Positions 1 through 64,000 of a stretch of 64,000 nt of DNA are shown piece by piece; position 1 is the first letter of the stretch, and the number at the start of each line of letters is the position of its first letter. Under the pieces are notes generated by a model. That model was given only the letters and a program-made list of their open reading frames with translations, made no database searches and was not told where the DNA came from. The DNA is from Hyphomicrobiaceae bacterium (GTDB lineage: Bacteria > Pseudomonadota > Alphaproteobacteria > Rhizobiales > Aestuariivirgaceae). Location: assembly GCA_900298995.1 (NCBI GenBank), contig OMIC01000005.1:1-64000 (forward strand), given 5' to 3'. Both the position numbers and the translations under genes were made by a program.

Positions 1-2
1 GC

Positions 3-125
3 GACAACATCTCGTTCGACGTCGAGCTGATCACGCCGATCGCCATGGAGGAGAAGCTGCGCTTCGCCATCCGTGAGGGCGGCCGTACCGTCGGCGCCGG
101 CGTCGTCGCCAAGATCACGGATTAA
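3..125 (+). CDS. tuf: Elongation factor Tu, C-terminal end (partial)
   Basis: Only the last 40 codons are in the window; the gene begins upstream. The frame ending at TAA 123-125 reads through the conserved end of EF-Tu domain 3, with the motifs ELITPIAME and [14 protein letters not shown]-Tu carries aminoacyl-tRNA to the ribosomal A site as a GTP complex; this part belongs to the beta-barrel that contacts tRNA and EF-Ts. It lies 15 bases before rpsJ, the usual tuf-rpsJ linkage of alphaproteobacteria, so the ribosomal operon probably continues upstream with fusA, rpsG and rpsL. Whether this is the only tuf copy cannot be seen. Confidence 0.96.
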
Positions 126-140
126 GGGCGGACAGGTCTC

Positions 141-449
141 ATGCAACGTCAGAACATCCGTATCCGGCTCAAGGCCTTCGATCATCGCGTGCTCGATACC
201 TCGACGCGCGAGATCGTGAACACCGCGAAGCGCACTGGCGCTCAGGTGCGTGGTCCTGTGCCTCTTCCCACGCGGATCGAACGCTTCACCGTGAACCGTT
301 CGCCCCACGTGGACAAGAAGAGCCGTGAACAGTTCGAGATGCGGACCCACCGCCGCCTTCTCGATATCGTTGATCCGACCCCGCAGACGGTTGATGCTTT
401 GATGAAGCTCGACCTGGCTGCTGGTGTCGATGTTGAAATCAAGCTCTGA
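141..449 (+). CDS. rpsJ: 30S ribosomal protein S10 (NusE)
   Basis: 102 residues, the normal S10 length. It shows the family signature around [15 protein letters not shown] and the C-terminal block [10 protein letters not shown]10 sits in the 30S head, and as NusE it also joins the transcription antitermination complex with NusB. It is the first gene of the S10 block, 15 bases after tuf and 25 before rplC. The Shine-Dalgarno is weak (GGACAGG), so translation may be partly coupled to tuf. Confidence 0.98.
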
Positions 450-474
450 GTCAGGGCTTTGAAGGAGTGAAGCG

Positions 475-1182
475 ATGCGTTCTGGTCTCATCGCACAGAA
501 GCTGGGGATGACCCGCATCTACACGGACGAGGGAACCGCAGTTCCCGTGACCGTGTTGAAGGTCGACAACTGTCAGGTCGTGGCGCAGAAGACGCCCGAC
601 AAGCACGGTTATGCGGCTCTGCAGCTTGGTGCCGGCATCCCGAAGATCAAGCGGCTTACCAAGGCGGCCCGCGGCCATTTCGCCGTTGCCAAGGTCGAGC
701 CGAAGCGGAAACTCAAGGAGTTTCGCGTGTCGCCGGATAACATCATTCCGGTTGGCGCCGAGATCACAGTAGAGCATTTCGTGCCGGGCCAGTTCGTGGA
801 CGTGACGGCGACGTCGATGGGCAAGGGCTTTGCCGGTGGCATCAAGCGCTGGAACTTCGGCGGATTGCGCGCCACGCACGGCGTGTCGATCAGCCACCGG
901 TCCATCGGTTCGACAGGCAACCGCCAGGACCCCGGCAAGGTGTTCAAGAACAAGAAAATGCCCGGCCATCTCGGCGCCGAGACAGTCACCACGCAGAACA
1001 TCGTGGTGGTCAAGACCGATGCTGGCCGTGGCCTGATCATGGTCAAGGGCTCGGTTCCGGGCGTCAAGGGCGCCTGGGTGTCGGTGCGCGATGCGGTGAA
1101 GCGCAAGCTTCCCGACTCCGCGCCCAAGCCCGGCGCTTTCAAGATGCCGGACGCCGCCGCAGCTGCCCCGGCGGCAGAATAA
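475..1182 (+). CDS. rplC: 50S ribosomal protein L3
   Basis: 235 residues with a strong GAAGGAG ribosome site. The long internal loop that reaches the peptidyl-transferase centre is clear ([18 protein letters not shown]); the Gln in RQDPG matches the residue methylated by PrmB in E. coli. The last 20 or so residues are an Ala/Pro-rich tail beyond the E. coli length of 209, a low-complexity extension common in alphaproteobacteria. It is an early 23S rRNA assembly protein, followed directly by rplD. Confidence 0.98.
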
Positions 1183-1194
1183 GGAGTGACGGAC

Positions 1195-1812
1195 ATGAAA
1201 GCCGACATTCATACCATCGAGGCCAAGAAGGCCGGTAGCATTGATCTGGCCGATCACATTTTCGGTCTGGAGCCGCGGGCCGACCTCATCCACCGGGTGA
1301 TTCAGTGGCAGCTGAACAAGCGTCAGCAGGGAACACATCAGGCCAAGAGCCGTGGTGAAATCTCGCGCACGACCAAGAAGCTCGGCCCGCAGAAGGGTTC
1401 CGGCGGCGCCCGTCACGGGTCCCGCAAGGCCGGCATCTTTGTAGGTGGCGGCAAGGCCTTCGGTCCACGCTTCCGCAGCCATGAGACGTCTCTGAACAAG
1501 AAGATCCGGGCTCTGGGCCTGCGCCATGCGATTTCGAGCAAGGCCAAGGACCAGTCGCTGCTGATCCTCGACAGCGCGGCGTCGGATGGCAAGACCAAGA
1601 CGCTGGTCAAGGCCTTCGAGCAGCTGGGTCTCGCCAACGCGCTGATCATCGACGGCGTGGCGGTGAACGAGAGTTTCGCCCGTGCGGCCCGCAGCATTCC
1701 CAACATCGACGTGCTGCCGATCCAGGGCATCAACGTTTATGACATTCTCCGCCGCAAGAAGCTGGTGCTGACCAAGGCGGCCGTTGAAGCGCTGGAGGCG
1801 CGGTTCAAGTGA
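1195..1812 (+). CDS. rplD: 50S ribosomal protein L4
   Basis: 205 residues from ATG 1195, nine bases after AAGGAG. An upstream GTG at 1186 is in frame but lies inside the ribosome site and is rejected. L4 binds 23S rRNA domain I, and its extended loop (about residues 40-95, Gly/Arg/Lys-rich with [13 protein letters not shown]) lines the exit tunnel. In gammaproteobacteria L4 also represses the S10 operon; no matching leader is visible here because the operon start is outside the window. The stop overlaps the rplW start (GTGA). Confidence 0.98.
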
Positions 1813-2102
1813 GCAAGGAACAGTATTACGACATCATCCGGAGCCCGGCCGTGACCGAAAAGGGCACGCTTGTCTCCGAGCACAACCAGGTTGTGTTCAA
1901 CGTAGCGCGTACGGCGACCAAGCCAGAGATCAAGAAGGCCGTCGAAGGCCTGTTCGGGGTCAAGGTCAAGGCCGTCAACACGCTGGTGCGCAAGGGCAAG
2001 CAGCGCCGCTTCCGCGGTCAGGCGGCCATGCTGAGCGATGTGAAGAAGGCCTATGTGACCCTCGAAGAGGGCCAGCGGCTCGACGTGACGACGGGCCTGT
2101 GA
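1809..2102 (+). CDS. rplW: 50S ribosomal protein L23
   Basis: 97 residues from a GTG that overlaps the rplD stop by four bases, so it is translationally coupled; a GGAGG lies in the end of rplD. L23 sits at the tunnel exit, where trigger factor and SRP dock; the conserved block [10 protein letters not shown] and the basic loop [11 protein letters not shown] are present. Length is typical of the family. Confidence 0.97.
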
Positions 2103-2118
2103 GCAGCGAGACAAGACA

Positions 2119-2949
2119 ATGGCACTGAAAACATTCAATCCGACCAGCGCAGGCCGCCGCCACCTGATCCAGGTGGACCGCAGCCAGCTGTGGAAGGGCA
2201 AGCCGGTCAAGGGCCTGGTCGAGGGCCTGAACAAGAATGGCGGCCGTGGCAATTCCGGCCGGATCACGACGCGCGGACAGGGTGGCGGTCACAAGCGCTC
2301 CTATCGCGTGGTCGACTTCCGCCGCCAGAAGATGGACATGCCCGCGGTCGTCGAGCGGCTCGAGTACGATCCGAACCGCACGGCCTTCCTTGCGCTCGTC
2401 AAGTATCAGGACGGCACCATGGCCTACATCCTGGCACCGCAGCGCCTGAGTGTCGGCGACACGGTGGTGTCGGGCAAGTCGGTTGACGTCAAGCCGGGCA
2501 ATGCCATGCCGCTCGGCGCCATGCCGGTGGGCACGATCGTCCACAATGTCGAACTGAAGCCGGGCAAGGGTGGATCTCTCGCACGTTCGGCCGGAACCTA
2601 CGCAATGGTCGCTGGCCGCGACCAGGGCTATGTCCTGCTGAAACTCAAGTCGGGTGAAACCCGCATGGTCGACTCGTCTTGCATGGCGAGCGTCGGTGCG
2701 GTCTCGAACCCGGACCACATGAACGAGGTGACTGGCAAGGCCGGTCGCGCCCGCTGGAAGGGCCAGCGTCCGATTTCGCGCGGCATCGCGCGCAACCCGG
2801 TCGACCACCCGAACGGCGGCCGCACCAACGGCGGCAAGCACTGGGCCACGCCCTGGGGCAAGCCGACGAAGGGCACCAAGACACGTTCGAACAAGCGGAC
2901 CCAGAAATTCATCGTGCGCTCGCGCCACGATCGCAAGAAATCTCAGTAA
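2119..2949 (+). CDS. rplB: 50S ribosomal protein L2
   Basis: 276 residues, normal length, with the usual RNA-binding core ([18 protein letters not shown] near residue 40). L2 is needed for subunit association and for the peptidyl-transferase region. The C-terminal loop beside that centre is unusual: where most bacteria have NPVDHPHGGGEGR this protein has [14 protein letters not shown], so the His of DHP is kept but the second His and the GGGEG run are replaced and the loop is two residues shorter. The frame is intact and flanking residues (TPWGKPTKG) match the family. Lies between rplW and rpsS. Confidence 0.97.
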
Positions 2950-2959
2950 GAGGTAGACC

Positions 2960-3247
2960 GTGACACGCTCCGTTTGGAAAGGCCCGTTTGTCGACGGGTA
3001 TCTCCTGAAGAAGGTGGAAACCGCGCGCGGCGCGGGCGGACGGGCCCAGGCCATCAAGACCTGGAGCCGTCGCTCGACCATCCTTCCGCAGTTCGTGGGC
3101 CTGACCTTTCAGGTTCACAACGGCAACAAGTTCATTCCTGTCCTCGTGTCGGAGGAAATGGTGGGTCACAAGCTCGGTGAGTTTGCGCCGACCCGGACTT
3201 TCCATGGCCACACCGCCGGCGACAAGAAAGCCGGAGCGAAGTCATGA
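2960..3247 (+). CDS. rpsS: 30S ribosomal protein S19
   Basis: 95 residues from a GTG start with AGAGG upstream. Family motifs are present: [16 protein letters not shown] at the N-terminus and [15 protein letters not shown] near the C-terminus. S19 forms part of the 30S head and contacts the A-site tRNA and the B1a bridge. The end overlaps rplV by four bases (ATGA). Confidence 0.98.
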
Positions 3248-3636
3248 GCAAGAAGTCCCGCCCCCGCGCGTTGCCCGAGAACGAGGCGAAGGCCGTCACG
3301 CGGTCGATCCGCATCTCGCCGCGCAAGCTCAATGACGTGGCCTCGGAGATCCGTGGCATGAAGGTGGACAAGGCGCTGGCCTATCTCACCTTCTCGCGCC
3401 GCCGCATCGCCAAGGACATCAAGAAGACGCTGGAATCGGCCATCGCCAATGCCGAAAACAACCACCAGCTCGACATCAACAATCTGGTCGTGGCTCAGGC
3501 CTGGGTCGGCAAGAACCTGGTCATGAAGCGCTGGATGCCGAACGCCCGTGGACGCGTGGGGCACATCGAGAAGTTCTTCAGTGAGCTGACGATTGTCGTC
3601 CGTGAGGTTCGCGAAGAAAGCAAGGAGGCCGCCTGA
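3244..3636 (+). CDS. rplV: 50S ribosomal protein L22
   Basis: 130 residues; E. coli L22 has 110, the surplus being a short basic N-terminal leader. The beta-hairpin that narrows the exit tunnel and shapes macrolide binding is present near residues 95-110 ([15 protein letters not shown]). Overlaps rpsS by four bases and rpsC by one, so all three are probably coupled. Confidence 0.97.
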
Positions 3637-4349
3637 TGGGCCAGAAAGTCAATCCGGTTGGGCTCCGTCTCGGAATCAACCGCACTTGGGATTCGCGCTG
3701 GTTCGCGGGCTCGCGTGAATATGGCAAGCTGCTTCACGAGGACATCGCCATCCGCGAATACCTCAAGAAGGAGCTCAAGCAGGCAGGCGTGTCCAAGATA
3801 CTGATCGAGCGCCCGCACAAGAAGTGCCGGGTGACAATCTACTCGGCGCGTCCGGGCGTGGTGATCGGCAAGAAGGGCGCCGACATCGAGAAGCTTCGCA
3901 AGAAGGTTCAGGACATGACGGGTTCCGAGGTCCATCTCAACATCGTCGAGGTCCGCAAGCCTGAAGTCGACGCCAATCTGGTGGCCGAGAACATCGCCCA
4001 GCAGCTGGAGCGCCGCGTGGCCTTCCGCCGCGCCATGAAGCGTGCCGTGCAGTCGGCGCAGCGCATGGGCGCCGAGGGCATCAAGATCACCTGTTCGGGC
4101 CGTCTGGGTGGCGCTGAAATCGCGCGCACCGAATGGTACCGCGAGGGGCGCGTGCCGCTGCACACGCTTCGCGCCGACGTGGACTATGGCACGGCGACGG
4201 CTTTCACCACCTACGGCACCAACGGCGTCAAGGTCTGGATCTTCAAGGGCGAGATCCTCGAGCACGATCCGATGGCGCAGGACAAGCGCATGAACGAGCC
4301 GGCCGATGCCGGCGCCTCCCGCGGTCGCCGTGACCGCGACGCGGCGTGA
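3636..4349 (+). CDS. rpsC: 30S ribosomal protein S3
   Basis: 237 residues. The KH domain motif [16 protein letters not shown] (about residues 70-86) and the C-terminal domain block [18 protein letters not shown] are clear. S3 lines the mRNA entry tunnel and takes part in helicase activity. The start codon overlaps the rplV stop (TGATG), and AAGGAGG lies in the end of rplV. The C-terminal tail is Arg/Asp-rich. Confidence 0.98.
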
Positions 4350-4368
4350 GGATTGAGGGTTAGCGACA

Positions 4369-4782
4369 ATGCTGCAACCAAAGCGTACCAAGTTCCGGAA
4401 GGCCTTCAAGGGCCGCATCCACGGCAAGTCGACCAGCTGCAACACGCTGGATTTCGGCGCATTTGGACTGAAGGCGATGGAACCCGAGCGGCTCACAGCA
4501 CGTCAGATCGAGGCCGCCCGCCGCGCGCTGGCGCGTGGCATGAAGCGTGCCGGCCGCATCTGGATCCGCGTGTTCCCCGACGTTCCGGTCTCGAAGAAGC
4601 CTGCCGAAGTCCGCATGGGTTCCGGCAAGGGCTCGCCCGAGTACTGGGCGGCGCGTGTGAAGCCCGGCCGGGTGCTGTTCGAGATCGACGGCGTGCCGCG
4701 TCAGGTGGCTGAGGAGTCGCTCGGTCTCGCAGCGGCGAAACTTCCGATCAAGACGCGCTTCATTGCGCGCCTTGGCGAATAA
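4369..4782 (+). CDS. rplP: 50S ribosomal protein L16
   Basis: 137 residues, standard length. Signatures are [15 protein letters not shown] at the N-terminus and [16 protein letters not shown] near residue 80; the Arg in RMGSGKG matches the residue hydroxylated in E. coli L16. L16 organises the A-site tRNA channel in 23S rRNA. It is followed after 13 bases by rpmC. Confidence 0.98.
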
Positions 4783-4795
4783 GAGGGTGAGCGCC

Positions 4796-4990
4796 ATGAA
4801 GGCCAAGGACATCCGGGTCATGACCAACGACCAGGTCAAGGACGAAATCCTGAAGCTGAAGAAGGAGCAGTTCAATCTGCGCTTCCAGAGGGCGACGGGC
4901 CAGGTCGAGAACACAGCGCGCATCCGCCAGATCCGCCGCGACATCGCCCGTCTCAAGACGGTGCAGTCGCAGCAGGCCGCCGCGAAGTAG
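4796..4990 (+). CDS. rpmC: 50S ribosomal protein L29
   Basis: 64 residues from ATG 4796, the start that fits the family; an upstream in-frame codon at 4763 lies inside rplP and gives an extension without homology. The two-helix hairpin typical of L29 is seen ([18 protein letters not shown]). L29 lies near the tunnel exit, next to L23 and the trigger-factor site. Confidence 0.97.
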
Positions 4991-5001
4991 GAGAGAAGAA
5001 C

Positions 5002-5250
5002 ATGCCGAAGCGCATCCTGCAGGGCGTTGTGGTGAGCGACAAGAACGACAAGACCATCGTGGTGCTCGTCGAGCGCCGCCTGCGTCATCCGGTACTCAAG
5101 AAGACCGTGCGTCTTTCGAAGAAGTACCACGCCCATGACGAGAAGAACGAAGCCAAGTCCGGGGACATTGTCCGCATCGAGGAAACGCGTCCGCTGTCGA
5201 AGCAGAAGCGCTGGGCCTTGGTGGGCAAGGTCGCCGCTGGCCAGGCCTAA
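5002..5250 (+). CDS. rpsQ: 30S ribosomal protein S17
   Basis: 82 residues with an AGGAGAG ribosome site. OB-fold signatures [17 protein letters not shown] and KRWALVGKV are present. S17 is a primary 16S rRNA binder. It is the last gene of the S10 block; a stable hairpin follows before rplN. Confidence 0.97.
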
Positions 5251-5252
5251 GG

Positions 5253-5276
5253 AAAAAGTGGGCCTTCGGGCCCCAC
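5253..5276. terminator. UUCG hairpin at the S10/spc junction; reads as a terminator on the minus strand
   Basis: GTGGGCC (5258-5264), a TTCG loop and GGCCCCAC (5269-5276) form a stable stem with one bulged base. On the plus strand no T run follows, so it is more likely an mRNA processing or stability element than a terminator for the operon. On the minus strand it is followed directly by TTTTT (5253-5257), the form of an intrinsic terminator that would stop antisense transcription. It lies exactly where the S10 and spc operons of E. coli are split. Confidence 0.55.
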
Positions 5277-5294
5277 GAGTGAACGGGTGATCAG

Positions 5295-5663
5295 ATGATC
5301 CAGCAAGAAACCAATCTCGATGTCGCGGACAACTCCGGCGCCCGCCGGGTGCAGTGCATCAAGGTGCTGGGCGGTTCGAAGCGCAAGTATGCGTCCGTGG
5401 GCGACATCATCGTGGTGTCGGTGAAGGACGCCATTCCGCGCGGCCGCGTCAAGAAGGGCAGCGTCATGAAGGCGATCGTTGTGCGCACTGCGAAGGACAT
5501 TCGCCGCGCCGACGGGTCGGTGATCCGCTTCGACCGCAACGCGGCCGTGCTGATCAACGCGCAGGGCGAGCCGGTCGGCACCCGTATCTTCGGGCCCGTG
5601 CCGCGTGAACTGCGCGCCAAGAACCAGATGAAGATCATTTCGCTTGCGCCGGAGGTGCTGTAA
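5295..5663 (+). CDS. rplN: 50S ribosomal protein L14
   Basis: 122 residues, exact family length. Begins [17 protein letters not shown], as in nearly all bacterial L14. L14 forms intersubunit bridges B5 and B8 with 16S rRNA and contacts L19. First gene of the spc block, 44 bases after rpsQ; a one-base overlap joins it to rplX. Confidence 0.98.
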
Positions 5664-5986
5664 TGGCGGCGAAACTCAAAATCAGGAAGGGCGACAAGGT
5701 CGTCGTCCTCACTGGCAAGGACAAGGGCCGTCAGGGCGAGGTCATTCGCGTGATTCCGGCCGAGAACCGCGCGGTGGTGCGTGGCATCAATGTTGCCAAG
5801 CGCCATCAGAAGCAGACGGCGGCCCAGGAGGGCGGCATCGTCTCCAAGGAACTGCCGGTGCACGTTTCCAATCTCGCGCTCCGTGACCCCAAGGACGGCA
5901 AACCGACCCGCGTCGGGTTCAAGACCCTTGCCGACGGCAAGAAGGTGCGCGTCGCCAAGCGTTCGGGAGAAGTGATCGATGGCTAA
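5663..5986 (+). CDS. rplX: 50S ribosomal protein L24
   Basis: 107 residues. The KOW motif ([19 protein letters not shown], residues 9-27) is intact. L24 starts 50S assembly by binding the 5' end of 23S rRNA. The start overlaps the rplN stop and has GGAGGTG upstream; its end overlaps rplE by eight bases. Confidence 0.97.
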
Positions 5987-6680
5987 GGAAGACACAAAGA
6001 AGCCGGCCGCCAAAGCCGCGAAGCCAGCCGGCGAGGCGAAGCCCAAGGCTGCCCGCGCCAAGGCCGAGAAGTCCGCGCCGGCGGCTGCTGCGCCTGGTTC
6101 CGAGGCAGCACCGGAAGGTTATGTACCGCGCCTGCGCAAGCATTATGACGAGGTTGTGCGTGCCCAGCTCGTGAAGGAGTTCGGGTACAAGAATGTCATG
6201 GAAGTGCCGAAGATCACCAAGATCGTGCTCAACATGGGCATCGGTGAGGCCACGCAGGACTCGAAGCTGGTGCAGGTTGCTGTCGGCGAGCTCGAGAAGA
6301 TCTCGGGCCAGAAGGTGGTGGTCACCAAGGCCCGCAACGCCATCGCGCAGTTCAAGATCCGCGAGAACCTCGCGATCGGCGCGAAGGTGACACTGCGCAA
6401 GGTCCGCATGTATGAGTTCCTCGACAGGCTCATCAACATCGCGCTGCCGCGTGTGCGCGACTTCCGCGGCCTGACCGACCGCAGCTTCGATGGCTACGGC
6501 AACTATGCCTTCGGCATCAAGGAGCACATCATTTTCCCGGAGATCGACTACGACAAGATCGATCGCGTCTGGGGCATGGACGTCATCATCTGCACCTCGG
6601 CAAAGACCGACGCCGAGGCCCGCGCGCTGATCGACGCTTTCAATTTCCCGTTCCGCAAGCCCGCCCGCAAAGCGGCCTAA
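5979..6680 (+). CDS. rplE: 50S ribosomal protein L5 with an Ala/Lys-rich N-terminal extension
   Basis: 233 residues against about 180 in most bacteria. The canonical L5 starts near residue 49 ([13 protein letters not shown]) and is complete, with [15 protein letters not shown] and RDFRGL. The first 48 residues are a low-complexity Lys/Ala/Pro tail of histone H1-like composition. A ribosome site (GGGAGAAG) sits before ATG 5979, and no start codon near codon 49 has a comparable one, so the extension is probably translated. L5 binds 5S rRNA and the P-site tRNA elbow. The extension could add rRNA contacts; that is inference. Confidence 0.96.
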
Positions 6681-6710
6681 GAAACAGATCAAGGCTGAGG
6701 TAAAGCCCCA

Positions 6711-7016
6711 ATGGCGAAGACGAGCTCGGTAGAGAAGAACAACCGCCGCCGGAAGATGGCGAAGCAGTATGCTGGAAAGCGTGCGAAGCTGAAGGCCACG
6801 ATCCAGAACAAGACGCTGCCCATCGAGGAGCGTTTTGCGGCCCAGCTGAAGCTTGCCGAGTTGCCGCGCAACTCCTCCAAGACACGGATCCGCAACCGCT
6901 GCGAGGTTACGGGCCGCCCGCGTGCCTTTTATCGCAAACTTAAGATGTCGCGTCTGGCGCTTCGCGAGATGGCCAACCTGGGTCTGATCCCAGGCATGGT
7001 CAAGTCGAGCTGGTAA
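6711..7016 (+). CDS. rpsN: 30S ribosomal protein S14, zinc-independent type
   Basis: 101 residues, the long form of S14. It carries [19 protein letters not shown] but only one Cys, so it lacks the CXXC pairs of the short zinc-binding form. S14 is a late assembly protein of the 30S head beside S3 and S10. It is 30 bases after rplE with GAGG upstream. A single C-minus gene in the operon means this protein does not add to cellular zinc demand. Confidence 0.97.
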
Positions 7017-7041
7017 CAGATACGGACTTCAGGAGAGAAGA

Positions 7042-7440
7042 ATGAGTGTGAATGATCCGATCGGCGACATGCTCGCTCGCATCCGGAACGCGCAGGAGAG
7101 GGGCAAGTCCAAGGTGGCGGTGCCGCACTCTAGGCTGCGCGAGAACGTGTTGAACGTTCTGCAGTCAGAGGGTTTCATCCGCGGCTTTGCCGTGGTGCAG
7201 CAGGGCGGCAACAAGGCCGAGATCGAAGTCGAGCTCAAGTATTTCGATGGTGCGCCGGTCATCCGCGAACTGAACCGCGTGTCGAAGCCGGGCCGCCGGG
7301 TCTATGTGTCCGTTGGCACACTCCCGACCGTCTACAACGGCCTTGGTATTTCCATCCTGTCGACGCCAAAGGGTGTGATGTCGGACTCCGACGCGCGTGC
7401 CCAGAACGTCGGCGGCGAAGTTCTCTGCACCGTGTTCTGA
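7042..7440 (+). CDS. rpsH: 30S ribosomal protein S8
   Basis: 132 residues. Signatures are [18 protein letters not shown] at the start and GGEVLCTVF at the end. S8 binds the central domain of 16S rRNA and in E. coli represses the spc operon by binding near the rplE start; I did not find an obvious S8-site mimic here. AGGAGAG precedes the start; rplF follows after eight bases. Confidence 0.98.
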
Positions 7441-7448
7441 GGTCGCTC

Positions 7449-7982
7449 ATGTCTCGTATCGGTAAGAAACCAGTTCAAGTGCCGTCGGGCGTCACCGTGA
7501 ATGTCGCGGGCGGCAACGTGTCGGTCAAGGGTCCCAAGGGCGAACTCAAGTTCGTGCTGACCGACCGCGTCATCGCGAAGATGGAGCAGGGTGGCGTCAA
7601 GGTCGATCCAAGGGACAAGACCAAGCTCTCGCGCTCTGCCTGGGGCATGTCGCGCACAATGATCTCCAATATGATCAAGGGTGTCACCGACGGCTACAGC
7701 AAGTCGCTGGAGATCAACGGTGTCGGCTATCGCGCTGCCGTCCAGGGCAAGGTCCTGAGCCTGCAGCTGGGTTACAGCCATGACATCAACTATCCGATTC
7801 CGGACGGCATTGACATCAAGACCCCGAAGCCGACCGAGATCCTGATTTCCGGCATCGACAAGCAGCGGGTCGGTCAGGTCGCGGCGGAAATCCGCGAGTT
7901 CCGCGGCCCCGAGCCCTACAAGGGCAAGGGTGTCAAGTATGCCGGTGAGTACATCTTCCGCAAGGAAGGCAAGAAGAAGTAA
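7449..7982 (+). CDS. rplF: 50S ribosomal protein L6
   Basis: 177 residues, standard length, with two tandem L6 folds. The C-terminal signature [11 protein letters not shown] is present (about residues 155-165). L6 lies beside the sarcin-ricin loop and the factor-binding site. The short gap to rpsH (GAGGTCGCTC) supplies the ribosome site. Confidence 0.98.
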
Positions 7983-7994
7983 CAGGTGGTGGCC

Positions 7995-8351
7995 ATGGCT
8001 ACGAAATCACAAGACATCCGCAAGAAGCGCGTTCGCAAGGCGCTGGCCGCACGTGGCGCGCTGCGTCCGCGCCTCTCGGTGTTCCGGTCTTCCAAGAACA
8101 TCTACGCTCAGGTCATCGATGACACGAAGGGCGTGACGGTCGCTGCCGCGTCGAGCCTTGAAAAGGGGCTCAAGGGATCGATCAAGACCGGCGCTGACAA
8201 GGCCGCAGCCGCGACCATCGGCAAGCTGATTGCAGAACGGGCGATCAAGGCCGGTGTCAAGGACGTCGTGTTTGACCGCGGCGGGTATCTTTATCATGGG
8301 CGTGTCAAGGCGCTCGCGGATGCTGCCCGTGAGGGCGGCCTCAACTTCTAA
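7995..8351 (+). CDS. rplR: 50S ribosomal protein L18
   Basis: 118 residues from ATG 7995; an in-frame GTG at 7986 would add three residues and fits the family less well. Motifs are [20 protein letters not shown] and the end AREGGLNF. L18 helps bring 5S rRNA into the large subunit together with L5 and L25. rpsE follows after 26 bases. Confidence 0.96.
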
Positions 8352-8377
8352 TTTTCTCCGGCGAAGGATAGGCGAAA

Positions 8378-8947
8378 ATGGCTAAGGAACGTTCGGAGCG
8401 CGGCGACCGCCGGGACCGTGACAATCGCGAGGAGCGCGACAGCGAGTTCATCGACAAGCTGGTGCACATCAACCGTGTCGCCAAGGTCGTGAAGGGCGGC
8501 AAGCGCTTCGGGTTCGCTGCTCTCGTGGTGGTGGGTGATCAGAAGGGCCGTGTCGGTTTTGGCCATGGCAAGGCGCGTGAAGTGCCGGAAGCCGTGCGCA
8601 AGGCCACGGAGTCGGCCAAGCGCGGCCTTATCCGCGTGCCGCTGCGTGAAGGCCGTACGCTGCATCATGACATTGACGGCCGCTGGGGCGCCGGCAAGGT
8701 GACGCTGCGCACGGCGCCTCCCGGAACCGGCATCATTGCCGGTGGTCCGATGCGCGCGGTGTTCGAGTCGGTCGGCATGCAGGACGTTGTGGCGAAGTCG
8801 AAGGGCTCGTCCAACCCCTACAACATGGTCCGCGCCACGTTCGATGCGCTCAAGAAGCAAACCAGCCCGCGCGCGGTTGCTTCGCGCCGCGGCAAGAAGG
8901 TGTCTGACGTTCTGCGCCGCCGTGGCGGCGAGGCCGTTGCCGAGTAA
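8378..8947 (+). CDS. rpsE: 30S ribosomal protein S5
   Basis: 189 residues. The first 20 or so are very rich in Arg, Asp and Glu, an extra charged segment; then comes the canonical S5 double-stranded RNA-binding domain ([18 protein letters not shown]) and the second domain ([13 protein letters not shown]). S5 takes part in decoding fidelity and mRNA entry. AAGGATAGG precedes the start; rpmD follows after 15 bases. Confidence 0.97.
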
Positions 8948-8962
8948 TCGAGGAGAGCGATC

Positions 8963-9151
8963 GTGGCCAAAGCCAACAAGACCGTTACGATCCAGCAGGT
9001 CGCAAGCCCGCAGCGCCGTCCGTCGGAGCAGCGCGCAACCCTGATCGGACTGGGCCTCAACAAGATGAACAAGACGTCGACACTGCAGGATACGCCTGCC
9101 GTGCGCGGCATGATTGCCAAGGTCGCGCACCTGGTGCGCGTCGTGGAATAA
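8963..9151 (+). CDS. rpmD: 50S ribosomal protein L30
   Basis: 62 residues from a GTG start with GAGGAGAG upstream. Family core [16 protein letters not shown] is present and length is typical. L30 is a small non-essential-type protein of the 50S surface. Twelve bases separate it from rplO. Confidence 0.96.
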
Positions 9152-9163
9152 GGAACAGGTGCC

Positions 9164-9649
9164 ATGAAGCTCAATGAGATTGCCGACAATCCCGGTGCCC
9201 GCCACGCAAGGAAGCGTGTGGGCCGTGGTATCGGCTCCGGCCTCGGCAAGACCGCAGGTCGCGGCGGCAAGGGTCAGACAGCCCGCAAGGGCGGCGCCAA
9301 GGCGGGTTTCGAGGGCGGTCAGATGCCGATCTACCGTCGTCTGCCGAAGCGCGGCTTCAACAAGCCCAATGCGGTCGACTACAGTGAGGTCAACCTGTCG
9401 CGCGTCCAGGCCGCGGTCGATGCCAAGAAGCTCGATACGTCCGCGCCGGTGACGGCTGCGGCACTGGTTGCGGCCGGCGTGATTTCATCCGCGCGCGGCG
9501 GCGTCCGCCTGCTGGGCAAGGGTGAACTCAAGTCCAAGCTGAATTTCGAAGTCTATCACGCGACTGCCGGCGCGCTGGCCGCAGTTCAGAAGGCCGGCGG
9601 TTCGGTCAAGATGCTGAAGCCCGTCGAGAAGGCCCCCGAGGCGAAGTAA
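9164..9649 (+). CDS. rplO: 50S ribosomal protein L15
   Basis: 161 residues. The N-terminal half is the Gly/Lys/Arg-rich segment that threads into 23S rRNA ([18 protein letters not shown]), followed by [19 protein letters not shown] late assembly protein. AAGGAACAGG precedes the start. A 63-base gap leads to secY and holds only a small hairpin near 9674-9684. Confidence 0.97.
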
Positions 9650-9712
9650 GCTTGCAGGTGCGGTGTCAGGTCCCCAGATATTGGGTGCCCCAACCGCGTT
9701 AAGGACGATACA

Positions 9713-11040
<1,328 letters not shown>

Positions 11041-11044
<4 letters not shown>

Positions 11045-11691
11045 ACATCATTCTTCTCGGGCCACCGGGCGCGGGCAAGGGCACCCAAGCCAAGCTGATC
11101 GAAGATCGCCATGGCATGAAGCAACTGTCCACTGGTGAGATGCTGCGGGCGGCGGTTGCTGCCGGTACCGAGACCGGGCGCAAGGCCAAGGCCATCATGG
11201 ACCGCGGCGAGCTCGTTCCGGATGAGGTCGTGGTGGGTATCATCGCCGACCGTCTCGGCCAGCCGGATGTGAGCAAGGGGTTCATTCTCGATGGGTTTCC
11301 GCGCAACACGGCCCAGGCTGAAGCACTCGACCGAATGCTCGGAAGCAAGGGTCTGAGGCTTCATGCCGTCATCGAGATGAAGGTGGATGACGAGGCGCTC
11401 GTGGAGCGCATCACCGGTCGTTACACTTGTGGCTCATGCGGCAAGGGCTATCACGACCGATTTGAAAAACCGAAAGTTGCAGGCGTGTGCGACGCGTGCG
11501 GGGGAACGTCGTTCACCCGCCGTGCCGATGACAACGAAAAGACGGTCCGTGACCGGCTTTCCGTTTACAACACGCAGACCGCGCCGCTGGTCAAGTATTA
11601 TGGCGGGCGCGGCACACTGAAGACGATCGACGGCATGGCGGACATCGCTCAGGTGACCCGCCAGATCGAAGGCGTTCTGAAAGGGCTTTGA
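11041..11691 (+). CDS. adk: Adenylate kinase
   Basis: 216 residues from a GTG overlapping the secY stop. Reaction: ATP + AMP to 2 ADP. The P-loop GPPGAGKGTQ (residues 7-16), the AMP site (LDGFPRNTAQAEAL) and a long LID domain are present. The LID carries two Cys pairs (CGSC and CDAC), the zinc-binding form of the enzyme. The secY-adk pair at the end of the spc block is standard. Confidence 0.98.
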
Positions 11692-11892
11692 CCGCGTTCG
11701 GGGCCGCATTCTTGAGGTTGACGCGACAGCGATTCACCTCTAGAAGCGCGCTCAAATTCGGTCGGAGTCAGGCTGGCTTCAGGGGGAGCAACCCTCGAGG
11801 TGCGGCCTTGCGCCTTTGGGAACGGCCGGTCGAAGTGTAGAACATGGATGAGGTCAACGGATTAACCCGTTGAAGTGATTAGGAGAACAGGC
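11692..11892 (+). promoter_or_regulatory. Promoter and leader of the alpha operon (rpsM-rpsK-rpoA-rplQ)
   Basis: A 201-base gap, the longest in the ribosomal block. It holds a good sigma-70 promoter: TTGACG (11718-11723), a 17-base spacer and TAGAAG (11741-11746). A start near 11753 would leave a leader of about 140 bases. In gammaproteobacteria this operon is repressed by S4 binding its leader; rpsD is not in this window and I cannot fold the leader reliably, so control is inferred from the length only. Confidence 0.6.
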
Positions 11893-12261
11893 GTGGCTCG
11901 TATTGCAGGCGTCAATATTCCGACCAACAAGCCGGTGGCGATTTCACTGCGCTATATCTACGGTATCGGGCCCGTCAATGCCCTCGAGATCTGTGAGAAG
12001 ACGCGGATCGCGCCGGAAAAGCGCGTGAATGAGCTCTCGGACGCCGAGGTGCTTGCCATCCGCGAAGTGATTGATCGTGACTATGTGGTCGAAGGCGATT
12101 TGCGCCGCGAGGTGTCCATCAACATCAAGCGCCTGACCGATCTGGGCTGCTACCGTGGCATGCGTCACCGCAAGGGCCTCCCGGTCCGCGGCCAGCGCAC
12201 CCACACCAACGCCCGCACCCGCAAGGGTCCCGCAAAGGCAATCGCCGGCAAGAAGAAGTAA
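11893..12261 (+). CDS. rpsM: 30S ribosomal protein S13
   Basis: 122 residues from GTG 11893, seven bases after AGGAG; an earlier GTG at 11875 would place the ribosome site inside the gene. Starts [15 protein letters not shown] and ends in the Arg/Lys-rich tail ([14 protein letters not shown]). S13 sits in the 30S head and contacts P-site tRNA and bridge B1. Confidence 0.97.
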
Positions 12262-12274
12262 AGGCTGAAAGAAC

Positions 12275-12664
12275 ATGGCTAAGGAAGCGCAACGTCCGCG
12301 CCGCAAAGAGCGCAAGAACATTTCCTCCGGTGTGGTGCATGTGAACTCGTCGTTCAACAACACCATGATCACCATCACCGATGTGCAGGGCAATGCCATC
12401 GTCTGGGCTTCTGCCGGCAAGCTCGGCTTCAAGGGATCACGAAAGTCGACGCCCTATGCCGCGCAGGTTGCTGCCGAGCAGGTCGGCCGTGCGGCCATGG
12501 AGCATGGCATGCGTACCGTCGAGGTCGAGGTCTCGGGGCCTGGCGCCGGTCGTGAGTCCGCGCTGCGGGCCCTTCAGGCCTGCGGTCTGCAGGTGACATC
12601 CATCCGCGACGTGACGCCCATTCCGCACAATGGCTGCCGTCCGCCCAAGCGTCGGCGCGTCTGA
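12275..12664 (+). CDS. rpsK: 30S ribosomal protein S11
   Basis: 129 residues, family length. Motifs are [17 protein letters not shown] and the C-terminal [19 protein letters not shown]11 forms the platform beside the mRNA exit. The 106-base gap to rpoA holds a perfect 12-base palindrome, GATGAATTCATC (12701-12712), whose role is unknown. Confidence 0.98.
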
Positions 12665-12770
12665 CGCCACGACGCCGGCCGCTGCTCCCGCAACGGGGCA
12701 GATGAATTCATCTTCGTGAAAACATGGTGACCCGGCAGGGGCGCCGGATTTTCGACAGGAAGCACAAGAG

Positions 12771-13793
12771 ATGCAAGTGAACCAGAAGAACTGGCAGGAA
12801 CTGATCCGTCCGTCGAAGCTGGATATCCAGCCGGGCCGTGACCGCCGCCGCGTGGCGACTTTCGTGGCGGAACCGCTCGAGCGTGGCTTTGGAACGACGC
12901 TCGGCAACGCGCTTCGCCGCGTGCTGCTGTCTTCTCTTCAGGGCGCCGCAGTCACCTCGGTCCACATCGACGGCGTGCTGCATGAGTTCTCCTCGATCGC
13001 CGGTGTGCGCGAGGATGTGACGGACATGATCCTGAACATCAAGGAAATCGCCATCTCCATGCAGGGTGAAGGTCCGAAGCGGCTGATGCTGCGCAAAGAA
13101 GGCCCGGGCGTGGTGCGCGCAGGCGACATTCAGGTGACCGGTGATATCCAGATCCTCAACCCGGATCACGTGATCTGCACGCTCGATCAGGGTGCGGAGA
13201 TCCGCATCGAGTTCACTGTCAGCACCGGAAAGGGCTATGTCTCGGCGGAGCGTAATCGCCCCGAGGATGCCCCGATCGGCCTCATCCCCGTCGATTCGAT
13301 CTACAGCCCCGTGAAGCGCGTGTCCTTCAAGATTGAGAACACCCGTGAGGGTCAGATCCTCGACTACGACAAGCTCATCATGAACGTCGAGACCGATGGT
13401 TCCGTCACTCCCGATGACTCTGTGGCCTACGCCGCCCGCATCCTGCAGGACCAGCTTTCGGTGTTCATCAACTTCTCCGAGCCGTCCAAGGCGATCATCG
13501 AGGAGAGCCGTCCGGAACTCGAGTTCAATGCCGCGCTGCTCAAGAAGGTTGACGAGCTTGAGCTTTCGGTGCGTTCCGCCAACTGCCTGAAGAACGACAA
13601 TATCGTCTATATCGGCGATCTCATCCAGAAGACCGAGGCGGAGATGCTGCGCACGCCGAACTTCGGCCGCAAGTCTCTCAATGAGATCAAGGAAGTCCTC
13701 GCCCAGATGGGCCTGCATCTCGGCATGGAAGTGCCGAACTGGCCGCCCGAGAACATCGACGAACTCGCCAAGAAGTACGAACAGCATTATTGA
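12771..13793 (+). CDS. rpoA: RNA polymerase alpha subunit
   Basis: 340 residues. The N-terminal dimerisation domain (about 1-235) contains [20 protein letters not shown]; a linker follows, then the C-terminal domain (about 255-325) with [13 protein letters not shown]. The Arg there matches Arg265 of E. coli, which binds UP elements and activators. It starts polymerase assembly. AGGAAG lies before ATG 12771. The standard position is between rpsK and rplQ. Confidence 0.98.
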
Positions 13794-13843
13794 GAACACG
13801 GCCGGTGCGGCAGGGTCCGCGCCGCATTTGAAGGAGAACGGTT

Positions 13844-14269
13844 ATGCGTCATGGTTTCAGAGGCCGCCGGTTCAACCGCACGGCAGAGCACCGCGAGGCG
13901 ATGTTCGCCAACATGGCGGCTGCATTGATCAAGCATGAGCAGATCGTGACGACGCTGCCCAAGGCGAAGGACCTTCGCCCGGTGGTCGAAAAGCTGGTGA
14001 CGCTCGGCAAGCGTGGTGGTTTGCATGCCCGGCGCATGGCCATCGCCCAGGTGCGCGACGAGACGCAGGTCGGCAAGCTCTTCGACGTTCTGGCCAAGCG
14101 CTATGCGACCCGCAGCGGCGGCTATCTCCGTATCATGAAGGCGGGGTTCCGCTATGGCGACCAGGCTCCGATGGCCGTAATCGAGTTCGTGGACCGTGAC
14201 GTGAATGCCCGTGGACAGGACTCCGGTCCGAGCCAGAAGTCCGAGGAGACGGCCGAAGCCGCCGCCTGA
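13844..14269 (+). CDS. rplQ: 50S ribosomal protein L17
   Basis: 141 residues. Begins [17 protein letters not shown], the invariant L17 start; the C-terminal 20 residues are a Ser/Glu/Ala tail. L17 is an assembly protein near the tunnel exit. GAAGGAG precedes the start. Last gene of the ribosomal block, followed by a terminator. Confidence 0.98.
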
Positions 14270-14295
14270 TCATTCGCGGGCATTTCAGGAATTCA

Positions 14296-14326
14296 GGGGC
14301 AGCGGCAACGCTGCCCCTTCGCTTTT
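14296..14326 (+). terminator. Intrinsic terminator of the ribosomal block
   Basis: A perfect 9-base stem GGGGCAGCG/CGCTGCCCC closed by a GCAA (GNRA-type) tetraloop, then TTCGCTTTT. It lies 27 bases after the rplQ stop and faces the convergent decarboxylase gene. Confidence 0.9.
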
Positions 14327-14350
14327 GACGGTCCAGATGGGCTGTCTGGA

Positions 14351-15538
14351 TCAGGCACCGTTGAAGACCTTGTCCACGGCCACGATGTCATGCTCACCAT
14401 AGCCGTTGAAGCGGGTGGCAGTGGCAAGGCCATAGGCACCCAGCGTGCCGAACTCGATGTAATCCTCTTCCCGGAGATCTAGGGGAAGATCGAGCCGGAC
14501 AGGCAGGACGTCCAGCGGGTCACAGGTCGGTCCGAAGACCTTCCAGGGTTTCGTCGGGCCGGTCAGCACCTCGCCGTTTCGAATGACACGATAGGGCGGC
14601 TGCAGTTCCGGCACCTGCATGAACTCCATGAGGCCACCATAGACCCCGTCATTGATGAAGGCATCGTCGGCGTCCGAGCACACAAGCTTGACGCGCGTCA
14701 GAAGCGACATCGCGTTGGCAACAAGGCCACGCCCCGGCTCGCATTCAAGCATTGGCAGCCGCGTCCCGCTGAAGCAACGCTTTGTGGCTTCGGCAATGGC
14801 GCTGAAAAATTCCGGCAAGGGGGAAGGCTTGCTGTTGGGGTAGGTCGCGGGGAAACCACCTCCGACATTGAGACGTGCGATGGTGACGCCGGCGGTGCGC
14901 GCGATGCGGGCAGCGGCCTCGATGTGCCGGACATAGACCGCTGGAGTGCGCGATTGGGAACCGGGGTGGAAGGTCAGGACGGGCTGGTAGCCACGCCGGG
15001 CGATATCGGCTAGCAGTTCGGCTGCAACGGGTTCGGGCGCCCCGAATTTCGTGGAGAAGTCATGGGCCGATGACGAGCGTTCGCGCGGCAGGACAAAGCG
15101 TACGGCAATCTCCACGTCATTGTCGGAACCCACGATGTCTGCGATCTTCTGGATCTCCTCGGGCGCGTCGGCCGCGAAACGGCGGCATCCGAAGCGACTG
15201 TAGGCCGCCAGTATCTCGTGCCGGGACTTCACCGGGTTGTGGTAATGAAACCGCGCAGCGGGCTGGATGGCACGAACGGCCGCCATTTCCTGCACGGAGG
15301 CCGTGTCCCAGTGGCGCAGTCCGGCTGCGGCCAGGGCGGCGATCACCTGCGGCGACGGGTTTGCCTTTACGGCATAGCTGACGCATCCCGGAAAGCCCGC
15401 CTGGAATTGGGCAAGCCGGGCCTCGAGCGCAGCGGTGTTCACGCAGAAAAGGGCGTCATCGGGCATGCAGGCAGCCGCGAGCGCCGGGGCGTCGGTATAG
15501 GATGTGACGACTTGGGTCTTGCGAGCGAGCTGAGCCAT
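14351..15538 (-). CDS. Ornithine/lysine decarboxylase, fold type III PLP enzyme (group IV)
   Basis: 395 residues from ATG 15538, six bases after GGAGG; a start seven codons earlier lacks a ribosome site. The family makes putrescine or cadaverine by decarboxylating ornithine or lysine. An N-terminal alanine-racemase-like barrel carries the PLP lysine in YAVKANP (Lys58), a Gly-rich phosphate loop (LNVGGGFP) and EPGRG; the C-terminal barrel has FGPTCDPLD with the catalytic Cys and EFGTLGAYG. The usual HVGSQ is HPGSQ here. Substrate choice cannot be read from these motifs; arginine or diaminopimelate decarboxylase is less likely because of the size and the FGPTCD box. It diverges from an Lrp/AsnC regulator, a likely controller. 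Confidence 0.88.
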   Translation of the reverse strand: MAQLARKTQVVTSYTDAPALAAACMPDDALFCVNTAALEARLAQFQAGFPGCVSYAVKANPSPQVIAALAAAGLRHWDTASVQEMAAVRAIQPAARFHYHNPVKSRHEILAAYSRFGCRRFAADAPEEIQKIADIVGSDNDVEIAVRFVLPRERSSSAHDFSTKFGAPEPVAAELLADIARRGYQPVLTFHPGSQSRTPAVYVRHIEAAARIARTAGVTIARLNVGGGFPATYPNSKPSPLPEFFSAIAEATKRCFSGTRLPMLECEPGRGLVANAMSLLTRVKLVCSDADDAFINDGVYGGLMEFMQVPELQPPYRVIRNGEVLTGPTKPWKVFGPTCDPLDVLPVRLDLPLDLREEDYIEFGTLGAYGLATATRFNGYGEHDIVAVDKVFNGA

Positions 15539-15656
15539 GAGATCCTCCAACGGGTTCAAGGCTCATCCATCTAGGCTGCAGGGCTGTTGGATTAAACACG
15601 GCATTATGCTGAATTGCGTCGGTTGAGTCGGCATTCTGACGGTTGGAGCCTGCGTT
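15539..15656. promoter_or_regulatory. Divergent promoter region between decarboxylase and Lrp gene, with repeated CGGCATT
   Basis: 118 bases between divergent starts. CGGCATT occurs at 15599-15605 and again at 15629-15635, exactly 30 bases apart (about three helical turns); the first copy overlaps the palindrome GCATTATGC (15601-15609). Phased repeats of this kind suit a multimeric Lrp-family protein, but binding is inference. I cannot assign -35/-10 boxes with confidence. Confidence 0.4.
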
Positions 15657-16121
15657 TTGACGGTGATCCAGATCACACCCGAGGATGAGGAGCTGATTAC
15701 GCTGCTGCAGCAGGATTCACGCATGCCGGTCGCACTCCTGGCTCGGAAGCTTGGCCTGTCGCGCACAACGGTTCAGGACCGCCTGAGCCGCTTGAGGGAG
15801 GCCGGGGTGATTTCGGCCTTCACCATTCGCCTGTCACGCGACCTTGAAACAGGTGGGTTCAGCGCATTCGTCACGCTGGCCGTGGAACCGCGTCGCCAGG
15901 TGGATCTTGCCAGGCACCTCGTGCAAATACCGCAGGTCAGGACCCTTCATACGGTCAGTGGCAAATTTGACCTGATCGCTCAGGTCAGGACGCAGTCCTC
16001 AGGGGAGATGGATGCGCTGATTGACCGCATCGGGCAGATTCCGGGTGTGACGCGGATCGAAACCTCGGTCATCTTGTCGACAAAGCTTGATCGCAACCAA
16101 GGCCTGACAACGGCCCCTTGA
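15657..16121 (+). CDS. Lrp/AsnC family transcriptional regulator
   Basis: 154 residues from TTG 15657, chosen because GGAG sits eight bases before it; a GTG two codons later is possible. The N-terminal winged helix-turn-helix (about residues 8-58, with LLARKLGLSRTTVQDRLSRL) is followed by a RAM effector-binding domain (about 70-150). The family senses amino acids as octamers or hexadecamers. Position and divergence suggest it controls the decarboxylase and itself. The protease gene follows after eight bases, so the two may share an mRNA. Confidence 0.9.
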   Translation: MTVIQITPEDEELITLLQQDSRMPVALLARKLGLSRTTVQDRLSRLREAGVISAFTIRLSRDLETGGFSAFVTLAVEPRRQVDLARHLVQIPQVRTLHTVSGKFDLIAQVRTQSSGEMDALIDRIGQIPGVTRIETSVILSTKLDRNQGLTTAP

Positions 16122-16129
16122 GGACTGAC

Positions 16130-17530
16130 ATGAACCGTTCTTCCATTTTCGCTGTCTTGCTTCTCCTTCTGGTGCCTGTGCCCCTGGCAATGGCGGAGGA
16201 GGTTGTTCCGGATTCAATGGCAGCGATCCAGTTTTCCTTTGCTCCACTGGTCAAGCGATCCGCGCCCGCTGTGGTGAACGTCTATGCACAGCGGGTTCAG
16301 GAGCAGCGGCCCAATGGCCTGTTCGAGGATCCGTTCTTCAAGCGGTTCTTCGGCGATGGTGGTTCTCTCGGTGGTTCGCGCAAACGCGTGCAGAACTCGC
16401 TCGGGTCCGGCGTCGTTGTAGATCCTGCGGGGTTGATCGTCACCAATCACCACGTCATTGCCGACGGAGATGACATCAAAGTGGTTCTGGCTGACCGCCG
16501 TGAGTTCGAGGCCAAGGTTCTGATCGATGACGAACGCACCGATCTTGCCGTGCTGAAGATCGATGTCGAGGATGAACAACTGCCGGCGCTGAAGCTCGGG
16601 GACTCCGATGCGCTCGACGTTGGCGACCTCGTCCTCGCGATCGGCAACCCGTTCGGTGTTGGTCAAACAGTGACCAGCGGCATTGTTTCAGCACTTGCCC
16701 GAACCCGGGTGGGTGTAACGGACTATCAGTTCTTCATCCAGACCGACGCTGCCATCAATCCGGGCAATTCGGGCGGTGCTCTGGTCAATGTGAGAGGTGA
16801 ACTCATCGGGATCAATACCGCGATCTTCTCGCGCGGCGGCGGCTCGATCGGCATCGGTTTCGCAATCCCGTCGAACATGGTGAAGACCGTCGTTGCAACC
16901 GCGGAGAGCGGGGGAGCGGCAATCCGCCGACCGTGGATTGGCGCCGAGGTGCAGGACGTCTCGCCGGATATTGCGACATCGCTCGGCATGGCAAGACCCG
17001 AAGGGGCGCTTGTCGTCAATTTGCACCCTGCCAGCCCTCTGACGGCTGCCGGACTGAAGCGCGGCGATATCATCCTCGCGGTCGAGGGCAAGCCCGTCGA
17101 GAGTGCACAGGAGCTTGGCTACCGGATTGCCACCACGGCCATTGGAGCAACCACAATCATCGAATATCTCCGAAAGGGGGAACACCGGGAAACGCAGGTC
17201 ACGATGATCGCTGCGCCGGAAACAGTGGAGCGCGATGAAACGTCCATCGACGGCAAGAACCCGTTCGGCGGGGCGGTGGTTGCGAACCTGTCTCCAGCGG
17301 TTGCCGATGAAGTGGATCTGCCGGCCGAATCCGAAGGCGTCGCTGTGCTGCGCATCGGCAAGGGACCTGCCCAGCGGTTCTTCAAGTCCGGCGACATCGT
17401 GTTGGAGGTGAATGGTACGGCAATCGGAAAGGTACAGGATCTCAAGGCCGTGCTGGATGGCGAGGACACCTACTGGCGTATCGTGATCAAGCGTGGCGGC
17501 CGCGATCTCAAGATTGCCATTGGCGGCTGA
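16130..17530 (+). CDS. HtrA/DegP-family periplasmic serine protease with two PDZ domains
   Basis: 466 residues from ATG 16130. The signal peptide spans about residues 1-22 (cleavage near AMA). The trypsin-like domain carries the triad His108 (VTNHHVI), Asp138 (RTDLAVLKI) and Ser214 (NPGNSGGAL). Two PDZ domains follow, near 270-360 and 375-460. The family degrades or refolds damaged periplasmic proteins. The short Q-linker resembles DegQ more than DegP, but I do not force a symbol. In many alphaproteobacteria this gene sits just after rplQ and before rarA; here the decarboxylase/Lrp pair lies between. Overlaps rarA by one base. Confidence 0.93.
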   Translation: MNRSSIFAVLLLLLVPVPLAMAEEVVPDSMAAIQFSFAPLVKRSAPAVVNVYAQRVQEQRPNGLFEDPFFKRFFGDGGSLGGSRKRVQNSLGSGVVVDPAGLIVTNHHVIADGDDIKVVLADRREFEAKVLIDDERTDLAVLKIDVEDEQLPALKLGDSDALDVGDLVLAIGNPFGVGQTVTSGIVSALARTRVGVTDYQFFIQTDAAINPGNSGGALVNVRGELIGINTAIFSRGGGSIGIGFAIPSNMVKTVVATAESGGAAIRRPWIGAEVQDVSPDIATSLGMARPEGALVVNLHPASPLTAAGLKRGDIILAVEGKPVESAQELGYRIATTAIGATTIIEYLRKGEHRETQVTMIAAPETVERDETSIDGKNPFGGAVVANLSPAVADEVDLPAESEGVAVLRIGKGPAQRFFKSGDIVLEVNGTAIGKVQDLKAVLDGEDTYWRIVIKRGGRDLKIAIGG

Positions 17531-18840
17531 TGAGCAACCTCTTCGAGGCATCCGGCCTAGGTAAAGAGGCGCCGCGCCCCTTGGCCGACCGCCTGCGGCC
17601 CCAGAGGTTGGCAGATGTCGTAGGACAGGATCATCTGGTGGGCCCGGAGGGCGTGATCTCACGTATGCTGGCCGCGGGCCGCATACCATCGATCATACTG
17701 TGGGGTCCGCCCGGTACGGGCAAGACCACAATTGCGCGGCTTCTGGCGGGAGAGACGGGACTCGCCTTCGAGCAGATTTCGGCGATCTTCTCCGGCGTTG
17801 CAGACCTGAAGAAAGTGTTTGAACAGGCCCGGATCCGGCGCGAGCAGGGCCGGGGAACACTCCTGTTCGTGGATGAAATCCACCGGTTCAACAAATCCCA
17901 GCAGGATTCCTTTCTGCCCTATGTGGAGGATGGCACCATCATCCTGGTTGGGGCTACGACCGAGAACCCGTCTTTCGAACTGAATGGGGCTCTGTTGTCG
18001 CGCGCACAGGTTCTGGTGCTCAACAGGCTTGACGGAGAAGCTCTTCACTCTCTGATCGCTCGCGCAGAGGTATTCGAGCGGCGTCCGTTCCCTGCGGATG
18101 GTCCGGCGCGCGAGGCCATGATCGGCATGGCGGACGGTGATGGGCGTTACTTCCTGAATATGCTGGAAGAAGTCTTCGCTGCGGTGCCGGATGGTGGAGC
18201 CCTCCTGAACACGGAAGGCCTCGCGCGCACGGTCCAGAAGCGCATGCCGCTGTATGACAAGGCTGCGGATGGCCACTACAATCTGATCTCGGCACTGCAC
18301 AAGTCCGTGAGAGGTTCGGATCCTGATGCGGCACTCTATTACCTGGCCCGGATGCTGACAGCGGGTGAGGATCCCCTGTTCATCGTCCGACGGGTTGTAA
18401 GGATGGCAGTGGAGGATATCGGTCTCGCGGATCCGGAAGCGTTGCATCAGGCTCTTGCTGCCAAGGAAGCCTATGACTTCCTCGGAAGCCCGGAAGGTGA
18501 ACTCGCGATTGCTCAGGCGGTCGTCTATGTGGCGTCTGCACCGAAGTCGAACGCCCTCTATTCAGCCTACAAGGCGGCTACATCGCGCGCCCAGCAGACC
18601 GGATCCCTGATGCCGCCCAAGATCATCCTCAATGCGCCCACAAAGCTGATGAAACAGCAGGACTATGGCACGGGATACCGCTATGACCATGACGAACCAG
18701 ACGCCTTTTCAGGGCAGAACTATTTTCCCGAAGGGATGGGCCGGGAGAGCTATTATTCGCCCGTGGAGCGCGGCTTCGAGCGTGAGCTGCGCAAACGTCT
18801 GGACTATTGGGCAAAGCTGAGGAAAGAGCGGCAAGAGTAG
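17530..18840 (+). CDS. rarA: Replication-associated recombination protein A (MgsA)
   Basis: 436 residues. AAA+ ATPase with Walker A GPPGTGKTT (59-67), Walker B LLFVDEIHRF (Asp115, Glu116) and the C-terminal MgsA tetramerisation region (TGYRYDHDEPDAFSGQNYFPEG near the end is a family hallmark, given here only as a landmark). Acts at stalled replication forks with SSB. Start overlaps the protease stop (TGATG). Converges on uvrA with an 85-base gap that holds no clear terminator. Confidence 0.95.
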   Translation: MSNLFEASGLGKEAPRPLADRLRPQRLADVVGQDHLVGPEGVISRMLAAGRIPSIILWGPPGTGKTTIARLLAGETGLAFEQISAIFSGVADLKKVFEQARIRREQGRGTLLFVDEIHRFNKSQQDSFLPYVEDGTIILVGATTENPSFELNGALLSRAQVLVLNRLDGEALHSLIARAEVFERRPFPADGPAREAMIGMADGDGRYFLNMLEEVFAAVPDGGALLNTEGLARTVQKRMPLYDKAADGHYNLISALHKSVRGSDPDAALYYLARMLTAGEDPLFIVRRVVRMAVEDIGLADPEALHQALAAKEAYDFLGSPEGELAIAQAVVYVASAPKSNALYSAYKAATSRAQQTGSLMPPKIILNAPTKLMKQQDYGTGYRYDHDEPDAFSGQNYFPEGMGRESYYSPVERGFERELRKRLDYWAKLRKERQE

Positions 18841-18925
18841 CCCTTCAGGCTGCCAGTGCTTCAGTCGCTCTACCCTCGCCCCATAATGCTGCAAGTGACC
18901 GGGACAGCAGAGAGTATTGCAAGCC

Positions 18926-21847
18926 TTACTCGGCCGCCTGACGCTTGCCGCGTCGCAAGACATCCTTGAGATAGCGGCCCGTGTAGCTGCGCTTCTCACG
19001 CACGACATCCTCGGGCGTGCCGGCGACCACGATCTCCCCGCCACCATCGCCGCCTTCGGGCCCCAGGTCGATGATCCAGTCCGCTGTCTTGATGACTTCG
19101 AGATTGTGCTCGATCACGACGACGGTGTTGCCCTGGTCCACGAGTTCATGGAGCACTTCGAGAAGTTTCCGTACATCATGGAAATGCAGGCCGGTCGTCG
19201 GTTCGTCGAGGAGATAGAGCGTGCGGCCGGTGGCGCGGCGTGACAGTTCCTTGGCCAGCTTGACCCGCTGTGCCTCGCCGCCTGAAAGTGTAGTCGCCTG
19301 CTGCCCGACCTTTATGTACCCGAGGCCCACCCGTTCAAGTGTCTCCATCTTGTCGCGGACGCTGGGGACGGCGCGGAAGAATTCGCCCGCTTCGGATACC
19401 GTCATTTCCAGAACGTCGGCGATGGATTTGTCCTTGAACTTGATCTCCAGCGTCTCGCGGTTATAGCGGTGCCCGTGGCAGGCATCACACGTCACATAGA
19501 CGTCGGGAAGGAAGTGCATCTCGATCTTGATGACACCGTCGCCCTGACAGGTCTCGCAGCGGCCGCCCTTCACGTTGAAAGAAAAGCGTCCTGGTTCATA
19601 GCCGCGTGCCTTGGCCTCGGGTAGCCCGGCGAACCAGTCGCGTATAGGCGTGAATGCGCCGGTGTAGGTGGCGGGATTGGAGCGTGGCGTACGACCGATG
19701 GGGCTCTGATCGATGTCGATGATCTTGTCGAGGTGTTCCAGACCCTCGATGCGCTCATGTTCGGCCGGTGTCTCGCGGGCACCCATCAGTTTGCGCGCTG
19801 CGGCGCGATAGGCTGTGTCGATGAGGAGTGTTGATTTGCCGCCGCCAGAAACGCCTGTCACGCAGGTAAAGACGCCCAGTGGTATCTCGGCCGAAATGTT
19901 CTTCAGGTTGTTGGCCCGAGCCCCCTTGATTCGGATCGAACGGCCCTTCTGCCATTTTCGCCTGTTTCGAGGCAGTGGCACCTGCTGGGCGCCGGTCAGA
20001 TACTGGCCGGTGAGTGAGTTTGCGTCAGCCATGATCTGGTTTGGCGTACCCTGAGACACGATCCGTCCGCCATGCACACCGGCACCCGGTCCGATGTCGA
20101 CCACATAGTCGGCCATGCGGATTGCGTCCTCATCATGTTCCACGACGATCACCGTGTTCCCGAGGTCGCGGAGGTGTACGAGTGTTTCGAGAAGGCGGGC
20201 ATTGTCGCGCTGATGCAGTCCGATCGAAGGCTCGTCGAGAACATAGAGAACGCCGGTGAGACCGGACCCGATCTGCGAGGCGAGTCGAATGCGCTGACTT
20301 TCGCCGCCTGAGAGCGTTCCCGAGTTGCGGGACATGCTGAGATAGTCCAGTCCGACATCGACAAGGAATTTCAGCCGATCGCGGATCTCCTTGAGAATAC
20401 GGGCAGCAATCTCCCGGTCCTTGGGCTTAAGCGTATCGGCGAGACCATTGAACCAGAGATTGGCTTCGCGGATCGACAGGTTCGAGACTTCGCCGATGTG
20501 CCTGCCTGCGAGCTTGACAGCGAGGGCCTGGGGCTTGAGGCGAAAACCGCCGCATTCACCGCAGGGGTGGTCGGATTGATAGCGGGAGAGTTCTTCCCGC
20601 ATCCACTCCGAGTCGGTCTCGCGCCAGCGACGCTCGATGTTGCCGATGACGCCCTCAAAGGACTTCTTCGTCTTGTAGGTGCGGATGCCGTCGTCATAGG
20701 TAACGGTGACTTCTTCCTCACCCGTTCCGAAGAGAATGCCGTCACGGGCTTTCCTGGGGAGCTCCTTCCAGGGTGTGGTCATCGACACCTTGTAGTGGCG
20801 GGCGAGCGCCTCGAGTGTCTGGGTATAATAGGGCGAGGTGTTGCCGGTCCGTGCCCATGGAAGGATCGCTCCTTCCCGCATCGAGAGCGAGGTGTCCGGA
20901 ACGACGAGATCGGGTTCGAAATGCAGCTGTGTGCCCAGCCCGTCGCAGGCTGGACAAGCGCCGAAGGGATTGTTGAAGGAGAAGAGCCTGGGCTCGATCT
21001 CGTCAATCGTGAAGCCTGACACGGGACAGGCGAAGCGCTCGGAGAACAGAACCCGTTCATGGGTCTCGTTCTTCGACTTGTTGGCGCTTTCCTCCGAGGT
21101 CGCCGAGGCGGGCAGGGGCTTGTCGGCAAACTCAGCGACGGCGAGGCCTTCTGCCAGCTTCAGGGCCGTCTCGAGGCTGTCGGCAAGGCGGGTCCCAAGA
21201 TCGGGCTTGACCACCAGACGGTCGACGACGACGTCGATGTCATGCTTGAACTTCTTGTCGAGCGGAGGTACGGCGTCGATCTCGTGGAAGCGCCCATCGA
21301 CCTTGACACGGGTAAAGCCCTTTTTCTGGAGATCTGCCAGTTCCTTGCGATATTCGCCTTTACGGCCCCGGACGATGGGCGCCAGCAGATACAGGCGTGT
21401 CCCTTCCGGCAAGGCGAGGATGCGGTCGACCATCTGGGTGACGGTCTGGCTCTCGATGGGAAGTCCGGTAGCGGGGGAATAGGCCACACCGATGCGCGCA
21501 AAGAGAAGGCGCATGTAGTCGTAGATTTCCGTGACGGTCCCAACGGTGGAGCGCGGGTTACGGCTGGTCGTCTTCTGTTCGATCGATATTGCGGGAGACA
21601 GGCCGTCGATCTGATCAACATCCGGCTTCTGCATCATCTCGAGAAACTGTCGGGCATAGGCCGAGAGCGACTCGACATAGCGTCGCTGGCCCTCGGCGTA
21701 AATGGTGTCGAAGGCGAGGGATGACTTGCCCGAACCAGACAGTCCAGTGAAGACGATCAGACTGTCGCGCGGGAGCTCAAGCGACACATTCTTCAGATTG
21801 TGCTCGCGCGCACCCTGAATGGAGATGACTTTCTTGGGCTCGGGCAT
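18926..21847 (-). CDS. uvrA: Excinuclease ABC subunit A
   Basis: 973 residues. The damage-sensing ATPase of nucleotide excision repair; a dimer loads UvrB onto lesions. Two ABC modules are present: Walker [15 protein letters not shown] near residue 35 and [10 protein letters not shown] near 650, with signature motifs [12 protein letters not shown] and [12 protein letters not shown]. The C-terminal zinc finger (CETCQGDG and CDACHG) is complete. In the first zinc module the CXXC pair reads CPVS, so one Cys is lost while the partner CPAC is kept. It lies 24 bases after the YkgJ-like gene and has no LexA box in that gap. Confidence 0.97.
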
Positions 21848-21871
21848 GGTGATGGATGTCGCCGGATCGTG

Positions 21872-22249
21872 TCAGTTGTCGATGTGATAGGTGGTGGAGA
21901 TATAGGTCTCGTCCTCCTGGCCTGAGCGCTCGAAGGACAGGAAGTCATAGTAACCGCAGTGGCCTTCGCCCGGAAACACACGGCATGTGGACGGGCGTGC
22001 AAGATAGATAGTGCAGCGGCGTGCTTCTGTGTCGAAGAACTGGCAGATCTTGCCGAAGTGTTCGTCTTTCTTGCGGCGCATGACGCGCTTGTAGCCATGC
22101 GCAGATTTGAAATACTTTTTCTCGGCCTGCTTGAGGGTCAGGCCGAAATGCCTGGCGATGCGCTCGGCGTCGCGGTCTTTGACCTCGATTACTGGGTAGG
22201 AGCAGCAATAGCCGGGGCATTTGAGGCAGTCATACTTCTTGCGGGGCAT
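21872..22249 (-). CDS. YkgJ-like Cys-rich putative zinc/iron-chelating protein
   Basis: 125 residues. Cys cluster at the N-terminus (CLKCPGYCC, residues 8-15) and more Cys at CQFF, RRCTIY, STCRVFP and HCGYY, the pattern of the YkgJ/UPF0153 family thought to bind Zn or an Fe-S centre. No enzyme activity is established for the family. Upstream of uvrA by 24 bases and downstream of the LysR gene by 33, so all three may share a transcript. Nothing else in the sequence suggests a role in repair. Confidence 0.82.
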   Translation of the reverse strand: MPRKKYDCLKCPGYCCSYPVIEVKDRDAERIARHFGLTLKQAEKKYFKSAHGYKRVMRRKKDEHFGKICQFFDTEARRCTIYLARPSTCRVFPGEGHCGYYDFLSFERSGQEDETYISTTYHIDN

Positions 22250-22282
22250 CTGGTCCGTGTCCGTGATGTGGGGCGAGAAGGA

Positions 22283-23230
22283 TTAGGACGATGACGGCCG
22301 GGCTGCAACGGCGTTGGGCCTCTGGCCTGTCAGTTGGGCATATTTCCTGTTGGTATCCGCGATCTCGCCCATTAGCCACTCGCGGAAGGCGCGGACGGGA
22401 GCGGTTTCCTTCGTGCGTTTCCCGCGGACAAACCAGTAGTGCCAGTGATCCTTCTTGTCGAAGCTGAAAGGGCGGACCAGCCAGCCCTCCAGCAGGGCGT
22501 CGGTCGCGAGCATCTGGTCGGCGAGCGCGAAACCCTGGCCGGCTTCTGCGGCGTCAATGGCGAGATGGTTCTGAAAAAGCGTTCCGCGCCAGTCTTCCAC
22601 GCCGGTTACCCCGGCGGCGGCCAGCCAGTCCGCCCACCATTGTTTTCGCGACTCGTGCAGAAGGTTGAAATCCACGAGATTGGCCGGGGTCAGGTGTGGT
22701 CTTCCGGAGATCAGTTTCGGCGCGCAGACGGGGAAAATGAGGGCGTCGGTGAGCTTGGTGGCCTCCGTATCAGGCCAGGCCCCGGACCCATAGCGGATGC
22801 CGATATCGGCCTCTCCCGAGCGGAAATCGGCCAGCGTATTGGTGGGGTCTATGGTCAGTTCGATATCGGGGTGGAGTTCATTGAAGCGTCCGAGCCGGGG
22901 CACCAGCCAGCGCGATGCGATGGCCGGTTCGACGCTGAGCTTGAGCTGGCGCACGTCGCCCACGGCGGCTGCCTCGCGGGTCGCTTCGCTCAGCTGATCG
23001 AACAACGGGGTAAGCCGCCCCCCATAGCGGCGGCCTGCGTCGGTGAGAACGACGCCCCTCCCCGTGCGGGTGAAGAGGTCCGTGCCCAGCCATTCCTCAA
23101 GGTCGCGGATGTGACGGCTGACGGCGGCATGGGTCACGAAGAGCTCCGCCGCTGCCTCCGTGAAGCTCTCCAACCGGGCGGCGGCCTCAAAGGCCTTCAG
23201 TGCATTCAGGGAGGGCAGGCGGCGGGCCAT
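22283..23230 (-). CDS. LysR-family transcriptional regulator, GcvA-like
   Basis: 315 residues. N-terminal winged helix-turn-helix (residues 5-64: LNALKAFEAAARLESFTEAA, then LFVTHAAVSRHIRDLE), then a periplasmic-binding-protein-like effector domain (about 92-300) with the GcvA-type block IDPTNTLADFRSGEADIGIRYG. The closest named group is GcvA, but no glycine-cleavage gene or other obvious target is adjacent. It diverges from a small orphan gene across 119 bases. Target and ligand unknown. Confidence 0.9.
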   Translation of the reverse strand: MARRLPSLNALKAFEAAARLESFTEAAAELFVTHAAVSRHIRDLEEWLGTDLFTRTGRGVVLTDAGRRYGGRLTPLFDQLSEATREAAAVGDVRQLKLSVEPAIASRWLVPRLGRFNELHPDIELTIDPTNTLADFRSGEADIGIRYGSGAWPDTEATKLTDALIFPVCAPKLISGRPHLTPANLVDFNLLHESRKQWWADWLAAAGVTGVEDWRGTLFQNHLAIDAAEAGQGFALADQMLATDALLEGWLVRPFSFDKKDHWHYWFVRGKRTKETAPVRAFREWLMGEIADTNRKYAQLTGQRPNAVAARPSSS

Positions 23231-23349
23231 GGTCCATCTGTGAGTTTTTGTTACAGGTAGCGTAGGTTATTGCCGTTTGCTTCGCAAGGGCGAAACGGGC
23301 ATGGTGAATGCACGCAAAGCGATGGAGGCAAGGGACACGGAGAATGAAC

Positions 23350-23499
23350 ATGAACTGGATTTTGGACACTTATTCAGAGGTTTACAGCGTTGCCATGCAT
23401 AAGGCCGCGGTTGCGGAGCGGTCGGTTGCAAATGCGAAGACGGGCCGGGTTGTCAAGCCAGGCAAGCTGCTTGGTTTGCTGGGCTGGAGCCGGGCCTGA
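23350..23499 (+). CDS. Small protein of unknown function (49 residues)
   Basis: I do not recognise this protein. ATG 23350 is chosen because GGAG (23339-23342) lies seven bases before it; ATG 23344 is too close. The first 28 residues look helical (MNWILDTYSEVYSVAMHK then Ala-rich), the rest is basic and ends KLLGLLGWSRA. No transmembrane segment or signal peptide is clear. It has a strong terminator of its own 11 bases after the stop, which makes a real, separately transcribed gene likely. It diverges from the LysR gene, which could regulate it. Confidence 0.55.
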   Translation: MNWILDTYSEVYSVAMHKAAVAERSVANAKTGRVVKPGKLLGLLGWSRA

Positions 23500-23510
23500 A
23501 CCATTCCGGG

Positions 23511-23540
23511 TGGCGCTGCCGCAGGCAGCGCCATTTGACT
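23511..23540 (+). terminator. Terminator behind the small orphan gene
   Basis: A perfect 10-base stem TGGCGCTGCC/GGCAGCGCCA with a GCA loop, followed by TTTGACTT. The T run overlaps the TTGACT (23535-23540) that may serve as the -35 box of ssb, so terminator and promoter are packed together. Confidence 0.8.
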
Positions 23541-23562
23541 TGCATAAGAACAAAACATGAAC
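23535..23562 (+). promoter_or_regulatory. LexA (SOS) box and -35 element before ssb
   Basis: GAAC (23548-23551), seven bases, GAAC (23559-23562): an exact match to the alphaproteobacterial LexA consensus, which reads GTTC-N7-GTTC on the other strand. It lies in the spacer behind a possible -35 TTGACT (23535-23540), where LexA would block polymerase. The -10 is not clear. Confidence 0.8.
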
Positions 23563-23648
23563 TAATGAGGTGTTCAAGAGGTTTGGCGGGAACTGGACTC
23601 GGGCACGGCTTGGCCTAATGTGCCCGCAAAAGAGGAAGGGTGCGGACA

Positions 23649-24137
23649 ATGGCGGGATCGGTGAACAAGGTCATTCTGGTTGGCAATCTGGGCCGCGATC
23701 CTGAGGTTCGGCACACCCAGGACGGAAAGCCCATCGTGAACCTGTCCCTTGCCACCTCCGAGACCTGGCGCGACCGCACGACGGGCGAGCGCAAGGAGAA
23801 GACGGAGTGGCACCGTGTGGTCATCTTCAATGAAAATCTGGCCAAGGTGGCGGAGCAGTATCTGAAGAAGGGGTCGACGGTCTACATCGAGGGCCAGCTT
23901 CAGACGCGCAAGTATACCGACAAGGATGGTGCTGAGAAGTATTCAACCGAAGTCGTTCTCCAGAACTATCGCGGTGAGCTCACCATGCTGGGCGGACGCG
24001 GCGGTAGCGAAGGTGGTGGCGGCTCGTTTGGGGGCAGTGACGAGTTTGGCCAGTCGGGCCCCATGGAGCGTCCTCGGATGAGCCAATCGAAGGCTCAGAT
24101 TCCAGGCCGTGACCTGGACGACGAAGTTCCATTCTGA
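23649..24137 (+). CDS. ssb: Single-stranded DNA-binding protein
   Basis: 162 residues from ATG 23649, ten bases after AGGAAGG; an earlier GTG at 23640 is too close to the ribosome site. OB fold in residues 5-110 ([36 protein letters not shown]), a Gly-rich linker and the acidic tip DLDDEVPF that recruits partners such as RecO, RecQ, PriA and RarA. A perfect LexA box lies upstream, so it should be induced by DNA damage. gyrA follows 137 bases later. Confidence 0.97.
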
Positions 24138-24274
24138 GGCCGTTTCAGGCCTGAAAATCAACAGTTTCCATTGTATGCGGGGCTTTGAGGACCTAGACTG
24201 ACGAGGCTGCCGAATCGTGTGGGTCAGTGACCCCGCCTCAGGCAGTTTTTGCTGGGTTTTGCCGAAGGTTTTCC

Positions 24275-26992
24275 GTGGCCGATTCTGACGATCCGAAGGG
24301 TGTGATCCCGCCCGCCAATCCTTCCGAAATCTCGCCGGTCTCCATCGAGGAGGAGATGCGCAAGAGCTATCTCGATTACGCCATGAGCGTGATCGTGAGC
24401 CGTGCTCTGCCTGATGTGCGTGACGGCCTCAAGCCCGTGCACCGCCGCATTCTGTTCTCGATGCACGAGAACGGCTATGACTGGAACAAGGCCTACCGCA
24501 AGTCAGCACGTATCGTGGGCGATGTCATCGGTAAGTATCACCCGCATGGCGATCAGTCCATCTATGACGCACTCGTGCGCATGGCGCAGGACTTTTCACT
24601 CCGCCTGCCACTGATCGACGGACAGGGCAATTTCGGCTCGGTGGACGGCGACCCACCTGCGGCCATGCGGTATACCGAGTCGCGCATGGCCAAGGTGGCC
24701 CACGCGCTGCTCGAGGATATCGACAAGGAGACGGTCGAGTTCCAGCCGAACTACGACAGTTCCGAGCGCGAACCGACGGTGCTGCCTGCACGTTTTCCCA
24801 ACCTCCTCGTCAATGGATCAGGTGGCATCGCGGTCGGCATGGCCACCAATATGGCCCCTCACAATCTCGGCGAGGTGATCGACGCCTGCATTGCCGTTGT
24901 GGATAACCCCGGCATATCCATCGATGATCTGATCGAGATCGTTCCCGGGCCGGACTTTCCGACAGGCGGGCTCATTCTCGGCAGAGCAGGGATCAAGTCG
25001 GCAGCCCATACTGGCCGGGGCTCTGTGGTCATGCGTGCGCGCGTCCATACGGAGGAGGTTCGCAAGGAACGTGAAGCGCTGATCATCACCGAGATACCAT
25101 ATCAGGTGAACAAGGCGTTGATGATCGAGCGCATCGCCGAACTTGTGCGCGACAAGAAGCTGGAAGGGATCTCGGACATCCGCGACGAGTCCGACCGGCA
25201 GGGCATGCGGGTGGTCATCGAGTTGAAGCGCGATGCCATGGCGGACATCGTCCTGAACCAGTTGTACCGGTTCACGCCACTGCAGTCGACTTTCGGTATC
25301 AATAACGTCTGCCTCACCGGCGGCCGTCCGGAATTGATGAACTTGAAGGATCTCCTTCAGGCCTTCATCAGCTTCCGTGAAGAAGTTGTGACCAAGCGCA
25401 CCAAGTTTCTGTTGAACAAGGCCCGTGACCGTGCACATGTCCTCGTGGGTCTTGCGATTGCTGTCGCGAACATAGACGAAGTGATCGCACTTATCCGCAA
25501 GGCAAAGGACGCGGGCGAGGCTCGCGAGGCGCTGATGGGCCGGGACTGGCCCGCGCGGGACATGGCGCCGCTCATCGCCCTGATTGCCGATCCGCGCCAC
25601 GTGCTGACGGCGGAAGGCACTTATAGGCTGTCGGATGAACAAGCCCGCGCAATTCTTGACTTGCGCCTTCAGCGCCTCACGGCGCTGGGCCGCGACGAGA
25701 TAGCCGCTGAACTTCAGAAACTGTCGACCGAGATTTCCGATTATCTGGACATTCTGCGGTCACGGGCACGGGTGCTGAGCATCATCAAGGAAGAGTTGTC
25801 GGGCATCCGGCAGGAATTCACGCCCCCCCGCCGCACCGAGATCGTCGAGAATGACGGCGAAGTCGAGGATGAAGATCTTATCCAGCGCGAAGACATGGTC
25901 GTGACCGTGAGCCATGCGGGCTATGTGAAGCGAGTGCCGCTTTCGACCTATCGCGCGCAGAAGCGGGGCGGCAAGGGCCGCTCTGGCATGGGCACGAAGG
26001 AAGAGGATTTCGTCACCAAGCTGTTCGTGGCCAATACCCATACGCCGATCCTGTTCTTTTCGTCCGCGGGCATGGTCTACCGCCTCAAGACCTGGCGGCT
26101 TCCTGTGGGAAATCCGCAGGCGCGGGGCAAGGCGCTCATCAACCTGCTGCCGCTGGAAGCGGGTGAGCGTATTACGACAATTCTGCCGATGCCGGAGGAT
26201 GCCGCAGAAGCTGCCGGGCAGTATCTGATGTTCGCCACACGGTCTGGTACGGTGCGGCGGAACGAAATCACGGACTTCGAGCAGATCAACAGGTCCGGCA
26301 AGATTGCCATGAAGCTTGACGATGGTGACATGATCGCCGGTGTCGAAATCTGCACGGAGGCCGATGACGTGCATCTCACCACGGCCGTGGGGCAGTGCAT
26401 CCGGTTCCCGGTTGGCGAGGTGCGTGTGTTCAAGGGCCGCGACTCAACGGGTGTGCGCGGCATCCGCCTGGAAGATGGAGACAGGCTCATTTCAATGTCC
26501 ATCCTGCGGCACGTCGAGGCGTCACCGGACGAACGGGCAGCCTATCTCAAGCTGTCGCGTGCCCAGGCCGGCGAAGACGTCGACCAGGCGGGTGGCGCAG
26601 GCGACGATGAGGTGGCTGCAGAGACAACGCTCAGTCCACAGCGCTTTGCGGAGATGAGCAGCAGCGAACAGGTTATCCTGACGGTATCTGCCAACGGTTA
26701 CGGCAAGCGCACGTCGTCCTATGAATATCGCATCACCGGGCGTGGCGGCAAAGGTATCGTTGCCATGGCAGTGAATGAGAGGAATGGGCCGCTGGTTGCC
26801 AGTTTCCCTGTTGAGGGCGGCGACGAAATCATGCTGGTGACGGACGGTGGGCAATTGATCAGAACTCCGGCTGGAGACATCGGCAAGAAAGGGCGTTCGA
26901 CGCAGGGCGTGATCATCATCGATGTAGCTGATGGTGAGCATGTGGTCTCCGCCGAGCACATCACCGAAGACGAGGAGGCGGAGGAGGCCTGA
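24275..26992 (+). CDS. gyrA: DNA gyrase subunit A
   Basis: 905 residues from GTG 24275, six bases after GAAGG; a GTG at 24227 adds 16 residues unlike the family. It cuts and rejoins DNA, introducing negative supercoils with GyrB. Active-site Tyr133 lies in AAMRYTESR. The quinolone region reads GDQSIYD (92-98): the residue matching E. coli Ser83 is Gln94 and that matching Asp87 is Asp98. The C-terminal pinwheel has the GyrA box QKRGGKG, which separates it from ParC. The ssb-gyrA gap holds a weak hairpin, AGGCC/GGCCT, at about 24136-24151. Overlaps the exporter gene by one base. Confidence 0.97.
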
Positions 26993-27609
26993 TGGCTGTC
27001 TCCGTTCTGCTGGCGTTTGGTGGGGCTTGTGCGCTGCTGTTCCTGAAGCCTGGTCCGGCAATGTCTGTGATCGTCGCCAATTCAGTCGGATACGGCGTGC
27101 GCGGGGGCATGGTGTCGGTCGCGGGAAATGTGCTGGGTTTCGCGGCGCTGCTGACGATCGTGGGCCTCGGACTTTCATGGATCGCGGCCAGCATGCAGGT
27201 CTGGTTCGACTGGATACGGCTCGGTGGAGCGGTTTATCTCACATGGCTTGGTCTAGGCCGATTGCGAAACGCCGGGCGTGTCTCGTCCTATGGAGAAAAT
27301 CCGACGGGCGAATTGTTCCGTGATGGATTTATCGTCGCGGTGGCCAATCCGGAAGTCCTTCTGTTTCTCGCAGCCTTCCTGCCGCCATTCGTCAATCCGG
27401 TGTACCCCGCGGCCCCACAAATCCTTGCCCTTGCGACCATTTTTGTGGTCGTGAGCGCCATTGCAGGAACGCTCCTGGCCGTCCTGGCAGGTCAGGCCCG
27501 CAACTTCCTCTCGGGAGATCGGCTCAGGTTCATCGATTATCTCTCCGGAGGCTTGCTTGTTGTGGCCGGTCTGTGGCTAGCTTGGCCGGCACTGGAGATG
27601 CTGCTGTGA
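26992..27609 (+). CDS. LysE/RhtB-family amino-acid exporter, copy 1
   Basis: 205 residues, about six hydrophobic helices, inner membrane. The family signature near the N-terminus (LKPGPAMSVIVANS) is present. Family members export lysine, homoserine, threonine or related amino acids; the substrate cannot be told here. ATG overlaps the gyrA stop by one base and the end overlaps the second copy by four, so the pair is probably read from the gyrA mRNA. Confidence 0.87.
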   Translation: MAVSVLLAFGGACALLFLKPGPAMSVIVANSVGYGVRGGMVSVAGNVLGFAALLTIVGLGLSWIAASMQVWFDWIRLGGAVYLTWLGLGRLRNAGRVSSYGENPTGELFRDGFIVAVANPEVLLFLAAFLPPFVNPVYPAAPQILALATIFVVVSAIAGTLLAVLAGQARNFLSGDRLRFIDYLSGGLLVVAGLWLAWPALEMLL

Positions 27610-28217
27610 CGTTCGATACCTACCTTGCATATTGTGCCGCCGCGACTGCCTTGGCACTGGTGCCTGGCCCGACGGTGACGGTGATCATCGCCAATAGTCT
27701 GCGGCATGGCATACGCGCCGGTCTGCAGAATGTGGCTGGCACCCAGGCGGGATTTGTCGTCTGGCTCGCTATCGCGGCGATGGGCCTTTCGGCCGCCGTT
27801 GATGTGATGGGGTTGTGGTTTGACCTGTTGCGCTATGCCGGTGCGGGCTATCTGATCTGGCTGGCCATCAAGCTGTTCCGATCGGACGGTACTCTTTCCG
27901 CCGCGGCAGAGCGCGCAAGACCGGCGGGTAGGTTCTTCCTGCAGGGGGTTGTGGTCATCATTTCAAACCCGAAAATGCTGGTGCTGTTCGGAGCGATGAT
28001 CCCGCCCTTCATCTCGCCGGGTGAGGAAGCTCTACCGCAAATTCTTCTGCTGGGCGGAACCTTCATGGCGATCGCTTTCATCGGTGATTGCACCTACGCC
28101 GTCATGGCCAGCAAGGCAGGGACATTTCTATCGGGCTCGCGGATCCGGGCACTTGAAATCATCAGCGGTTGCCTGCTGATGGGCGGTGGCATCTGGATGG
28201 CGCTGAAGGGACGCTGA
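27606..28217 (+). CDS. LysE/RhtB-family amino-acid exporter, copy 2
   Basis: 203 residues from GTG 27606, which overlaps the previous stop (GTGA); an earlier in-frame start at 27573 lies inside copy 1. About six membrane helices; signature ALVPGPTVTVIIANSLRHG near residue 20. It resembles copy 1 in length and plan but the sequences differ widely, so this is an old duplication or two separate members. One base before coaD. Two-subunit function is possible but not known for this family. Confidence 0.86.
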   Translation: MTFDTYLAYCAAATALALVPGPTVTVIIANSLRHGIRAGLQNVAGTQAGFVVWLAIAAMGLSAAVDVMGLWFDLLRYAGAGYLIWLAIKLFRSDGTLSAAAERARPAGRFFLQGVVVIISNPKMLVLFGAMIPPFISPGEEALPQILLLGGTFMAIAFIGDCTYAVMASKAGTFLSGSRIRALEIISGCLLMGGGIWMALKGR

Positions 28218-28218
28218 C

Positions 28219-28725
28219 ATGACGCGCACGGGTTTCTATGCAGGTTCATTCGATCCGGTCACCTATGGACATCTGGATATCATCGCGCGGGCTGCGCGGC
28301 TGGTGGATCGGCTCGTTCTGGGGGTTGGAACACTCCATGGCAAGCAAGCCATGATTGACGCTGACACGCGCATGGCACTTCTCGAAACTGTCACCCGCCC
28401 GGTCGCTCAACATACAGGAGTCAAGATCTCGGTGGTGGCCTTCGATGGCCTGGTGGTCGAGGCTGCTCGGCAGCACAAGGCGGGCCTTTTGATCCGCGGA
28501 CTGCGGGATGCGACAGATTTCGACTACGAGATTCAGATGAGCCAGATGAATGGTGCTCTGGCGCCTGATGTTGAGACGGTCTTCCTGGCCGCCTCACCGG
28601 CGACGCGGATGATCGCGTCATCGCTGGTCAAGCAGATCGCCAGAATGGGGGGCGATATCACACTGTTCATTCCCAGGGAGGCGCAGGCGGTGGTTGCTGC
28701 CACTCTCGCCAAGGGATCGCATTGA
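28219..28725 (+). CDS. coaD: Phosphopantetheine adenylyltransferase
   Basis: 168 residues. Penultimate step of coenzyme A synthesis: 4'-phosphopantetheine + ATP to dephospho-CoA. The nucleotidyltransferase motif GSFDPVTYGHLDI (residues 9-21) and RGLRDATDFDYE (about 91-102) are typical, and ATRMIASSLVKQI matches the second ATP-binding site. One base after the exporter pair, in the usual alphaproteobacterial stretch from gyrA to tgt. Confidence 0.97.
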   Translation: MTRTGFYAGSFDPVTYGHLDIIARAARLVDRLVLGVGTLHGKQAMIDADTRMALLETVTRPVAQHTGVKISVVAFDGLVVEAARQHKAGLLIRGLRDATDFDYEIQMSQMNGALAPDVETVFLAASPATRMIASSLVKQIARMGGDITLFIPREAQAVVAATLAKGSH

Positions 28726-28776
28726 CTTTTTCCCGCCGTGCCGTCAGGAACGGCGCATCAAACAACAGGAGTTCCC

Positions 28777-29289
28777 ATGATCAGGAAACTGGCACTGGCC
28801 GTGTTGGCTACGGGTTTGCTTGCTACCCCGGCTCTGGCCGCTGAAAAGCTCAAGATTGAGACGAGCAAGGGCTGCTCGTTCGAGATTACCCTGCGCCCGG
28901 ATCTGGCCCCGAACCACGTGAAGCAGATCACCAAGCTTGCCAAGGCGGGCTTCTATGATGGAATCGTGTTTCACCGGGTGATTGATGGTTTCATGGCCCA
29001 GACGGGCGATCCGACCGGCTCGGGAATGGGCGGTTCCGAGGAGCCCGATCTCAAGGCGGAATTCACGCCCGAACCCTACAAGCGCGGTACGGTTGGCATG
29101 GCCCGATCGAGTGATCCCAATTCTGGCAACAGCCAGTTCTTCATCATGTTCGCCGACGGCGATTTTCTGAATGGCCAGTACACAGTGTGGGGCCAGGTTG
29201 ATGAGGCTGGCATGGCGTGTGTCGACAAGATCGAACGCGGTGAACCGCCCGCAAATCCCGACAAGATGGTCAAGGTAACGGTGGAATAA
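28777..29289 (+). CDS. ppiA: Periplasmic peptidyl-prolyl cis-trans isomerase (cyclophilin)
   Basis: 170 residues from ATG 28777, preceded by CAGGAG; an upstream GTG is in frame but lacks a ribosome site. A signal peptide (about 1-21, ending TPALA) directs it to the periplasm. Cyclophilin core: FHRVIDGFMAQTGDP and NSGNSQFFIMF. Catalyses proline isomerisation in exported proteins. The next gene is a second cyclophilin without signal peptide, starting directly after the stop. Confidence 0.93.
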   Translation: MIRKLALAVLATGLLATPALAAEKLKIETSKGCSFEITLRPDLAPNHVKQITKLAKAGFYDGIVFHRVIDGFMAQTGDPTGSGMGGSEEPDLKAEFTPEPYKRGTVGMARSSDPNSGNSQFFIMFADGDFLNGQYTVWGQVDEAGMACVDKIERGEPPANPDKMVKVTVE

Positions 29290-29811
29290 ATGGCTGATCT
29301 CGAGAACGTTCTCTTCCTCGATGTGGCGGATGCAAAGGGTGCGCCCAAGGGTCGGGTAACGATTGCACTCAGGCCCGATCTGGCGCCCAACCATGTCGCG
29401 CGGATCAAGGAACTGGCCCGGGAGGGTGCCTATGACGGTGTCGTGTTTCACCGCGTCATTGACGGCTTCATGGCCCAAGGTGGCGATGTGCAGTATGGCA
29501 ATACCGCGAATGCCGACTTCAATCCCGGTCGCGCCGGCATGGGGGGCTCAAAGAAGCCGAATCTGAAGCAAGAGTTCTCGCGTGAGCCGCATGTGCGCGG
29601 CGTGTGCTCGATGGCGCGGTCTCAGAATCCGGATTCCGCCAACAGCCAGTTCTTCATCTGCTTCGGAGACGCAACGTTCCTCGACCGGCAGTACACCGTC
29701 TGGGGCCAGGTCACCGACGGCATGGACATTGTTGACGGCATCAAGCGCGGCGAGCCTGTCCGCGAGCCTGACAAGATCTCACGGATGCAGGTTGCTGCTG
29801 ACGCCAAGTAG
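29290..29811 (+). CDS. ppiB: Cytoplasmic peptidyl-prolyl cis-trans isomerase (cyclophilin)
   Basis: 173 residues, no signal peptide, so cytosolic. Cyclophilin motifs FHRVIDGFMAQGGD and DSANSQFFICFGDA are nearly identical to those of the preceding gene, and the stop of that gene touches this start, pointing to tandem duplication with loss or gain of a signal peptide. The 52-base gap to queA holds a short hairpin but no preQ1 aptamer that I can recognise. Confidence 0.94.
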   Translation: MADLENVLFLDVADAKGAPKGRVTIALRPDLAPNHVARIKELAREGAYDGVVFHRVIDGFMAQGGDVQYGNTANADFNPGRAGMGGSKKPNLKQEFSREPHVRGVCSMARSQNPDSANSQFFICFGDATFLDRQYTVWGQVTDGMDIVDGIKRGEPVREPDKISRMQVAADAK

Positions 29812-29863
29812 AGCCCAGAAGGCCCTCTGGCGCTGCGGATTGCGTAGCAGGGTGGCTTGACGC

Positions 29864-30907
29864 ATGCGGGTATCGGATTTCGACTTCGAGCTGCCGCCGG
29901 AAGCCATTGCGCTCCGGCCGGCTTCTCCGCGCGATTCCGCAAAACTTCTGGTGGTGCATCCCGAAGGGTTCGAGGATCGGGTCTTCCGCGATCTGCCAGG
30001 CTTGTTGCGGCCCGGCGATGTTCTCGTCTTCAACAACACCCGCGTCATCCCGGCGGCTTTGTCCGGCAAGCGTATTGGTCGTGGCGGAACCACGCCGAAC
30101 ATCTCCGCCTTGTTACATTTGCGGCTGGATGGAAGACGGTGGAAGGCTTTCGTTCGGCCGGCCAAGAAGCTTCTCCCTGGTGATCGCCTTCTGTTTTCTC
30201 GTCAAAACAATGAATTGGAGGCGGTAGTTGAGGAGAAAGGCGAGGCTGGAGAGGTGCGGCTCGCCTTCGCAGCGGAGGGCGTTGCCCTGGATGCTGCAAT
30301 CGCGGCCGCAGGGGAGGTGCCTCTTCCGCCCTACATCGCCTCCAAACGCGGCGTGGATGGGCGTGATCGAGAAGATTACCAGACCATCTACGCGGACCGG
30401 GCCGGCGCGGTTGCGGCGCCGACAGCGGGCCTGCATTTCACTTCAGACTTAATAAAGACGCTGCAAGATACTGATATCACGCTAGAATATGTCACACTGC
30501 ATGTCGGGGCCGGTACCTTTCTGCCGGTCAAGGCGGAAGACACGGCGGATCACAGGATGCATTCGGAATGGGGTGAAGTGACAGCCGATGTCTGTACCCG
30601 TCTGAAGGCAGCCCGCACCCGAGGAGGGCGCATCGTGGCCGTCGGGACGACCTCCCTAAGGCTTCTTGAGGCCTCGGGGCTTGAGCCATTCTCAGGCACG
30701 ACGGATATCTTCATTACGCCTGGCTACCGGTTCCGCGCAGTTGACCTTCTCATCACCAACTTCCATTTGCCGAAGTCGACGCTGTTCATGCTCGTGTCCG
30801 CCTTCTCGGGTCTGGAGCGGATGCGGGCGGCATATGCTCATGCAATCGCCGGAGGCTATAGGTTCTATTCCTACGGCGACTCCAGCCTGCTATTCCCCGC
30901 TGCATGA
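29864..30907 (+). CDS. queA: S-adenosylmethionine:tRNA ribosyltransferase-isomerase
   Basis: 347 residues. Transfers the ribosyl part of SAM to preQ1 in tRNA, giving epoxyqueuosine. Family blocks: [15 protein letters not shown] at the start, [12 protein letters not shown] (about 51-62) and [10 protein letters not shown] (about 184-193), and a C-terminal [17 protein letters not shown] overlap (four bases) couples it to tgt, the step before it in the same pathway. Confidence 0.97.
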
Positions 30908-32028
30908 CCGAGTTCGGTTTCACACTTCACGCGAAAGACGGTGCAGCCCGGCTTGGCTCCGTGCACACGCTGCATGGCGATATCCGGACCCCTGCATTCA
31001 TGCCCGTCGGTACGGTGGGAACGGTCAAGGGGCTCTATCTTGACCAGGTTGAAGCAACCGGTGCCGAAATCATCCTCGGCAACACCTACCACCTCATGTT
31101 GCGCCCCGGGGCAGAGCAGGTGGCGCGGCTGGGTGGACTGCACAGCTTCATCGGCTGGAACAGGCCGATCCTGACCGACTCGGGCGGGTTCCAGATCATG
31201 TCGCTTTCCAAGATCCGCAAGATCACGGAACAGGGCGCTGTCTTTCAGTCTCACATTGATGGCCGGAAGTACGAACTGTCGCCGGAACGTGCCATGGAGA
31301 TACAGAGGCTTCTGGGATCCGATATCCAGATGCAACTCGACCAGTGCATTGCCTATCCCCACAGCGATGCGGAGGCGGAAAAGGCGATGCAACTGTCACT
31401 GCGCTGGGCCGAGAGGTGCCGCACGGCATTCGGCCGACAGGCCGGTCGCGGCAACTTCGGCATCGTTCAGGGCGGAATCAATCAAAGGTTGAGGCGTGAA
31501 AGTGCCGCCGGGCTGACCGCCATCGGCTTCGAGGGATACGCCATTGGGGGCCTTGCTGTCGGCGAAGGCCATGATCTCATGCTCCGGGCCATCGAGGACA
31601 CCGTTCCGCACTTGCCTGAGGACCGTCCCCGCTATCTCATGGGTGTTGGAACCCCGGAAGACATATTGGAGGCCGTGGCGCGGGGAGTGGACATGTTTGA
31701 CTGCGTTCTGCCGACCCGGTCAGGCCGGCATGGACAGGCCTTTACGCGTTTCGGTAAGATCAACCTGCGCAATGCGAGGCATGCCGAGGATTCCCGGCCG
31801 CTGGACGAGGCGCATGACTGCCCGGCCTTGTCACGCTATCCGAGGGCCTATCTCCACCACCTGATCCGATCGGGCGAGCTTCTGGGCATGATGCTGCTGT
31901 CGTGGGCGAATATCGCCTATTATCAGTCGTTCATGCGCGACATGCGTGCTGCCATTGCTGGCGGCACATTCGAAAGCTTCCGGACTGCGACCAAGGAACA
32001 GTGGCAGAGGGGAGATATCCGGTCATAA
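30904..32028 (+). CDS. tgt: tRNA-guanine transglycosylase
   Basis: 374 residues. Replaces guanine 34 of GUN anticodon tRNAs with preQ1. TIM-barrel motifs: nucleophile loop [13 protein letters not shown] and the [10 protein letters not shown] block. The zinc site is altered: where family members have CXCXXC plus His (as in E. coli Cys302, 304, 307, His333), this protein reads HDCPALSRY then YLHH, leaving His, Cys, Leu and His at the four positions. Flanking residues align without gaps, so it is not a frameshift. Coupled to queA by a four-base overlap. Confidence 0.96.
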
Positions 32029-32053
32029 TGGCGAAGTTTCCTGGGAGGACGAG

Positions 32054-32500
32054 ATGCAGCTGTCGGATGAAGTAATCATACCCGTGCCGCGCATGAAGGT
32101 GTGGGAGGCTTTGAATGACCCGGAGGTACTTCGCCAGTGCATTCCGGGTTGCGAGGAGATTACAAAGCTCTCGGACACCGAGATGGAAGCCACGGTCACT
32201 GTAAAGATGGGCCCCGTGAAGGCGAGCTTCAAAGGCGCCGTCACGCTGTCCGACATCGATCCGTCAAATGGCTATCGCATCTCTGGCCACGGCAAGTCGA
32301 TGATGGGCGGCGCGGCCGGCGGGGCCGATGTGCGGCTGCAGGATGTACCGGAAGGCACGAAGCTGGTCTATCACGTCGACGCACATGTGACCGGAAAGAT
32401 CGCGAGCCTCGCCCAGCGTTTCATTGAGCCGACCGCGCGACAGCTTTCTGCCCAGTTCTTCGAGACATTCGCCACTCTGGCTGCGAAGGAACCCGGCTGA
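32054..32500 (+). CDS. CoxG-like SRPBCC (START-fold) protein
   Basis: 148 residues from ATG 32054 after GGGAGG. Matches the CoxG/SRPBCC group: an N-terminal VWEALNDPEVLRQCIPGCEEI and a central GPVKASFKG. CoxG proteins are linked to CO and xanthine dehydrogenase-type molybdoenzymes in some bacteria, but no such oxidase genes lie here, so the role is open. It follows tgt by 25 bases and converges on the permease gene with only one base between the stops. Confidence 0.82.
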   Translation: MQLSDEVIIPVPRMKVWEALNDPEVLRQCIPGCEEITKLSDTEMEATVTVKMGPVKASFKGAVTLSDIDPSNGYRISGHGKSMMGGAAGGADVRLQDVPEGTKLVYHVDAHVTGKIASLAQRFIEPTARQLSAQFFETFATLAAKEPG

Positions 32501-32501
32501 G

Positions 32502-33314
32502 CTACTTTCCGCTTCCGCCGGTGTGTTCGCCCTCTCGCGTGAGATAATAGGCTGCGAGAATGGGAAGAAAGGTCACCGCGATCACGATAATCGCAACCAC
32601 ATTGGTGACCGGCCGCTGCCGCGGTCGGATCAATTCGTTCAGCATCCAGATCGGTAGCGTTGACTGCTGTCCGGCCGTGAAAGTCGTGACGATGACCTCG
32701 TCAAACGACAGTGCAAAGGCCAGCATGCCACCGGCGAGAAGCGCCGACCCAATTTGCGGCAGCACCACATGTCTGAAAGTCTGGAAACCATCCGCGCCGA
32801 GGTCCATCGATGCTTCGATCATGTTCCCGGAAAGACGCCGGAAGCGGGCAAGCGCGTTGTTGTAGACGACGACGATGCAGAATGTCGCATGGCCCAGCAC
32901 GATCGTCCATGTCGAAAAGGGGACATTCATAATGTCGAAAGCTGATCTGAGGGCTATGCCGGTGATGATGCCTGGCAGTGCGATGGGCAGGATAAACAGC
33001 AGCGAGATCGAGTCCTTTCCGAAGAAGCGCGCCCTCCAAAGCGCAGCTGCCGCGAGGGTTCCCAGCACAAGTGCGATCAGCGTCGCGAGGAGTGCAACCT
33101 TCAATGACAGCCACAGGGGTGGCCATATGTCCGGCCTGTCAAACCAGGCTGCAGAAAACCATCTGGTCGTATAACCAGGTGGTGGAAACTGAAAGCTCTT
33201 CTCTTCGGTCGTGAAGGCATAGAGCACAATCAGCGCGAGGGGGGCATGCAGGAACACCAGGCCGACGAAGGCGGCCACTTTCAAGGAGATCGAGGCGCGG
33301 GGCTCAGAGCGCAT
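32502..33314 (-). CDS. ydcV: YdcV-type ABC transporter permease
   Basis: 270 residues from ATG 33314, overlapping the preceding permease by 11 bases; an upstream in-frame TTG is possible. Six membrane helices; the EAA loop that docks the ATPase is [20 protein letters not shown]. Second permease of the polyamine-family importer. The operon order is binding protein, ATPase, permease, permease, as in E. coli ydcSTUV. Confidence 0.88.
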
Positions 33315-34236
33315 CGAAAGCACCAAGCCTTCGGGCGATGACGAGATATATGCCCATGATCACGATTGGCACCACCGTGAAAGCCGCTGCAAGGGGAATA
33401 TCACCTGCTGTGCCCTGGAGTGCATAGACGGTGGATCCGATGAAGGGGCGTGAGTTGCCGATGATTTGGGGGATGATGTAGTCGCCGAGTGTCAACGAGA
33501 AAGTAAAGATGGAGCCAGCGATGACACCCGGGAGCGCTAGGGGCAAGATGACAGTACGTAAAGACTGACCGGGCGTCGCGCCGAGATCGGCTGAAGCCTC
33601 GATGAGACTGCCCGGTACGCGCTCAAGGGCGGCCTGTGTTGGCAGGATCATGTAGGGTAGCCAGATGTAGACGAAGACCAGAAAAGTGCCGATGTAGCTG
33701 AACGAGAGGGATGATCCTCCGATGACCGGGACGCTCAGCAGTGTCTCTAGCACAAAGCCGAGATGTAGTTTCTCGGCAACCCACGTGATGATGCCTTCCT
33801 TGGCCAGAATGAGCTTCCAGGCGTAGACCTTGACAAGGTAGCTGGACCACAACGGCATCATGACCGCGAGATAGAAAAGCGCCTTCCAGCCTCCTTTGGC
33901 GTAGCGCGCGGCATAGTAGGCAATCGGAAAGGAGACAATCGAACTTGCGATCGTCACGATCGTGGCCATCACCGTTGTCCGAAGGACTATGACCATGTTG
34001 GAGGACTCGAATAGATGGCCGTATGTCGCAAGCGTCAGTTCATGAACAACAAGGCCTGAGAACTCATCAAGCGAATAGAAGCTTTGAAGCAGAAGTGCGA
34101 AGAGCGAACCAACATAGACGATGCCGATCCAGATCAGCGGCGGTACAATGAACAGAAGCGTCAGCAGTCTCGAATTCCTGTAGAAAAAGTCGGAGACGCT
34201 GCTATGGATGGGGGCAGGGATGGATGATGAACTCAT
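33304..34236 (-). CDS. ydcU: YdcU-type ABC transporter permease
   Basis: 310 residues from ATG 34236, which overlaps the ATPase stop (ATGA). Six membrane helices; EAA loop [20 protein letters not shown]. An open frame extends 82 codons upstream but lies inside ydcT and has no ribosome site. First permease of the importer, partner of the ydcV product in the inner membrane. Confidence 0.88.
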
Positions 34237-35243
34237 TCTGGCTCCATCACAACAGCGCTGGAGCGGTCCCAGGCTAATGAAACGGTTCCTCCGTCCGGTA
34301 TTGTTTTTGCGCCCGTCGGGACGGTTGCCACAAGTCTTGTACCTGCGACATTGACTGCAACGCGTACGACAGCTCCCTGGTACTGGAGCGAACTCACTTG
34401 TCCCGACACGATCGCTTGTCCAGTTTTCGGAATTTCTCCTGGGAGCAGAACATCTATCTTTTCGGGTCTCAGGCTCGTCCATGCGCGAGGACCGCCATTT
34501 GCTGCGGCAAAGTCTGGGGTGAGGACATTGGATGAACCGACAAAGCTGGCTACAAATCGGGTGTGTGGGCGTTCGTAGACTTCGGATGGTGTGCCGATCT
34601 GAACAATACGACCCTCGTTGAAAATTGCCACACGGTCCGCCATCGACAGGGCTTCACCCTGGTCATGGGTAACAAAAACGAAGGTGATGCCAAGGTCGTG
34701 GTGCAATGAACGCAGTTCTTCCTGCATTTGTTCACGCAGTTTCAGATCAAGTGCGCCGAGTGGCTCATCAAGAAGCAGGACGCGGGGCTTGTTCACAAGC
34801 GCCCTTGCGAGAGCAACCCGTTGGCGCTGGCCGCCAGAAAGTTGGCTTGGCCGGCGTTGTTCAAAGCCGTTTAGTTTGACAAGCGACAGCGCTTCTCTGG
34901 CTTTCTGCTCCCGCTCTGCACGCGGCATTCCCTTGATCATCAAACCATAGGCGACATTTGCCCCCACCGTCATGTGCGGAAAGAGGGCGTAATCCTGGAA
35001 AACAGTGTTGACGTTTCGGCGGTAGGGCGGCAACCCGTCTGCTATCTCGCCAAAGATGCGGATGTGTCCCGTCGAAGGCTGATCGAAACCAGCAATCAGG
35101 CGCAGGCAGGTTGTCTTGCCAGACCCCGACGGCCCGAGCATCGCAAAGAATTCGCCCTCCTCAATATCGAGCGTAACACCATCCACGGCACGAACTTGCC
35201 CGAAATGGCGTGAAACGTTCTGAAAGTTCACTGCGATTGACAT
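34233..35243 (-). CDS. ydcT: YdcT-type ABC transporter ATP-binding protein
   Basis: 336 residues. Walker A GPSGSGKT (37-44), Q-loop VFQDYALFP, signature LSGGQ (135-139), Walker B LLLDEP (Asp159, Glu160) and a C-terminal TOBE-type domain (about 240-330). Powers the polyamine-family importer. A strong hairpin lies in the 64-base gap between ydcS and this start, so expression is probably lower than for the binding protein. Confidence 0.9.
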   Translation of the reverse strand: MSIAVNFQNVSRHFGQVRAVDGVTLDIEEGEFFAMLGPSGSGKTTCLRLIAGFDQPSTGHIRIFGEIADGLPPYRRNVNTVFQDYALFPHMTVGANVAYGLMIKGMPRAEREQKAREALSLVKLNGFEQRRPSQLSGGQRQRVALARALVNKPRVLLLDEPLGALDLKLREQMQEELRSLHHDLGITFVFVTHDQGEALSMADRVAIFNEGRIVQIGTPSEVYERPHTRFVASFVGSSNVLTPDFAAANGGPRAWTSLRPEKIDVLLPGEIPKTGQAIVSGQVSSLQYQGAVVRVAVNVAGTRLVATVPTGAKTIPDGGTVSLAWDRSSAVVMEPE

Positions 35244-35256
35244 GACCCTGTTCCAT

Positions 35257-35287
35257 GAAAAGGCCCCGGCCTCATGGCCGGGGCCCT
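35257..35287 (-). terminator. Terminator-like hairpin between ydcS and ydcT
   Basis: On the minus strand GGCCCCGGCC, a four-base loop and GGCCGGGGCC (10 perfect base pairs) are followed by TTTT. It lies 20 bases after the ydcS stop and inside the operon, so it should act as a partial terminator or 3' end stabiliser that lets ydcS mRNA exceed that of the membrane genes. Confidence 0.8.
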
Positions 35288-35307
35288 GTATTGCAGGCTT
35301 GTCAGGC

Positions 35308-36462
35308 TTACTGGCTCATGACCTCACGGTAGGCCTTGTCCCATTGTGAGTAGGGTACGCAGTTCCCCTCGGCCTCGCACTTGGCAGTGGGAGTACGCCA
35401 GAACCAGATCTTGTCGAAATTGTCAAAGCCGTTGGTCGCACAGCCGGCATCCGTCAGGAGGGCATTGCCTTTGCAGGCGGCTGGCACGGCCGGGACTGAC
35501 CCGAACCAGGCAGCGAGATCACCCTGAAGCTTTGCGGAAATGGAATGGTTCAGCCACATGTAAGCGCAGTTGGGATGAGGGGCTTCGCTGTGTAACATGG
35601 TGGTATCTGCCCAACCGGTGGCGCCCTCGTCAGGAACGACAGAAGCAACCGGTTGCTTGTCCGCCTCGAGCAGGTTGACCTGGAATGGCCAGGAGGAAGA
35701 CGCGACGACGCCCTCATTCTTGAAGTCGTCAATCTGAACCATGGCGTCGTGCCAATAGCGGCCGACCAGCTGGCGCTGTCCCTTGAGCAGGTCAATGACG
35801 GCTGCGAACTGATCCTTGTTCAGTTCATACGGGTTCTTGATGCCGAGCTCCGGCTTCTTTTTCATCAGATAGAGGGCGGCATCGGCGACGTAGATCGGGC
35901 CATCGAAGGCCTGTACACGGCCCTTGTTGGATTTGCCATCAGGCAGGTTCTGCTCTTCGAATACAACACTCCAGCTCTTTGGGGGCTCCTGGAAGATCTT
36001 GGTGTTGTAGGCCAGCACGTTCGGACCCCACTGATAGGGAACGCCGTAGTGGACGCCGTCGACCGTGTGCCAGGGCGCATCCTTGAGCCGGTCATCTACG
36101 GATGCCCAGTCCTTGATGAGTTCGATGTTGACGGGTTGGACCTTCTTGCCGGCAACGAGGCGCAGAGAGGCGTCGCCGGAAGCGGTGACCAGGTCGAAAC
36201 CGCCCTGGTTCATCAAGGTCACCATTTCGTCAGAGGTGGCGGCGGTCTTGACGTTCACCTTGCACTGCGTTGTTTTCTCGAACTCTGTCACCCAGTCATA
36301 GTTCTTGTCGGTTTCGCCGCGTTCGATGTAGCCGGGCCAGGCGACAATATCGACCTGTCCTTCGCCGGGGCCGATTTCCGTCTTGAGGTCTTGGGCCATA
36401 CCGATCCCAGCGGTTGTGGCAAGTGCCGCGATCGATGCAATCGCTGTCTTCAGGAAATTCAT
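35308..36462 (-). CDS. ydcS: YdcS-type periplasmic substrate-binding protein
   Basis: 384 residues from ATG 36462 with GGGAGAG upstream; a longer frame lacks support. Signal peptide about 1-23 (ending GMA). It closely follows the E. coli YdcS pattern from IVAWPGYIERGETDKNYDWV through TAATSDEMVTLM and FDLVTASGDASLRL to the C-terminal FDKIWFWRTP, more so than PotD or PotF. E. coli YdcSTUV is linked to putrescine uptake; YdcS was also reported as a polyhydroxybutyrate synthase, which I do not infer here. Ligand remains open. It diverges from a deaminase gene. Confidence 0.9.
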   Translation of the reverse strand: MNFLKTAIASIAALATTAGIGMAQDLKTEIGPGEGQVDIVAWPGYIERGETDKNYDWVTEFEKTTQCKVNVKTAATSDEMVTLMNQGGFDLVTASGDASLRLVAGKKVQPVNIELIKDWASVDDRLKDAPWHTVDGVHYGVPYQWGPNVLAYNTKIFQEPPKSWSVVFEEQNLPDGKSNKGRVQAFDGPIYVADAALYLMKKKPELGIKNPYELNKDQFAAVIDLLKGQRQLVGRYWHDAMVQIDDFKNEGVVASSSWPFQVNLLEADKQPVASVVPDEGATGWADTTMLHSEAPHPNCAYMWLNHSISAKLQGDLAAWFGSVPAVPAACKGNALLTDAGCATNGFDNFDKIWFWRTPTAKCEAEGNCVPYSQWDKAYREVMSQ

Positions 36463-36587
36463 TGTGTATTCTCTCCCTAGGGTCTGGTTCGTGGCCTGCC
36501 ACTTGGCAGCGCCGACCGGCCCGTGCAATGCATTGTGGACCGAATTGCGCGGGGAGTTCAACCCCGCAACGTATGGAGCAGGTCAGT
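36463..36587. promoter_or_regulatory. Divergent promoter region of ydcS and the deaminase gene, with two dyads
   Basis: 125 bases. For ydcS (minus strand) there is a candidate promoter: TTGAAC (36556-36561), 18-base spacer, CACAAT (36532-36537). Two dyads overlap it: GCGGGG-N7-CCCCGC (36549-36567) over the -35, and CAATGCATTG (36526-36535) over the -10. Both are good operator candidates; the regulator is not encoded beside them. Confidence 0.45.
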
Positions 36588-37916
36588 ATGCCCGGGTTGT
36601 GGATCAAGGCGCCATTGGCCATTTTGGCCGATGCGCCGGGAGGTGTTGTTGTTCGGGACGGGCGGATCGTGGAGCTTCTGGCGTCCGGAAAGCGACCATC
36701 GACGCCATTCGATGAGGTGTTCGATGCAGCGCAGCACGTTGTATTGCCTGGGTTAGTCAATACCCATCATCATTTCTACCAGACTCTGACCCGGGCCCAT
36801 CCGCAAGCGATCAACAAGAAGCTCTTCGACTGGCTACGTGCCCTTTATCCGTTCTGGGCGAGGCTCACACCCGAGGCCCTCAGGCTGGCCACCAGACTGT
36901 CGCTGACTGAGTTGCTGATGTCCGGTGTTACCACCACGTCCGACCACAATTATGTCTTTCCGCACGGTATGGATGATTCTGTGGACATTCAGGTCGAGGA
37001 GGCACGCAATCTCGGCATTCGGATGACGGTGACGCGGGGGTCCATGAATCTCTCTGAGAAAGATGGGGGATTGCCGCCTGATTCTGTTGTTCAGGACGAG
37101 GACCGCATTCTTTCCGATTGTGAGCGTGCAATCGGTCGGTATCACGAGAGGGGGGAGGGTGCCATGGTTCAGATCGCGCTTGCTCCTTGCTCGCCATTCA
37201 GCGTCACCAAGTCTCTGATGTGTGCGTGCGGCGCGCTTGCAGAGAAGCACGATTGCCGGTTGCATACTCACCTTGCCGAAACCAAAGATGAAAGCGATTA
37301 TTGCCGCAGCAAGTTTGGCATGGGGCCGGTTGACTATCTCGAGGATACAGGCTGGCTCGGTGAGCGGACGTGGTTGGCTCACGGAATACACTTTTCTAAC
37401 GGAGATATCGCGCGACTTGGCAGCCATGGTGTAGGCGTCTGCCATTGCCCAACGTCCAACATGGTGCTCGCATCCGGCCAGTGCCGTACGCTTGATCTTG
37501 AGGCAGCGGGATCACCCGTCGGGCTGGGCGTGGACGGATCGGCCTCGAACGACTCCTCGAATCTCATGGAAGGTGTGCGGCACGCCCTAATGATAAACCG
37601 CCTGACCTATGATGCCTCCTTCAGCCATCTGGATGCGCTGCGTCTTGCGACTGTTGGGTCTGCGCGTTGTCTGGGACGAGGGGATATTGGCGAGATTGGC
37701 GTCGGAAAGCAGGCTGACCTGGCCTTCTTCAAGCTTGATGAGTTACGTTTTTCGGGAGCAGGCGATCCGCTGGCTGCGCTGGTGCTCTGCGGGGCGCATC
37801 AGGCAGACCGGGTCATGATTGGTGGGCGATGGCGAGTCATTGATGCTATGCCGCTCAATATCGACCTTGTAAACCTGAGGGCCGCGCATGGTGCGGCAGC
37901 GCGGAAGTTTCTCTGA
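36588..37916 (+). CDS. 8-oxoguanine deaminase-like amidohydrolase
   Basis: 442 residues from ATG 36588, nine bases after GGAG. Amidohydrolase superfamily, cytosolic metallo-enzyme. Metal ligands: His60 and His62 (NTHHHFYQTLTRA), HTHLAET, a later AHGIH and the Asp of GLGVDGSASND. The blocks GGLPPDSVV, APCSPFSVT and CHCPTSN fit the 8-oxoguanine deaminase group (8-oxoguanine to urate and ammonia), which is related to AtzB-type hydroxyatrazine hydrolases. Substrate is inferred by pattern only. Divergent from a polyamine-family importer and nine bases before a hydrolase. Confidence 0.82.
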   Translation: MPGLWIKAPLAILADAPGGVVVRDGRIVELLASGKRPSTPFDEVFDAAQHVVLPGLVNTHHHFYQTLTRAHPQAINKKLFDWLRALYPFWARLTPEALRLATRLSLTELLMSGVTTTSDHNYVFPHGMDDSVDIQVEEARNLGIRMTVTRGSMNLSEKDGGLPPDSVVQDEDRILSDCERAIGRYHERGEGAMVQIALAPCSPFSVTKSLMCACGALAEKHDCRLHTHLAETKDESDYCRSKFGMGPVDYLEDTGWLGERTWLAHGIHFSNGDIARLGSHGVGVCHCPTSNMVLASGQCRTLDLEAAGSPVGLGVDGSASNDSSNLMEGVRHALMINRLTYDASFSHLDALRLATVGSARCLGRGDIGEIGVGKQADLAFFKLDELRFSGAGDPLAALVLCGAHQADRVMIGGRWRVIDAMPLNIDLVNLRAAHGAAARKFL

Positions 37917-37925
37917 GGGGTTTTC

Positions 37926-38750
37926 ATGGATCTGGCATCTGAATACAACAATCGTGCCATGGTTCCGGAGCACCCGAAGATCATCGCTCGATGGCACGAT
38001 GATGCGGCCGCCTACCGGGAAGCCAATGCCTGCGAGCTGGATGTCGTTTATGGGGGGCGGCCGCGGAACCGGTTGGACCTGTTTCCCTCAAAAAGGGGTG
38101 GTGCTCAAGGGTCAGCCCCGCTGGTGTTGTTCATTCACGGGGGCTACTGGAAATCACTCGACAAGCGTGCGTTCAGCCATGTGGCGCGTGGACCCAATGC
38201 TCTGGGGCTGGATGTCGCAGTCGTGGGCTACTCTCTTTGCCCCGAGGTGACTATCCCCGATATCATCATGGAACTTCGTCAGGCCTGCCTTTTCCTGGCG
38301 CAGCGATCCGGAAGGGATTTGGTGGTCACAGGGCATTCCGCAGGTGGTCATCTCGCCGCATGTCTGGCGGCGACGGATTGGGACGCCTACGGCCAAAGGC
38401 GGGATCTGATCTTATCTGGACTGTCGATCAGTGGCCTTTTCGACCTTCGGCCCCTTCTTGCGACCCCGCTCAATGACGACCTCCGGCTGAGCTCGGAGAC
38501 GGCCCTGGAGGCAAGTCCTCTTGCCTGGCCGATGACCAACAGTGTCAGATTTGACAGCTGGGTGGGTGGGGCCGAAAGCGCGGAATTCCGGAGGCAGGCG
38601 CGTTCCATTGTCGCGGCCTGGCGGGGACTGGGCGTTGAGGCATATTATGGAGAGGTCTCTGACGCAAACCATTTCACTGTTGGTGACGCATTCAGCAACC
38701 CGGATCATCCCCTGACACGGCGCCTCCTGGAACTGGTGCGTAAATCTTAG
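37926..38750 (+). CDS. Alpha/beta hydrolase, kynurenine-formamidase-like
   Basis: 274 residues. Oxyanion-hole motif HGGYW (about 90-94) and nucleophile elbow GHSAGGH (about 138-144) place it with kynurenine formamidase/arylformamidase and related carboxylesterases; the catalytic His is probably in the SDANHF motif near residue 245. No kynureninase or tryptophan dioxygenase is nearby, so tryptophan catabolism is not indicated. Nine bases after the deaminase gene; a joint substrate, such as a purine ring-opening product, is speculation. Confidence 0.82.
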   Translation: MDLASEYNNRAMVPEHPKIIARWHDDAAAYREANACELDVVYGGRPRNRLDLFPSKRGGAQGSAPLVLFIHGGYWKSLDKRAFSHVARGPNALGLDVAVVGYSLCPEVTIPDIIMELRQACLFLAQRSGRDLVVTGHSAGGHLAACLAATDWDAYGQRRDLILSGLSISGLFDLRPLLATPLNDDLRLSSETALEASPLAWPMTNSVRFDSWVGGAESAEFRRQARSIVAAWRGLGVEAYYGEVSDANHFTVGDAFSNPDHPLTRRLLELVRKS

Positions 38751-38794
38751 ATTGCAGCCCTGCCGGCAGCGCTGGGCAGACCTCGATTACCCCC

Positions 38795-38824
38795 TCCACA
38801 TTCCCCGCGAAGCACCTATATAAT
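38795..38824 (+). promoter_or_regulatory. Promoter of clpS, with TATAAT seven bases before the start codon
   Basis: A perfect -10 TATAAT (38819-38824), 18 bases after TCCACA (38795-38800, four of six to consensus). A start seven bases past the -10 falls at or next to the A of ATG 38832, and no purine-rich ribosome site lies before it. This suggests leaderless clpS mRNA. Confidence 0.6.
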
Positions 38825-38831
38825 CCTTTCC

Positions 38832-39155
38832 ATGCCGAAGCAGCCCGTTCACAGGGACGAAAATCAGACCGGGGTGATCACCCGTACCGACGCGAAGACC
38901 AAAAAGCCTTCGCTCTACAAGGTCTTGCTCCTGAACGATGATTACACGCCGATGGAATTCGTCGTGCATGTTCTGGAGCGGTTTTTCGGCAAGGACAGGG
39001 AAGAGGCAACCCGGATCATGCTACACGTTCACCAAAAGGGGGTTGGCGTCTGCGGCGTCTACACCTTCGAGGTGGCCGAGACCAAGGTCACGCAGGTCAT
39101 GGATTTTGCCCGTAGCCACCAACATCCGCTCCAGTGCACCATGGAAAAGGAGTAG
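38832..39155 (+). CDS. clpS: ClpS, adaptor of the ClpAP protease
   Basis: 107 residues. The core is [21 protein letters not shown], with the N-degron pocket residues NDD and the conserved Met of DYTPMEF. ClpS delivers proteins with bulky N-terminal residues to ClpAP and blocks ClpA self-degradation. The N-terminal 25 residues are the flexible arm that enters ClpA. Translation seems to begin without a leader (see promoter). clpA starts four bases after the stop, so the adaptor and its partner share a transcript. Confidence 0.96.
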
Positions 39156-39159
39156 GCCC

Positions 39160-41574
39160 ATGCCGACATTCTCCCGCAGTCTCGAAAAGGCGCTGCACCG
39201 TGCGCTGGCGTTGGCCAATGAACGTCGCCACGAATATGCGACGCTTGAGCACCTGCTTCTTGCGCTGATCGATGACAAGGACGCCGCTGCCGTTCTGAAA
39301 GCCTGCAACGTGGATCTCGATGTCCTGCGGCGCAGCCTGGCAAACTACATCGACACCGAGCTTGGGCAGATGATCGCCGCCGAACGGGAGGACTCCAAAC
39401 CGACCGCAGGGTTCCAACGGGTTATCCAGCGCGCCGTCATTCATGTTCAGTCCTCGGGTCGCGAGGAGGTGACGGGTGCCAATGTGCTCGTGGCGATCTT
39501 TGCTGAGCGCGAGAGCCATGCCGCATTCTTCCTGCAGGAGCAGGACATGACACGGTATGATGCGGTGAATTACATCTCCCATGGAATAGCCAAGCGCTCG
39601 GGTCTTTCCGAGGCCCGACCTGTCCGGGGCGTGGACCAGGACCAGCAGGGCAGCGGCGGCAATGACGGCGACGACGGCGCGCCGGCCAAGAAAAAGGGTG
39701 AGGCGGACGCGCTCGACGCCTATTGCATAAATCTCAACAAGAAAGCATCCGAAGGCAAGGTCGATCCGCTGATCGGGCGTGAAGCCGAGGTCCGCCGGAC
39801 GATCCAGATTCTCTGCCGCCGGCAGAAGAACAATCCGCTGTTTGTTGGTGATCCGGGTGTGGGCAAGACCGCGATCGCCGAAGGGCTGGCCCGTAAGATC
39901 ATCAAAGACGATGTCCCCGAAGTCTTGCGCAACTGCACAGTCTATCAGCTGGACATGGGTGCGCTGTTGGCCGGTACCCGTTACCGGGGCGATTTCGAGG
40001 AGCGGCTGAAGGCCGTTGTGAAGGAGATTGAATCCCGGCCCGGTGCAATCATGTTCATCGACGAGATCCACACCGTGATCGGCGCTGGCGCGACATCGGG
40101 GGGGTCGATGGATGCGTCGAATCTGCTGAAGCCGGCTCTGGCGAATGGGGCGCTCCGCTGTATCGGTTCGACGACCTACAAGGAATACCGCCAGCACTTC
40201 GAGAAGGACCGCGCTCTGGTGAGGCGGTTCCAGAAAATCGATGTGAACGAACCGTCGATTCCTGATGCGATCGAAATTCTCAAGGGCCTGAAGCCCTATT
40301 ATGAGGAATTTCACAAGGTGCGGTACACGGATGATGCCATTGAGACGGCCGTTCAGCTGTCGGCCCGCTACATGTCTGACCGTAAGCTTCCCGACAAGGC
40401 CATTGATGTGATTGATGAGGCCGGCGCCTCACAAATGCTGCTCGCCGAGAGCAAGCGACGCAAGGTCATCGGTGTTCCCGAAATCGAGACAACCATCGCA
40501 ACCATGGCGCGGATACCGGCCAAGACCGTGAGCAAGGATGATGCATCCGTGCTCCGGAACCTTGAAACGGACCTGAAGCGCGTCGTGTTTGGTCAGGACA
40601 AGGCAATTGAAGCACTGGCGGCGTCGATCAAACTGGCCCGCGCAGGACTCCGAGAACCCGAAAAGCCTGTCGGCTGCTACCTGTTCTCCGGACCGACCGG
40701 CGTTGGCAAGACGGAAGTTGCCAAGCGGTTGGCAGAAGTTCTTGGTATCAATATGCTGCGCTTCGACATGTCGGAATACATGGAACGTCATTCCGTGTCC
40801 CGGCTCATTGGCGCACCACCCGGATATGTCGGCTTTGATCAGGGTGGTCTGCTGACTGACGGTATCGATCAGCATCCTTACTCCGTACTGCTGCTGGATG
40901 AGATCGAGAAGGCACATCCCGACCTCTTCAACATTCTCCTTCAGGTCATGGATCATGGAAAACTGACAGACCACAATGGCAAATCCGTCGACTTCCGGAA
41001 TGTGATCCTGATCATGACAACCAATGCCGGTGCCCAGGACATGGCACGGGAGGCGATCGGGTTCGGGAGCAGCTTGCGTGAAGGTGACGACATGGCAGCC
41101 ATCCAGAAGCTCTTCACGCCGGAATTCCGGAACCGCCTGGATGCGGTCATTCCGTTCGGGCATTTGCCGGCCGAGGTTGTCCGCAAGGTCGTGGAGAAGT
41201 TCGTTATGCAGCTGGAAGCCCAGCTTGCCGAACGCCAGATCAATATCGAACTCTCAGCGGAGGCGGCTGATTGGCTTGCCGACAAGGGCTATGACCGGCA
41301 GATGGGAGCGCGGCCCTTGGCTCGCGTGATCCAGGAACATGTGAAGAAACCGCTTGCCGAGGAGGTTCTGTTCGGGAGGCTCAGCAAGGGGGGGACCGTC
41401 CGTATTCTCCTCAAGGGCGATGAACTTAGCTTTGATTACCTCAGTCGCGACCAGGAGGCTGCACTTCCCCCGGGACCGGTTCGAAAAGCGCTGCCAAGGG
41501 CTGCTACAACTCAAGAACCGCCCGGCGAGGCAAGGCCAAAGCCAAGGCGCAGACCAAAGGCAAAACAGGACTGA
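39160..41574 (+). CDS. clpA: ClpA, ATP-dependent unfoldase of ClpAP
   Basis: 804 residues from ATG 39160 with AAAGGAG upstream. Clp N domain (1-145, binds ClpS), AAA-1 with Walker A GDPGVGKT (230-237) and Walker B FIDEIH (300-304), AAA-2 with Walker A GPTGVGKT (511-518). The ClpP-docking loop carries IGF (normally IGL or IGF). A 30-residue Pro/Arg/Lys-rich tail makes it longer than E. coli ClpA (758). A strong terminator follows 30 bases after the stop. Confidence 0.96.
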
Positions 41575-41603
41575 TCCACTGGTTGTATCGGCCGAGCGTT
41601 AAC

Positions 41604-41640
41604 AACGGTCAATTGCAGAATTGCAGTTGGCCGTTTTCTT
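41604..41640 (+). terminator. Terminator of clpS-clpA
   Basis: A 14-base stem AACGGTCAATTGCA/TGCAGTTGGCCGTT (two G-U pairs) with a GAAT loop, followed by TTCTT. Its 3' end lies only 60 bases before the first start of the next operon. Confidence 0.85.
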
Positions 41641-41700
41641 GATATGGTGGGGAGGAAAAGCAGGAGGGCCCAGGCGGGGCCCCAGCGGGAGAAGATCAGC

Positions 41701-42501
41701 GTGGCGGAGACAGCTGCGAAGCTCAATACCGACCGTCCGGTTGCAGTGCGGGTTGCTGGCCTTCACAAGAAATTTGGATCGCTCGAGGTCTTGAAGGGCG
41801 TATCGCTCAGAGCCCGTGAGGGTGAAGTCGTCTCAATGATTGGCGCCTCTGGGTCGGGTAAATCAACTTTCCTCCGCTGTATAAACTTTCTCGAGATGCC
41901 GACCGAGGGTGAGATTGAAGTGACAGGGGAGACCGTGTCCCTGACCCGGCACAAGGATGGAGATCTCCACCCGTCTGACCGCCGGCAACTGGAGCGGATC
42001 CGCACGAGGCTCGGGATGGTCTTTCAGAGCTTCAATCTCTGGCAGCACATGACCGTGTTGCAGAATGTCATTGAGGCGCCCGTTCATGTCCTCGGTCTTT
42101 CCAAGGCGGAAGCCGTCGATCGGGCCGAACGGTTGCTCCACAAAGTAGGGCTGTTTGACAAGCGCGACCAGTATCCGGCTTTTCTGTCAGGTGGACAGCA
42201 ACAGCGCGCAGCTATTGCGCGAGCGCTCTGCATGGAACCGAAAGTGATGCTGTTTGACGAGCCGACCTCGGCTCTTGATCCTGAACTGGTTGGCGAAGTG
42301 CTTCGGGTGATCCGCGATCTTGCGGAGGAAGGCCGAACCATGATCCTTGTGACGCATGAAATGAAATTCGCGCGCGACGTATCGAGCCATGTAATCTATC
42401 TCTACAAAGGGGTCATCGAAGAAGAAGGACCACCTTCACAAGTCTTTGGCGCGCCGCGAAGCGAGCGCTGCCGACAATTCGTGTCAACCATACATGGTTG
42501 A
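41701..42501 (+). CDS. Polar amino-acid ABC transporter ATP-binding protein
   Basis: 266 residues from GTG 41701 after GGGAGAAG; ATG 41644 in frame would add 19 basic residues. Walker A GASGSGKST (48-56), signature LSGGQ (162-166), Walker B MLFDEP (Asp186, Glu187), with SFNLWQHMT typical of the polar amino-acid (HisP/GlnQ) group. First gene of the importer operon. A weak promoter candidate, TTGCAG-N16-TATGGT (41621-41648), overlaps the terminator ahead of it and would fit the GTG start. Confidence 0.9.
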   Translation: MAETAAKLNTDRPVAVRVAGLHKKFGSLEVLKGVSLRAREGEVVSMIGASGSGKSTFLRCINFLEMPTEGEIEVTGETVSLTRHKDGDLHPSDRRQLERIRTRLGMVFQSFNLWQHMTVLQNVIEAPVHVLGLSKAEAVDRAERLLHKVGLFDKRDQYPAFLSGGQQQRAAIARALCMEPKVMLFDEPTSALDPELVGEVLRVIRDLAEEGRTMILVTHEMKFARDVSSHVIYLYKGVIEEEGPPSQVFGAPRSERCRQFVSTIHG

Positions 42502-42564
42502 AAGTACAAAGTTTTGAAAAACAGCTGGTGCCATGTCGGTACCCGCAAACAGGGAGAGAGAAAG

Positions 42565-43359
42565 ATGAAACTTACACGCCGTATTCTGATGGCTGCTGCC
42601 TCAGCAGCGATGCTTGCTGGTGTCTCGAGTGCAGCTTTGGCCGATATCAAATTTGGCGTCGCTGCGGAGCCCTATCCGCCGTTCTCGTCGAAGGACGCGT
42701 CGGGCAAATGGGTGGGTTGGGAAATTGACCTGATGAATGCTGTTTGCGAGCAGATGCAGGAAAAGTGTGAACTCGTTGAAGTTGCTTGGGACGGGATCAT
42801 TCCGGCGCTCACCTCGAAGCAGATCGATGTCATCTGGTCATCCATGTCGATCACCGCAGAGCGCAAGCAGACCATCGATTTCACCAATATGTATTACAAT
42901 ACGCCGACGGTGATCATTGGGGCCAAGAACGGTGATCTGGACATCACGCCCGAGCACCTCAAGGGAAAAGTGATCGGCGCTCAGGTATCGACGGTTCATG
43001 AGAAATACCTTCAGAAATATTACGCGCCAGCCGGGGCCGAGATAAAGACCTACGCGACGCAGGATGAGGCTAACAATGACCTGGCCGCCGGTCGCCTTGA
43101 TTATGTGCAGGCAGACGGATCCGCTCTGGATGCGTTCCTCAAGACCGAACAGGGCACCGCCTGTTGTGAGCTGAAGGGTCAGGTCAAGGACGACCCGGAA
43201 GTATTGGGCGAGGGCGTCGGTGGCGGTGTCCGCAAGGAAGACACGGCCCTGAAGGACAAGCTCAACGCCGCAATCGCCGAACTCGCCAAGGCCGGCAAGT
43301 TCGAGCAGATCACCGCGAACTATCCCGAACTCGTGGGGAAGATGGTTCTGCCGAAGTAA
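42565..43359 (+). CDS. Amino-acid ABC transporter substrate-binding protein (family 3)
   Basis: 264 residues from ATG 42565 after GGGAGAGAAAG; earlier in-frame starts precede the ribosome site. Signal peptide about 1-26 (ending ALA). Family 3 marks: FGVAAEPYPPFSSKD, WEIDLMNAVCEQM, WDGIIPALTSKQID and the hinge GADGS-type segment QADGSALDAF. An unusual Cys pair, ACCEL, lies near residue 200. The family binds polar or basic amino acids; ligand unclear. Confidence 0.9.
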   Translation: MKLTRRILMAAASAAMLAGVSSAALADIKFGVAAEPYPPFSSKDASGKWVGWEIDLMNAVCEQMQEKCELVEVAWDGIIPALTSKQIDVIWSSMSITAERKQTIDFTNMYYNTPTVIIGAKNGDLDITPEHLKGKVIGAQVSTVHEKYLQKYYAPAGAEIKTYATQDEANNDLAAGRLDYVQADGSALDAFLKTEQGTACCELKGQVKDDPEVLGEGVGGGVRKEDTALKDKLNAAIAELAKAGKFEQITANYPELVGKMVLPK

Positions 43360-43367
43360 GCAACAAC

Positions 43368-43398
43368 GAGAGCCCGCGATTGTAACCTGCGGGCTCTC
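43368..43398 (+). terminator. Hairpin behind the binding-protein gene inside the importer operon
   Basis: A 10-base stem GAGAGCCCGC/GCGGGCTCTC with an 11-base loop, nine bases after the stop codon. The following ACTTCC is not T-rich, so it is more likely to protect the upstream mRNA than to terminate fully. The plan repeats that of the ydcS-ydcT gap. Confidence 0.6.
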
Positions 43399-43414
43399 AC
43401 TTCCTATAGCCTAG

Positions 43415-44137
43415 ATGGCTAACAAACCCGGATTTCCGGAAATCTTGGCGCTCGGTCCTACGGGCTATGGCGACGAGATGCTTTGGGGAGCTGCAATGAG
43501 TGTGGCGATTGCCGTACTCGCTTATGCTCTCGGGCTTCTGATCGGAATAGTAGGCGCTCTCGTGAAACTCGAGGGCAGTGTTCTGTCCCGAAGCATTATG
43601 AATGGCTATACCACTCTGGTGCGGGCTGTTCCGGAACTCATCCTTATCCTGATCTTATACTACGCGGGCACAGCGACCCTGAACCAGTTGCTCGAGGGCG
43701 CTGGGTTCAGCGCTATGGCAATCAACGGTTTTGCCGCCGCAGTTCTCGTTCTGGGCTTTGTGCAGGGCGCCTATTCGACCGAGGTTCTACGGGCTGCGAT
43801 TCAGGCCATTCCCCTCGGTCAGATTGAGGCCGCCAAAGCCTATGGCATGTCACCCTGGTTGATGTTTCGGCGTGTCACGCTGCCGGCGATGCTTCCCTAT
43901 GCAATACCCGGCCTGGCCAATCTCTGGCTGATCGTGACCAAGGACACCGCGCTCATCGCCGTGGTTGGCTATACGGAACTGGCGTTGGCAACTCGGCAGG
44001 CTGCAGGCAACACGAAGATGTATTTCACATTCTTTCTGTCAGCTGGCCTGATTTATCTGATCATTACACTCGTGTCCCAGCGCATGTTTGGCATTCTCGA
44101 GTCGCACGTTCGGCGAGGGCAGCGGAGGCTCACATGA
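43415..44137 (+). CDS. Amino-acid ABC transporter permease, copy 1
   Basis: 240 residues, about five membrane helices, in the HisM/GlnP type permease family. The EAA loop is EAAKAYGMSPWLMFRRVTLP (about 150-169), with RAVPELILILILYY near residue 70. Pairs with the next gene to form the inner-membrane channel. It lies 55 bases after the binding-protein gene; only ten bases separate it from the next start. Confidence 0.9.
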   Translation: MANKPGFPEILALGPTGYGDEMLWGAAMSVAIAVLAYALGLLIGIVGALVKLEGSVLSRSIMNGYTTLVRAVPELILILILYYAGTATLNQLLEGAGFSAMAINGFAAAVLVLGFVQGAYSTEVLRAAIQAIPLGQIEAAKAYGMSPWLMFRRVTLPAMLPYAIPGLANLWLIVTKDTALIAVVGYTELALATRQAAGNTKMYFTFFLSAGLIYLIITLVSQRMFGILESHVRRGQRRLT

Positions 44138-44147
44138 GGCCGACTCC

Positions 44148-44948
44148 ATGAGTCTCAAGACCCTTAGACTGATCGCGAAGACGTTCGTCGTATTCGTTCT
44201 ATCGGCTATTTTGATTGGCCTGCTGTATTGGCTTTTCGCTGCCTCCCGCTGGGATTGGTTGGTGAAATATTTTCCGTTGCTGCTGAGAGGGCTGTGGCTC
44301 ACGGTACTACTGTGGGTGTTTTCCTGTGTTCTCGGTTTCATCCTTGCGGTTCCGATTGGCCTTGTGCAAGTGACTGGCCCAACGTGGCTGGCTGGCATCG
44401 CCCGAGGATTCTGCACCGTGATCCGCGGCACGCCACTTCTCCTCCAAGTGTGGCTGATCTACTACGGATTTGGATCACTATTTCCGCAGATTGCACAATA
44501 CTATCCGGCCTTTCGGCAGGATTTCATGTGGCTAATCCGGCTTGATGCGTTCTGGTATGCCCTGTTTGCGTTTACGCTGTCCTTTGCGGGATATGAGGGT
44601 GAGATCATGCGGGGCGCATTTCTTGGTGTGCCACGTGGTGAACTGGAAGCGGCTCGAGCCTTTGGCATGTCACCTTGGAAGGCGCTGATCCGCGTCTGGC
44701 TTCCGCGTGCTGTGCGGCTGGTACTGCCAACACTTGCGGGCGAGGTTGTACTCCAACTGAAATCGACGCCGCTTGCAATGACGGTCACTGTGATGGATCT
44801 CACGGGAGTAGTGCGAAATCGCATTACCCAGGATACGTATATCGTTTACGAACCGCTCATGTTGCTTGCGGTCATTTACATGTGTCTGACCTTCGTTGCG
44901 GTGTGGGCGTTTGGAGCAGTTGAGAGAATGGTGCCTCAGAAGCGATGA
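44148..44948 (+). CDS. Amino-acid ABC transporter permease, copy 2
   Basis: 266 residues from ATG 44148, just after the previous stop; an earlier in-frame start at 44088 lies inside copy 1. Five or six membrane helices; EAA loop EAARAFGMSPWKALIRVWLP; VIRGTPLLLQVWL near residue 90 is the family block. The TGA overlaps the next start (ATGA). Confidence 0.9.
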   Translation: MSLKTLRLIAKTFVVFVLSAILIGLLYWLFAASRWDWLVKYFPLLLRGLWLTVLLWVFSCVLGFILAVPIGLVQVTGPTWLAGIARGFCTVIRGTPLLLQVWLIYYGFGSLFPQIAQYYPAFRQDFMWLIRLDAFWYALFAFTLSFAGYEGEIMRGAFLGVPRGELEAARAFGMSPWKALIRVWLPRAVRLVLPTLAGEVVLQLKSTPLAMTVTVMDLTGVVRNRITQDTYIVYEPLMLLAVIYMCLTFVAVWAFGAVERMVPQKR

Positions 44949-46111
44949 TCGAAGAGTTTCTCCAAGGGCATTTGCCGGACCTGACTCGCATCAGGCGAGA
45001 TTTGCACGCTCATCCGGAGCTTCTGTTCGGGGAGATCCGCACTGCCAAGATAGTAGCTGATGAACTGTTCCGGTTGGGTTTTGAGGTGTCGACGGGTCTT
45101 GCCAAGACTGGCGTCGTGGGCACAATCCGCAACGGTTCGTCTAATCGGTCAATTGGCATCCGGGCGGATATGGATGCGCTTCCGATCCAGGAGCAGTCCA
45201 ATCGTCCTTACGTCTCCCGCTATGCTGGAAAGATGCACGCCTGCGGACATGACGGGCACACGACCATGCTTCTTGGCCTTGCGCGATATCTGTCTGAAAA
45301 TCGTAACTTCGACGGGACCGTCCACTTGATTTTCCAGCCGTCGGAAGAAGATGAAGGCGGTGCCTTTCGCATGATGGAAGATGGCCTTTTTCAGCGTTTC
45401 CCGTGCGACCGTCTGTTTGCCCTTCACAACTTGCCGGGGGAGCCTGAGGGGCAGATCCTCGTGAAGCCGGGGCCGATCACGGCCTCCTGCGATGTGCTGA
45501 CGATCGTTATTCAGGGTATCGGTGGCCATGGTGCTCTGCCCCACAGATCGGCCGATCCTATAGTTGCCGCATCGAGTCTCGTTCTTGCCCTCCAGACGAT
45601 CGTGTCGCGTAACAACGACCCCCATGAACCTGTCGTTGTTACGGTGGGAGCGATCAACGGTGGGTCCATGGCAACGGTGATCCCGGCGGAGGTAAAACTG
45701 CTTGTTGGAATTCGCACCGTGTCTCGGCCGGCACGGGAGATGGTTATGGGCCGCATCCGGGATATGTCCAATGCGCATGTACGTTCTTTTGGATGCACTG
45801 CCGAAGTGGACATGGGTATCGATAGCTGGAGCTATCCTGCGGGCGTCAACACAGCCGATGAGGCGGCTCTTGTTCGGGGAGTTGCCCTCGACATGGGACA
45901 GGATCCCCAGAAAGTCGACATGCGGGCGCCATTCATGTTTTCAGAAGACTTCTCCGCCATGCAGGAAGTGGTGCCATCCTGCTATTTCGGGCTGGGGGCG
46001 GGTCCGGGGCCGATGCTCCATGATCCCGGTTATGATTTTAATGACGCGCTTCTCGTGAAGGGACCAGCGTTCTGGGCGCGGCTTGTTGAGAAAGCACTTC
46101 CTCAGGCATAG
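44945..46111 (+). CDS. M20-family amidohydrolase (N-acyl amino acid or hippurate hydrolase type)
   Basis: 388 residues, cytosolic. M20D metallopeptidase pattern: RRDLHAHPELLFGE at the start, metal ligands in HACGHDGHT (about 98-106), EEDEGGA with the catalytic Glu pair near 135, and HGALPHRSADP in the dimerisation domain. The family frees amino acids from N-acyl or aryl conjugates. It is translationally coupled to the permease gene, so its substrate is probably what the importer brings in; that is inference. Its last ten bases overlap the end of the fusion gene on the other strand. Confidence 0.88.
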   Translation: MIEEFLQGHLPDLTRIRRDLHAHPELLFGEIRTAKIVADELFRLGFEVSTGLAKTGVVGTIRNGSSNRSIGIRADMDALPIQEQSNRPYVSRYAGKMHACGHDGHTTMLLGLARYLSENRNFDGTVHLIFQPSEEDEGGAFRMMEDGLFQRFPCDRLFALHNLPGEPEGQILVKPGPITASCDVLTIVIQGIGGHGALPHRSADPIVAASSLVLALQTIVSRNNDPHEPVVVTVGAINGGSMATVIPAEVKLLVGIRTVSRPAREMVMGRIRDMSNAHVRSFGCTAEVDMGIDSWSYPAGVNTADEAALVRGVALDMGQDPQKVDMRAPFMFSEDFSAMQEVVPSCYFGLGAGPGPMLHDPGYDFNDALLVKGPAFWARLVEKALPQA

Positions 46112-49080
46112 GGGCCTTCGAGGCCAAGTTCGCGCATGAGGCTGGCATAGGCGTTGAAATTTCGGACAAGCGATGCGCCATGACGCTCAATCAGCTGCCG
46201 CCGCTTATTGTCGGTAGTCGCGGTGGCAAGCGCACCCCAGATGGCCGTCATGGCCTCGCTCTGAGCCCTTGCCTTCTCTACCATCAGTTCTGTGGTCAGT
46301 GCTCTTGCGAGAGTCTGTGCCGAACACTTTCCGACGCCTGCGACCGTCAGCGGTCCGGCAAGGCTGTATCCGGGCGGAAGTTCCCCTTTCAGATTGATGA
46401 CCTCGCGGAAACGGATCGCGCGGGTTATCTGATCGACTGCTTGCTTGGCACCTTCAACTCGCGAGACATGTTCGGTATCGGCAGCGGCATGCGGCAGCAA
46501 TTCCACCCGATCTGGATACTTTCTTGCCAGAGGCAGGTAGGGAACCATGGGTCCAGACAATTCGCCAGACGTCTCGCCTACAAAAAGGTCGGCGTCGATT
46601 GCGGCATGTCGTACCTTTCCGGTGCCCATCGCGACATCGAGGGCGTCAGCATCCACGCATTCCCCGCGGTCATAATTGATCAGAACAGCACCGTCGCGCA
46701 GCGCCGACAAGACAGAAGCACTGACGACATTGGCGTTGGCATACTTGCCAGTTGCACCGTTGAGAGGTCCCAGCCCGGTGTGGACTGAAAGCACATCCGA
46801 GCCATTCGCTGCGTCTTCTGGTGTTGAAGCGTATATGAAGCCTTCGGATTCGATCCAGTCCTGGTGGCGGCTGCGTGCGTGTATTGCAACCTCCATTCCA
46901 AAGGCCTGGGCCAGTTTCGCCATCTCACGCCCGATATTCCCATAACCGATGATGGCCATGCGCTTGCCTTCAATCTTCTCCGTTGGAAAACGGCGAAGGT
47001 CGCGGCCGGTGTCGAATTGTCCTGCCGCCGTCAGGCGGTGCATCTCATCAACGGGCAGATCCGGCAGCACCCTGAGCAGGGCCTTGAAGGCCATCTGGGC
47101 AGTCGCCCTGCTGTTGAAGGAAGGCGTGTTCATCAGGGGGGCCTTACCCCCTTCGCCGTTTCCGCCACCCCAGGATGCTGAGCCCATGTTTCCGGTGCCT
47201 GCACCAATACGGACGCCTCCTTCGGGAAAGACTGAATCTCTCGGGAGGAAGGTGGCCGCTGCGATCACGGCATCATATTGCCCGTTTTCGGTCAGGGGCT
47301 TGATTTCGTCCGGTTTGGAAAGCTGCGGTTGATAGAAGAAGTGGATCCGACCTGTTTCGAGATTGTTGCGGCCATCCCATGCCTCCTCATGAAAGGCATC
47401 CCCCTGGGCTTCAACATGGGCTTTGACGGCGGAATGATCCGGTAACCCATCTTTGCCGAATTTGAGTCCGACATAATCACAGATCAGTACCTTGTAGGCC
47501 CGTGTCGGGTCGTCCCTTCGGACAGTGCCCGATTGCCTCTCTGGAGCGGGGAAGACGACGCCAAGCTTTACCAACTCTTCTTCCGCAACGACGATCCTCG
47601 CCCGGTGAAAAGCATACTTAAGGTTGTCCAGCAGGGCTGTTATTTCCTCAACAGGCCGGATGCCACCAATCCAGGCACGATAATCACCAGGTGTCCCCGG
47701 GAAGGCGTTGATGTAACGGGCGACATCCAAGCCTTGTTCATGCTCTCCGTTGGGGTGGGTGATTCCGTCATAGGACAAGAGCTGCTTGGACCGTGAGACG
47801 ATGCGGGCATGAAGCGAAGGATCGCCTGCTACGTCGTGCCGGACCTTGATCAGAGTGACAGCGGCTCCGCGGTTCTCGGCGTTGGATACCCCCAGTTCGA
47901 ACAGATTGGAATTACTGATCCACTCATTTACAGCACCGCGGTTTAGTTCCGAGCGCCGGTTGAGTTCGCGAACTGGACCGATCGTCTGCCCGACACGCCT
48001 GAGACCGAACGTGGTCTCGGCAAAAGCAAGGGTAGAAAATGTGTTGATGACCCCGCCCAGCATGCGGTTTTCCGAAGCATCATAGATCGGGCCGATCTTG
48101 ACTGTTCTGTCACCGGTGAGCGGACGCCTGGGGTCCACTGGAGCGGCCAGCTTGAACTGGCGGGGAATTGCCCAAGAGGGCTTCTGCTGGTTGTCATCGA
48201 TGAGGATCAAGGCCTGCGGGGTCAGGGAGATGACGTAGTAGCCCGAAACGCCGCCGATCGCCTTCTGGAATGGCATGAACAGACAGCATTTCGCCATGAC
48301 CTGCTGGACGATTGCATCGCCCCAGGGCATGGCGCCAAGCATCGATGTGGCGTCCAGGATGGCGTGGTGATCAACAGGGTTGCGGTCAATCCAGTCGAGC
48401 AGGTTCAGAATGTCGGCTCGTGAATAGCCGGTGGCCCCGGTGGTTTCGTGGCCGACACCGAAAAAAACCTTGATGCCAAGGCGCTCCAGCGTATCGGAAC
48501 TTGGGATGGCTCCCTCGGTCTTGGCAAAATGCAGACGATTCTCGTCGCCATTGCGGGCATAGCGCATCATCTCGATGATCTGTGCGCCCCAACTCTGCCG
48601 GAAGAAGCCGGCTGAGGCGGCTGCCTCGGTCTCAGGTTGTGGGGTGTCGATATAGACGTGCTGCACCGGGTCGTTGATCGAAAGGAAGTGCAGAGCGCAG
48701 ACCGTGAAACCGGAATGGCCGCCGCCCAGACCTACGGCAAGGCGGTTCATCTTCGGGAATTCGAAATAGCGATGGATCTCGTCCATCATGTCGAGAAGGA
48801 TCTTGTCGGCTGGATAACCACGGTGCATCGAGCGGCCGATTTCAGAGGCGGTGAAGCCGCCAATGTCTCGACCTGTGTCATCGAACTTGCGATAAGTCCG
48901 CTCAAGCCAGTGTTCGAAGGCAAATCGCAGGGAACGACCTTCGGCATCGTCACGGACCATGTCGGTGATGGGTCCCACGCCGAAAAACGGATTCTGAGTA
49001 CCGGGCGGGGGGCCGCCCGCAGTAGCCTCCAGAGAGGCCGCCCGGAGCTTCTTGAGTCGTTCGATCTGGTTCTGGTCCAC
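46102..49080 (-). CDS. Fusion of a SerC-like PLP aminotransferase and a SerA-like NAD-dependent dehydrogenase
   Basis: 992 residues from GTG 49080, five bases after GGAGG; eight more N-terminal residues are open but unsupported. Residues 1-500 form a fold type I class V aminotransferase like SerC, with HRGYPADKIL, the PLP Asp of ILDATSMLG and the PLP lysine Lys273 in PFQKAIGG. Residues 525-900 form a D-isomer 2-hydroxyacid dehydrogenase: NAD loop IIGYGNIG (710-717) and likely catalytic Arg805 (YDRGECVD), Glu836 and His864 (LLPHAAADT). The GRAGVG stretch of SerA is replaced by a Gly-rich insert with NMGSASWGGG. There is no ACT domain; the last 90 residues are helical and unknown. Substrate open. 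Confidence 0.85.
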   Translation of the reverse strand: MDQNQIERLKKLRAASLEATAGGPPPGTQNPFFGVGPITDMVRDDAEGRSLRFAFEHWLERTYRKFDDTGRDIGGFTASEIGRSMHRGYPADKILLDMMDEIHRYFEFPKMNRLAVGLGGGHSGFTVCALHFLSINDPVQHVYIDTPQPETEAAASAGFFRQSWGAQIIEMMRYARNGDENRLHFAKTEGAIPSSDTLERLGIKVFFGVGHETTGATGYSRADILNLLDWIDRNPVDHHAILDATSMLGAMPWGDAIVQQVMAKCCLFMPFQKAIGGVSGYYVISLTPQALILIDDNQQKPSWAIPRQFKLAAPVDPRRPLTGDRTVKIGPIYDASENRMLGGVINTFSTLAFAETTFGLRRVGQTIGPVRELNRRSELNRGAVNEWISNSNLFELGVSNAENRGAAVTLIKVRHDVAGDPSLHARIVSRSKQLLSYDGITHPNGEHEQGLDVARYINAFPGTPGDYRAWIGGIRPVEEITALLDNLKYAFHRARIVVAEEELVKLGVVFPAPERQSGTVRRDDPTRAYKVLICDYVGLKFGKDGLPDHSAVKAHVEAQGDAFHEEAWDGRNNLETGRIHFFYQPQLSKPDEIKPLTENGQYDAVIAAATFLPRDSVFPEGGVRIGAGTGNMGSASWGGGNGEGGKAPLMNTPSFNSRATAQMAFKALLRVLPDLPVDEMHRLTAAGQFDTGRDLRRFPTEKIEGKRMAIIGYGNIGREMAKLAQAFGMEVAIHARSRHQDWIESEGFIYASTPEDAANGSDVLSVHTGLGPLNGATGKYANANVVSASVLSALRDGAVLINYDRGECVDADALDVAMGTGKVRHAAIDADLFVGETSGELSGPMVPYLPLARKYPDRVELLPHAAADTEHVSRVEGAKQAVDQITRAIRFREVINLKGELPPGYSLAGPLTVAGVGKCSAQTLARALTTELMVEKARAQSEAMTAIWGALATATTDNKRRQLIERHGASLVRNFNAYASLMRELGLEGPYA

Positions 49081-49181
49081 GGAAGCCTCCTGCTTTGACG
49101 GCACGAATAAGGGCGTGCTGCCGCTGTCGGCTGCCCAAAGACGTCATGTCAGAAGGGGGATGCGCCAACAAGCTGTTAGTT

Positions 49182-49256
49182 TGGTGAGCCCGTCGGGGTT
49201 CGAACCCGAGACCCTCTGATTAAAAGTCAGATGCTCTACCACTGAGCTACGGGCCC
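49182..49256 (-). tRNA. trnK: tRNA-Lys (anticodon UUU)
   Basis: 75 bases including an encoded CCA. Acceptor GGGCCCG/CGGGCTC (one G-U pair), D arm GCTC/GAGC, anticodon arm TCTGA/TCAGA with loop CTTTTAA, T arm TCGGG/CCCGA with loop TTCGAAC. The anticodon TTT decodes AAA and AAG. The minus-strand gene has its own promoter; no clear terminator lies between it and the fusion gene 101 bases on. Confidence 0.97.
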
Positions 49257-49288
49257 GTTGCCGGAAAAGGACCAGCGAAGGCGGGCGG

Positions 49289-49317
49289 ACCATAGTGGCG
49301 GCTCCGAGTCCGGTCAA
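49289..49317 (-). promoter_or_regulatory. Promoter of tRNA-Lys
   Basis: On the minus strand TTGACC (49317-49312), a 17-base spacer and TATGGT (49294-49289). Transcription would start about 26 bases before the tRNA, and might continue into the fusion gene. Confidence 0.7.
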
Positions 49318-49427
49318 TAGAGCTGGATTGCCCGTCCAGAGGGGACGAGCTTTGCCTTACTCTCGCCTCCACTCTCAGGACATGCTACGGAAAATTTCAT
49401 GGGATTCTCGGTCCGGAAAGGGGCTGG

Positions 49428-50780
49428 ATGAGCGAGATAGCAATCATTGTTCTGGCGGCCGGGAAAGGCTCGCGCATGAAGTCGGCCATGCCTAAGGTCA
49501 TGCACAGGGTGGCTGGACGGAGCCTTTTGGGGCATGTGCTCCATGCCGCCCGACCGCTTGGGGTCGCCGAGGCCGTCATAGTGGTGGGGCCTGACATGGA
49601 CGAGGTTGCAGTCGAGGCGCGAACAGTGTTTCCAGGTGCCAGGACTGCCGTTCAGCGCGAACGGCTCGGTACGGCGCATGCTGTATCGACAGCGCGGGAC
49701 TTGCTTTCCGGCTTCAAGGGCACCGTGCTTGTGCTGTATGGCGACGGGCCCCTGATTTCCTCAGAGACGCTGAATTCCCTGGTTCGCATGGCTGGTGCAG
49801 GCCCCGTCGTCCTGGGGTTCGAGGCGAAGGATCCCACGGGCTATGGGCGCCTCCTCCTGGATGATGGCGGACATGTGGTCGATATCCGTGAAGACGTGGA
49901 CGCTAGTCCAGTCGAGCGGATGATCCGCTTGAGCAACTCAGGCGTCATCGCCCTGTCTGCACCATTGTTGTGGCAACTGCTGCCGGGGATAGGAAACTCC
50001 AATGCCAAGGGTGAATACTATCTGACGGACATTGTCGCGCTCGCTGCGAGTTCGGGTATACCGTTCCGGCTCGCGATATGTGACGAGGGGGAGGTCGCCG
50101 GCGTCAACGACCGCGTGCAACTGGCTGCGGTCGAGGCCACACTGCAGGACCGCTTTCGTCGCCATCACATGCTGTCGGGCGTGACGATGACGGCCCCGGA
50201 AACCGTATACTTTTCAGCCGATACGGAGATTGGTCAGGACGTGTCCATCGGACCCCATGTCGTGTTCGGACCAGCTGTGCGTATCGAGACCGGGGCTGAG
50301 ATCCTCGCCTTTTCACATATCGAAGGTGCACAGATAGCCGCCGGTGCACGGATCGGTCCCTATGCACGTTTGCGGCCCGGGACGCAGATAGGCGTCAATG
50401 CCCATGTCGGAAACTTCGTTGAGATGAAGCAGGCGACACTTGGCAATGGTGCAAAGGCCAACCACCTGAGTTACATTGGGGATGCGGCTGTCGGCGCCAG
50501 AGCCAACGTCGGTGCCGGAACCATCACCTGCAACTACGACGGTTTCGAAAAACACAGGACTGACATCGGCGCTGATGTCTTCATCGGGTCCAACACGGCG
50601 CTGGTCGCACCTGTCAAGGTAGGTGACGGCGCGTCTGTTGCCGCCGGAAGCGTTGTGACACGTGATGTTCCTGAGGGGGCGCTGGCAATTTCGCGCCCGG
50701 CGCTGGAACTTCGACTGGGTTGGGCCCAGCGGCTCCGGCAGATCAGAATGTCGAGAAAATCGGCGATGAAGAAAGGCTGA
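49428..50780 (+). CDS. glmU: Bifunctional UDP-GlcNAc pyrophosphorylase / glucosamine-1-phosphate acetyltransferase
   Basis: 450 residues. The N-terminal uridyltransferase (1-225) shows LAAGKGSRMKSAMPKVMH; the C-terminal left-handed beta-helix (about 245-450) shows hexapeptide repeats and the acetyltransferase block NYDGFEKHRT. Makes UDP-GlcNAc for peptidoglycan and lipopolysaccharide. The 171 bases before it hold the tRNA promoter but no obvious promoter of its own. The next gene, glmS, supplies its pathway. Confidence 0.97.
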   Translation: MSEIAIIVLAAGKGSRMKSAMPKVMHRVAGRSLLGHVLHAARPLGVAEAVIVVGPDMDEVAVEARTVFPGARTAVQRERLGTAHAVSTARDLLSGFKGTVLVLYGDGPLISSETLNSLVRMAGAGPVVLGFEAKDPTGYGRLLLDDGGHVVDIREDVDASPVERMIRLSNSGVIALSAPLLWQLLPGIGNSNAKGEYYLTDIVALAASSGIPFRLAICDEGEVAGVNDRVQLAAVEATLQDRFRRHHMLSGVTMTAPETVYFSADTEIGQDVSIGPHVVFGPAVRIETGAEILAFSHIEGAQIAAGARIGPYARLRPGTQIGVNAHVGNFVEMKQATLGNGAKANHLSYIGDAAVGARANVGAGTITCNYDGFEKHRTDIGADVFIGSNTALVAPVKVGDGASVAAGSVVTRDVPEGALAISRPALELRLGWAQRLRQIRMSRKSAMKKG

Positions 50781-50789
50781 AGTCTAGGC

Positions 50790-52616
50790 ATGTGCGGTAT
50801 TGTTGGCATCTTGGGAAACAGGCCGGTCGCACCTGATATCGTGGAAGCTCTTCGCCGACTGGAGTATCGGGGGTACGACTCAGCCGGCGTGGCCACGCTC
50901 ACCGCTGAAGGAATCGAACGACGCCGGGCAGTGGGAAAGCTCCGCAATCTGGCTGAGCTGATTGCACGGGAGCCTCTGGGCGGCACATCCGGAATCGGCC
51001 ACACGCGCTGGGCAACGCATGGTGGAGTTACCGAAGCAAATGCACATCCCCACATGGCCGGGGATGTAGTGGTCGTTCACAACGGCATCATTGAAAATTT
51101 TCGATCCCTCAAGGAAGAACTGATCGCCAGTGGTACGGTCTTCAGCACCGAGACTGACACGGAAGTCGTCGTGCAACTGCTTGCACGCGCCTTGAAACAG
51201 GGTCAGGCACCGCGAGACGCGGTACAGTCCGTGCTCCCGCGGTTGCAGGGGGCATTTGCGCTGGCGATCCTGTTCAAGGGCGAAGACGACCTGTTGATAG
51301 GGGCGCAAAATGGTCCGCCTCTGGCAATCGGTCATGGAGACGGCCAGATGTTTCTTGGAAGTGATGCGATTGCCCTGGCGCCGTTCACCAATCGGATCAC
51401 CTATCTTGAAGATGGTGACTGGGTTGTTCTGACGCGACGGTCCGCGGAGATCTTTGATGTGTCTGGTGAGTCGGTGCGCCGGCCTATGAGCTTCAGCCAG
51501 GCCTCGGGATTGATCATGGACAAGGGAAATCACCGGCACTTCATGGCCAAGGAGATTGCCGAACAGCCGGAAGTGGTTGGTCACACGCTTGCGGAATATG
51601 TGAATTTTTCCGAACGGATTGTGCGCCTGCTGCCTCAACTTCCGTTCGATTTTGCCGAACTTGACCGGATCACCATTACTGCTTGTGGAACAGCGTCCTA
51701 CGCCGGGCTCGCCGCAAAATACTGGTTCGAACGCGTGGCACGGCTTCCGACTGAAGTGGATATCGCGTCTGAGTTCCGGTACCGCGAAGCGCCCATGCCA
51801 AAGAACGGACTGGCCATCGTTGTTTCTCAATCTGGGGAGACCGCTGATACGCTTGCTGCGCTGCGCTACTGCAAGTCACAGGGCCAGCACACGCTTGCCG
51901 TTGTCAATGTTCCGGAATCCACCATTGCACGGGAGAGCGAGGTTGTTGTGCGTACCTTCGCGGGTCCTGAGATCGGCGTGGCGTCCACCAAGGCCTTTAC
52001 TTGTCAGCTCACTGCACTCGCCTGTCTTGCAATCATGGCTGGAAAGCTTCGCGGCACCATCAGTATTGATCAGGAGCGTGAGCTCGTGGGAGCCCTGATC
52101 AAAGCGCCCCGGCAGATGTCCGAGATACTGAAAGATGAGAAACATATTGGCGACGTTGCCCGGATCATTGCAGGTGCGAGGGATGTGCTGTTCCTCGGTC
52201 GCGGGCTCAATTATCCCATGGCACTGGAGGGAGCTCTGAAGCTCAAGGAGATTTCCTACATTCACGCCGAAGGGTATGCGGCCGGGGAACTCAAGCACGG
52301 TCCGATCGCGCTGATTGACGAGAATGTGCCTGTTATCGTCATAGCACCTCACGACGATCTTTATGAGAAGACCATCTCGAACATGGAAGAAGTTGCCGCA
52401 CGAGGGGGGAAGATCGTTCTCCTGACAGATGATCACGGCCTTAAGGACAACCAGCACAAGGCGTTCCACACCATCCGGGTGCCCAAAGCCAACGCCTTCG
52501 TCAGTCCTCTGCTCTACGCTGTTCCCGTCCAGCTGCTCGCCTATCACGCAGCCGTGTTCCTGGGGACTGACGTCGATCAGCCTCGGAACCTGGCGAAGTC
52601 AGTCACTGTGGAATAG
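50790..52616 (+). CDS. glmS: Glucosamine-6-phosphate synthase
   Basis: 608 residues. Converts fructose-6-phosphate and glutamine to glucosamine-6-phosphate. Glutaminase domain begins with Met-Cys ([10 protein letters not shown]), Cys being the nucleophile after Met removal; two SIS domains follow (about 285-600) and the end is LAKSVTVE, as in the family. Nine bases after glmU. No glmS ribozyme is seen, as expected in proteobacteria. The 3' end overlaps that of the RND gene by 14 bases. Confidence 0.97.
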
Positions 52617-55600
52617 TGCCGGCGGCCTTGGCGCCGCGGACTTTTTCGCGTGCCCACTGAAACACCACATACAGCAGGGGGATGAGGAATATGCCGAGCA
52701 TGGCGGCCGATAGCATGCCGCCAAAGACGGCTGTACCCACGCCGCGCCGGCTCATCATTCCTGCACCCTGAGCGACCACGAGCGGTATCAGTCCGGCGAT
52801 GAAGGCGAAGCTGGTCATCATGACTGCGCGGAAGCGTTCCCTCGCGCCCTCGGTCGCAGCTTCGGTGATGGACAGACCCTTCCGGCGCGCTTCCATTGCG
52901 AACTCGACGATCAGAATGCCGTTCTTTGCCGCAAGCGCGATGAGCACTACGAGACCGATCTGCGCATAAAGATTGTTGTCGAGACCGGAGATCTTCAGCG
53001 CCAGGAGTGATCCCATGACGCCTGCCGACACGGACAACAAGACTGCGACCGGAATGGTCCAGCTTTCATAGAGGCCGACCAGGAAGAGATAGGCAAACAG
53101 CACGGCAAGCCCAAGGATCATGGTGGTCTTGCCACCGGCTTCGATTTCCTGGAGAGCGGTCCCAGTCCATTCATACCCGAAGCCGGTAGGCAGGGTTGAC
53201 GCGGCGACTTGCTCCATTGTTGTTATGGCAACACCCGAACTTTGCCCGGGTGCGGGACTGCCATTAATCGTGGCGCTCAACATGTTGTTGAACCGCGAGA
53301 TCGACTGGGGCCCAAGGATCAGCCTGGCTTCGAGAAGGGCCTTCAGCGAGACCATCTCACCATTCTTGTTGCGAACGGAAATGTTGTAGATGTCATCAAT
53401 GCGGGCCCGGCTCGCCGCTTCACCCTGCACGACCACCTGCCAGGTGCGTCCGAAGCGATTGAAATCATTAACATATGTACCGCCCAAGACGGCCTGCAGC
53501 GTACTGAAGAGATCGGAGAGATCAACGCCCAGTGTCTGAACCTTGTCGCGGTCGATATCGAGGTAGAGTTGTGGCGTGTTCGCGGAGAAGGTGGTGAAGA
53601 CACGGGCAAGATTGGAATTCTGGTTGGCGGCGAAAACCAGTCCGCGGGCCGCCTGGGCGAGCGCGACAGGACCCTGGCCGGAGGTGTCCTGCAACTGGAA
53701 TTCGAACCCGCTTCCCGTTCCAAGCCCGATGATCGGGGGGAGATTGTAGAAGATGACGTTCGCGCGCTTGATGGCGCGGCCCTGACCCGTGAGTTGCGCG
53801 ATCAGGGCCTGCGCGGACAATTCGCGGGTTGTTCTCTCGGCGAAAGGTTTCAGTGTCAGCACAAGAAGTGCGGCATTGGACTTAACCTGACCGTCCAGCA
53901 TGCTGTAGCCCACGACGCTCATCACGCCAGCTACACCGTCTTGCGCGCTAGCCATGTCGGCGACCTGGCGCGCGACATCCGCTGTCACATTCACGGACGA
54001 GCCTTCAGGAAGCACCACCTCACCGAAGATTGCACCCTGATCCTCGGCCGGAAGGAAGCCGCTGGGCGTTGTCTTGAAAAGCCATCCTGTGACCGGGAAG
54101 ATCACGGCCAGTGCGACGAGACCGATGATGGCGACCCTGACGAGCCGCCTCACGATAGCTGCATAACCATGTCGGGCGTGGTCGATGCCGGCCATGATCT
54201 GCCGCATGGGGAAACGCTTTTGACCGTGCCCTTGCTTGAGGAGGACGGCGCAAAGGGCTGGCGAAAGTGTCAGCGCATTGATCGCGGATATGATCATCGA
54301 GACCGTCACCACCACGGCAAACTGCTGATAAAGCTGGCCGGAAATACCAGGTATGAAGGCGACAGGCACGAACACGGACATGAGCACAAGCGTGATGGCG
54401 ATGATGGGTGCCGTGATCTCCTTCATGGCCTGAAGCGCCGCCTGGGCGGGCGTCCAGTCGGGATGCTCCTCCATCTTGGCTTCAACGGCTTCGACAACGA
54501 CGATGGCGTCATCGACCACAATGCCGATGGCGAGTACCAGGGCGAGAAGGGAAACTGTGTTTGCGGAGAATCCCAGAGCCAACATGACCGCGAATGTACC
54601 AACGAGAGAAACGGGCACTGCGATGAGCGGAATGAGCGTGGCGCGTGCAGAGCCCAGGAACAGGAACACGACGATCACGACCAGCACAAAGGCTTCAAAC
54701 AGCGTCTTGGCGACTTCGTGGATACTCTCTTCTACAAACTGGGTCGTGTCATAGGTGATCTGATAGGACAGCCCGTCGGGGAAGTTCGCCTTGGCCTTTT
54801 CGAGTACCTGGCGGACAGCTTCTGCGCTCGCAATCGCGTTGCCGCCCGGTGACTGATAGATACCAATGACCGCGGCTGGCGAGCCCGCGTAGCGACCTTG
54901 TGTCTCAAACGATCGGGCTCCGAGTTCTATTCGGGCGACATCCTTGAGCCGGACGAATGAACCTCCTTCTGTGGCGCGTATGACGATCTTTTCGAATTCC
55001 GCGACTGTCGATAGGCGACCCTGGGTGCTGATGGCCAGTTGGAATTCCTGATCGGGCAGGGCGGGTTGTGCGCCAATGCGCCCGACTGCGGCCTGGACAT
55101 TCTGGCGCTTCAGTGCGTTGACGATGTCGGATGGCGTCAGTTGATAGTCGGTCAGGCGCTGCGGATCGATCCAGATCCGCATGCTGTAGTCGGTCGGGGT
55201 CAACAAGGTGACGTCACCAACGCCCTTCACGCGTTTCAGGCGATCAAGCAGGTTGATGGTGACGTAGTTGGAAAGGAAGAGCTGGTCGTGGCTTTGGGTG
55301 GTGGATGTAAATGCAATGAGTTGCAGAATGGCGGAGGACTTTTTCATGACGTTCACGCCTTGGGTGCGCACGTCCTGCGGCAGTTGGGCCTCCGCGAGCT
55401 TCACGCGGTTTTGTACGTTGACGGTGTTGATGTCTGGGTTGGTGCCGACGGCAAATGTGATGGTCAGGGTGTAACTGCCATCGTTGCCGCTGGTCGACTT
55501 CATGTAGAGCATGTTGTCGACGCCTACGACGCGGGATTCGATAGGCGGCGCAACTGTGGATTGAACCACCTCTGCGCTTGCACCAGCGTAACTGGCGGTG

Positions 55601-55737
55601 ACCGACACCTGAGGCGGGACGATGTTCGGGAATTGCGCGATCGGTATGGCGCGCATCGCAACGAGGCCCGCGATCGTGATCACGAGAGATATGACGACCG
55701 CCAGTCGCGGGCGGCTGATGAAAAGGCCGGAGATCAT
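52603..55737 (-). CDS. RND multidrug efflux pump, AcrB/MexB type (HAE1)
   Basis: 1044 residues, 12 membrane helices, inner-membrane proton-driven exporter. Begins [18 protein letters not shown]; the proton-relay Asp pair is in [15 protein letters not shown] and the Lys in [13 protein letters not shown]. Periplasmic porter and docking loops are full length. It follows the adaptor gene by three bases. No outer-membrane TolC-type gene or TetR/MarR regulator lies beside it, so it must use a TolC encoded elsewhere. Drug range cannot be told. Confidence 0.94.
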
Positions 55738-55740
55738 GGG

Positions 55741-56874
55741 TCAGGTCTCCGGTGCAATCTCGGTGACATCGACCGTCTGCCCTGGCCTGACCTTCTGGAC
55801 GCCTTCCACCACCACGAGGTCACCCTCTGAAAGGCCCTCGCTGATGGCGATACCCCTTTCGGCCTGTCGTCCGGGCTTTACCCGCGTGACGACGATCTTC
55901 TTGTCCTTATCGACAGTAAGGACATATGCACCCTGCTGGTCAATCTGAAGGGCCTGCGTGGGGATGACGATCGTGGGCCGCGCCGTCGCAGACTGGACAA
56001 CAGCCGTCACGAGTTGGCCATCTACCAGGAAACCGGTCGGGTTGGGGAAAACGGCCCGGACGTTGACGGCGTCTGTACCCGGATTGACTGTCACATCGAC
56101 GAAGTCGAGCGTACCGGTTTGTTGGTAGCGGCGATCCTTTCCAAGATCCAGATAGACGGTCAGCTTGGAGAAATCGACTGAGGAGTCGGCTTGCTCCTTC
56201 ACCGCAAGAATGTCGCGCTGGCTGACGGGGAAGGTGACCCCGATGGGGTTCTGCGAGACGATTGTCGCCAGCGTGCCGCTGTTCGGACCGACGTAGTTGC
56301 CGACAGAAAGCTCCGACTTGCCGATACGGCCCGCGAGGGGAGCCTTGATTTCCGTATAGGAGAGTTGCAGTTGCGCCTGCGCCAGATCAGCATTCGCCTT
56401 GTCGAGCGCGCCCTTTGCCTCGTCGCGCGCGGTTTGGGCGTCATCGAGCTTGGTCTGAGCAGCGGCTTCTTTGCTGACGAGGGTGGCCTGACGTTTGAGC
56501 TCGATTTCACTGCGGTCGTAACGCGCTTGCGCAATCGATACAGCAGCCTGCGCGGCATCAACGGCTGCCTGGTAGGGCGCACGTTCGATCACAAACAGGA
56601 GGTCACCCTGCTTCACATCCGCGCCGTCCGCGAAATTCTGCTTTTCGAGAAAGCCTTCGATCCTTGCTCGGAGGTCAACCTTGTCGAGTGCCTCAACGCG
56701 CCCGCTGAAGTTCACGGAAGGTCTGAGATCGCGAATCTGAGCCTTGACCACGCTCACTGCGGGTATTGGTGCCTGAGCGGTCGTGGCCGGAGCCTGCTGT
56801 TCCTCGCAAGCTGAAAGTATGGGCACCAGGAAAACCATTGCGGCCAGCCCCAAAATCCGTGCTGACTGTCTCAT
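55741..56874 (-). CDS. RND efflux periplasmic adaptor (membrane fusion protein)
   Basis: 377 residues. Lipoprotein signal with lipobox LSAC (Cys23). Barrel-sandwich and alpha-helical hairpin (about 60-200, with long coiled segments around the AQARYDRSEIELKRQ block), then beta-barrel and membrane-proximal domains. Bridges the RND pump to an outer-membrane channel. Starts the two-gene pump operon; the 77 bases to hspQ contain no clear promoter. Confidence 0.93.
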   Translation of the reverse strand: MRQSARILGLAAMVFLVPILSACEEQQAPATTAQAPIPAVSVVKAQIRDLRPSVNFSGRVEALDKVDLRARIEGFLEKQNFADGADVKQGDLLFVIERAPYQAAVDAAQAAVSIAQARYDRSEIELKRQATLVSKEAAAQTKLDDAQTARDEAKGALDKANADLAQAQLQLSYTEIKAPLAGRIGKSELSVGNYVGPNSGTLATIVSQNPIGVTFPVSQRDILAVKEQADSSVDFSKLTVYLDLGKDRRYQQTGTLDFVDVTVNPGTDAVNVRAVFPNPTGFLVDGQLVTAVVQSATARPTIVIPTQALQIDQQGAYVLTVDKDKKIVVTRVKPGRQAERGIAISEGLSEGDLVVVEGVQKVRPGQTVDVTEIAPET

Positions 56875-56951
56875 GCCATCCTCCCGCGCGTCGTAAATCC
56901 CTGGCCGATTTGAATAGGCCAGTCGGGCCGCAAAAGGAAGAGGTGGCGGGA

Positions 56952-57290
56952 TCAGTGGTGCTGGCGGCCCCTGGGGCGGTAGGTCTTACGCCGGGTGTCG
57001 TAGCCGTCAAAATAGTCGCGCACCTGGGGGTGCCGGACCGGTTCGCCCGAGTCGTCGACAAGAAGATTCTGCTCCGAGACATAGGCAACGTATTCGGTGT
57101 CTTGGTTCTCGGCCAGCAGATGGTAGAAGGGCTGGTCCTTTCGTGGCCGGATTTCTTCCGGAATGGCGTTCCACCACTCCTCGGTGTTGTTGAACACCGG
57201 GTCGACGTCAAAAATAACGCCGCGGAAGGGAAAAAGTCGATGGCGTACAACCTGACCGATCGAAAACTTGGCAGTTCCTGAGTTGATCAT
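56952..57290 (-). CDS. hspQ: HspQ (YccV-like hemimethylated-DNA-binding/heat-shock protein)
   Basis: 112 residues. Family blocks: AKFSIGQVVRHRLFPFRGV, FDVDPVF, then WWNAIPEEIRPRKDQPFYHLL and YVAYVSEQNL. In E. coli HspQ modulates DnaA stability and is a specificity enhancer of the Lon protease. An acidic-then-basic C-terminal tail ends in RGRQHH. It is 38 bases after the monooxygenase gene on the same strand. Confidence 0.92.
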   Translation of the reverse strand: MINSGTAKFSIGQVVRHRLFPFRGVIFDVDPVFNNTEEWWNAIPEEIRPRKDQPFYHLLAENQDTEYVAYVSEQNLLVDDSGEPVRHPQVRDYFDGYDTRRKTYRPRGRQHH

Positions 57291-57328
57291 GACATTTGAT
57301 TGCCAAGGTTAAGTGAGGAACGCAAGTC

Positions 57329-58510
57329 TCAGGGGTGAAACCCGGCTGAAAACCCGCTGTTGGTGGCAAGGCCGTAGCGCATCGCGGCGCGGCGAAGTGG
57401 GCCGAACTGGGACAGCAGCGTCAATCCAGCCGCTCGCCCCGCTTCGAGCGGCAGGAAGCCCGACAGGAGAGACCGGTTCATGATGTCGATCACCTGTTGG
57501 CGCGGCTGGACATCACGTCGCCGCATGGCGTCGTAATCGGCAAGCAAGGCCGGGTTTCCGGGATCGTCCTCGCCGGATAAGAGGCCTGCGGCATCGGCAG
57601 CATCGCGGAACGACATGTTTAGACCCTGCGCACCGATCGGCGGCACCACATGGGCCGCTTCCCCGATCAGGATGACGCGATTTTTCGCGAAATCGCGCGC
57701 GATAAGGCCCTGCATGGGGAACAGACGGCGGGCACCGACCTCAGATATCCTGCCAAGGCTGCCATGCGTGCCGATCTGGATTTCTGCTGCAAGTTCGGAA
57801 TCCGATAGTGCGAGGAGCTGTGAGGCACGCTCCGGCCGCTCCATCCAGACAAGGGCGGACCGTGACCCGGGCATTGGTACGGTCGTGAATGGTCCCGCCT
57901 GCTTGTGGTATTCGGTCGAAATGCCCTCGTGGGGTCCGGAATGACAGAAGCTCGTGGCCAATGCGGCCTGCTCATAGGCCCAGCTGTTGGTGCGGATGCC
58001 CGCCGCTTGCCGCAGTAGAGAGTTCCGGCCGTCAGCGGCAATGGCGACGTGAGCCCGCAAGTTTTGGCCGCTGCCTGTTTGAATGAGGATGTGATCCGAT
58101 GCAGGGGAAGCGGTTTCAGCGTCAGCCTCCACGAGATGGACGCCGAGTTGACGCGCTCGATGGTGCAGGGCGGGGATCAATATGTTCAGTGGAATGTTCC
58201 AGCCGAAGGCATCCTCTCCCAGTTCGCGTGCGTCGAAGGTGATCGTGGGGGCCTTCAGAGTAGAACCGGTGTCATCGACCAGACGGAGTTTCCTGAGCGG
58301 TTCGGTTTTCGACCGGAGTTCGCCCGGCCATAGCCCAATCCGTGCAAGCAGGCCGAGGGACGGGGTCATCAGTGCGACCGTCCGGGGATCGTTCATTTCG
58401 GATTGAGGTCGTGCCGCGAGCGTTACCCCCCGGCCATAAACGGCCAGGAGGCAGGCTGCAGCGAGGCCCGCCGGTCCCGCACCGACGACAATGACGTCAA
58501 GTTCTTGCAT
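57329..58510 (-). CDS. UbiH/UbiF/COQ6-family FAD monooxygenase
   Basis: 393 residues from ATG 58510; a start 12 codons upstream is open but less like the family. FAD motifs: VVGAGPAGLAAA (8-19), the DG motif AADGRNSLLR and GEAAHVVPPIGAQGLN (about 274-289). The family hydroxylates ubiquinone precursors; in alphaproteobacteria some members act on more than one ring position (UbiL, UbiM). The exact position cannot be told. It is 38 bases ahead of hspQ. Confidence 0.85.
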   Translation of the reverse strand: MQELDVIVVGAGPAGLAAACLLAVYGRGVTLAARPQSEMNDPRTVALMTPSLGLLARIGLWPGELRSKTEPLRKLRLVDDTGSTLKAPTITFDARELGEDAFGWNIPLNILIPALHHRARQLGVHLVEADAETASPASDHILIQTGSGQNLRAHVAIAADGRNSLLRQAAGIRTNSWAYEQAALATSFCHSGPHEGISTEYHKQAGPFTTVPMPGSRSALVWMERPERASQLLALSDSELAAEIQIGTHGSLGRISEVGARRLFPMQGLIARDFAKNRVILIGEAAHVVPPIGAQGLNMSFRDAADAAGLLSGEDDPGNPALLADYDAMRRRDVQPRQQVIDIMNRSLLSGFLPLEAGRAAGLTLLSQFGPLRRAAMRYGLATNSGFSAGFHP

Positions 58511-58563
58511 GGCTGGAGTCTGGCCCCCGAGAACAGGTCCTGGCAAGGGCCGTCTTGCCGCAG

Positions 58564-59178
58564 CTAGCGCCCGGCGATGGAGGTCTTCTCCATGCTCTCC
58601 CGCCGCGAGAAATCAGCGTGCCAGGCAGCAAGCCTGGGACGTCCCTGACGCCAGCCCAGATCGCCAAGGCGAAAATCGATGTATGCCAGCGTCACAGCAA
58701 CTGCAATCGATCCTGCGCTCACGTGCTGGAGGACATTCAGCCACCGCGACTCAAGCTCATCAAGGGTGGCGTTGATACGCACACGCGTCCGCGCCATCCA
58801 TTCCTGCCACTGCAAGCCGTTGGGACGGACGCCAGTTTCATAACGATAGGCAACAGCTGAATCGGCGAGGCCCTGACCCAGCGCAAGCAGCGTCAGAACG
58901 CGGAAGCGGTTGTCGGCACCCGTTGGAAAAAGTGCCGTGTTTCCCGCAACATGACAAAGATACTCCATGATGACTCGGGAATCGAAGACGGCGCTGCCGT
59001 CATCTGTCTCAAGCACCGGTATCTTGCCGATTGGGGAGAGTTTCGCGAGCTTTTCATTGACCTCGGTGGGCTTCACCGGCTCGACAACATGCTGCACCCG
59101 CTGCGCGATGCCTGCCTCGTGTGCCGTGACAACCGTCATGCGCACGAATGGCGAAATCAGATCGCCGTAGATAATCAT
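58564..59178 (-). CDS. Glutathione S-transferase
   Basis: 204 residues. Thioredoxin-like N-domain (1-80) with SPFVRMTVVTAHEAG and the cis-Pro of GKIPVLE and the glutathione-binding DSRVIMEYL; helical C-domain. The catalytic residue is likely the Ser of SPFVR. Electrophile detoxification or reductive steps; no specific partner is indicated. It lies 63 bases after lexA on the same strand, with a dyad around its ribosome site, and 53 before the monooxygenase. Confidence 0.88.
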   Translation of the reverse strand: MIIYGDLISPFVRMTVVTAHEAGIAQRVQHVVEPVKPTEVNEKLAKLSPIGKIPVLETDDGSAVFDSRVIMEYLCHVAGNTALFPTGADNRFRVLTLLALGQGLADSAVAYRYETGVRPNGLQWQEWMARTRVRINATLDELESRWLNVLQHVSAGSIAVAVTLAYIDFRLGDLGWRQGRPRLAAWHADFSRRESMEKTSIAGR

Positions 59179-59181
59179 GTG

Positions 59182-59218
59182 GGCCTAACTCCGCCTTGAT
59201 GTTGTTGCACGTTAGGCC
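59182..59218 (-). promoter_or_regulatory. Inverted repeat around the gst ribosome site
   Basis: GGCCTAAC (59182-59189) and GTTAGGCC (59211-59218) form a perfect 8-base dyad with a 21-base loop. On the minus strand the loop holds AAGGCGGAG, the likely ribosome site of the transferase gene. It could be a translational control hairpin or an operator; neither is proven. Confidence 0.35.
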
Positions 59219-59241
59219 AGTCGGGGCCTTGTTCCAAGCCC

Positions 59242-59949
59242 TCAGTACTTGCGGAGAAGCCCTACGAGCCGGCCCTGTACGCGGACCCTGTCTGGCCCGA
59301 AAATCCGGGTTTCATAGACCGGATTTGCGGCCTCCAGCGCAACGGAGTCACCTTTGCGGCGCAGGCGCTTCAATGTGGCTTCCTCGTCATCCACCAGAGC
59401 TACAACGATGTCGCCATTGGTCGCCGTATCGCCCTTGCGGATGATCACAGTGTCGCCGTCGAAGATGCCGGCATCGATCATCGAGTCCCCCTTGACCTCC
59501 AGCGCGAAATGCTCGCCGCCAGTCAGCATTTCCGGTGGAACCGCGATGTTGGCCGAATGGTCCTGGATGGCCGAGATCGGCACGCCCGCCGCGATCCTGC
59601 CCATGAGCGGCAGCACGGCCGCCCTCGGCGCGCCGTCCTGGGTGGCTGCCACGGGCTTCACGCGCCCCAGGTTGCCCTGGATGACGTTCGGGGTGAAACC
59701 GGACGCCTTCCGTGGCGCAAGGCTTGGGGAGTGGCTGTCGGGGAGCTTCAGAACCTCAAGTGCCCGCGCCCGGTTGGGCATGCGGCGGAGAAAGCCGCGT
59801 TCTTCAAGGGCAACGATCAGGCGATGTACGCCCGATTTCGACTGCAGGTTGAGGGCCTCCTTCATTTCCTCAAAGGAGGGGGGGACGCCTTCCTCTTTCA
59901 GCCGTTCGTTGATGAAGAGGAGAAGCTCGAGTTGTTTGCGGGTCAGCAT
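59242..59949 (-). CDS. lexA: LexA repressor of the SOS response
   Basis: 235 residues. Winged helix-turn-helix (1-65), then a self-cleaving protease domain: cleavage site Ala121-Gly122 (RIAAGVPI), Ser156 (GDSMIDA) and Lys194 (ATLKRL). It represses SOS genes through GTTC-N7-GTTC boxes in alphaproteobacteria; one such box lies before ssb in this window. GAGGAA precedes ATG 59949. The promoter region upstream holds two near-consensus boxes, so it may regulate itself. Confidence 0.97.
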
Positions 59950-59983
59950 GGGCCTGGTTCCTCACTGAGTGGGGCCTGAATCG

Positions 59984-60023
59984 GAACAAATCCAAAACAA
60001 GCATATGCGTACCCTGTTAGTTC
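59984..60023 (-). promoter_or_regulatory. Two near-consensus LexA boxes before lexA
   Basis: GAAC-N7-AAAC at 59984-59998 and GTAC-N7-GTTC at 60009-60023, each one mismatch from the alphaproteobacterial LexA consensus. They fall 35 to 75 bases before the lexA start, the place for autoregulation. Confidence 0.45.
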
Positions 60024-60049
60024 TGCAAGTGTTTACTTTCCGTCACGTT

Positions 60050-61255
60050 TTAGAAGTCGAGACGTAAGATATCTACGACGTCACCTTCAGTTGCCGCAGG
60101 CGCATGAGGAGGGCGGACGACGAGGGCGTCGGCTTCACGGAAGGTGCGCTGCATTGAGGAGTCCTGAACCGGGAAGGGGGTGACGGTGCGGGTGCCGTCG
60201 GCGGCTTCCGACAGTCGGGCGCGGACATAGTCCTGGCGGCCGTCATTGGCCTTCATGGCGCTTCCGAGCCGCGCCTGAACAATGTCCGGTCCCGGATTCT
60301 GACCCAGCAAGCTCCGGATGAGGGGCACAAGAAACAACCGTGCACACACGAGTGCAGATACAGGATTCCCAGGTAAACCAAGTACATGCTGGCGTTTCCT
60401 TCGGCCATACATGAAGGGTTTTCCCGGCCGCATCGCAATTTTCCAGAAGGCGATGTCGACCCCGGCGTTGCGGAGCGCCTCCTGCACATAGTCGTGATCG
60501 CCGACGGAGGCGCCGCCGGTGGTGAGCAGGATGTCGGCGTTGGATGCCTTTGCGATGATGCGCTCGGTTGCTTTCAGTTGATCCCGGACGATGCCGAAGT
60601 TGACAATTCGTGCGCCAAAGCTTGCTGCCATAGCCTCCAGCGCATGACTGTTTGAGGAGATGATCTGTGATGCCCCGGGCGTCGTGCCCGGCAACACCAG
60701 TTCATCGCCCGTGGCGAAGATGGCGATGACGGGCTTGCGGCGGACGGGCGGTCGGGCGGCATTGGCGGCAGCGGCGAGGCCAAGGTCGCGCGCGGACAGG
60801 GTCAGGCCGGCGGGCAGCAGGACGTCGCCCCTCCGGAAGTCGAGTCCGGCGGGACGGACATTCTGGCCGCGACGAACGCCCTCACGGATCTGAACGACCC
60901 CGGTCGGGAGAAGCCGGACATTTTCCTGGATGACGACGGTGTCGGCACCCCGAGGCAGGGGTGCACCCGTCAGGATGCGTACACACTGTCCGCTCTTCAA
61001 CCTTTCCGCGAATCCGTGTCCGGCGGCAGATACGCCCGCGAGAGTCAGGCTGACCGGCACCGAGGTGACGTCGTCCGCCATCACGGCGTAACCGTCCATC
61101 GCCGAGGCATTGAAGGGCGGTTGATTGCGGCGCGCGGAGACCGGTCTCGCCAGAACCCTGCCCAGCGCCTCGTCGAGCGCGACGTTTTCGCTGGGCAGAG
61201 GCCTGACGTTTGCGAGGATCCGACTGAGCGCCTCTTCGACGGGCATCAGGGCCAT
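60050..61255 (-). CDS. moeA: Molybdopterin molybdotransferase MoeA
   Basis: 401 residues. Inserts molybdenum into adenylated molybdopterin. Motifs: NASAMDGYAVM (about 48-58), the Gly-rich GGASVGDHDY block and FATGDELVLPG, then GLPGNPVSA and a C-terminal domain IV. GGAG lies nine bases before ATG 61255. Five bases after moaC. It shares a run of closely spaced genes with moaC, trpC, trpD and trpG. Confidence 0.95.
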   Translation of the reverse strand: MALMPVEEALSRILANVRPLPSENVALDEALGRVLARPVSARRNQPPFNASAMDGYAVMADDVTSVPVSLTLAGVSAAGHGFAERLKSGQCVRILTGAPLPRGADTVVIQENVRLLPTGVVQIREGVRRGQNVRPAGLDFRRGDVLLPAGLTLSARDLGLAAAANAARPPVRRKPVIAIFATGDELVLPGTTPGASQIISSNSHALEAMAASFGARIVNFGIVRDQLKATERIIAKASNADILLTTGGASVGDHDYVQEALRNAGVDIAFWKIAMRPGKPFMYGRRKRQHVLGLPGNPVSALVCARLFLVPLIRSLLGQNPGPDIVQARLGSAMKANDGRQDYVRARLSEAADGTRTVTPFPVQDSSMQRTFREADALVVRPPHAPAATEGDVVDILRLDF

Positions 61256-61260
61256 GAGCG

Positions 61261-61737
61261 TTACTCCGCGGTGAAATGGCCTGACTTGCCGCCGGTCTTC
61301 TCGATGAGACGCAGGTTGGTGATCTTCATGCCGCGGTCAACGGCCTTGCACATGTCGTAGAGCGTGAGACAGGCGACCGAGCAGGCTGTCAGCGCCTCCA
61401 TCTCCACGCCCGTCTTGCCTTCAACCGTGACGGTTGCCTCAACCGCAATCGAAGATGAGGCGGCATCGGGCATGAATTCGATGCTGACCTTGGTAATCAT
61501 CAGCGGATGACAGAGGGGGATCAATTCATGCGTGCGCTTGGCTGCCATGATACCCGCAATGCGGGCAACTGCGAGGACATCACCTTTTGCTGCCTTTCCA
61601 TCGAGTATCAGCGCAAGGGTCTCGGGACGCATCTCGACGCTTGCCCGCGCCGTCGCGCGGCGGTTTGTCACGTCCTTACCCGATACGTCCACCATGTGGG
61701 CGTTGCCGCTGGAATCGAGATGCGTGAGGCGGCTCAT
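61261..61737 (-). CDS. moaC: Cyclic pyranopterin monophosphate synthase MoaC
   Basis: 158 residues. Forms cyclic pyranopterin monophosphate, the first stable molybdenum-cofactor intermediate, with MoaA (not in this window). Signature [16 protein letters not shown] near the start and [21 protein letters not shown] near the end. Four-base overlap with trpC. Confidence 0.97.
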
Positions 61738-62528
61738 GGCTTTCTCAGGATCGCGTGTGTTGCGGCGGAGACATCCTTTTCGCGCATCAGACTTTCACCA
61801 ATCAGGAATGCGTTGACGCCCACTTTTGAGAGACGGGCAAGGTCATGGTTCGAGAACAGACCGCTCTCGCCGACGACAACCCGGTCCCGAGGCACCAGAG
61901 GCGCGAGGCGCTCGGTGGTTGCAAGAGTGGTTTCGAAAGTGTGCAGGTTGCGATTGTTGATCCCGACAAGACCAGATTGCAGTCGTAGGGCACGTTCCAA
62001 TTCGCGTTCATCGTGGACTTCTATCAGGACATCGAGCGACCACTCGCGTGCCGCTGCCTCGAGTTCGGCTGCAAGGGTGTCGTCAATCATCGCCATGATG
62101 AGCAGTATGCAGTCCGCGCCCCAGGCGCGCGCTTCGAGGACCTGCCAGGGATCGAGCATGAAATCCTTCCGAAGGGCGGGCAAGTCGCACGCCGTCCGTG
62201 CAGCCGTCAGGTATTCCGGCGCGCCCTGGAAGGACGGCGCATCGGTGAGCACGGACAGGCAGGCTGCACCGCCGCTCTGGTATGCCGCCGCAAGCGCCGG
62301 AGGATCAAAATCCGCCCGGATCAGACCCTTCGAGGGGCTGGCTTTCTTGATCTCGGCAATGAGGGCCCACTGGCCGGCAGACGTCTTCTGTGCGAGGGCG
62401 CGGGCAAAGCCTCTGACGGGCGGCGCCGCCTTGGCGCGCGCAATCAGATCCGATGCGGCCATGACTGCTCTGGCGGCGGCCACTTCCTCGCGCTTGTAGG
62501 CAGCGATCTTGTCCAGAATGGTTGCCAT
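61734..62528 (-). CDS. trpC: Indole-3-glycerol phosphate synthase
   Basis: 264 residues, single-domain TrpC (not fused to TrpF). Ring closure in tryptophan synthesis. TIM-barrel blocks: [10 protein letters not shown] (about 55-64), the Lys of RKDFML (about 115-120), and [10 protein letters not shown] and ESGLFS. The start touches the trpD stop by one base. Confidence 0.97.
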
Positions 62529-63541
62529 CAGGAATTCGATATCCTTGCGAGGGTCACCAATGTCTGCTCGGCCTTGCCGGTATCTATCGAAGCCCGTGCC
62601 AGATCTGCGGCCGCCGCAAGTGTTTCCGACTTGCCAGCCACGATCAGGGCGGCGGCCGCCGTCATGACTGCGGCATCCCGGAAGGCCGAGGGCTTGCCTG
62701 CCAGGACATGCCGCAGCGCGTCGGCATTGTGGGCGGCATCGCCGCCCTTGAGGGCCTCCGGGGATGAGCGGGTGACGCCTGCGTCCTCGGGCGTGATCTC
62801 GAAGCAGCTAACCTTGTCCGACTTGAGCTCGGCGATCCAGGTCGTTCCCGTCGGAACGATTTCGTCCATTCCGCCTTCGCCATGGCAGACCCAGCAGGCT
62901 TCCGATCCGAGGTTCCTCAGCACATGCGCGAGCGGTTCCACCCATTGCCGGGCGAACACGCCGGTGATCTGACGCCTGACGCCCGCGGGGTTGGAAAGGG
63001 GGCCCAGCAGATTGAAGATGGTGCGGGTTCCGAGTTCGACACGCGAGGGTCCAACGTGTTTCATGGACGCATGATGCGCGGGTGCAAACATGAAGCCGAC
63101 GCCGGCCTCGCTGATGCAGTCGGAAATCTTCTCGGGCGGGAGATCAATCCTGATGCCGAGTGCCATGAGGACATCGGCCGCCCCGGACCTGGAGGACAGC
63201 GCGCGGTTGCCGTGCTTGGCAATCCTGAGGCCCGCACCAGCCGCCACGAAGGCAGCACAGGTTGAAATGTTGTAGGAGCCAGAGGCATCGCCACCGGTAC
63301 CCACGATGTCCATCGCGCCGTATGGCGCTGTCACGCGGACCATCTTCTCACGCATGATCTCGACGGCGCCGGTGATTTCCTCCACGGTTTCTCCGCGTAC
63401 CCGGAGCGCCATGAGAAGACCGCCAATCTGGGCGGGTGTTGCCTCGCCGGACATCATGATCTCGAAGGCCTCGCGCGCCTCTGCCCGCGTGAGGGGCGTG
63501 GCCGTTGCCGCCTTTGCGATCAGGGGTTTGAGGTCTGCCAT
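62528..63541 (-). CDS. trpD: Anthranilate phosphoribosyltransferase
   Basis: 337 residues. Joins anthranilate and PRPP. PRPP loop [14 protein letters not shown] (about 81-94) and the [12 protein letters not shown] segment are present. It overlaps the trpG stop by one base and the trpC start by one base, giving a tightly coupled block. Confidence 0.97.
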
Positions 63542-64000
63542 CAGCCAAGTCCCGCCAGTTTGAGGAAATTCCTGAGAATGGCATGGCCATGCTCGGAGGC
63601 GATGCTTTCAGGATGAAACTGGACGCCATGGACGTTCCGGGTCTTGTGCTGGAGCCCCATGATCAGGCCATCGGCTTCGGCGGTGATCTCGAGGCAATCG
63701 GGCAGGCTTGATCGATCGACGACAAGGGAATGGTAGCGCGTGGCAATGAAGTCCTGCGGCACGCCCTCGAAAACACCCTTGCCCGTATGGTGAATCCTGC
63801 TGGTCTTTCCGTGCATCTGCTGGGGAGCACGGATGACCTCCCCGCCAAAACACTGGCCCATGGACTGCAGGCCGAGGCAGACGCCGAAAACCGGGATCGT
63901 CTCCGAGGCCTTCTCGATCAGTTCGAGGCAGATCCCCGCTTCGTTGGGTGTGCCAGGACCGGGCGAAATGACGATTGCCTGCGGACGTGCAGAGATGACT
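63541..64000 (-). CDS. trpG: Anthranilate synthase, glutamine amidotransferase subunit (partial)
   Basis: The gene runs off the right edge; about 152 C-terminal codons are here. Supplies ammonia to the synthase subunit TrpE. PGPGTP and the nucleophile Cys in [10 protein letters not shown] are visible, and the catalytic His-Glu pair is in VQFHPESI near the end. The N-terminal 40 or so residues lie outside. In this position it is also the usual PabA-type subunit if no other is present. Confidence 0.95.

Follow-up and report, generated by a model that had tools for sequence, protein, structure and literature searches.

A fused SerC-like aminotransferase and 2-hydroxyacid dehydrogenase, a candidate serine-to-D-glycerate enzyme of serine-cycle type metabolism

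In the sea and in association with plants, glycine betaine and trimethylamine serve as important sources of carbon and nitrogen. PMC12478193 reports that betaine induces serine-cycle proteins in marine bacteria, and PMC2948502 describes the serine-cycle pathway of Methylorubrum, with its Sga and Hpr enzymes. We analysed a window of 64,000 nucleotides (the whole stretch of DNA considered here, from a Hyphomicrobiaceae bacterium) that encodes an aminotransferase and a dehydrogenase as one protein, a fusion for which no description was found in the literature searched.

The initial annotation placed the start of the gene at 49080 and read a single frame of 992 residues, which we confirm: a longer reading from GTG 49104 is available (open frame 46102..49104, minus strand; 1000-aa product, P0001), but the AGGAGG ahead of GTG 49080 makes the latter the better start. 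Residues are numbered below on P0001, which adds eight to the earlier numbering, and the features are collected in Table 1. The fusion is genuine. Its fused frame is kept at full length, without stops, in 78 rows from Aestuariivirga, Rhizobium, Sinorhizobium, Kiloniella, Labrys, Marinomonas and MAGs labelled Nitrosomonas and SAR324, and is therefore neither chance nor a frame error joining two genes. The fusion occurs widely among bacteria of soils and of the sea. The family comprises 125 loci, including 12 duplicate pairs and thus about 113 distinct; the full-length set comprised 80 loci, of which 77 were kept (L103, L140 and L141 were dropped). Alignment A1 contains the window's protein and 19 of the 24 relatives' loci L007-L030, whilst alignments A2 and A3 combine the window's own sequence with the 39 of the 77 kept loci that passed a filter at 88% identity. 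Plasmid records that annotate the full-length gene name it 'NAD(P)-dependent oxidoreductase' only, an annotation that hides the aminotransferase half. In the window a tRNA-Lys ends 101 bases ahead of the fusion start codon. A scan of 60 loci showed tRNA genes in five of them, none directly adjoining the fusion, and tRNA-linked mobility was rejected.

Table 1 Positions of the fusion gene and its features within the window
Feature	Position	Strand	P0001 residues	Basis
Ribosome-binding sequence AGGAGG	49086..49091	minus		Read from sequence; 5 bases before GTG 49080
Fusion gene	46102..49080	minus		GTG start, 992 aa; one intact frame
Aminotransferase half, PSAT-like fold type I	47584..49020	minus	about 29-507	Predicted structure and hhalign
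D251, expected partner of PLP ring nitrogen	48352..48354	minus	251	Aligns with SerC DATS; D in 78/78 rows
K281, expected Schiff-base lysine	48262..48264	minus	281	Aligns with SerC QK; K in 78/78 rows
D-2-hydroxyacid dehydrogenase half	46354..47505	minus	534-917	PF02826 and model
GYGNIG dinucleotide-binding loop	46930..46947	minus	720-725	G720, G722, G725 in 78/78 rows
R744, invariant Arg in loop expected to select NADP over NAD	46873..46875	minus	744	Alignment
R813, expected catalytic Arg	46666..46668	minus	813	78/78 rows
H872, expected catalytic His	46489..46491	minus	872	78/78 rows
C-terminal helical tail	46105..46353	minus	918-1000	Model and comparison with dehydrogenase-only relatives

The N-terminal half is, on its predicted structure (pLDDT 87.7, pTM 0.87), a fold-type-I aminotransferase closest in structure to phosphoserine aminotransferase (PSAT). 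Comparison of the model gave a Z score of 27.0 with M. tuberculosis SerC 2fyf (3.0 Å, 360 residues) as against 24.6 with human AGT (3.4 Å, 354 aligned), and hhalign matched this half to the genome's own SerC at 96.8%. The class V PLP domain assigned by the initial annotation stands as regards fold and PLP residues, its Lys273 being K281, whilst Pfam PF00266 had no match in the fusion at E ≤ 1 and none in the genome scan. A PDB search with the aminotransferase profile returned nothing at E 0.01, and no serine-glyoxylate or alanine-glyoxylate aminotransferase NCBIfam matched the fusion protein. H94, R95, R476, K281 and D251 are all invariant across the 78 rows, as are two further expected PLP residues, W172 and T221. 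Position 465 is V, I or L in 78/78 rows; it aligns to the second phosphate-binding Arg of PSAT, the Arg of the SerC YR motif. The NCBIfam equivalog serC_2 scores 30.8 bits and does not reach its cut-off of 448.2.

In the C-terminal half, PF02826 (the NAD-binding domain) scores 92.1 bits against a cut-off of 25.1, whilst PF00389 has no match at E ≤ 1. A search with the model (pLDDT 87.4) gave Z scores of 27.0 to 4njo and 26.6 to 5aov among the matches listed, but cannot separate hydroxypyruvate reductase, phosphoglycerate dehydrogenase (PGDH), CtBP and phosphite dehydrogenase (Z 24.8-27.0 among 50 matches listed). The Rossmann loop first placed at 710-717 (718-725 here) is borne out by its glycines, and Arg805 and His864, proposed as catalytic, are the conserved R813 and H872. 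Glu836 fared otherwise: the corresponding E844 is Glu in just 2/78 rows and cannot be the family's catalytic acid. The canonical Arg-Glu-His triad is incomplete, position 842 being mostly Lys (47/78), and the invariant D839 may stand in for the missing Glu. R744 is Arg in 78/78 fusion rows and 14/14 dehydrogenase-only rows; on the role that we take this loop residue to have in choosing NADP, it suggests NADP(H) rather than NAD as the cofactor. The absence of an ACT domain holds, Pfam at E ≤ 1 listing none, and TIGR01327 (PGDH, SerA) scores 68.5 bits where 454 is required. The substrate loop region reads GTGNMG..WGGGNG, rich in Gly and Trp and unlike the SerA loop. Opposite what we take to be the phosphate arginines of E. 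coli SerA, the fusion reads AAAT (placed by eye). In same-genus dehydrogenase-only relatives the match ends at residue 917 in 6/7 and at 939 in the seventh, ahead of all or most of the tail.

The neighbourhoods of the family vary broadly, with beta-lactamase, 3-hydroxybutyrate dehydrogenase, aromatic or hydroxyproline genes, and the window's own copy, like most copies, has neither glycerate kinase nor serine-cycle neighbours. An intact glycerate 2-kinase (DUF4147 and MOFRL above Pfam cut-offs) immediately follows the fusion on its own strand at three of the roughly 113 distinct loci, L130, L146 (Marinomonas alcarazii) and L161 (G118), whose hosts include Marinomonas and a Rhizobiales isolate; at L130 the kinase begins 3 bases past the fusion stop (mechanical frame), and degenerate kinase pieces occupy the same place at L104, L107 and L154. 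The L146 kinase scores 169 bits where the NCBIfam model for glycerate 2-kinase requires 550. Because the L146 and L161 kinases are 55% identical and each only 28-30% identical to that of L130, at least two independent pairings are likely; those of L146 and L161, whose fusions fall in one tree group, may be one event. In Sinorhizobium (L107, L113, L157) the gene order is sga-mcl-mtkA-mtkB-BCCT-fusion, and in a Deltaproteobacteria MAG (L134) mcl-mtkA-mtkB lies divergent beside the fusion; mtkA and mtkB occur at eight loci in total. GbdR-like regulators lie at most 350 bases upstream on the same strand at eight distinct loci, at full length in five (L109, L110, L112, L142, L164) and partial in three (L083, L104, L116). 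At six loci in SAR324-, Nitrosomonas- and Deltaproteobacteria-labelled MAGs, a downstream protein of 436-476 aa carries HNEVKPAN...DFDN, which we take to be an aminoglycoside-kinase-like motif, a reading for which Pfam and PDB profiles gave no support.

Elsewhere in the window's genome, one contig holds an SGA/BhcA-like aminotransferase gene (627.6 bits, cut-off 650), mtkA above its cut-off, and mtkB-like and mcl-like genes, beside trimethylamine monooxygenase (809.3, cut-off 675); no hpr or other 2-hydroxyacid dehydrogenase was found on that contig. Above its cut-off, mtkA occurs in 13/21 fusion genomes, 3/8 dehydrogenase-only genomes and 3/17 without the family (raw counts, kinship ignored). 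Of 19 mtkA clusters, counted with one dehydrogenase match of only 121 aa and one contig of only 6.7 kb, 12 show no 2-hydroxyacid dehydrogenase; the family is present in 11 of the 12 genomes concerned (3 as dehydrogenase-only). The remaining seven contain one, and since five of these seven come from fusion-bearing genomes, the fusion is not simply a substitute for hpr, and absence of hpr from such clusters is a weak test. Presence of a glycerate kinase is uninformative as a test, 44/46 genomes carrying a MOFRL kinase.

The gene context at this minority of copies points to a path from serine through hydroxypyruvate to D-glycerate. We propose, with confidence and doubt in equal measure, that the fusion is a bifunctional enzyme of serine-cycle type metabolism in bacteria that use methylated amines, glycine betaine among them, for growth. 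The N-terminal half would move the amino group of L-serine to 2-oxoglutarate or another keto acid, giving hydroxypyruvate, which the C-terminal half would reduce with NADPH to D-glycerate; a glycerate 2-kinase, encoded adjacent or elsewhere, would then form 2-phosphoglycerate. Here we infer both substrates, the preference for NADPH, the direction and any direct hand-over between sites. The initial annotation had allowed either direction, and the neighbours at some copies favour amino acid to keto acid to hydroxy acid. Counting against the serine proposal are the presence of an SGA-like aminotransferase in the serine-cycle clusters, given which the fused one is not fully accounted for, the absent canonical Glu, the majority of copies without such neighbours (the window's included) and at least five other 2-hydroxyacid dehydrogenases in the genome beyond the SerA-like one and the fusion. 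We offer with more reserve than conviction an extension in which the fusion and one glycerate 2-kinase form a two-gene serine-to-2-phosphoglycerate module, passing hydroxypyruvate directly between sites and moving between Proteobacteria classes and SAR324 (MAG labels) as an add-on for life on betaine and methylated amines.

The fused pair might instead use another set of amino, keto and hydroxy acids, for example sulfonate or betaine-derived, its serine-cycle neighbours being incidental. The diverse neighbourhoods favour this, as do the distinctive substrate loop and the retention of H94 and R95, which suggests an acidic group on one substrate; yet among the genes sought, two contexts, glycerate kinase and sga-mcl-mtk, are seen repeatedly and closely packed across hosts of different classes, and we consider such a substrate set unlikely. 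Each half reaction can in principle run in either direction, and serine synthesis usually involves a SerC-like half, so D-glycerate could be converted to hydroxypyruvate by oxidation and then to serine by amination, along a non-phosphorylated route. This we judge improbable: an adjacent glycerate kinase would drain glycerate, R744 suggests the usual cofactor of reduction, and the genome already carries serC and a SerA-like gene.

That existing pair bears equally on the idea that the fusion duplicates the ordinary phosphorylated pathway as a spare. The initial annotation would have read it as the normal serine pathway had serA and serC both been missing elsewhere and had the fusion complemented both mutants; the genome has a true serC (621.8 bits, cut-off 448.2; G000:C39:262199-263287) directly followed by a SerA-like frame. 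The fusion shares the gene order of this pair and its aminotransferase half has a SerC as its best structural match, but with both equivalog cut-offs unreached, the ACT domain not found and one PSAT phosphate Arg lost, we reject ordinary serine synthesis, which had rightly been called not assured, and hold a spare copy very improbable. A SerC-like and SerA-like fusion, as first described, stands on Pfam (for the dehydrogenase), on profile comparisons against the SerC and the SerA-like protein encoded in this genome and on predicted structures; ordinary SerC and SerA function does not.

Equally hard to credit is an enzymatic dehydrogenase half with a merely binding or regulatory aminotransferase half: dehydrogenase-only relatives in 8/30 family-bearing genomes would fit, and the one aminotransferase-only frame, that of Ensifer adhaerens (query 3-593), continues into the dehydrogenase half and seems cut short, but the expected PLP residues K281, D251, W172 and T221 are invariant. 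In the dehydrogenase tree the tail-less same-genus dehydrogenase-only genes are basal and the others lie among the fusions, with supports for these groups of 43-77, except three pairs at 100, which do not fix the order of events. Further partial pieces of the family occur in G004 and G017.

If the proposed serine-to-D-glycerate reactions are true, the fusion can account for how some hpr-less serine-cycle clusters complete the cycle and is a natural fused cascade, directly assayable; if the two-gene module is also true, the serine cycle would no longer depend on glyoxylate to accept the amino group.

Compared with known systems, the fusion shares with SerC (TIGR01365; M. tuberculosis 2fyf/3vom) the fold, the PLP Lys and Asp, the carboxylate Arg (R476) and a His-Arg pair (H94-R95, matched by motif), and differs in its score (30.8 vs 448.2 bits), in the phosphate-binding Arg replaced by V/I/L, in its greater length and in the attached dehydrogenase. 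With SerA (TIGR01327) it shares superfamily and fold, but scores 68.5 vs 454 bits, is without an ACT domain and reads AAAT in the phosphate-arginine region. Hydroxypyruvate/glyoxylate reductases (5aov, 2gcg and S. meliloti GhrB, 5j23) resemble it in fold (Z 24.8-26.6), Rossmann loop, catalytic Arg and His and, we presume, in the Arg after the second strand found in NADP-using members; the fusion differs by lacking the catalytic Glu and PF00389 and by its Gly/Trp-rich substrate loop, C-terminal tail and fused aminotransferase. The Sga and Hpr of Methylorubrum carry out the same two consecutive reactions as we propose, and mtkA, mtkB, mcl-like and glycerate kinase genes near the fusion at some loci add to the likeness; here, in contrast, the pair would be one polypeptide, with an aminotransferase that is SerC-like rather than Sga-like and a separate Sga-like enzyme in many of the same clusters.

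The fused gene lies in a minus-strand frame of 1000 codons without a stop, in which we prefer the downstream GTG as the start, giving 992 residues, because it is preceded by AGGAGG; residues are numbered here by the longer reading (number in the initial annotation plus 8). That annotation had described a single 992-residue protein with SerC-like and SerA-like halves, and the single frame is borne out. A frame error is ruled out, as the fused frame is full-length or nearly so in many relatives and genera.

Coordinates of the fusion gene, its surroundings and related features
Feature	Location	Coordinates	Strand
Fusion frame, 1000 codons	window	46102-49104	-
Preferred GTG start	window	49080	-
AGGAGG	window	49091-49086	-
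tRNA-Lys (TTT)	window	49182-49256	-
ABC transporter set and M20-type amidohydrolase (by eye)	window	41644-46111	+
serC	G000:C39 (own genome)	262199-263287	
SerA-like frame with full PF00389 match (starting at)	G000:C39 (own genome)	263343	
Fusion and tandem 610-aa frame	L053 (G004)	2909-4741 and 4792-7767	
Protein downstream of fusion, example	L138	4412-5830	

The tRNA-Lys ends 101 bases upstream of the fusion start codon, and the same tRNA stands approximately 1.8 and 2.6 kb upstream of the fusion in relatives L067 and L069, respectively. The transporter set is convergent with the fusion gene, whose end it overlaps by 10 bases, and related genes adjoin the fusion in 6-7 of its closest relatives.

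Across 61 genomes (the window's own and those of 60 relatives), copies at or near full length were common within the same genus, and two further families have them too, in G054 (on a contig of 4.4 kb) and G058. Two exact peptide patterns, run against 84,980 species genomes, returned 169 relatives, of which the best 80, 58-76% identical, came from Aestuariivirga, Gellertiella, Labrys, Kiloniella, Aestuariispira, Rhizobium, Sinorhizobium/Ensifer, Mycoplana, Shinella and Marinomonas, and from MAGs labelled Roseovarius, Nitrosomonas, SAR324, Gamma- and Deltaproteobacteria. Within the order, 30 of 297 genomes carry the family: 21 as fusions, 1 split over two contigs and 8 as dehydrogenase-only genes. 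At least 80% of the fusion was also found in 31 plasmid records, where matches with a listed gene are annotated 'NAD(P)-dependent oxidoreductase'. In G004, the fusion gene is followed by a tandem frame matching the aminotransferase half only (58% identical to that of the window). Three same-genus genomes (L047, L048 and L054) hold dehydrogenase-only relatives of 396-398 aa inside a tatB-tatC-serS-surE row; its genes were identified in L047, and clustering matched those of L048 and L054 to them.

The first half has no Pfam match at E<=1, and the whole protein scores below threshold against NCBIfam serC_2 (30.8 bits; 448.2), another phosphoserine transaminase model (46.6; 477) and PGDH (68.5; 454). 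The first half is SerC-like, as had been proposed: its confidently predicted structure (pLDDT 87.7, pTM 0.87) best matches M. tuberculosis SerC (2fyf; Z 27.0, rmsd 3.0, 360 aligned), with alanine-glyoxylate aminotransferase scoring lower (Z 24.6), and hhalign gives 96.8% to the genome's own SerC. This alignment places D251 and K281, the lysine originally singled out as Lys273, and R476 on what we take to be the PLP aspartate and lysine and the carboxylate arginine. By motif, H94-R95 is the counterpart of the SerC SHR, which in the own SerC aligns with the SHR of human PSAT. All five residues are invariant across 78 aligned full-length fusions, in every one of which the SerC phosphate arginine position is V, I or L.

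The second half is, by its predicted fold, a D-2-hydroxyacid dehydrogenase (pLDDT 87.4), with a PF02826 match at residues 686-838 (92.1 bits, cut-off 25.1) and weaker Rossmann family matches. Its structural matches to PGDH, glyoxylate/hydroxypyruvate reductase, CtBP and phosphite dehydrogenase are not separable. R813, D839 and H872 are invariant in the 78 rows; the annotated catalytic acid, Glu836, did not hold up, with Glu in just 2 of 78. R744 is invariant in these rows and in 14 dehydrogenase-only relatives; the own SerA-like protein has no Arg here, and two other own 2-hydroxyacid dehydrogenases do. Arg at such a position in this fold goes with NADP(H), and the half is probably an NADPH reductase. 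In the dehydrogenase-domain tree, weakly supported branches place tail-less same-genus dehydrogenase-only genes at the base and the remaining dehydrogenase-only genes (e.g. Shinella) among the fusions, suggesting that the aminotransferase and tail may have been gained later and that the latter genes may reflect subsequent loss.

Ordinary serine synthesis, already doubted in the initial annotation, is rejected as the role of the fusion in view of a separate gene pair found on searching the own genome: serC (621.8 bits, cut-off 448.2) and, next after it, a SerA-like frame of 641 codons that matches PF00389 in full and PF02826 with 210.3 bits. The fusion is thus extra to this pathway.

Fusion surroundings differ greatly between loci, but the neighbours that do come back are specific ones. 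We scanned 127 loci for selected neighbours (family in 125; approximately 113 distinct after 12 duplicate pairs). Directly downstream on the same strand, L130, L146 and L161 have an intact glycerate 2-kinase gene, and L104, L107 and L154 have a degenerate one. Since the L146 and L161 kinases are 55% identical (28-30% to that of L130) and their fusions group in the tree, we count two pairings, not three. Three Sinorhizobium loci (L107, L113 and L157) share the order sga-mcl-mtkA-mtkB-BCCT-fusion, and so carry mtkA; mtkA and mtkB occur in 8 loci and BCCT in 9 (e.g. L134 mtkA, 692.6, cut-off 604; L109 BCCT, 633.1 of 650 in a betaine transporter model). The names mtkB and mcl rest on position, because the profiles score succinate-CoA ligase alpha and, weakly, malyl-CoA lyase. 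GbdR-like regulators lie within 350 bases upstream at 8 distinct loci (5 full length), two representatives scoring below the cut-off (164 and 304 of 480). In six loci (L123, L127, L131, L134, L138 and L141), all from MAGs labelled SAR324, Nitrosomonas or Deltaproteobacteria, a protein of 436-476 aa, for which Pfam and PDB gave no relatives, lies 64-72 bases downstream; its HNEVKPAN and DFDN motifs look kinase- or phosphotransferase-like.

Own contig C46 (L160) carries an SGA/BhcA-like aminotransferase (627.6 of 650), mtkA, an mtkB-like gene and an mcl-like lyase, and a search there for a 2-hydroxyacid dehydrogenase found none. A trimethylamine monooxygenase (809.3, cut-off 675) beside these serine-cycle-like genes makes this organism a probable methylated-amine user. 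The sga-mcl-mtkA-mtkB-glycerate kinase-ppc cluster of G079, from the same order, likewise yielded no such dehydrogenase, the fusion lying elsewhere in that genome. The dehydrogenase was not found in 12 of 19 mtkA clusters, and 11 of the 12 genomes concerned carry the family, 8 as the fusion and 3 as dehydrogenase-only genes; the 7 clusters that contain one include 5 from fusion genomes. Ignoring kinship, mtkA exceeded its cut-off in 13/21 fusion genomes, 3/8 dehydrogenase-only genomes and 3/17 family-free genomes picked from those without a match in the order survey.

A route from serine via hydroxypyruvate to D-glycerate fits these data, because the steps missing between serine and glycerate kinase are a transamination and a reduction. 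The fused aminotransferase, lacking one phosphate arginine, would convert serine to hydroxypyruvate, which the probable NADPH reductase half would reduce to D-glycerate. We suggest that the aminotransferase uses an acceptor other than glyoxylate, which may account for its co-occurrence with an SGA-like enzyme; such an acceptor would be relevant when glycine stems from betaine, not glyoxylate. One report describes glycine betaine raising serine-cycle proteins in marine bacteria (PMC12478193). In Paracoccus aminophilus, as another study describes, serine-cycle genes are scattered, with hpr away from the main cluster (PMC4543880). We found no description of the fusion in the open-licence papers searched, in agreement with the original remark that no characterised example was known; both halves belong to known superfamilies.
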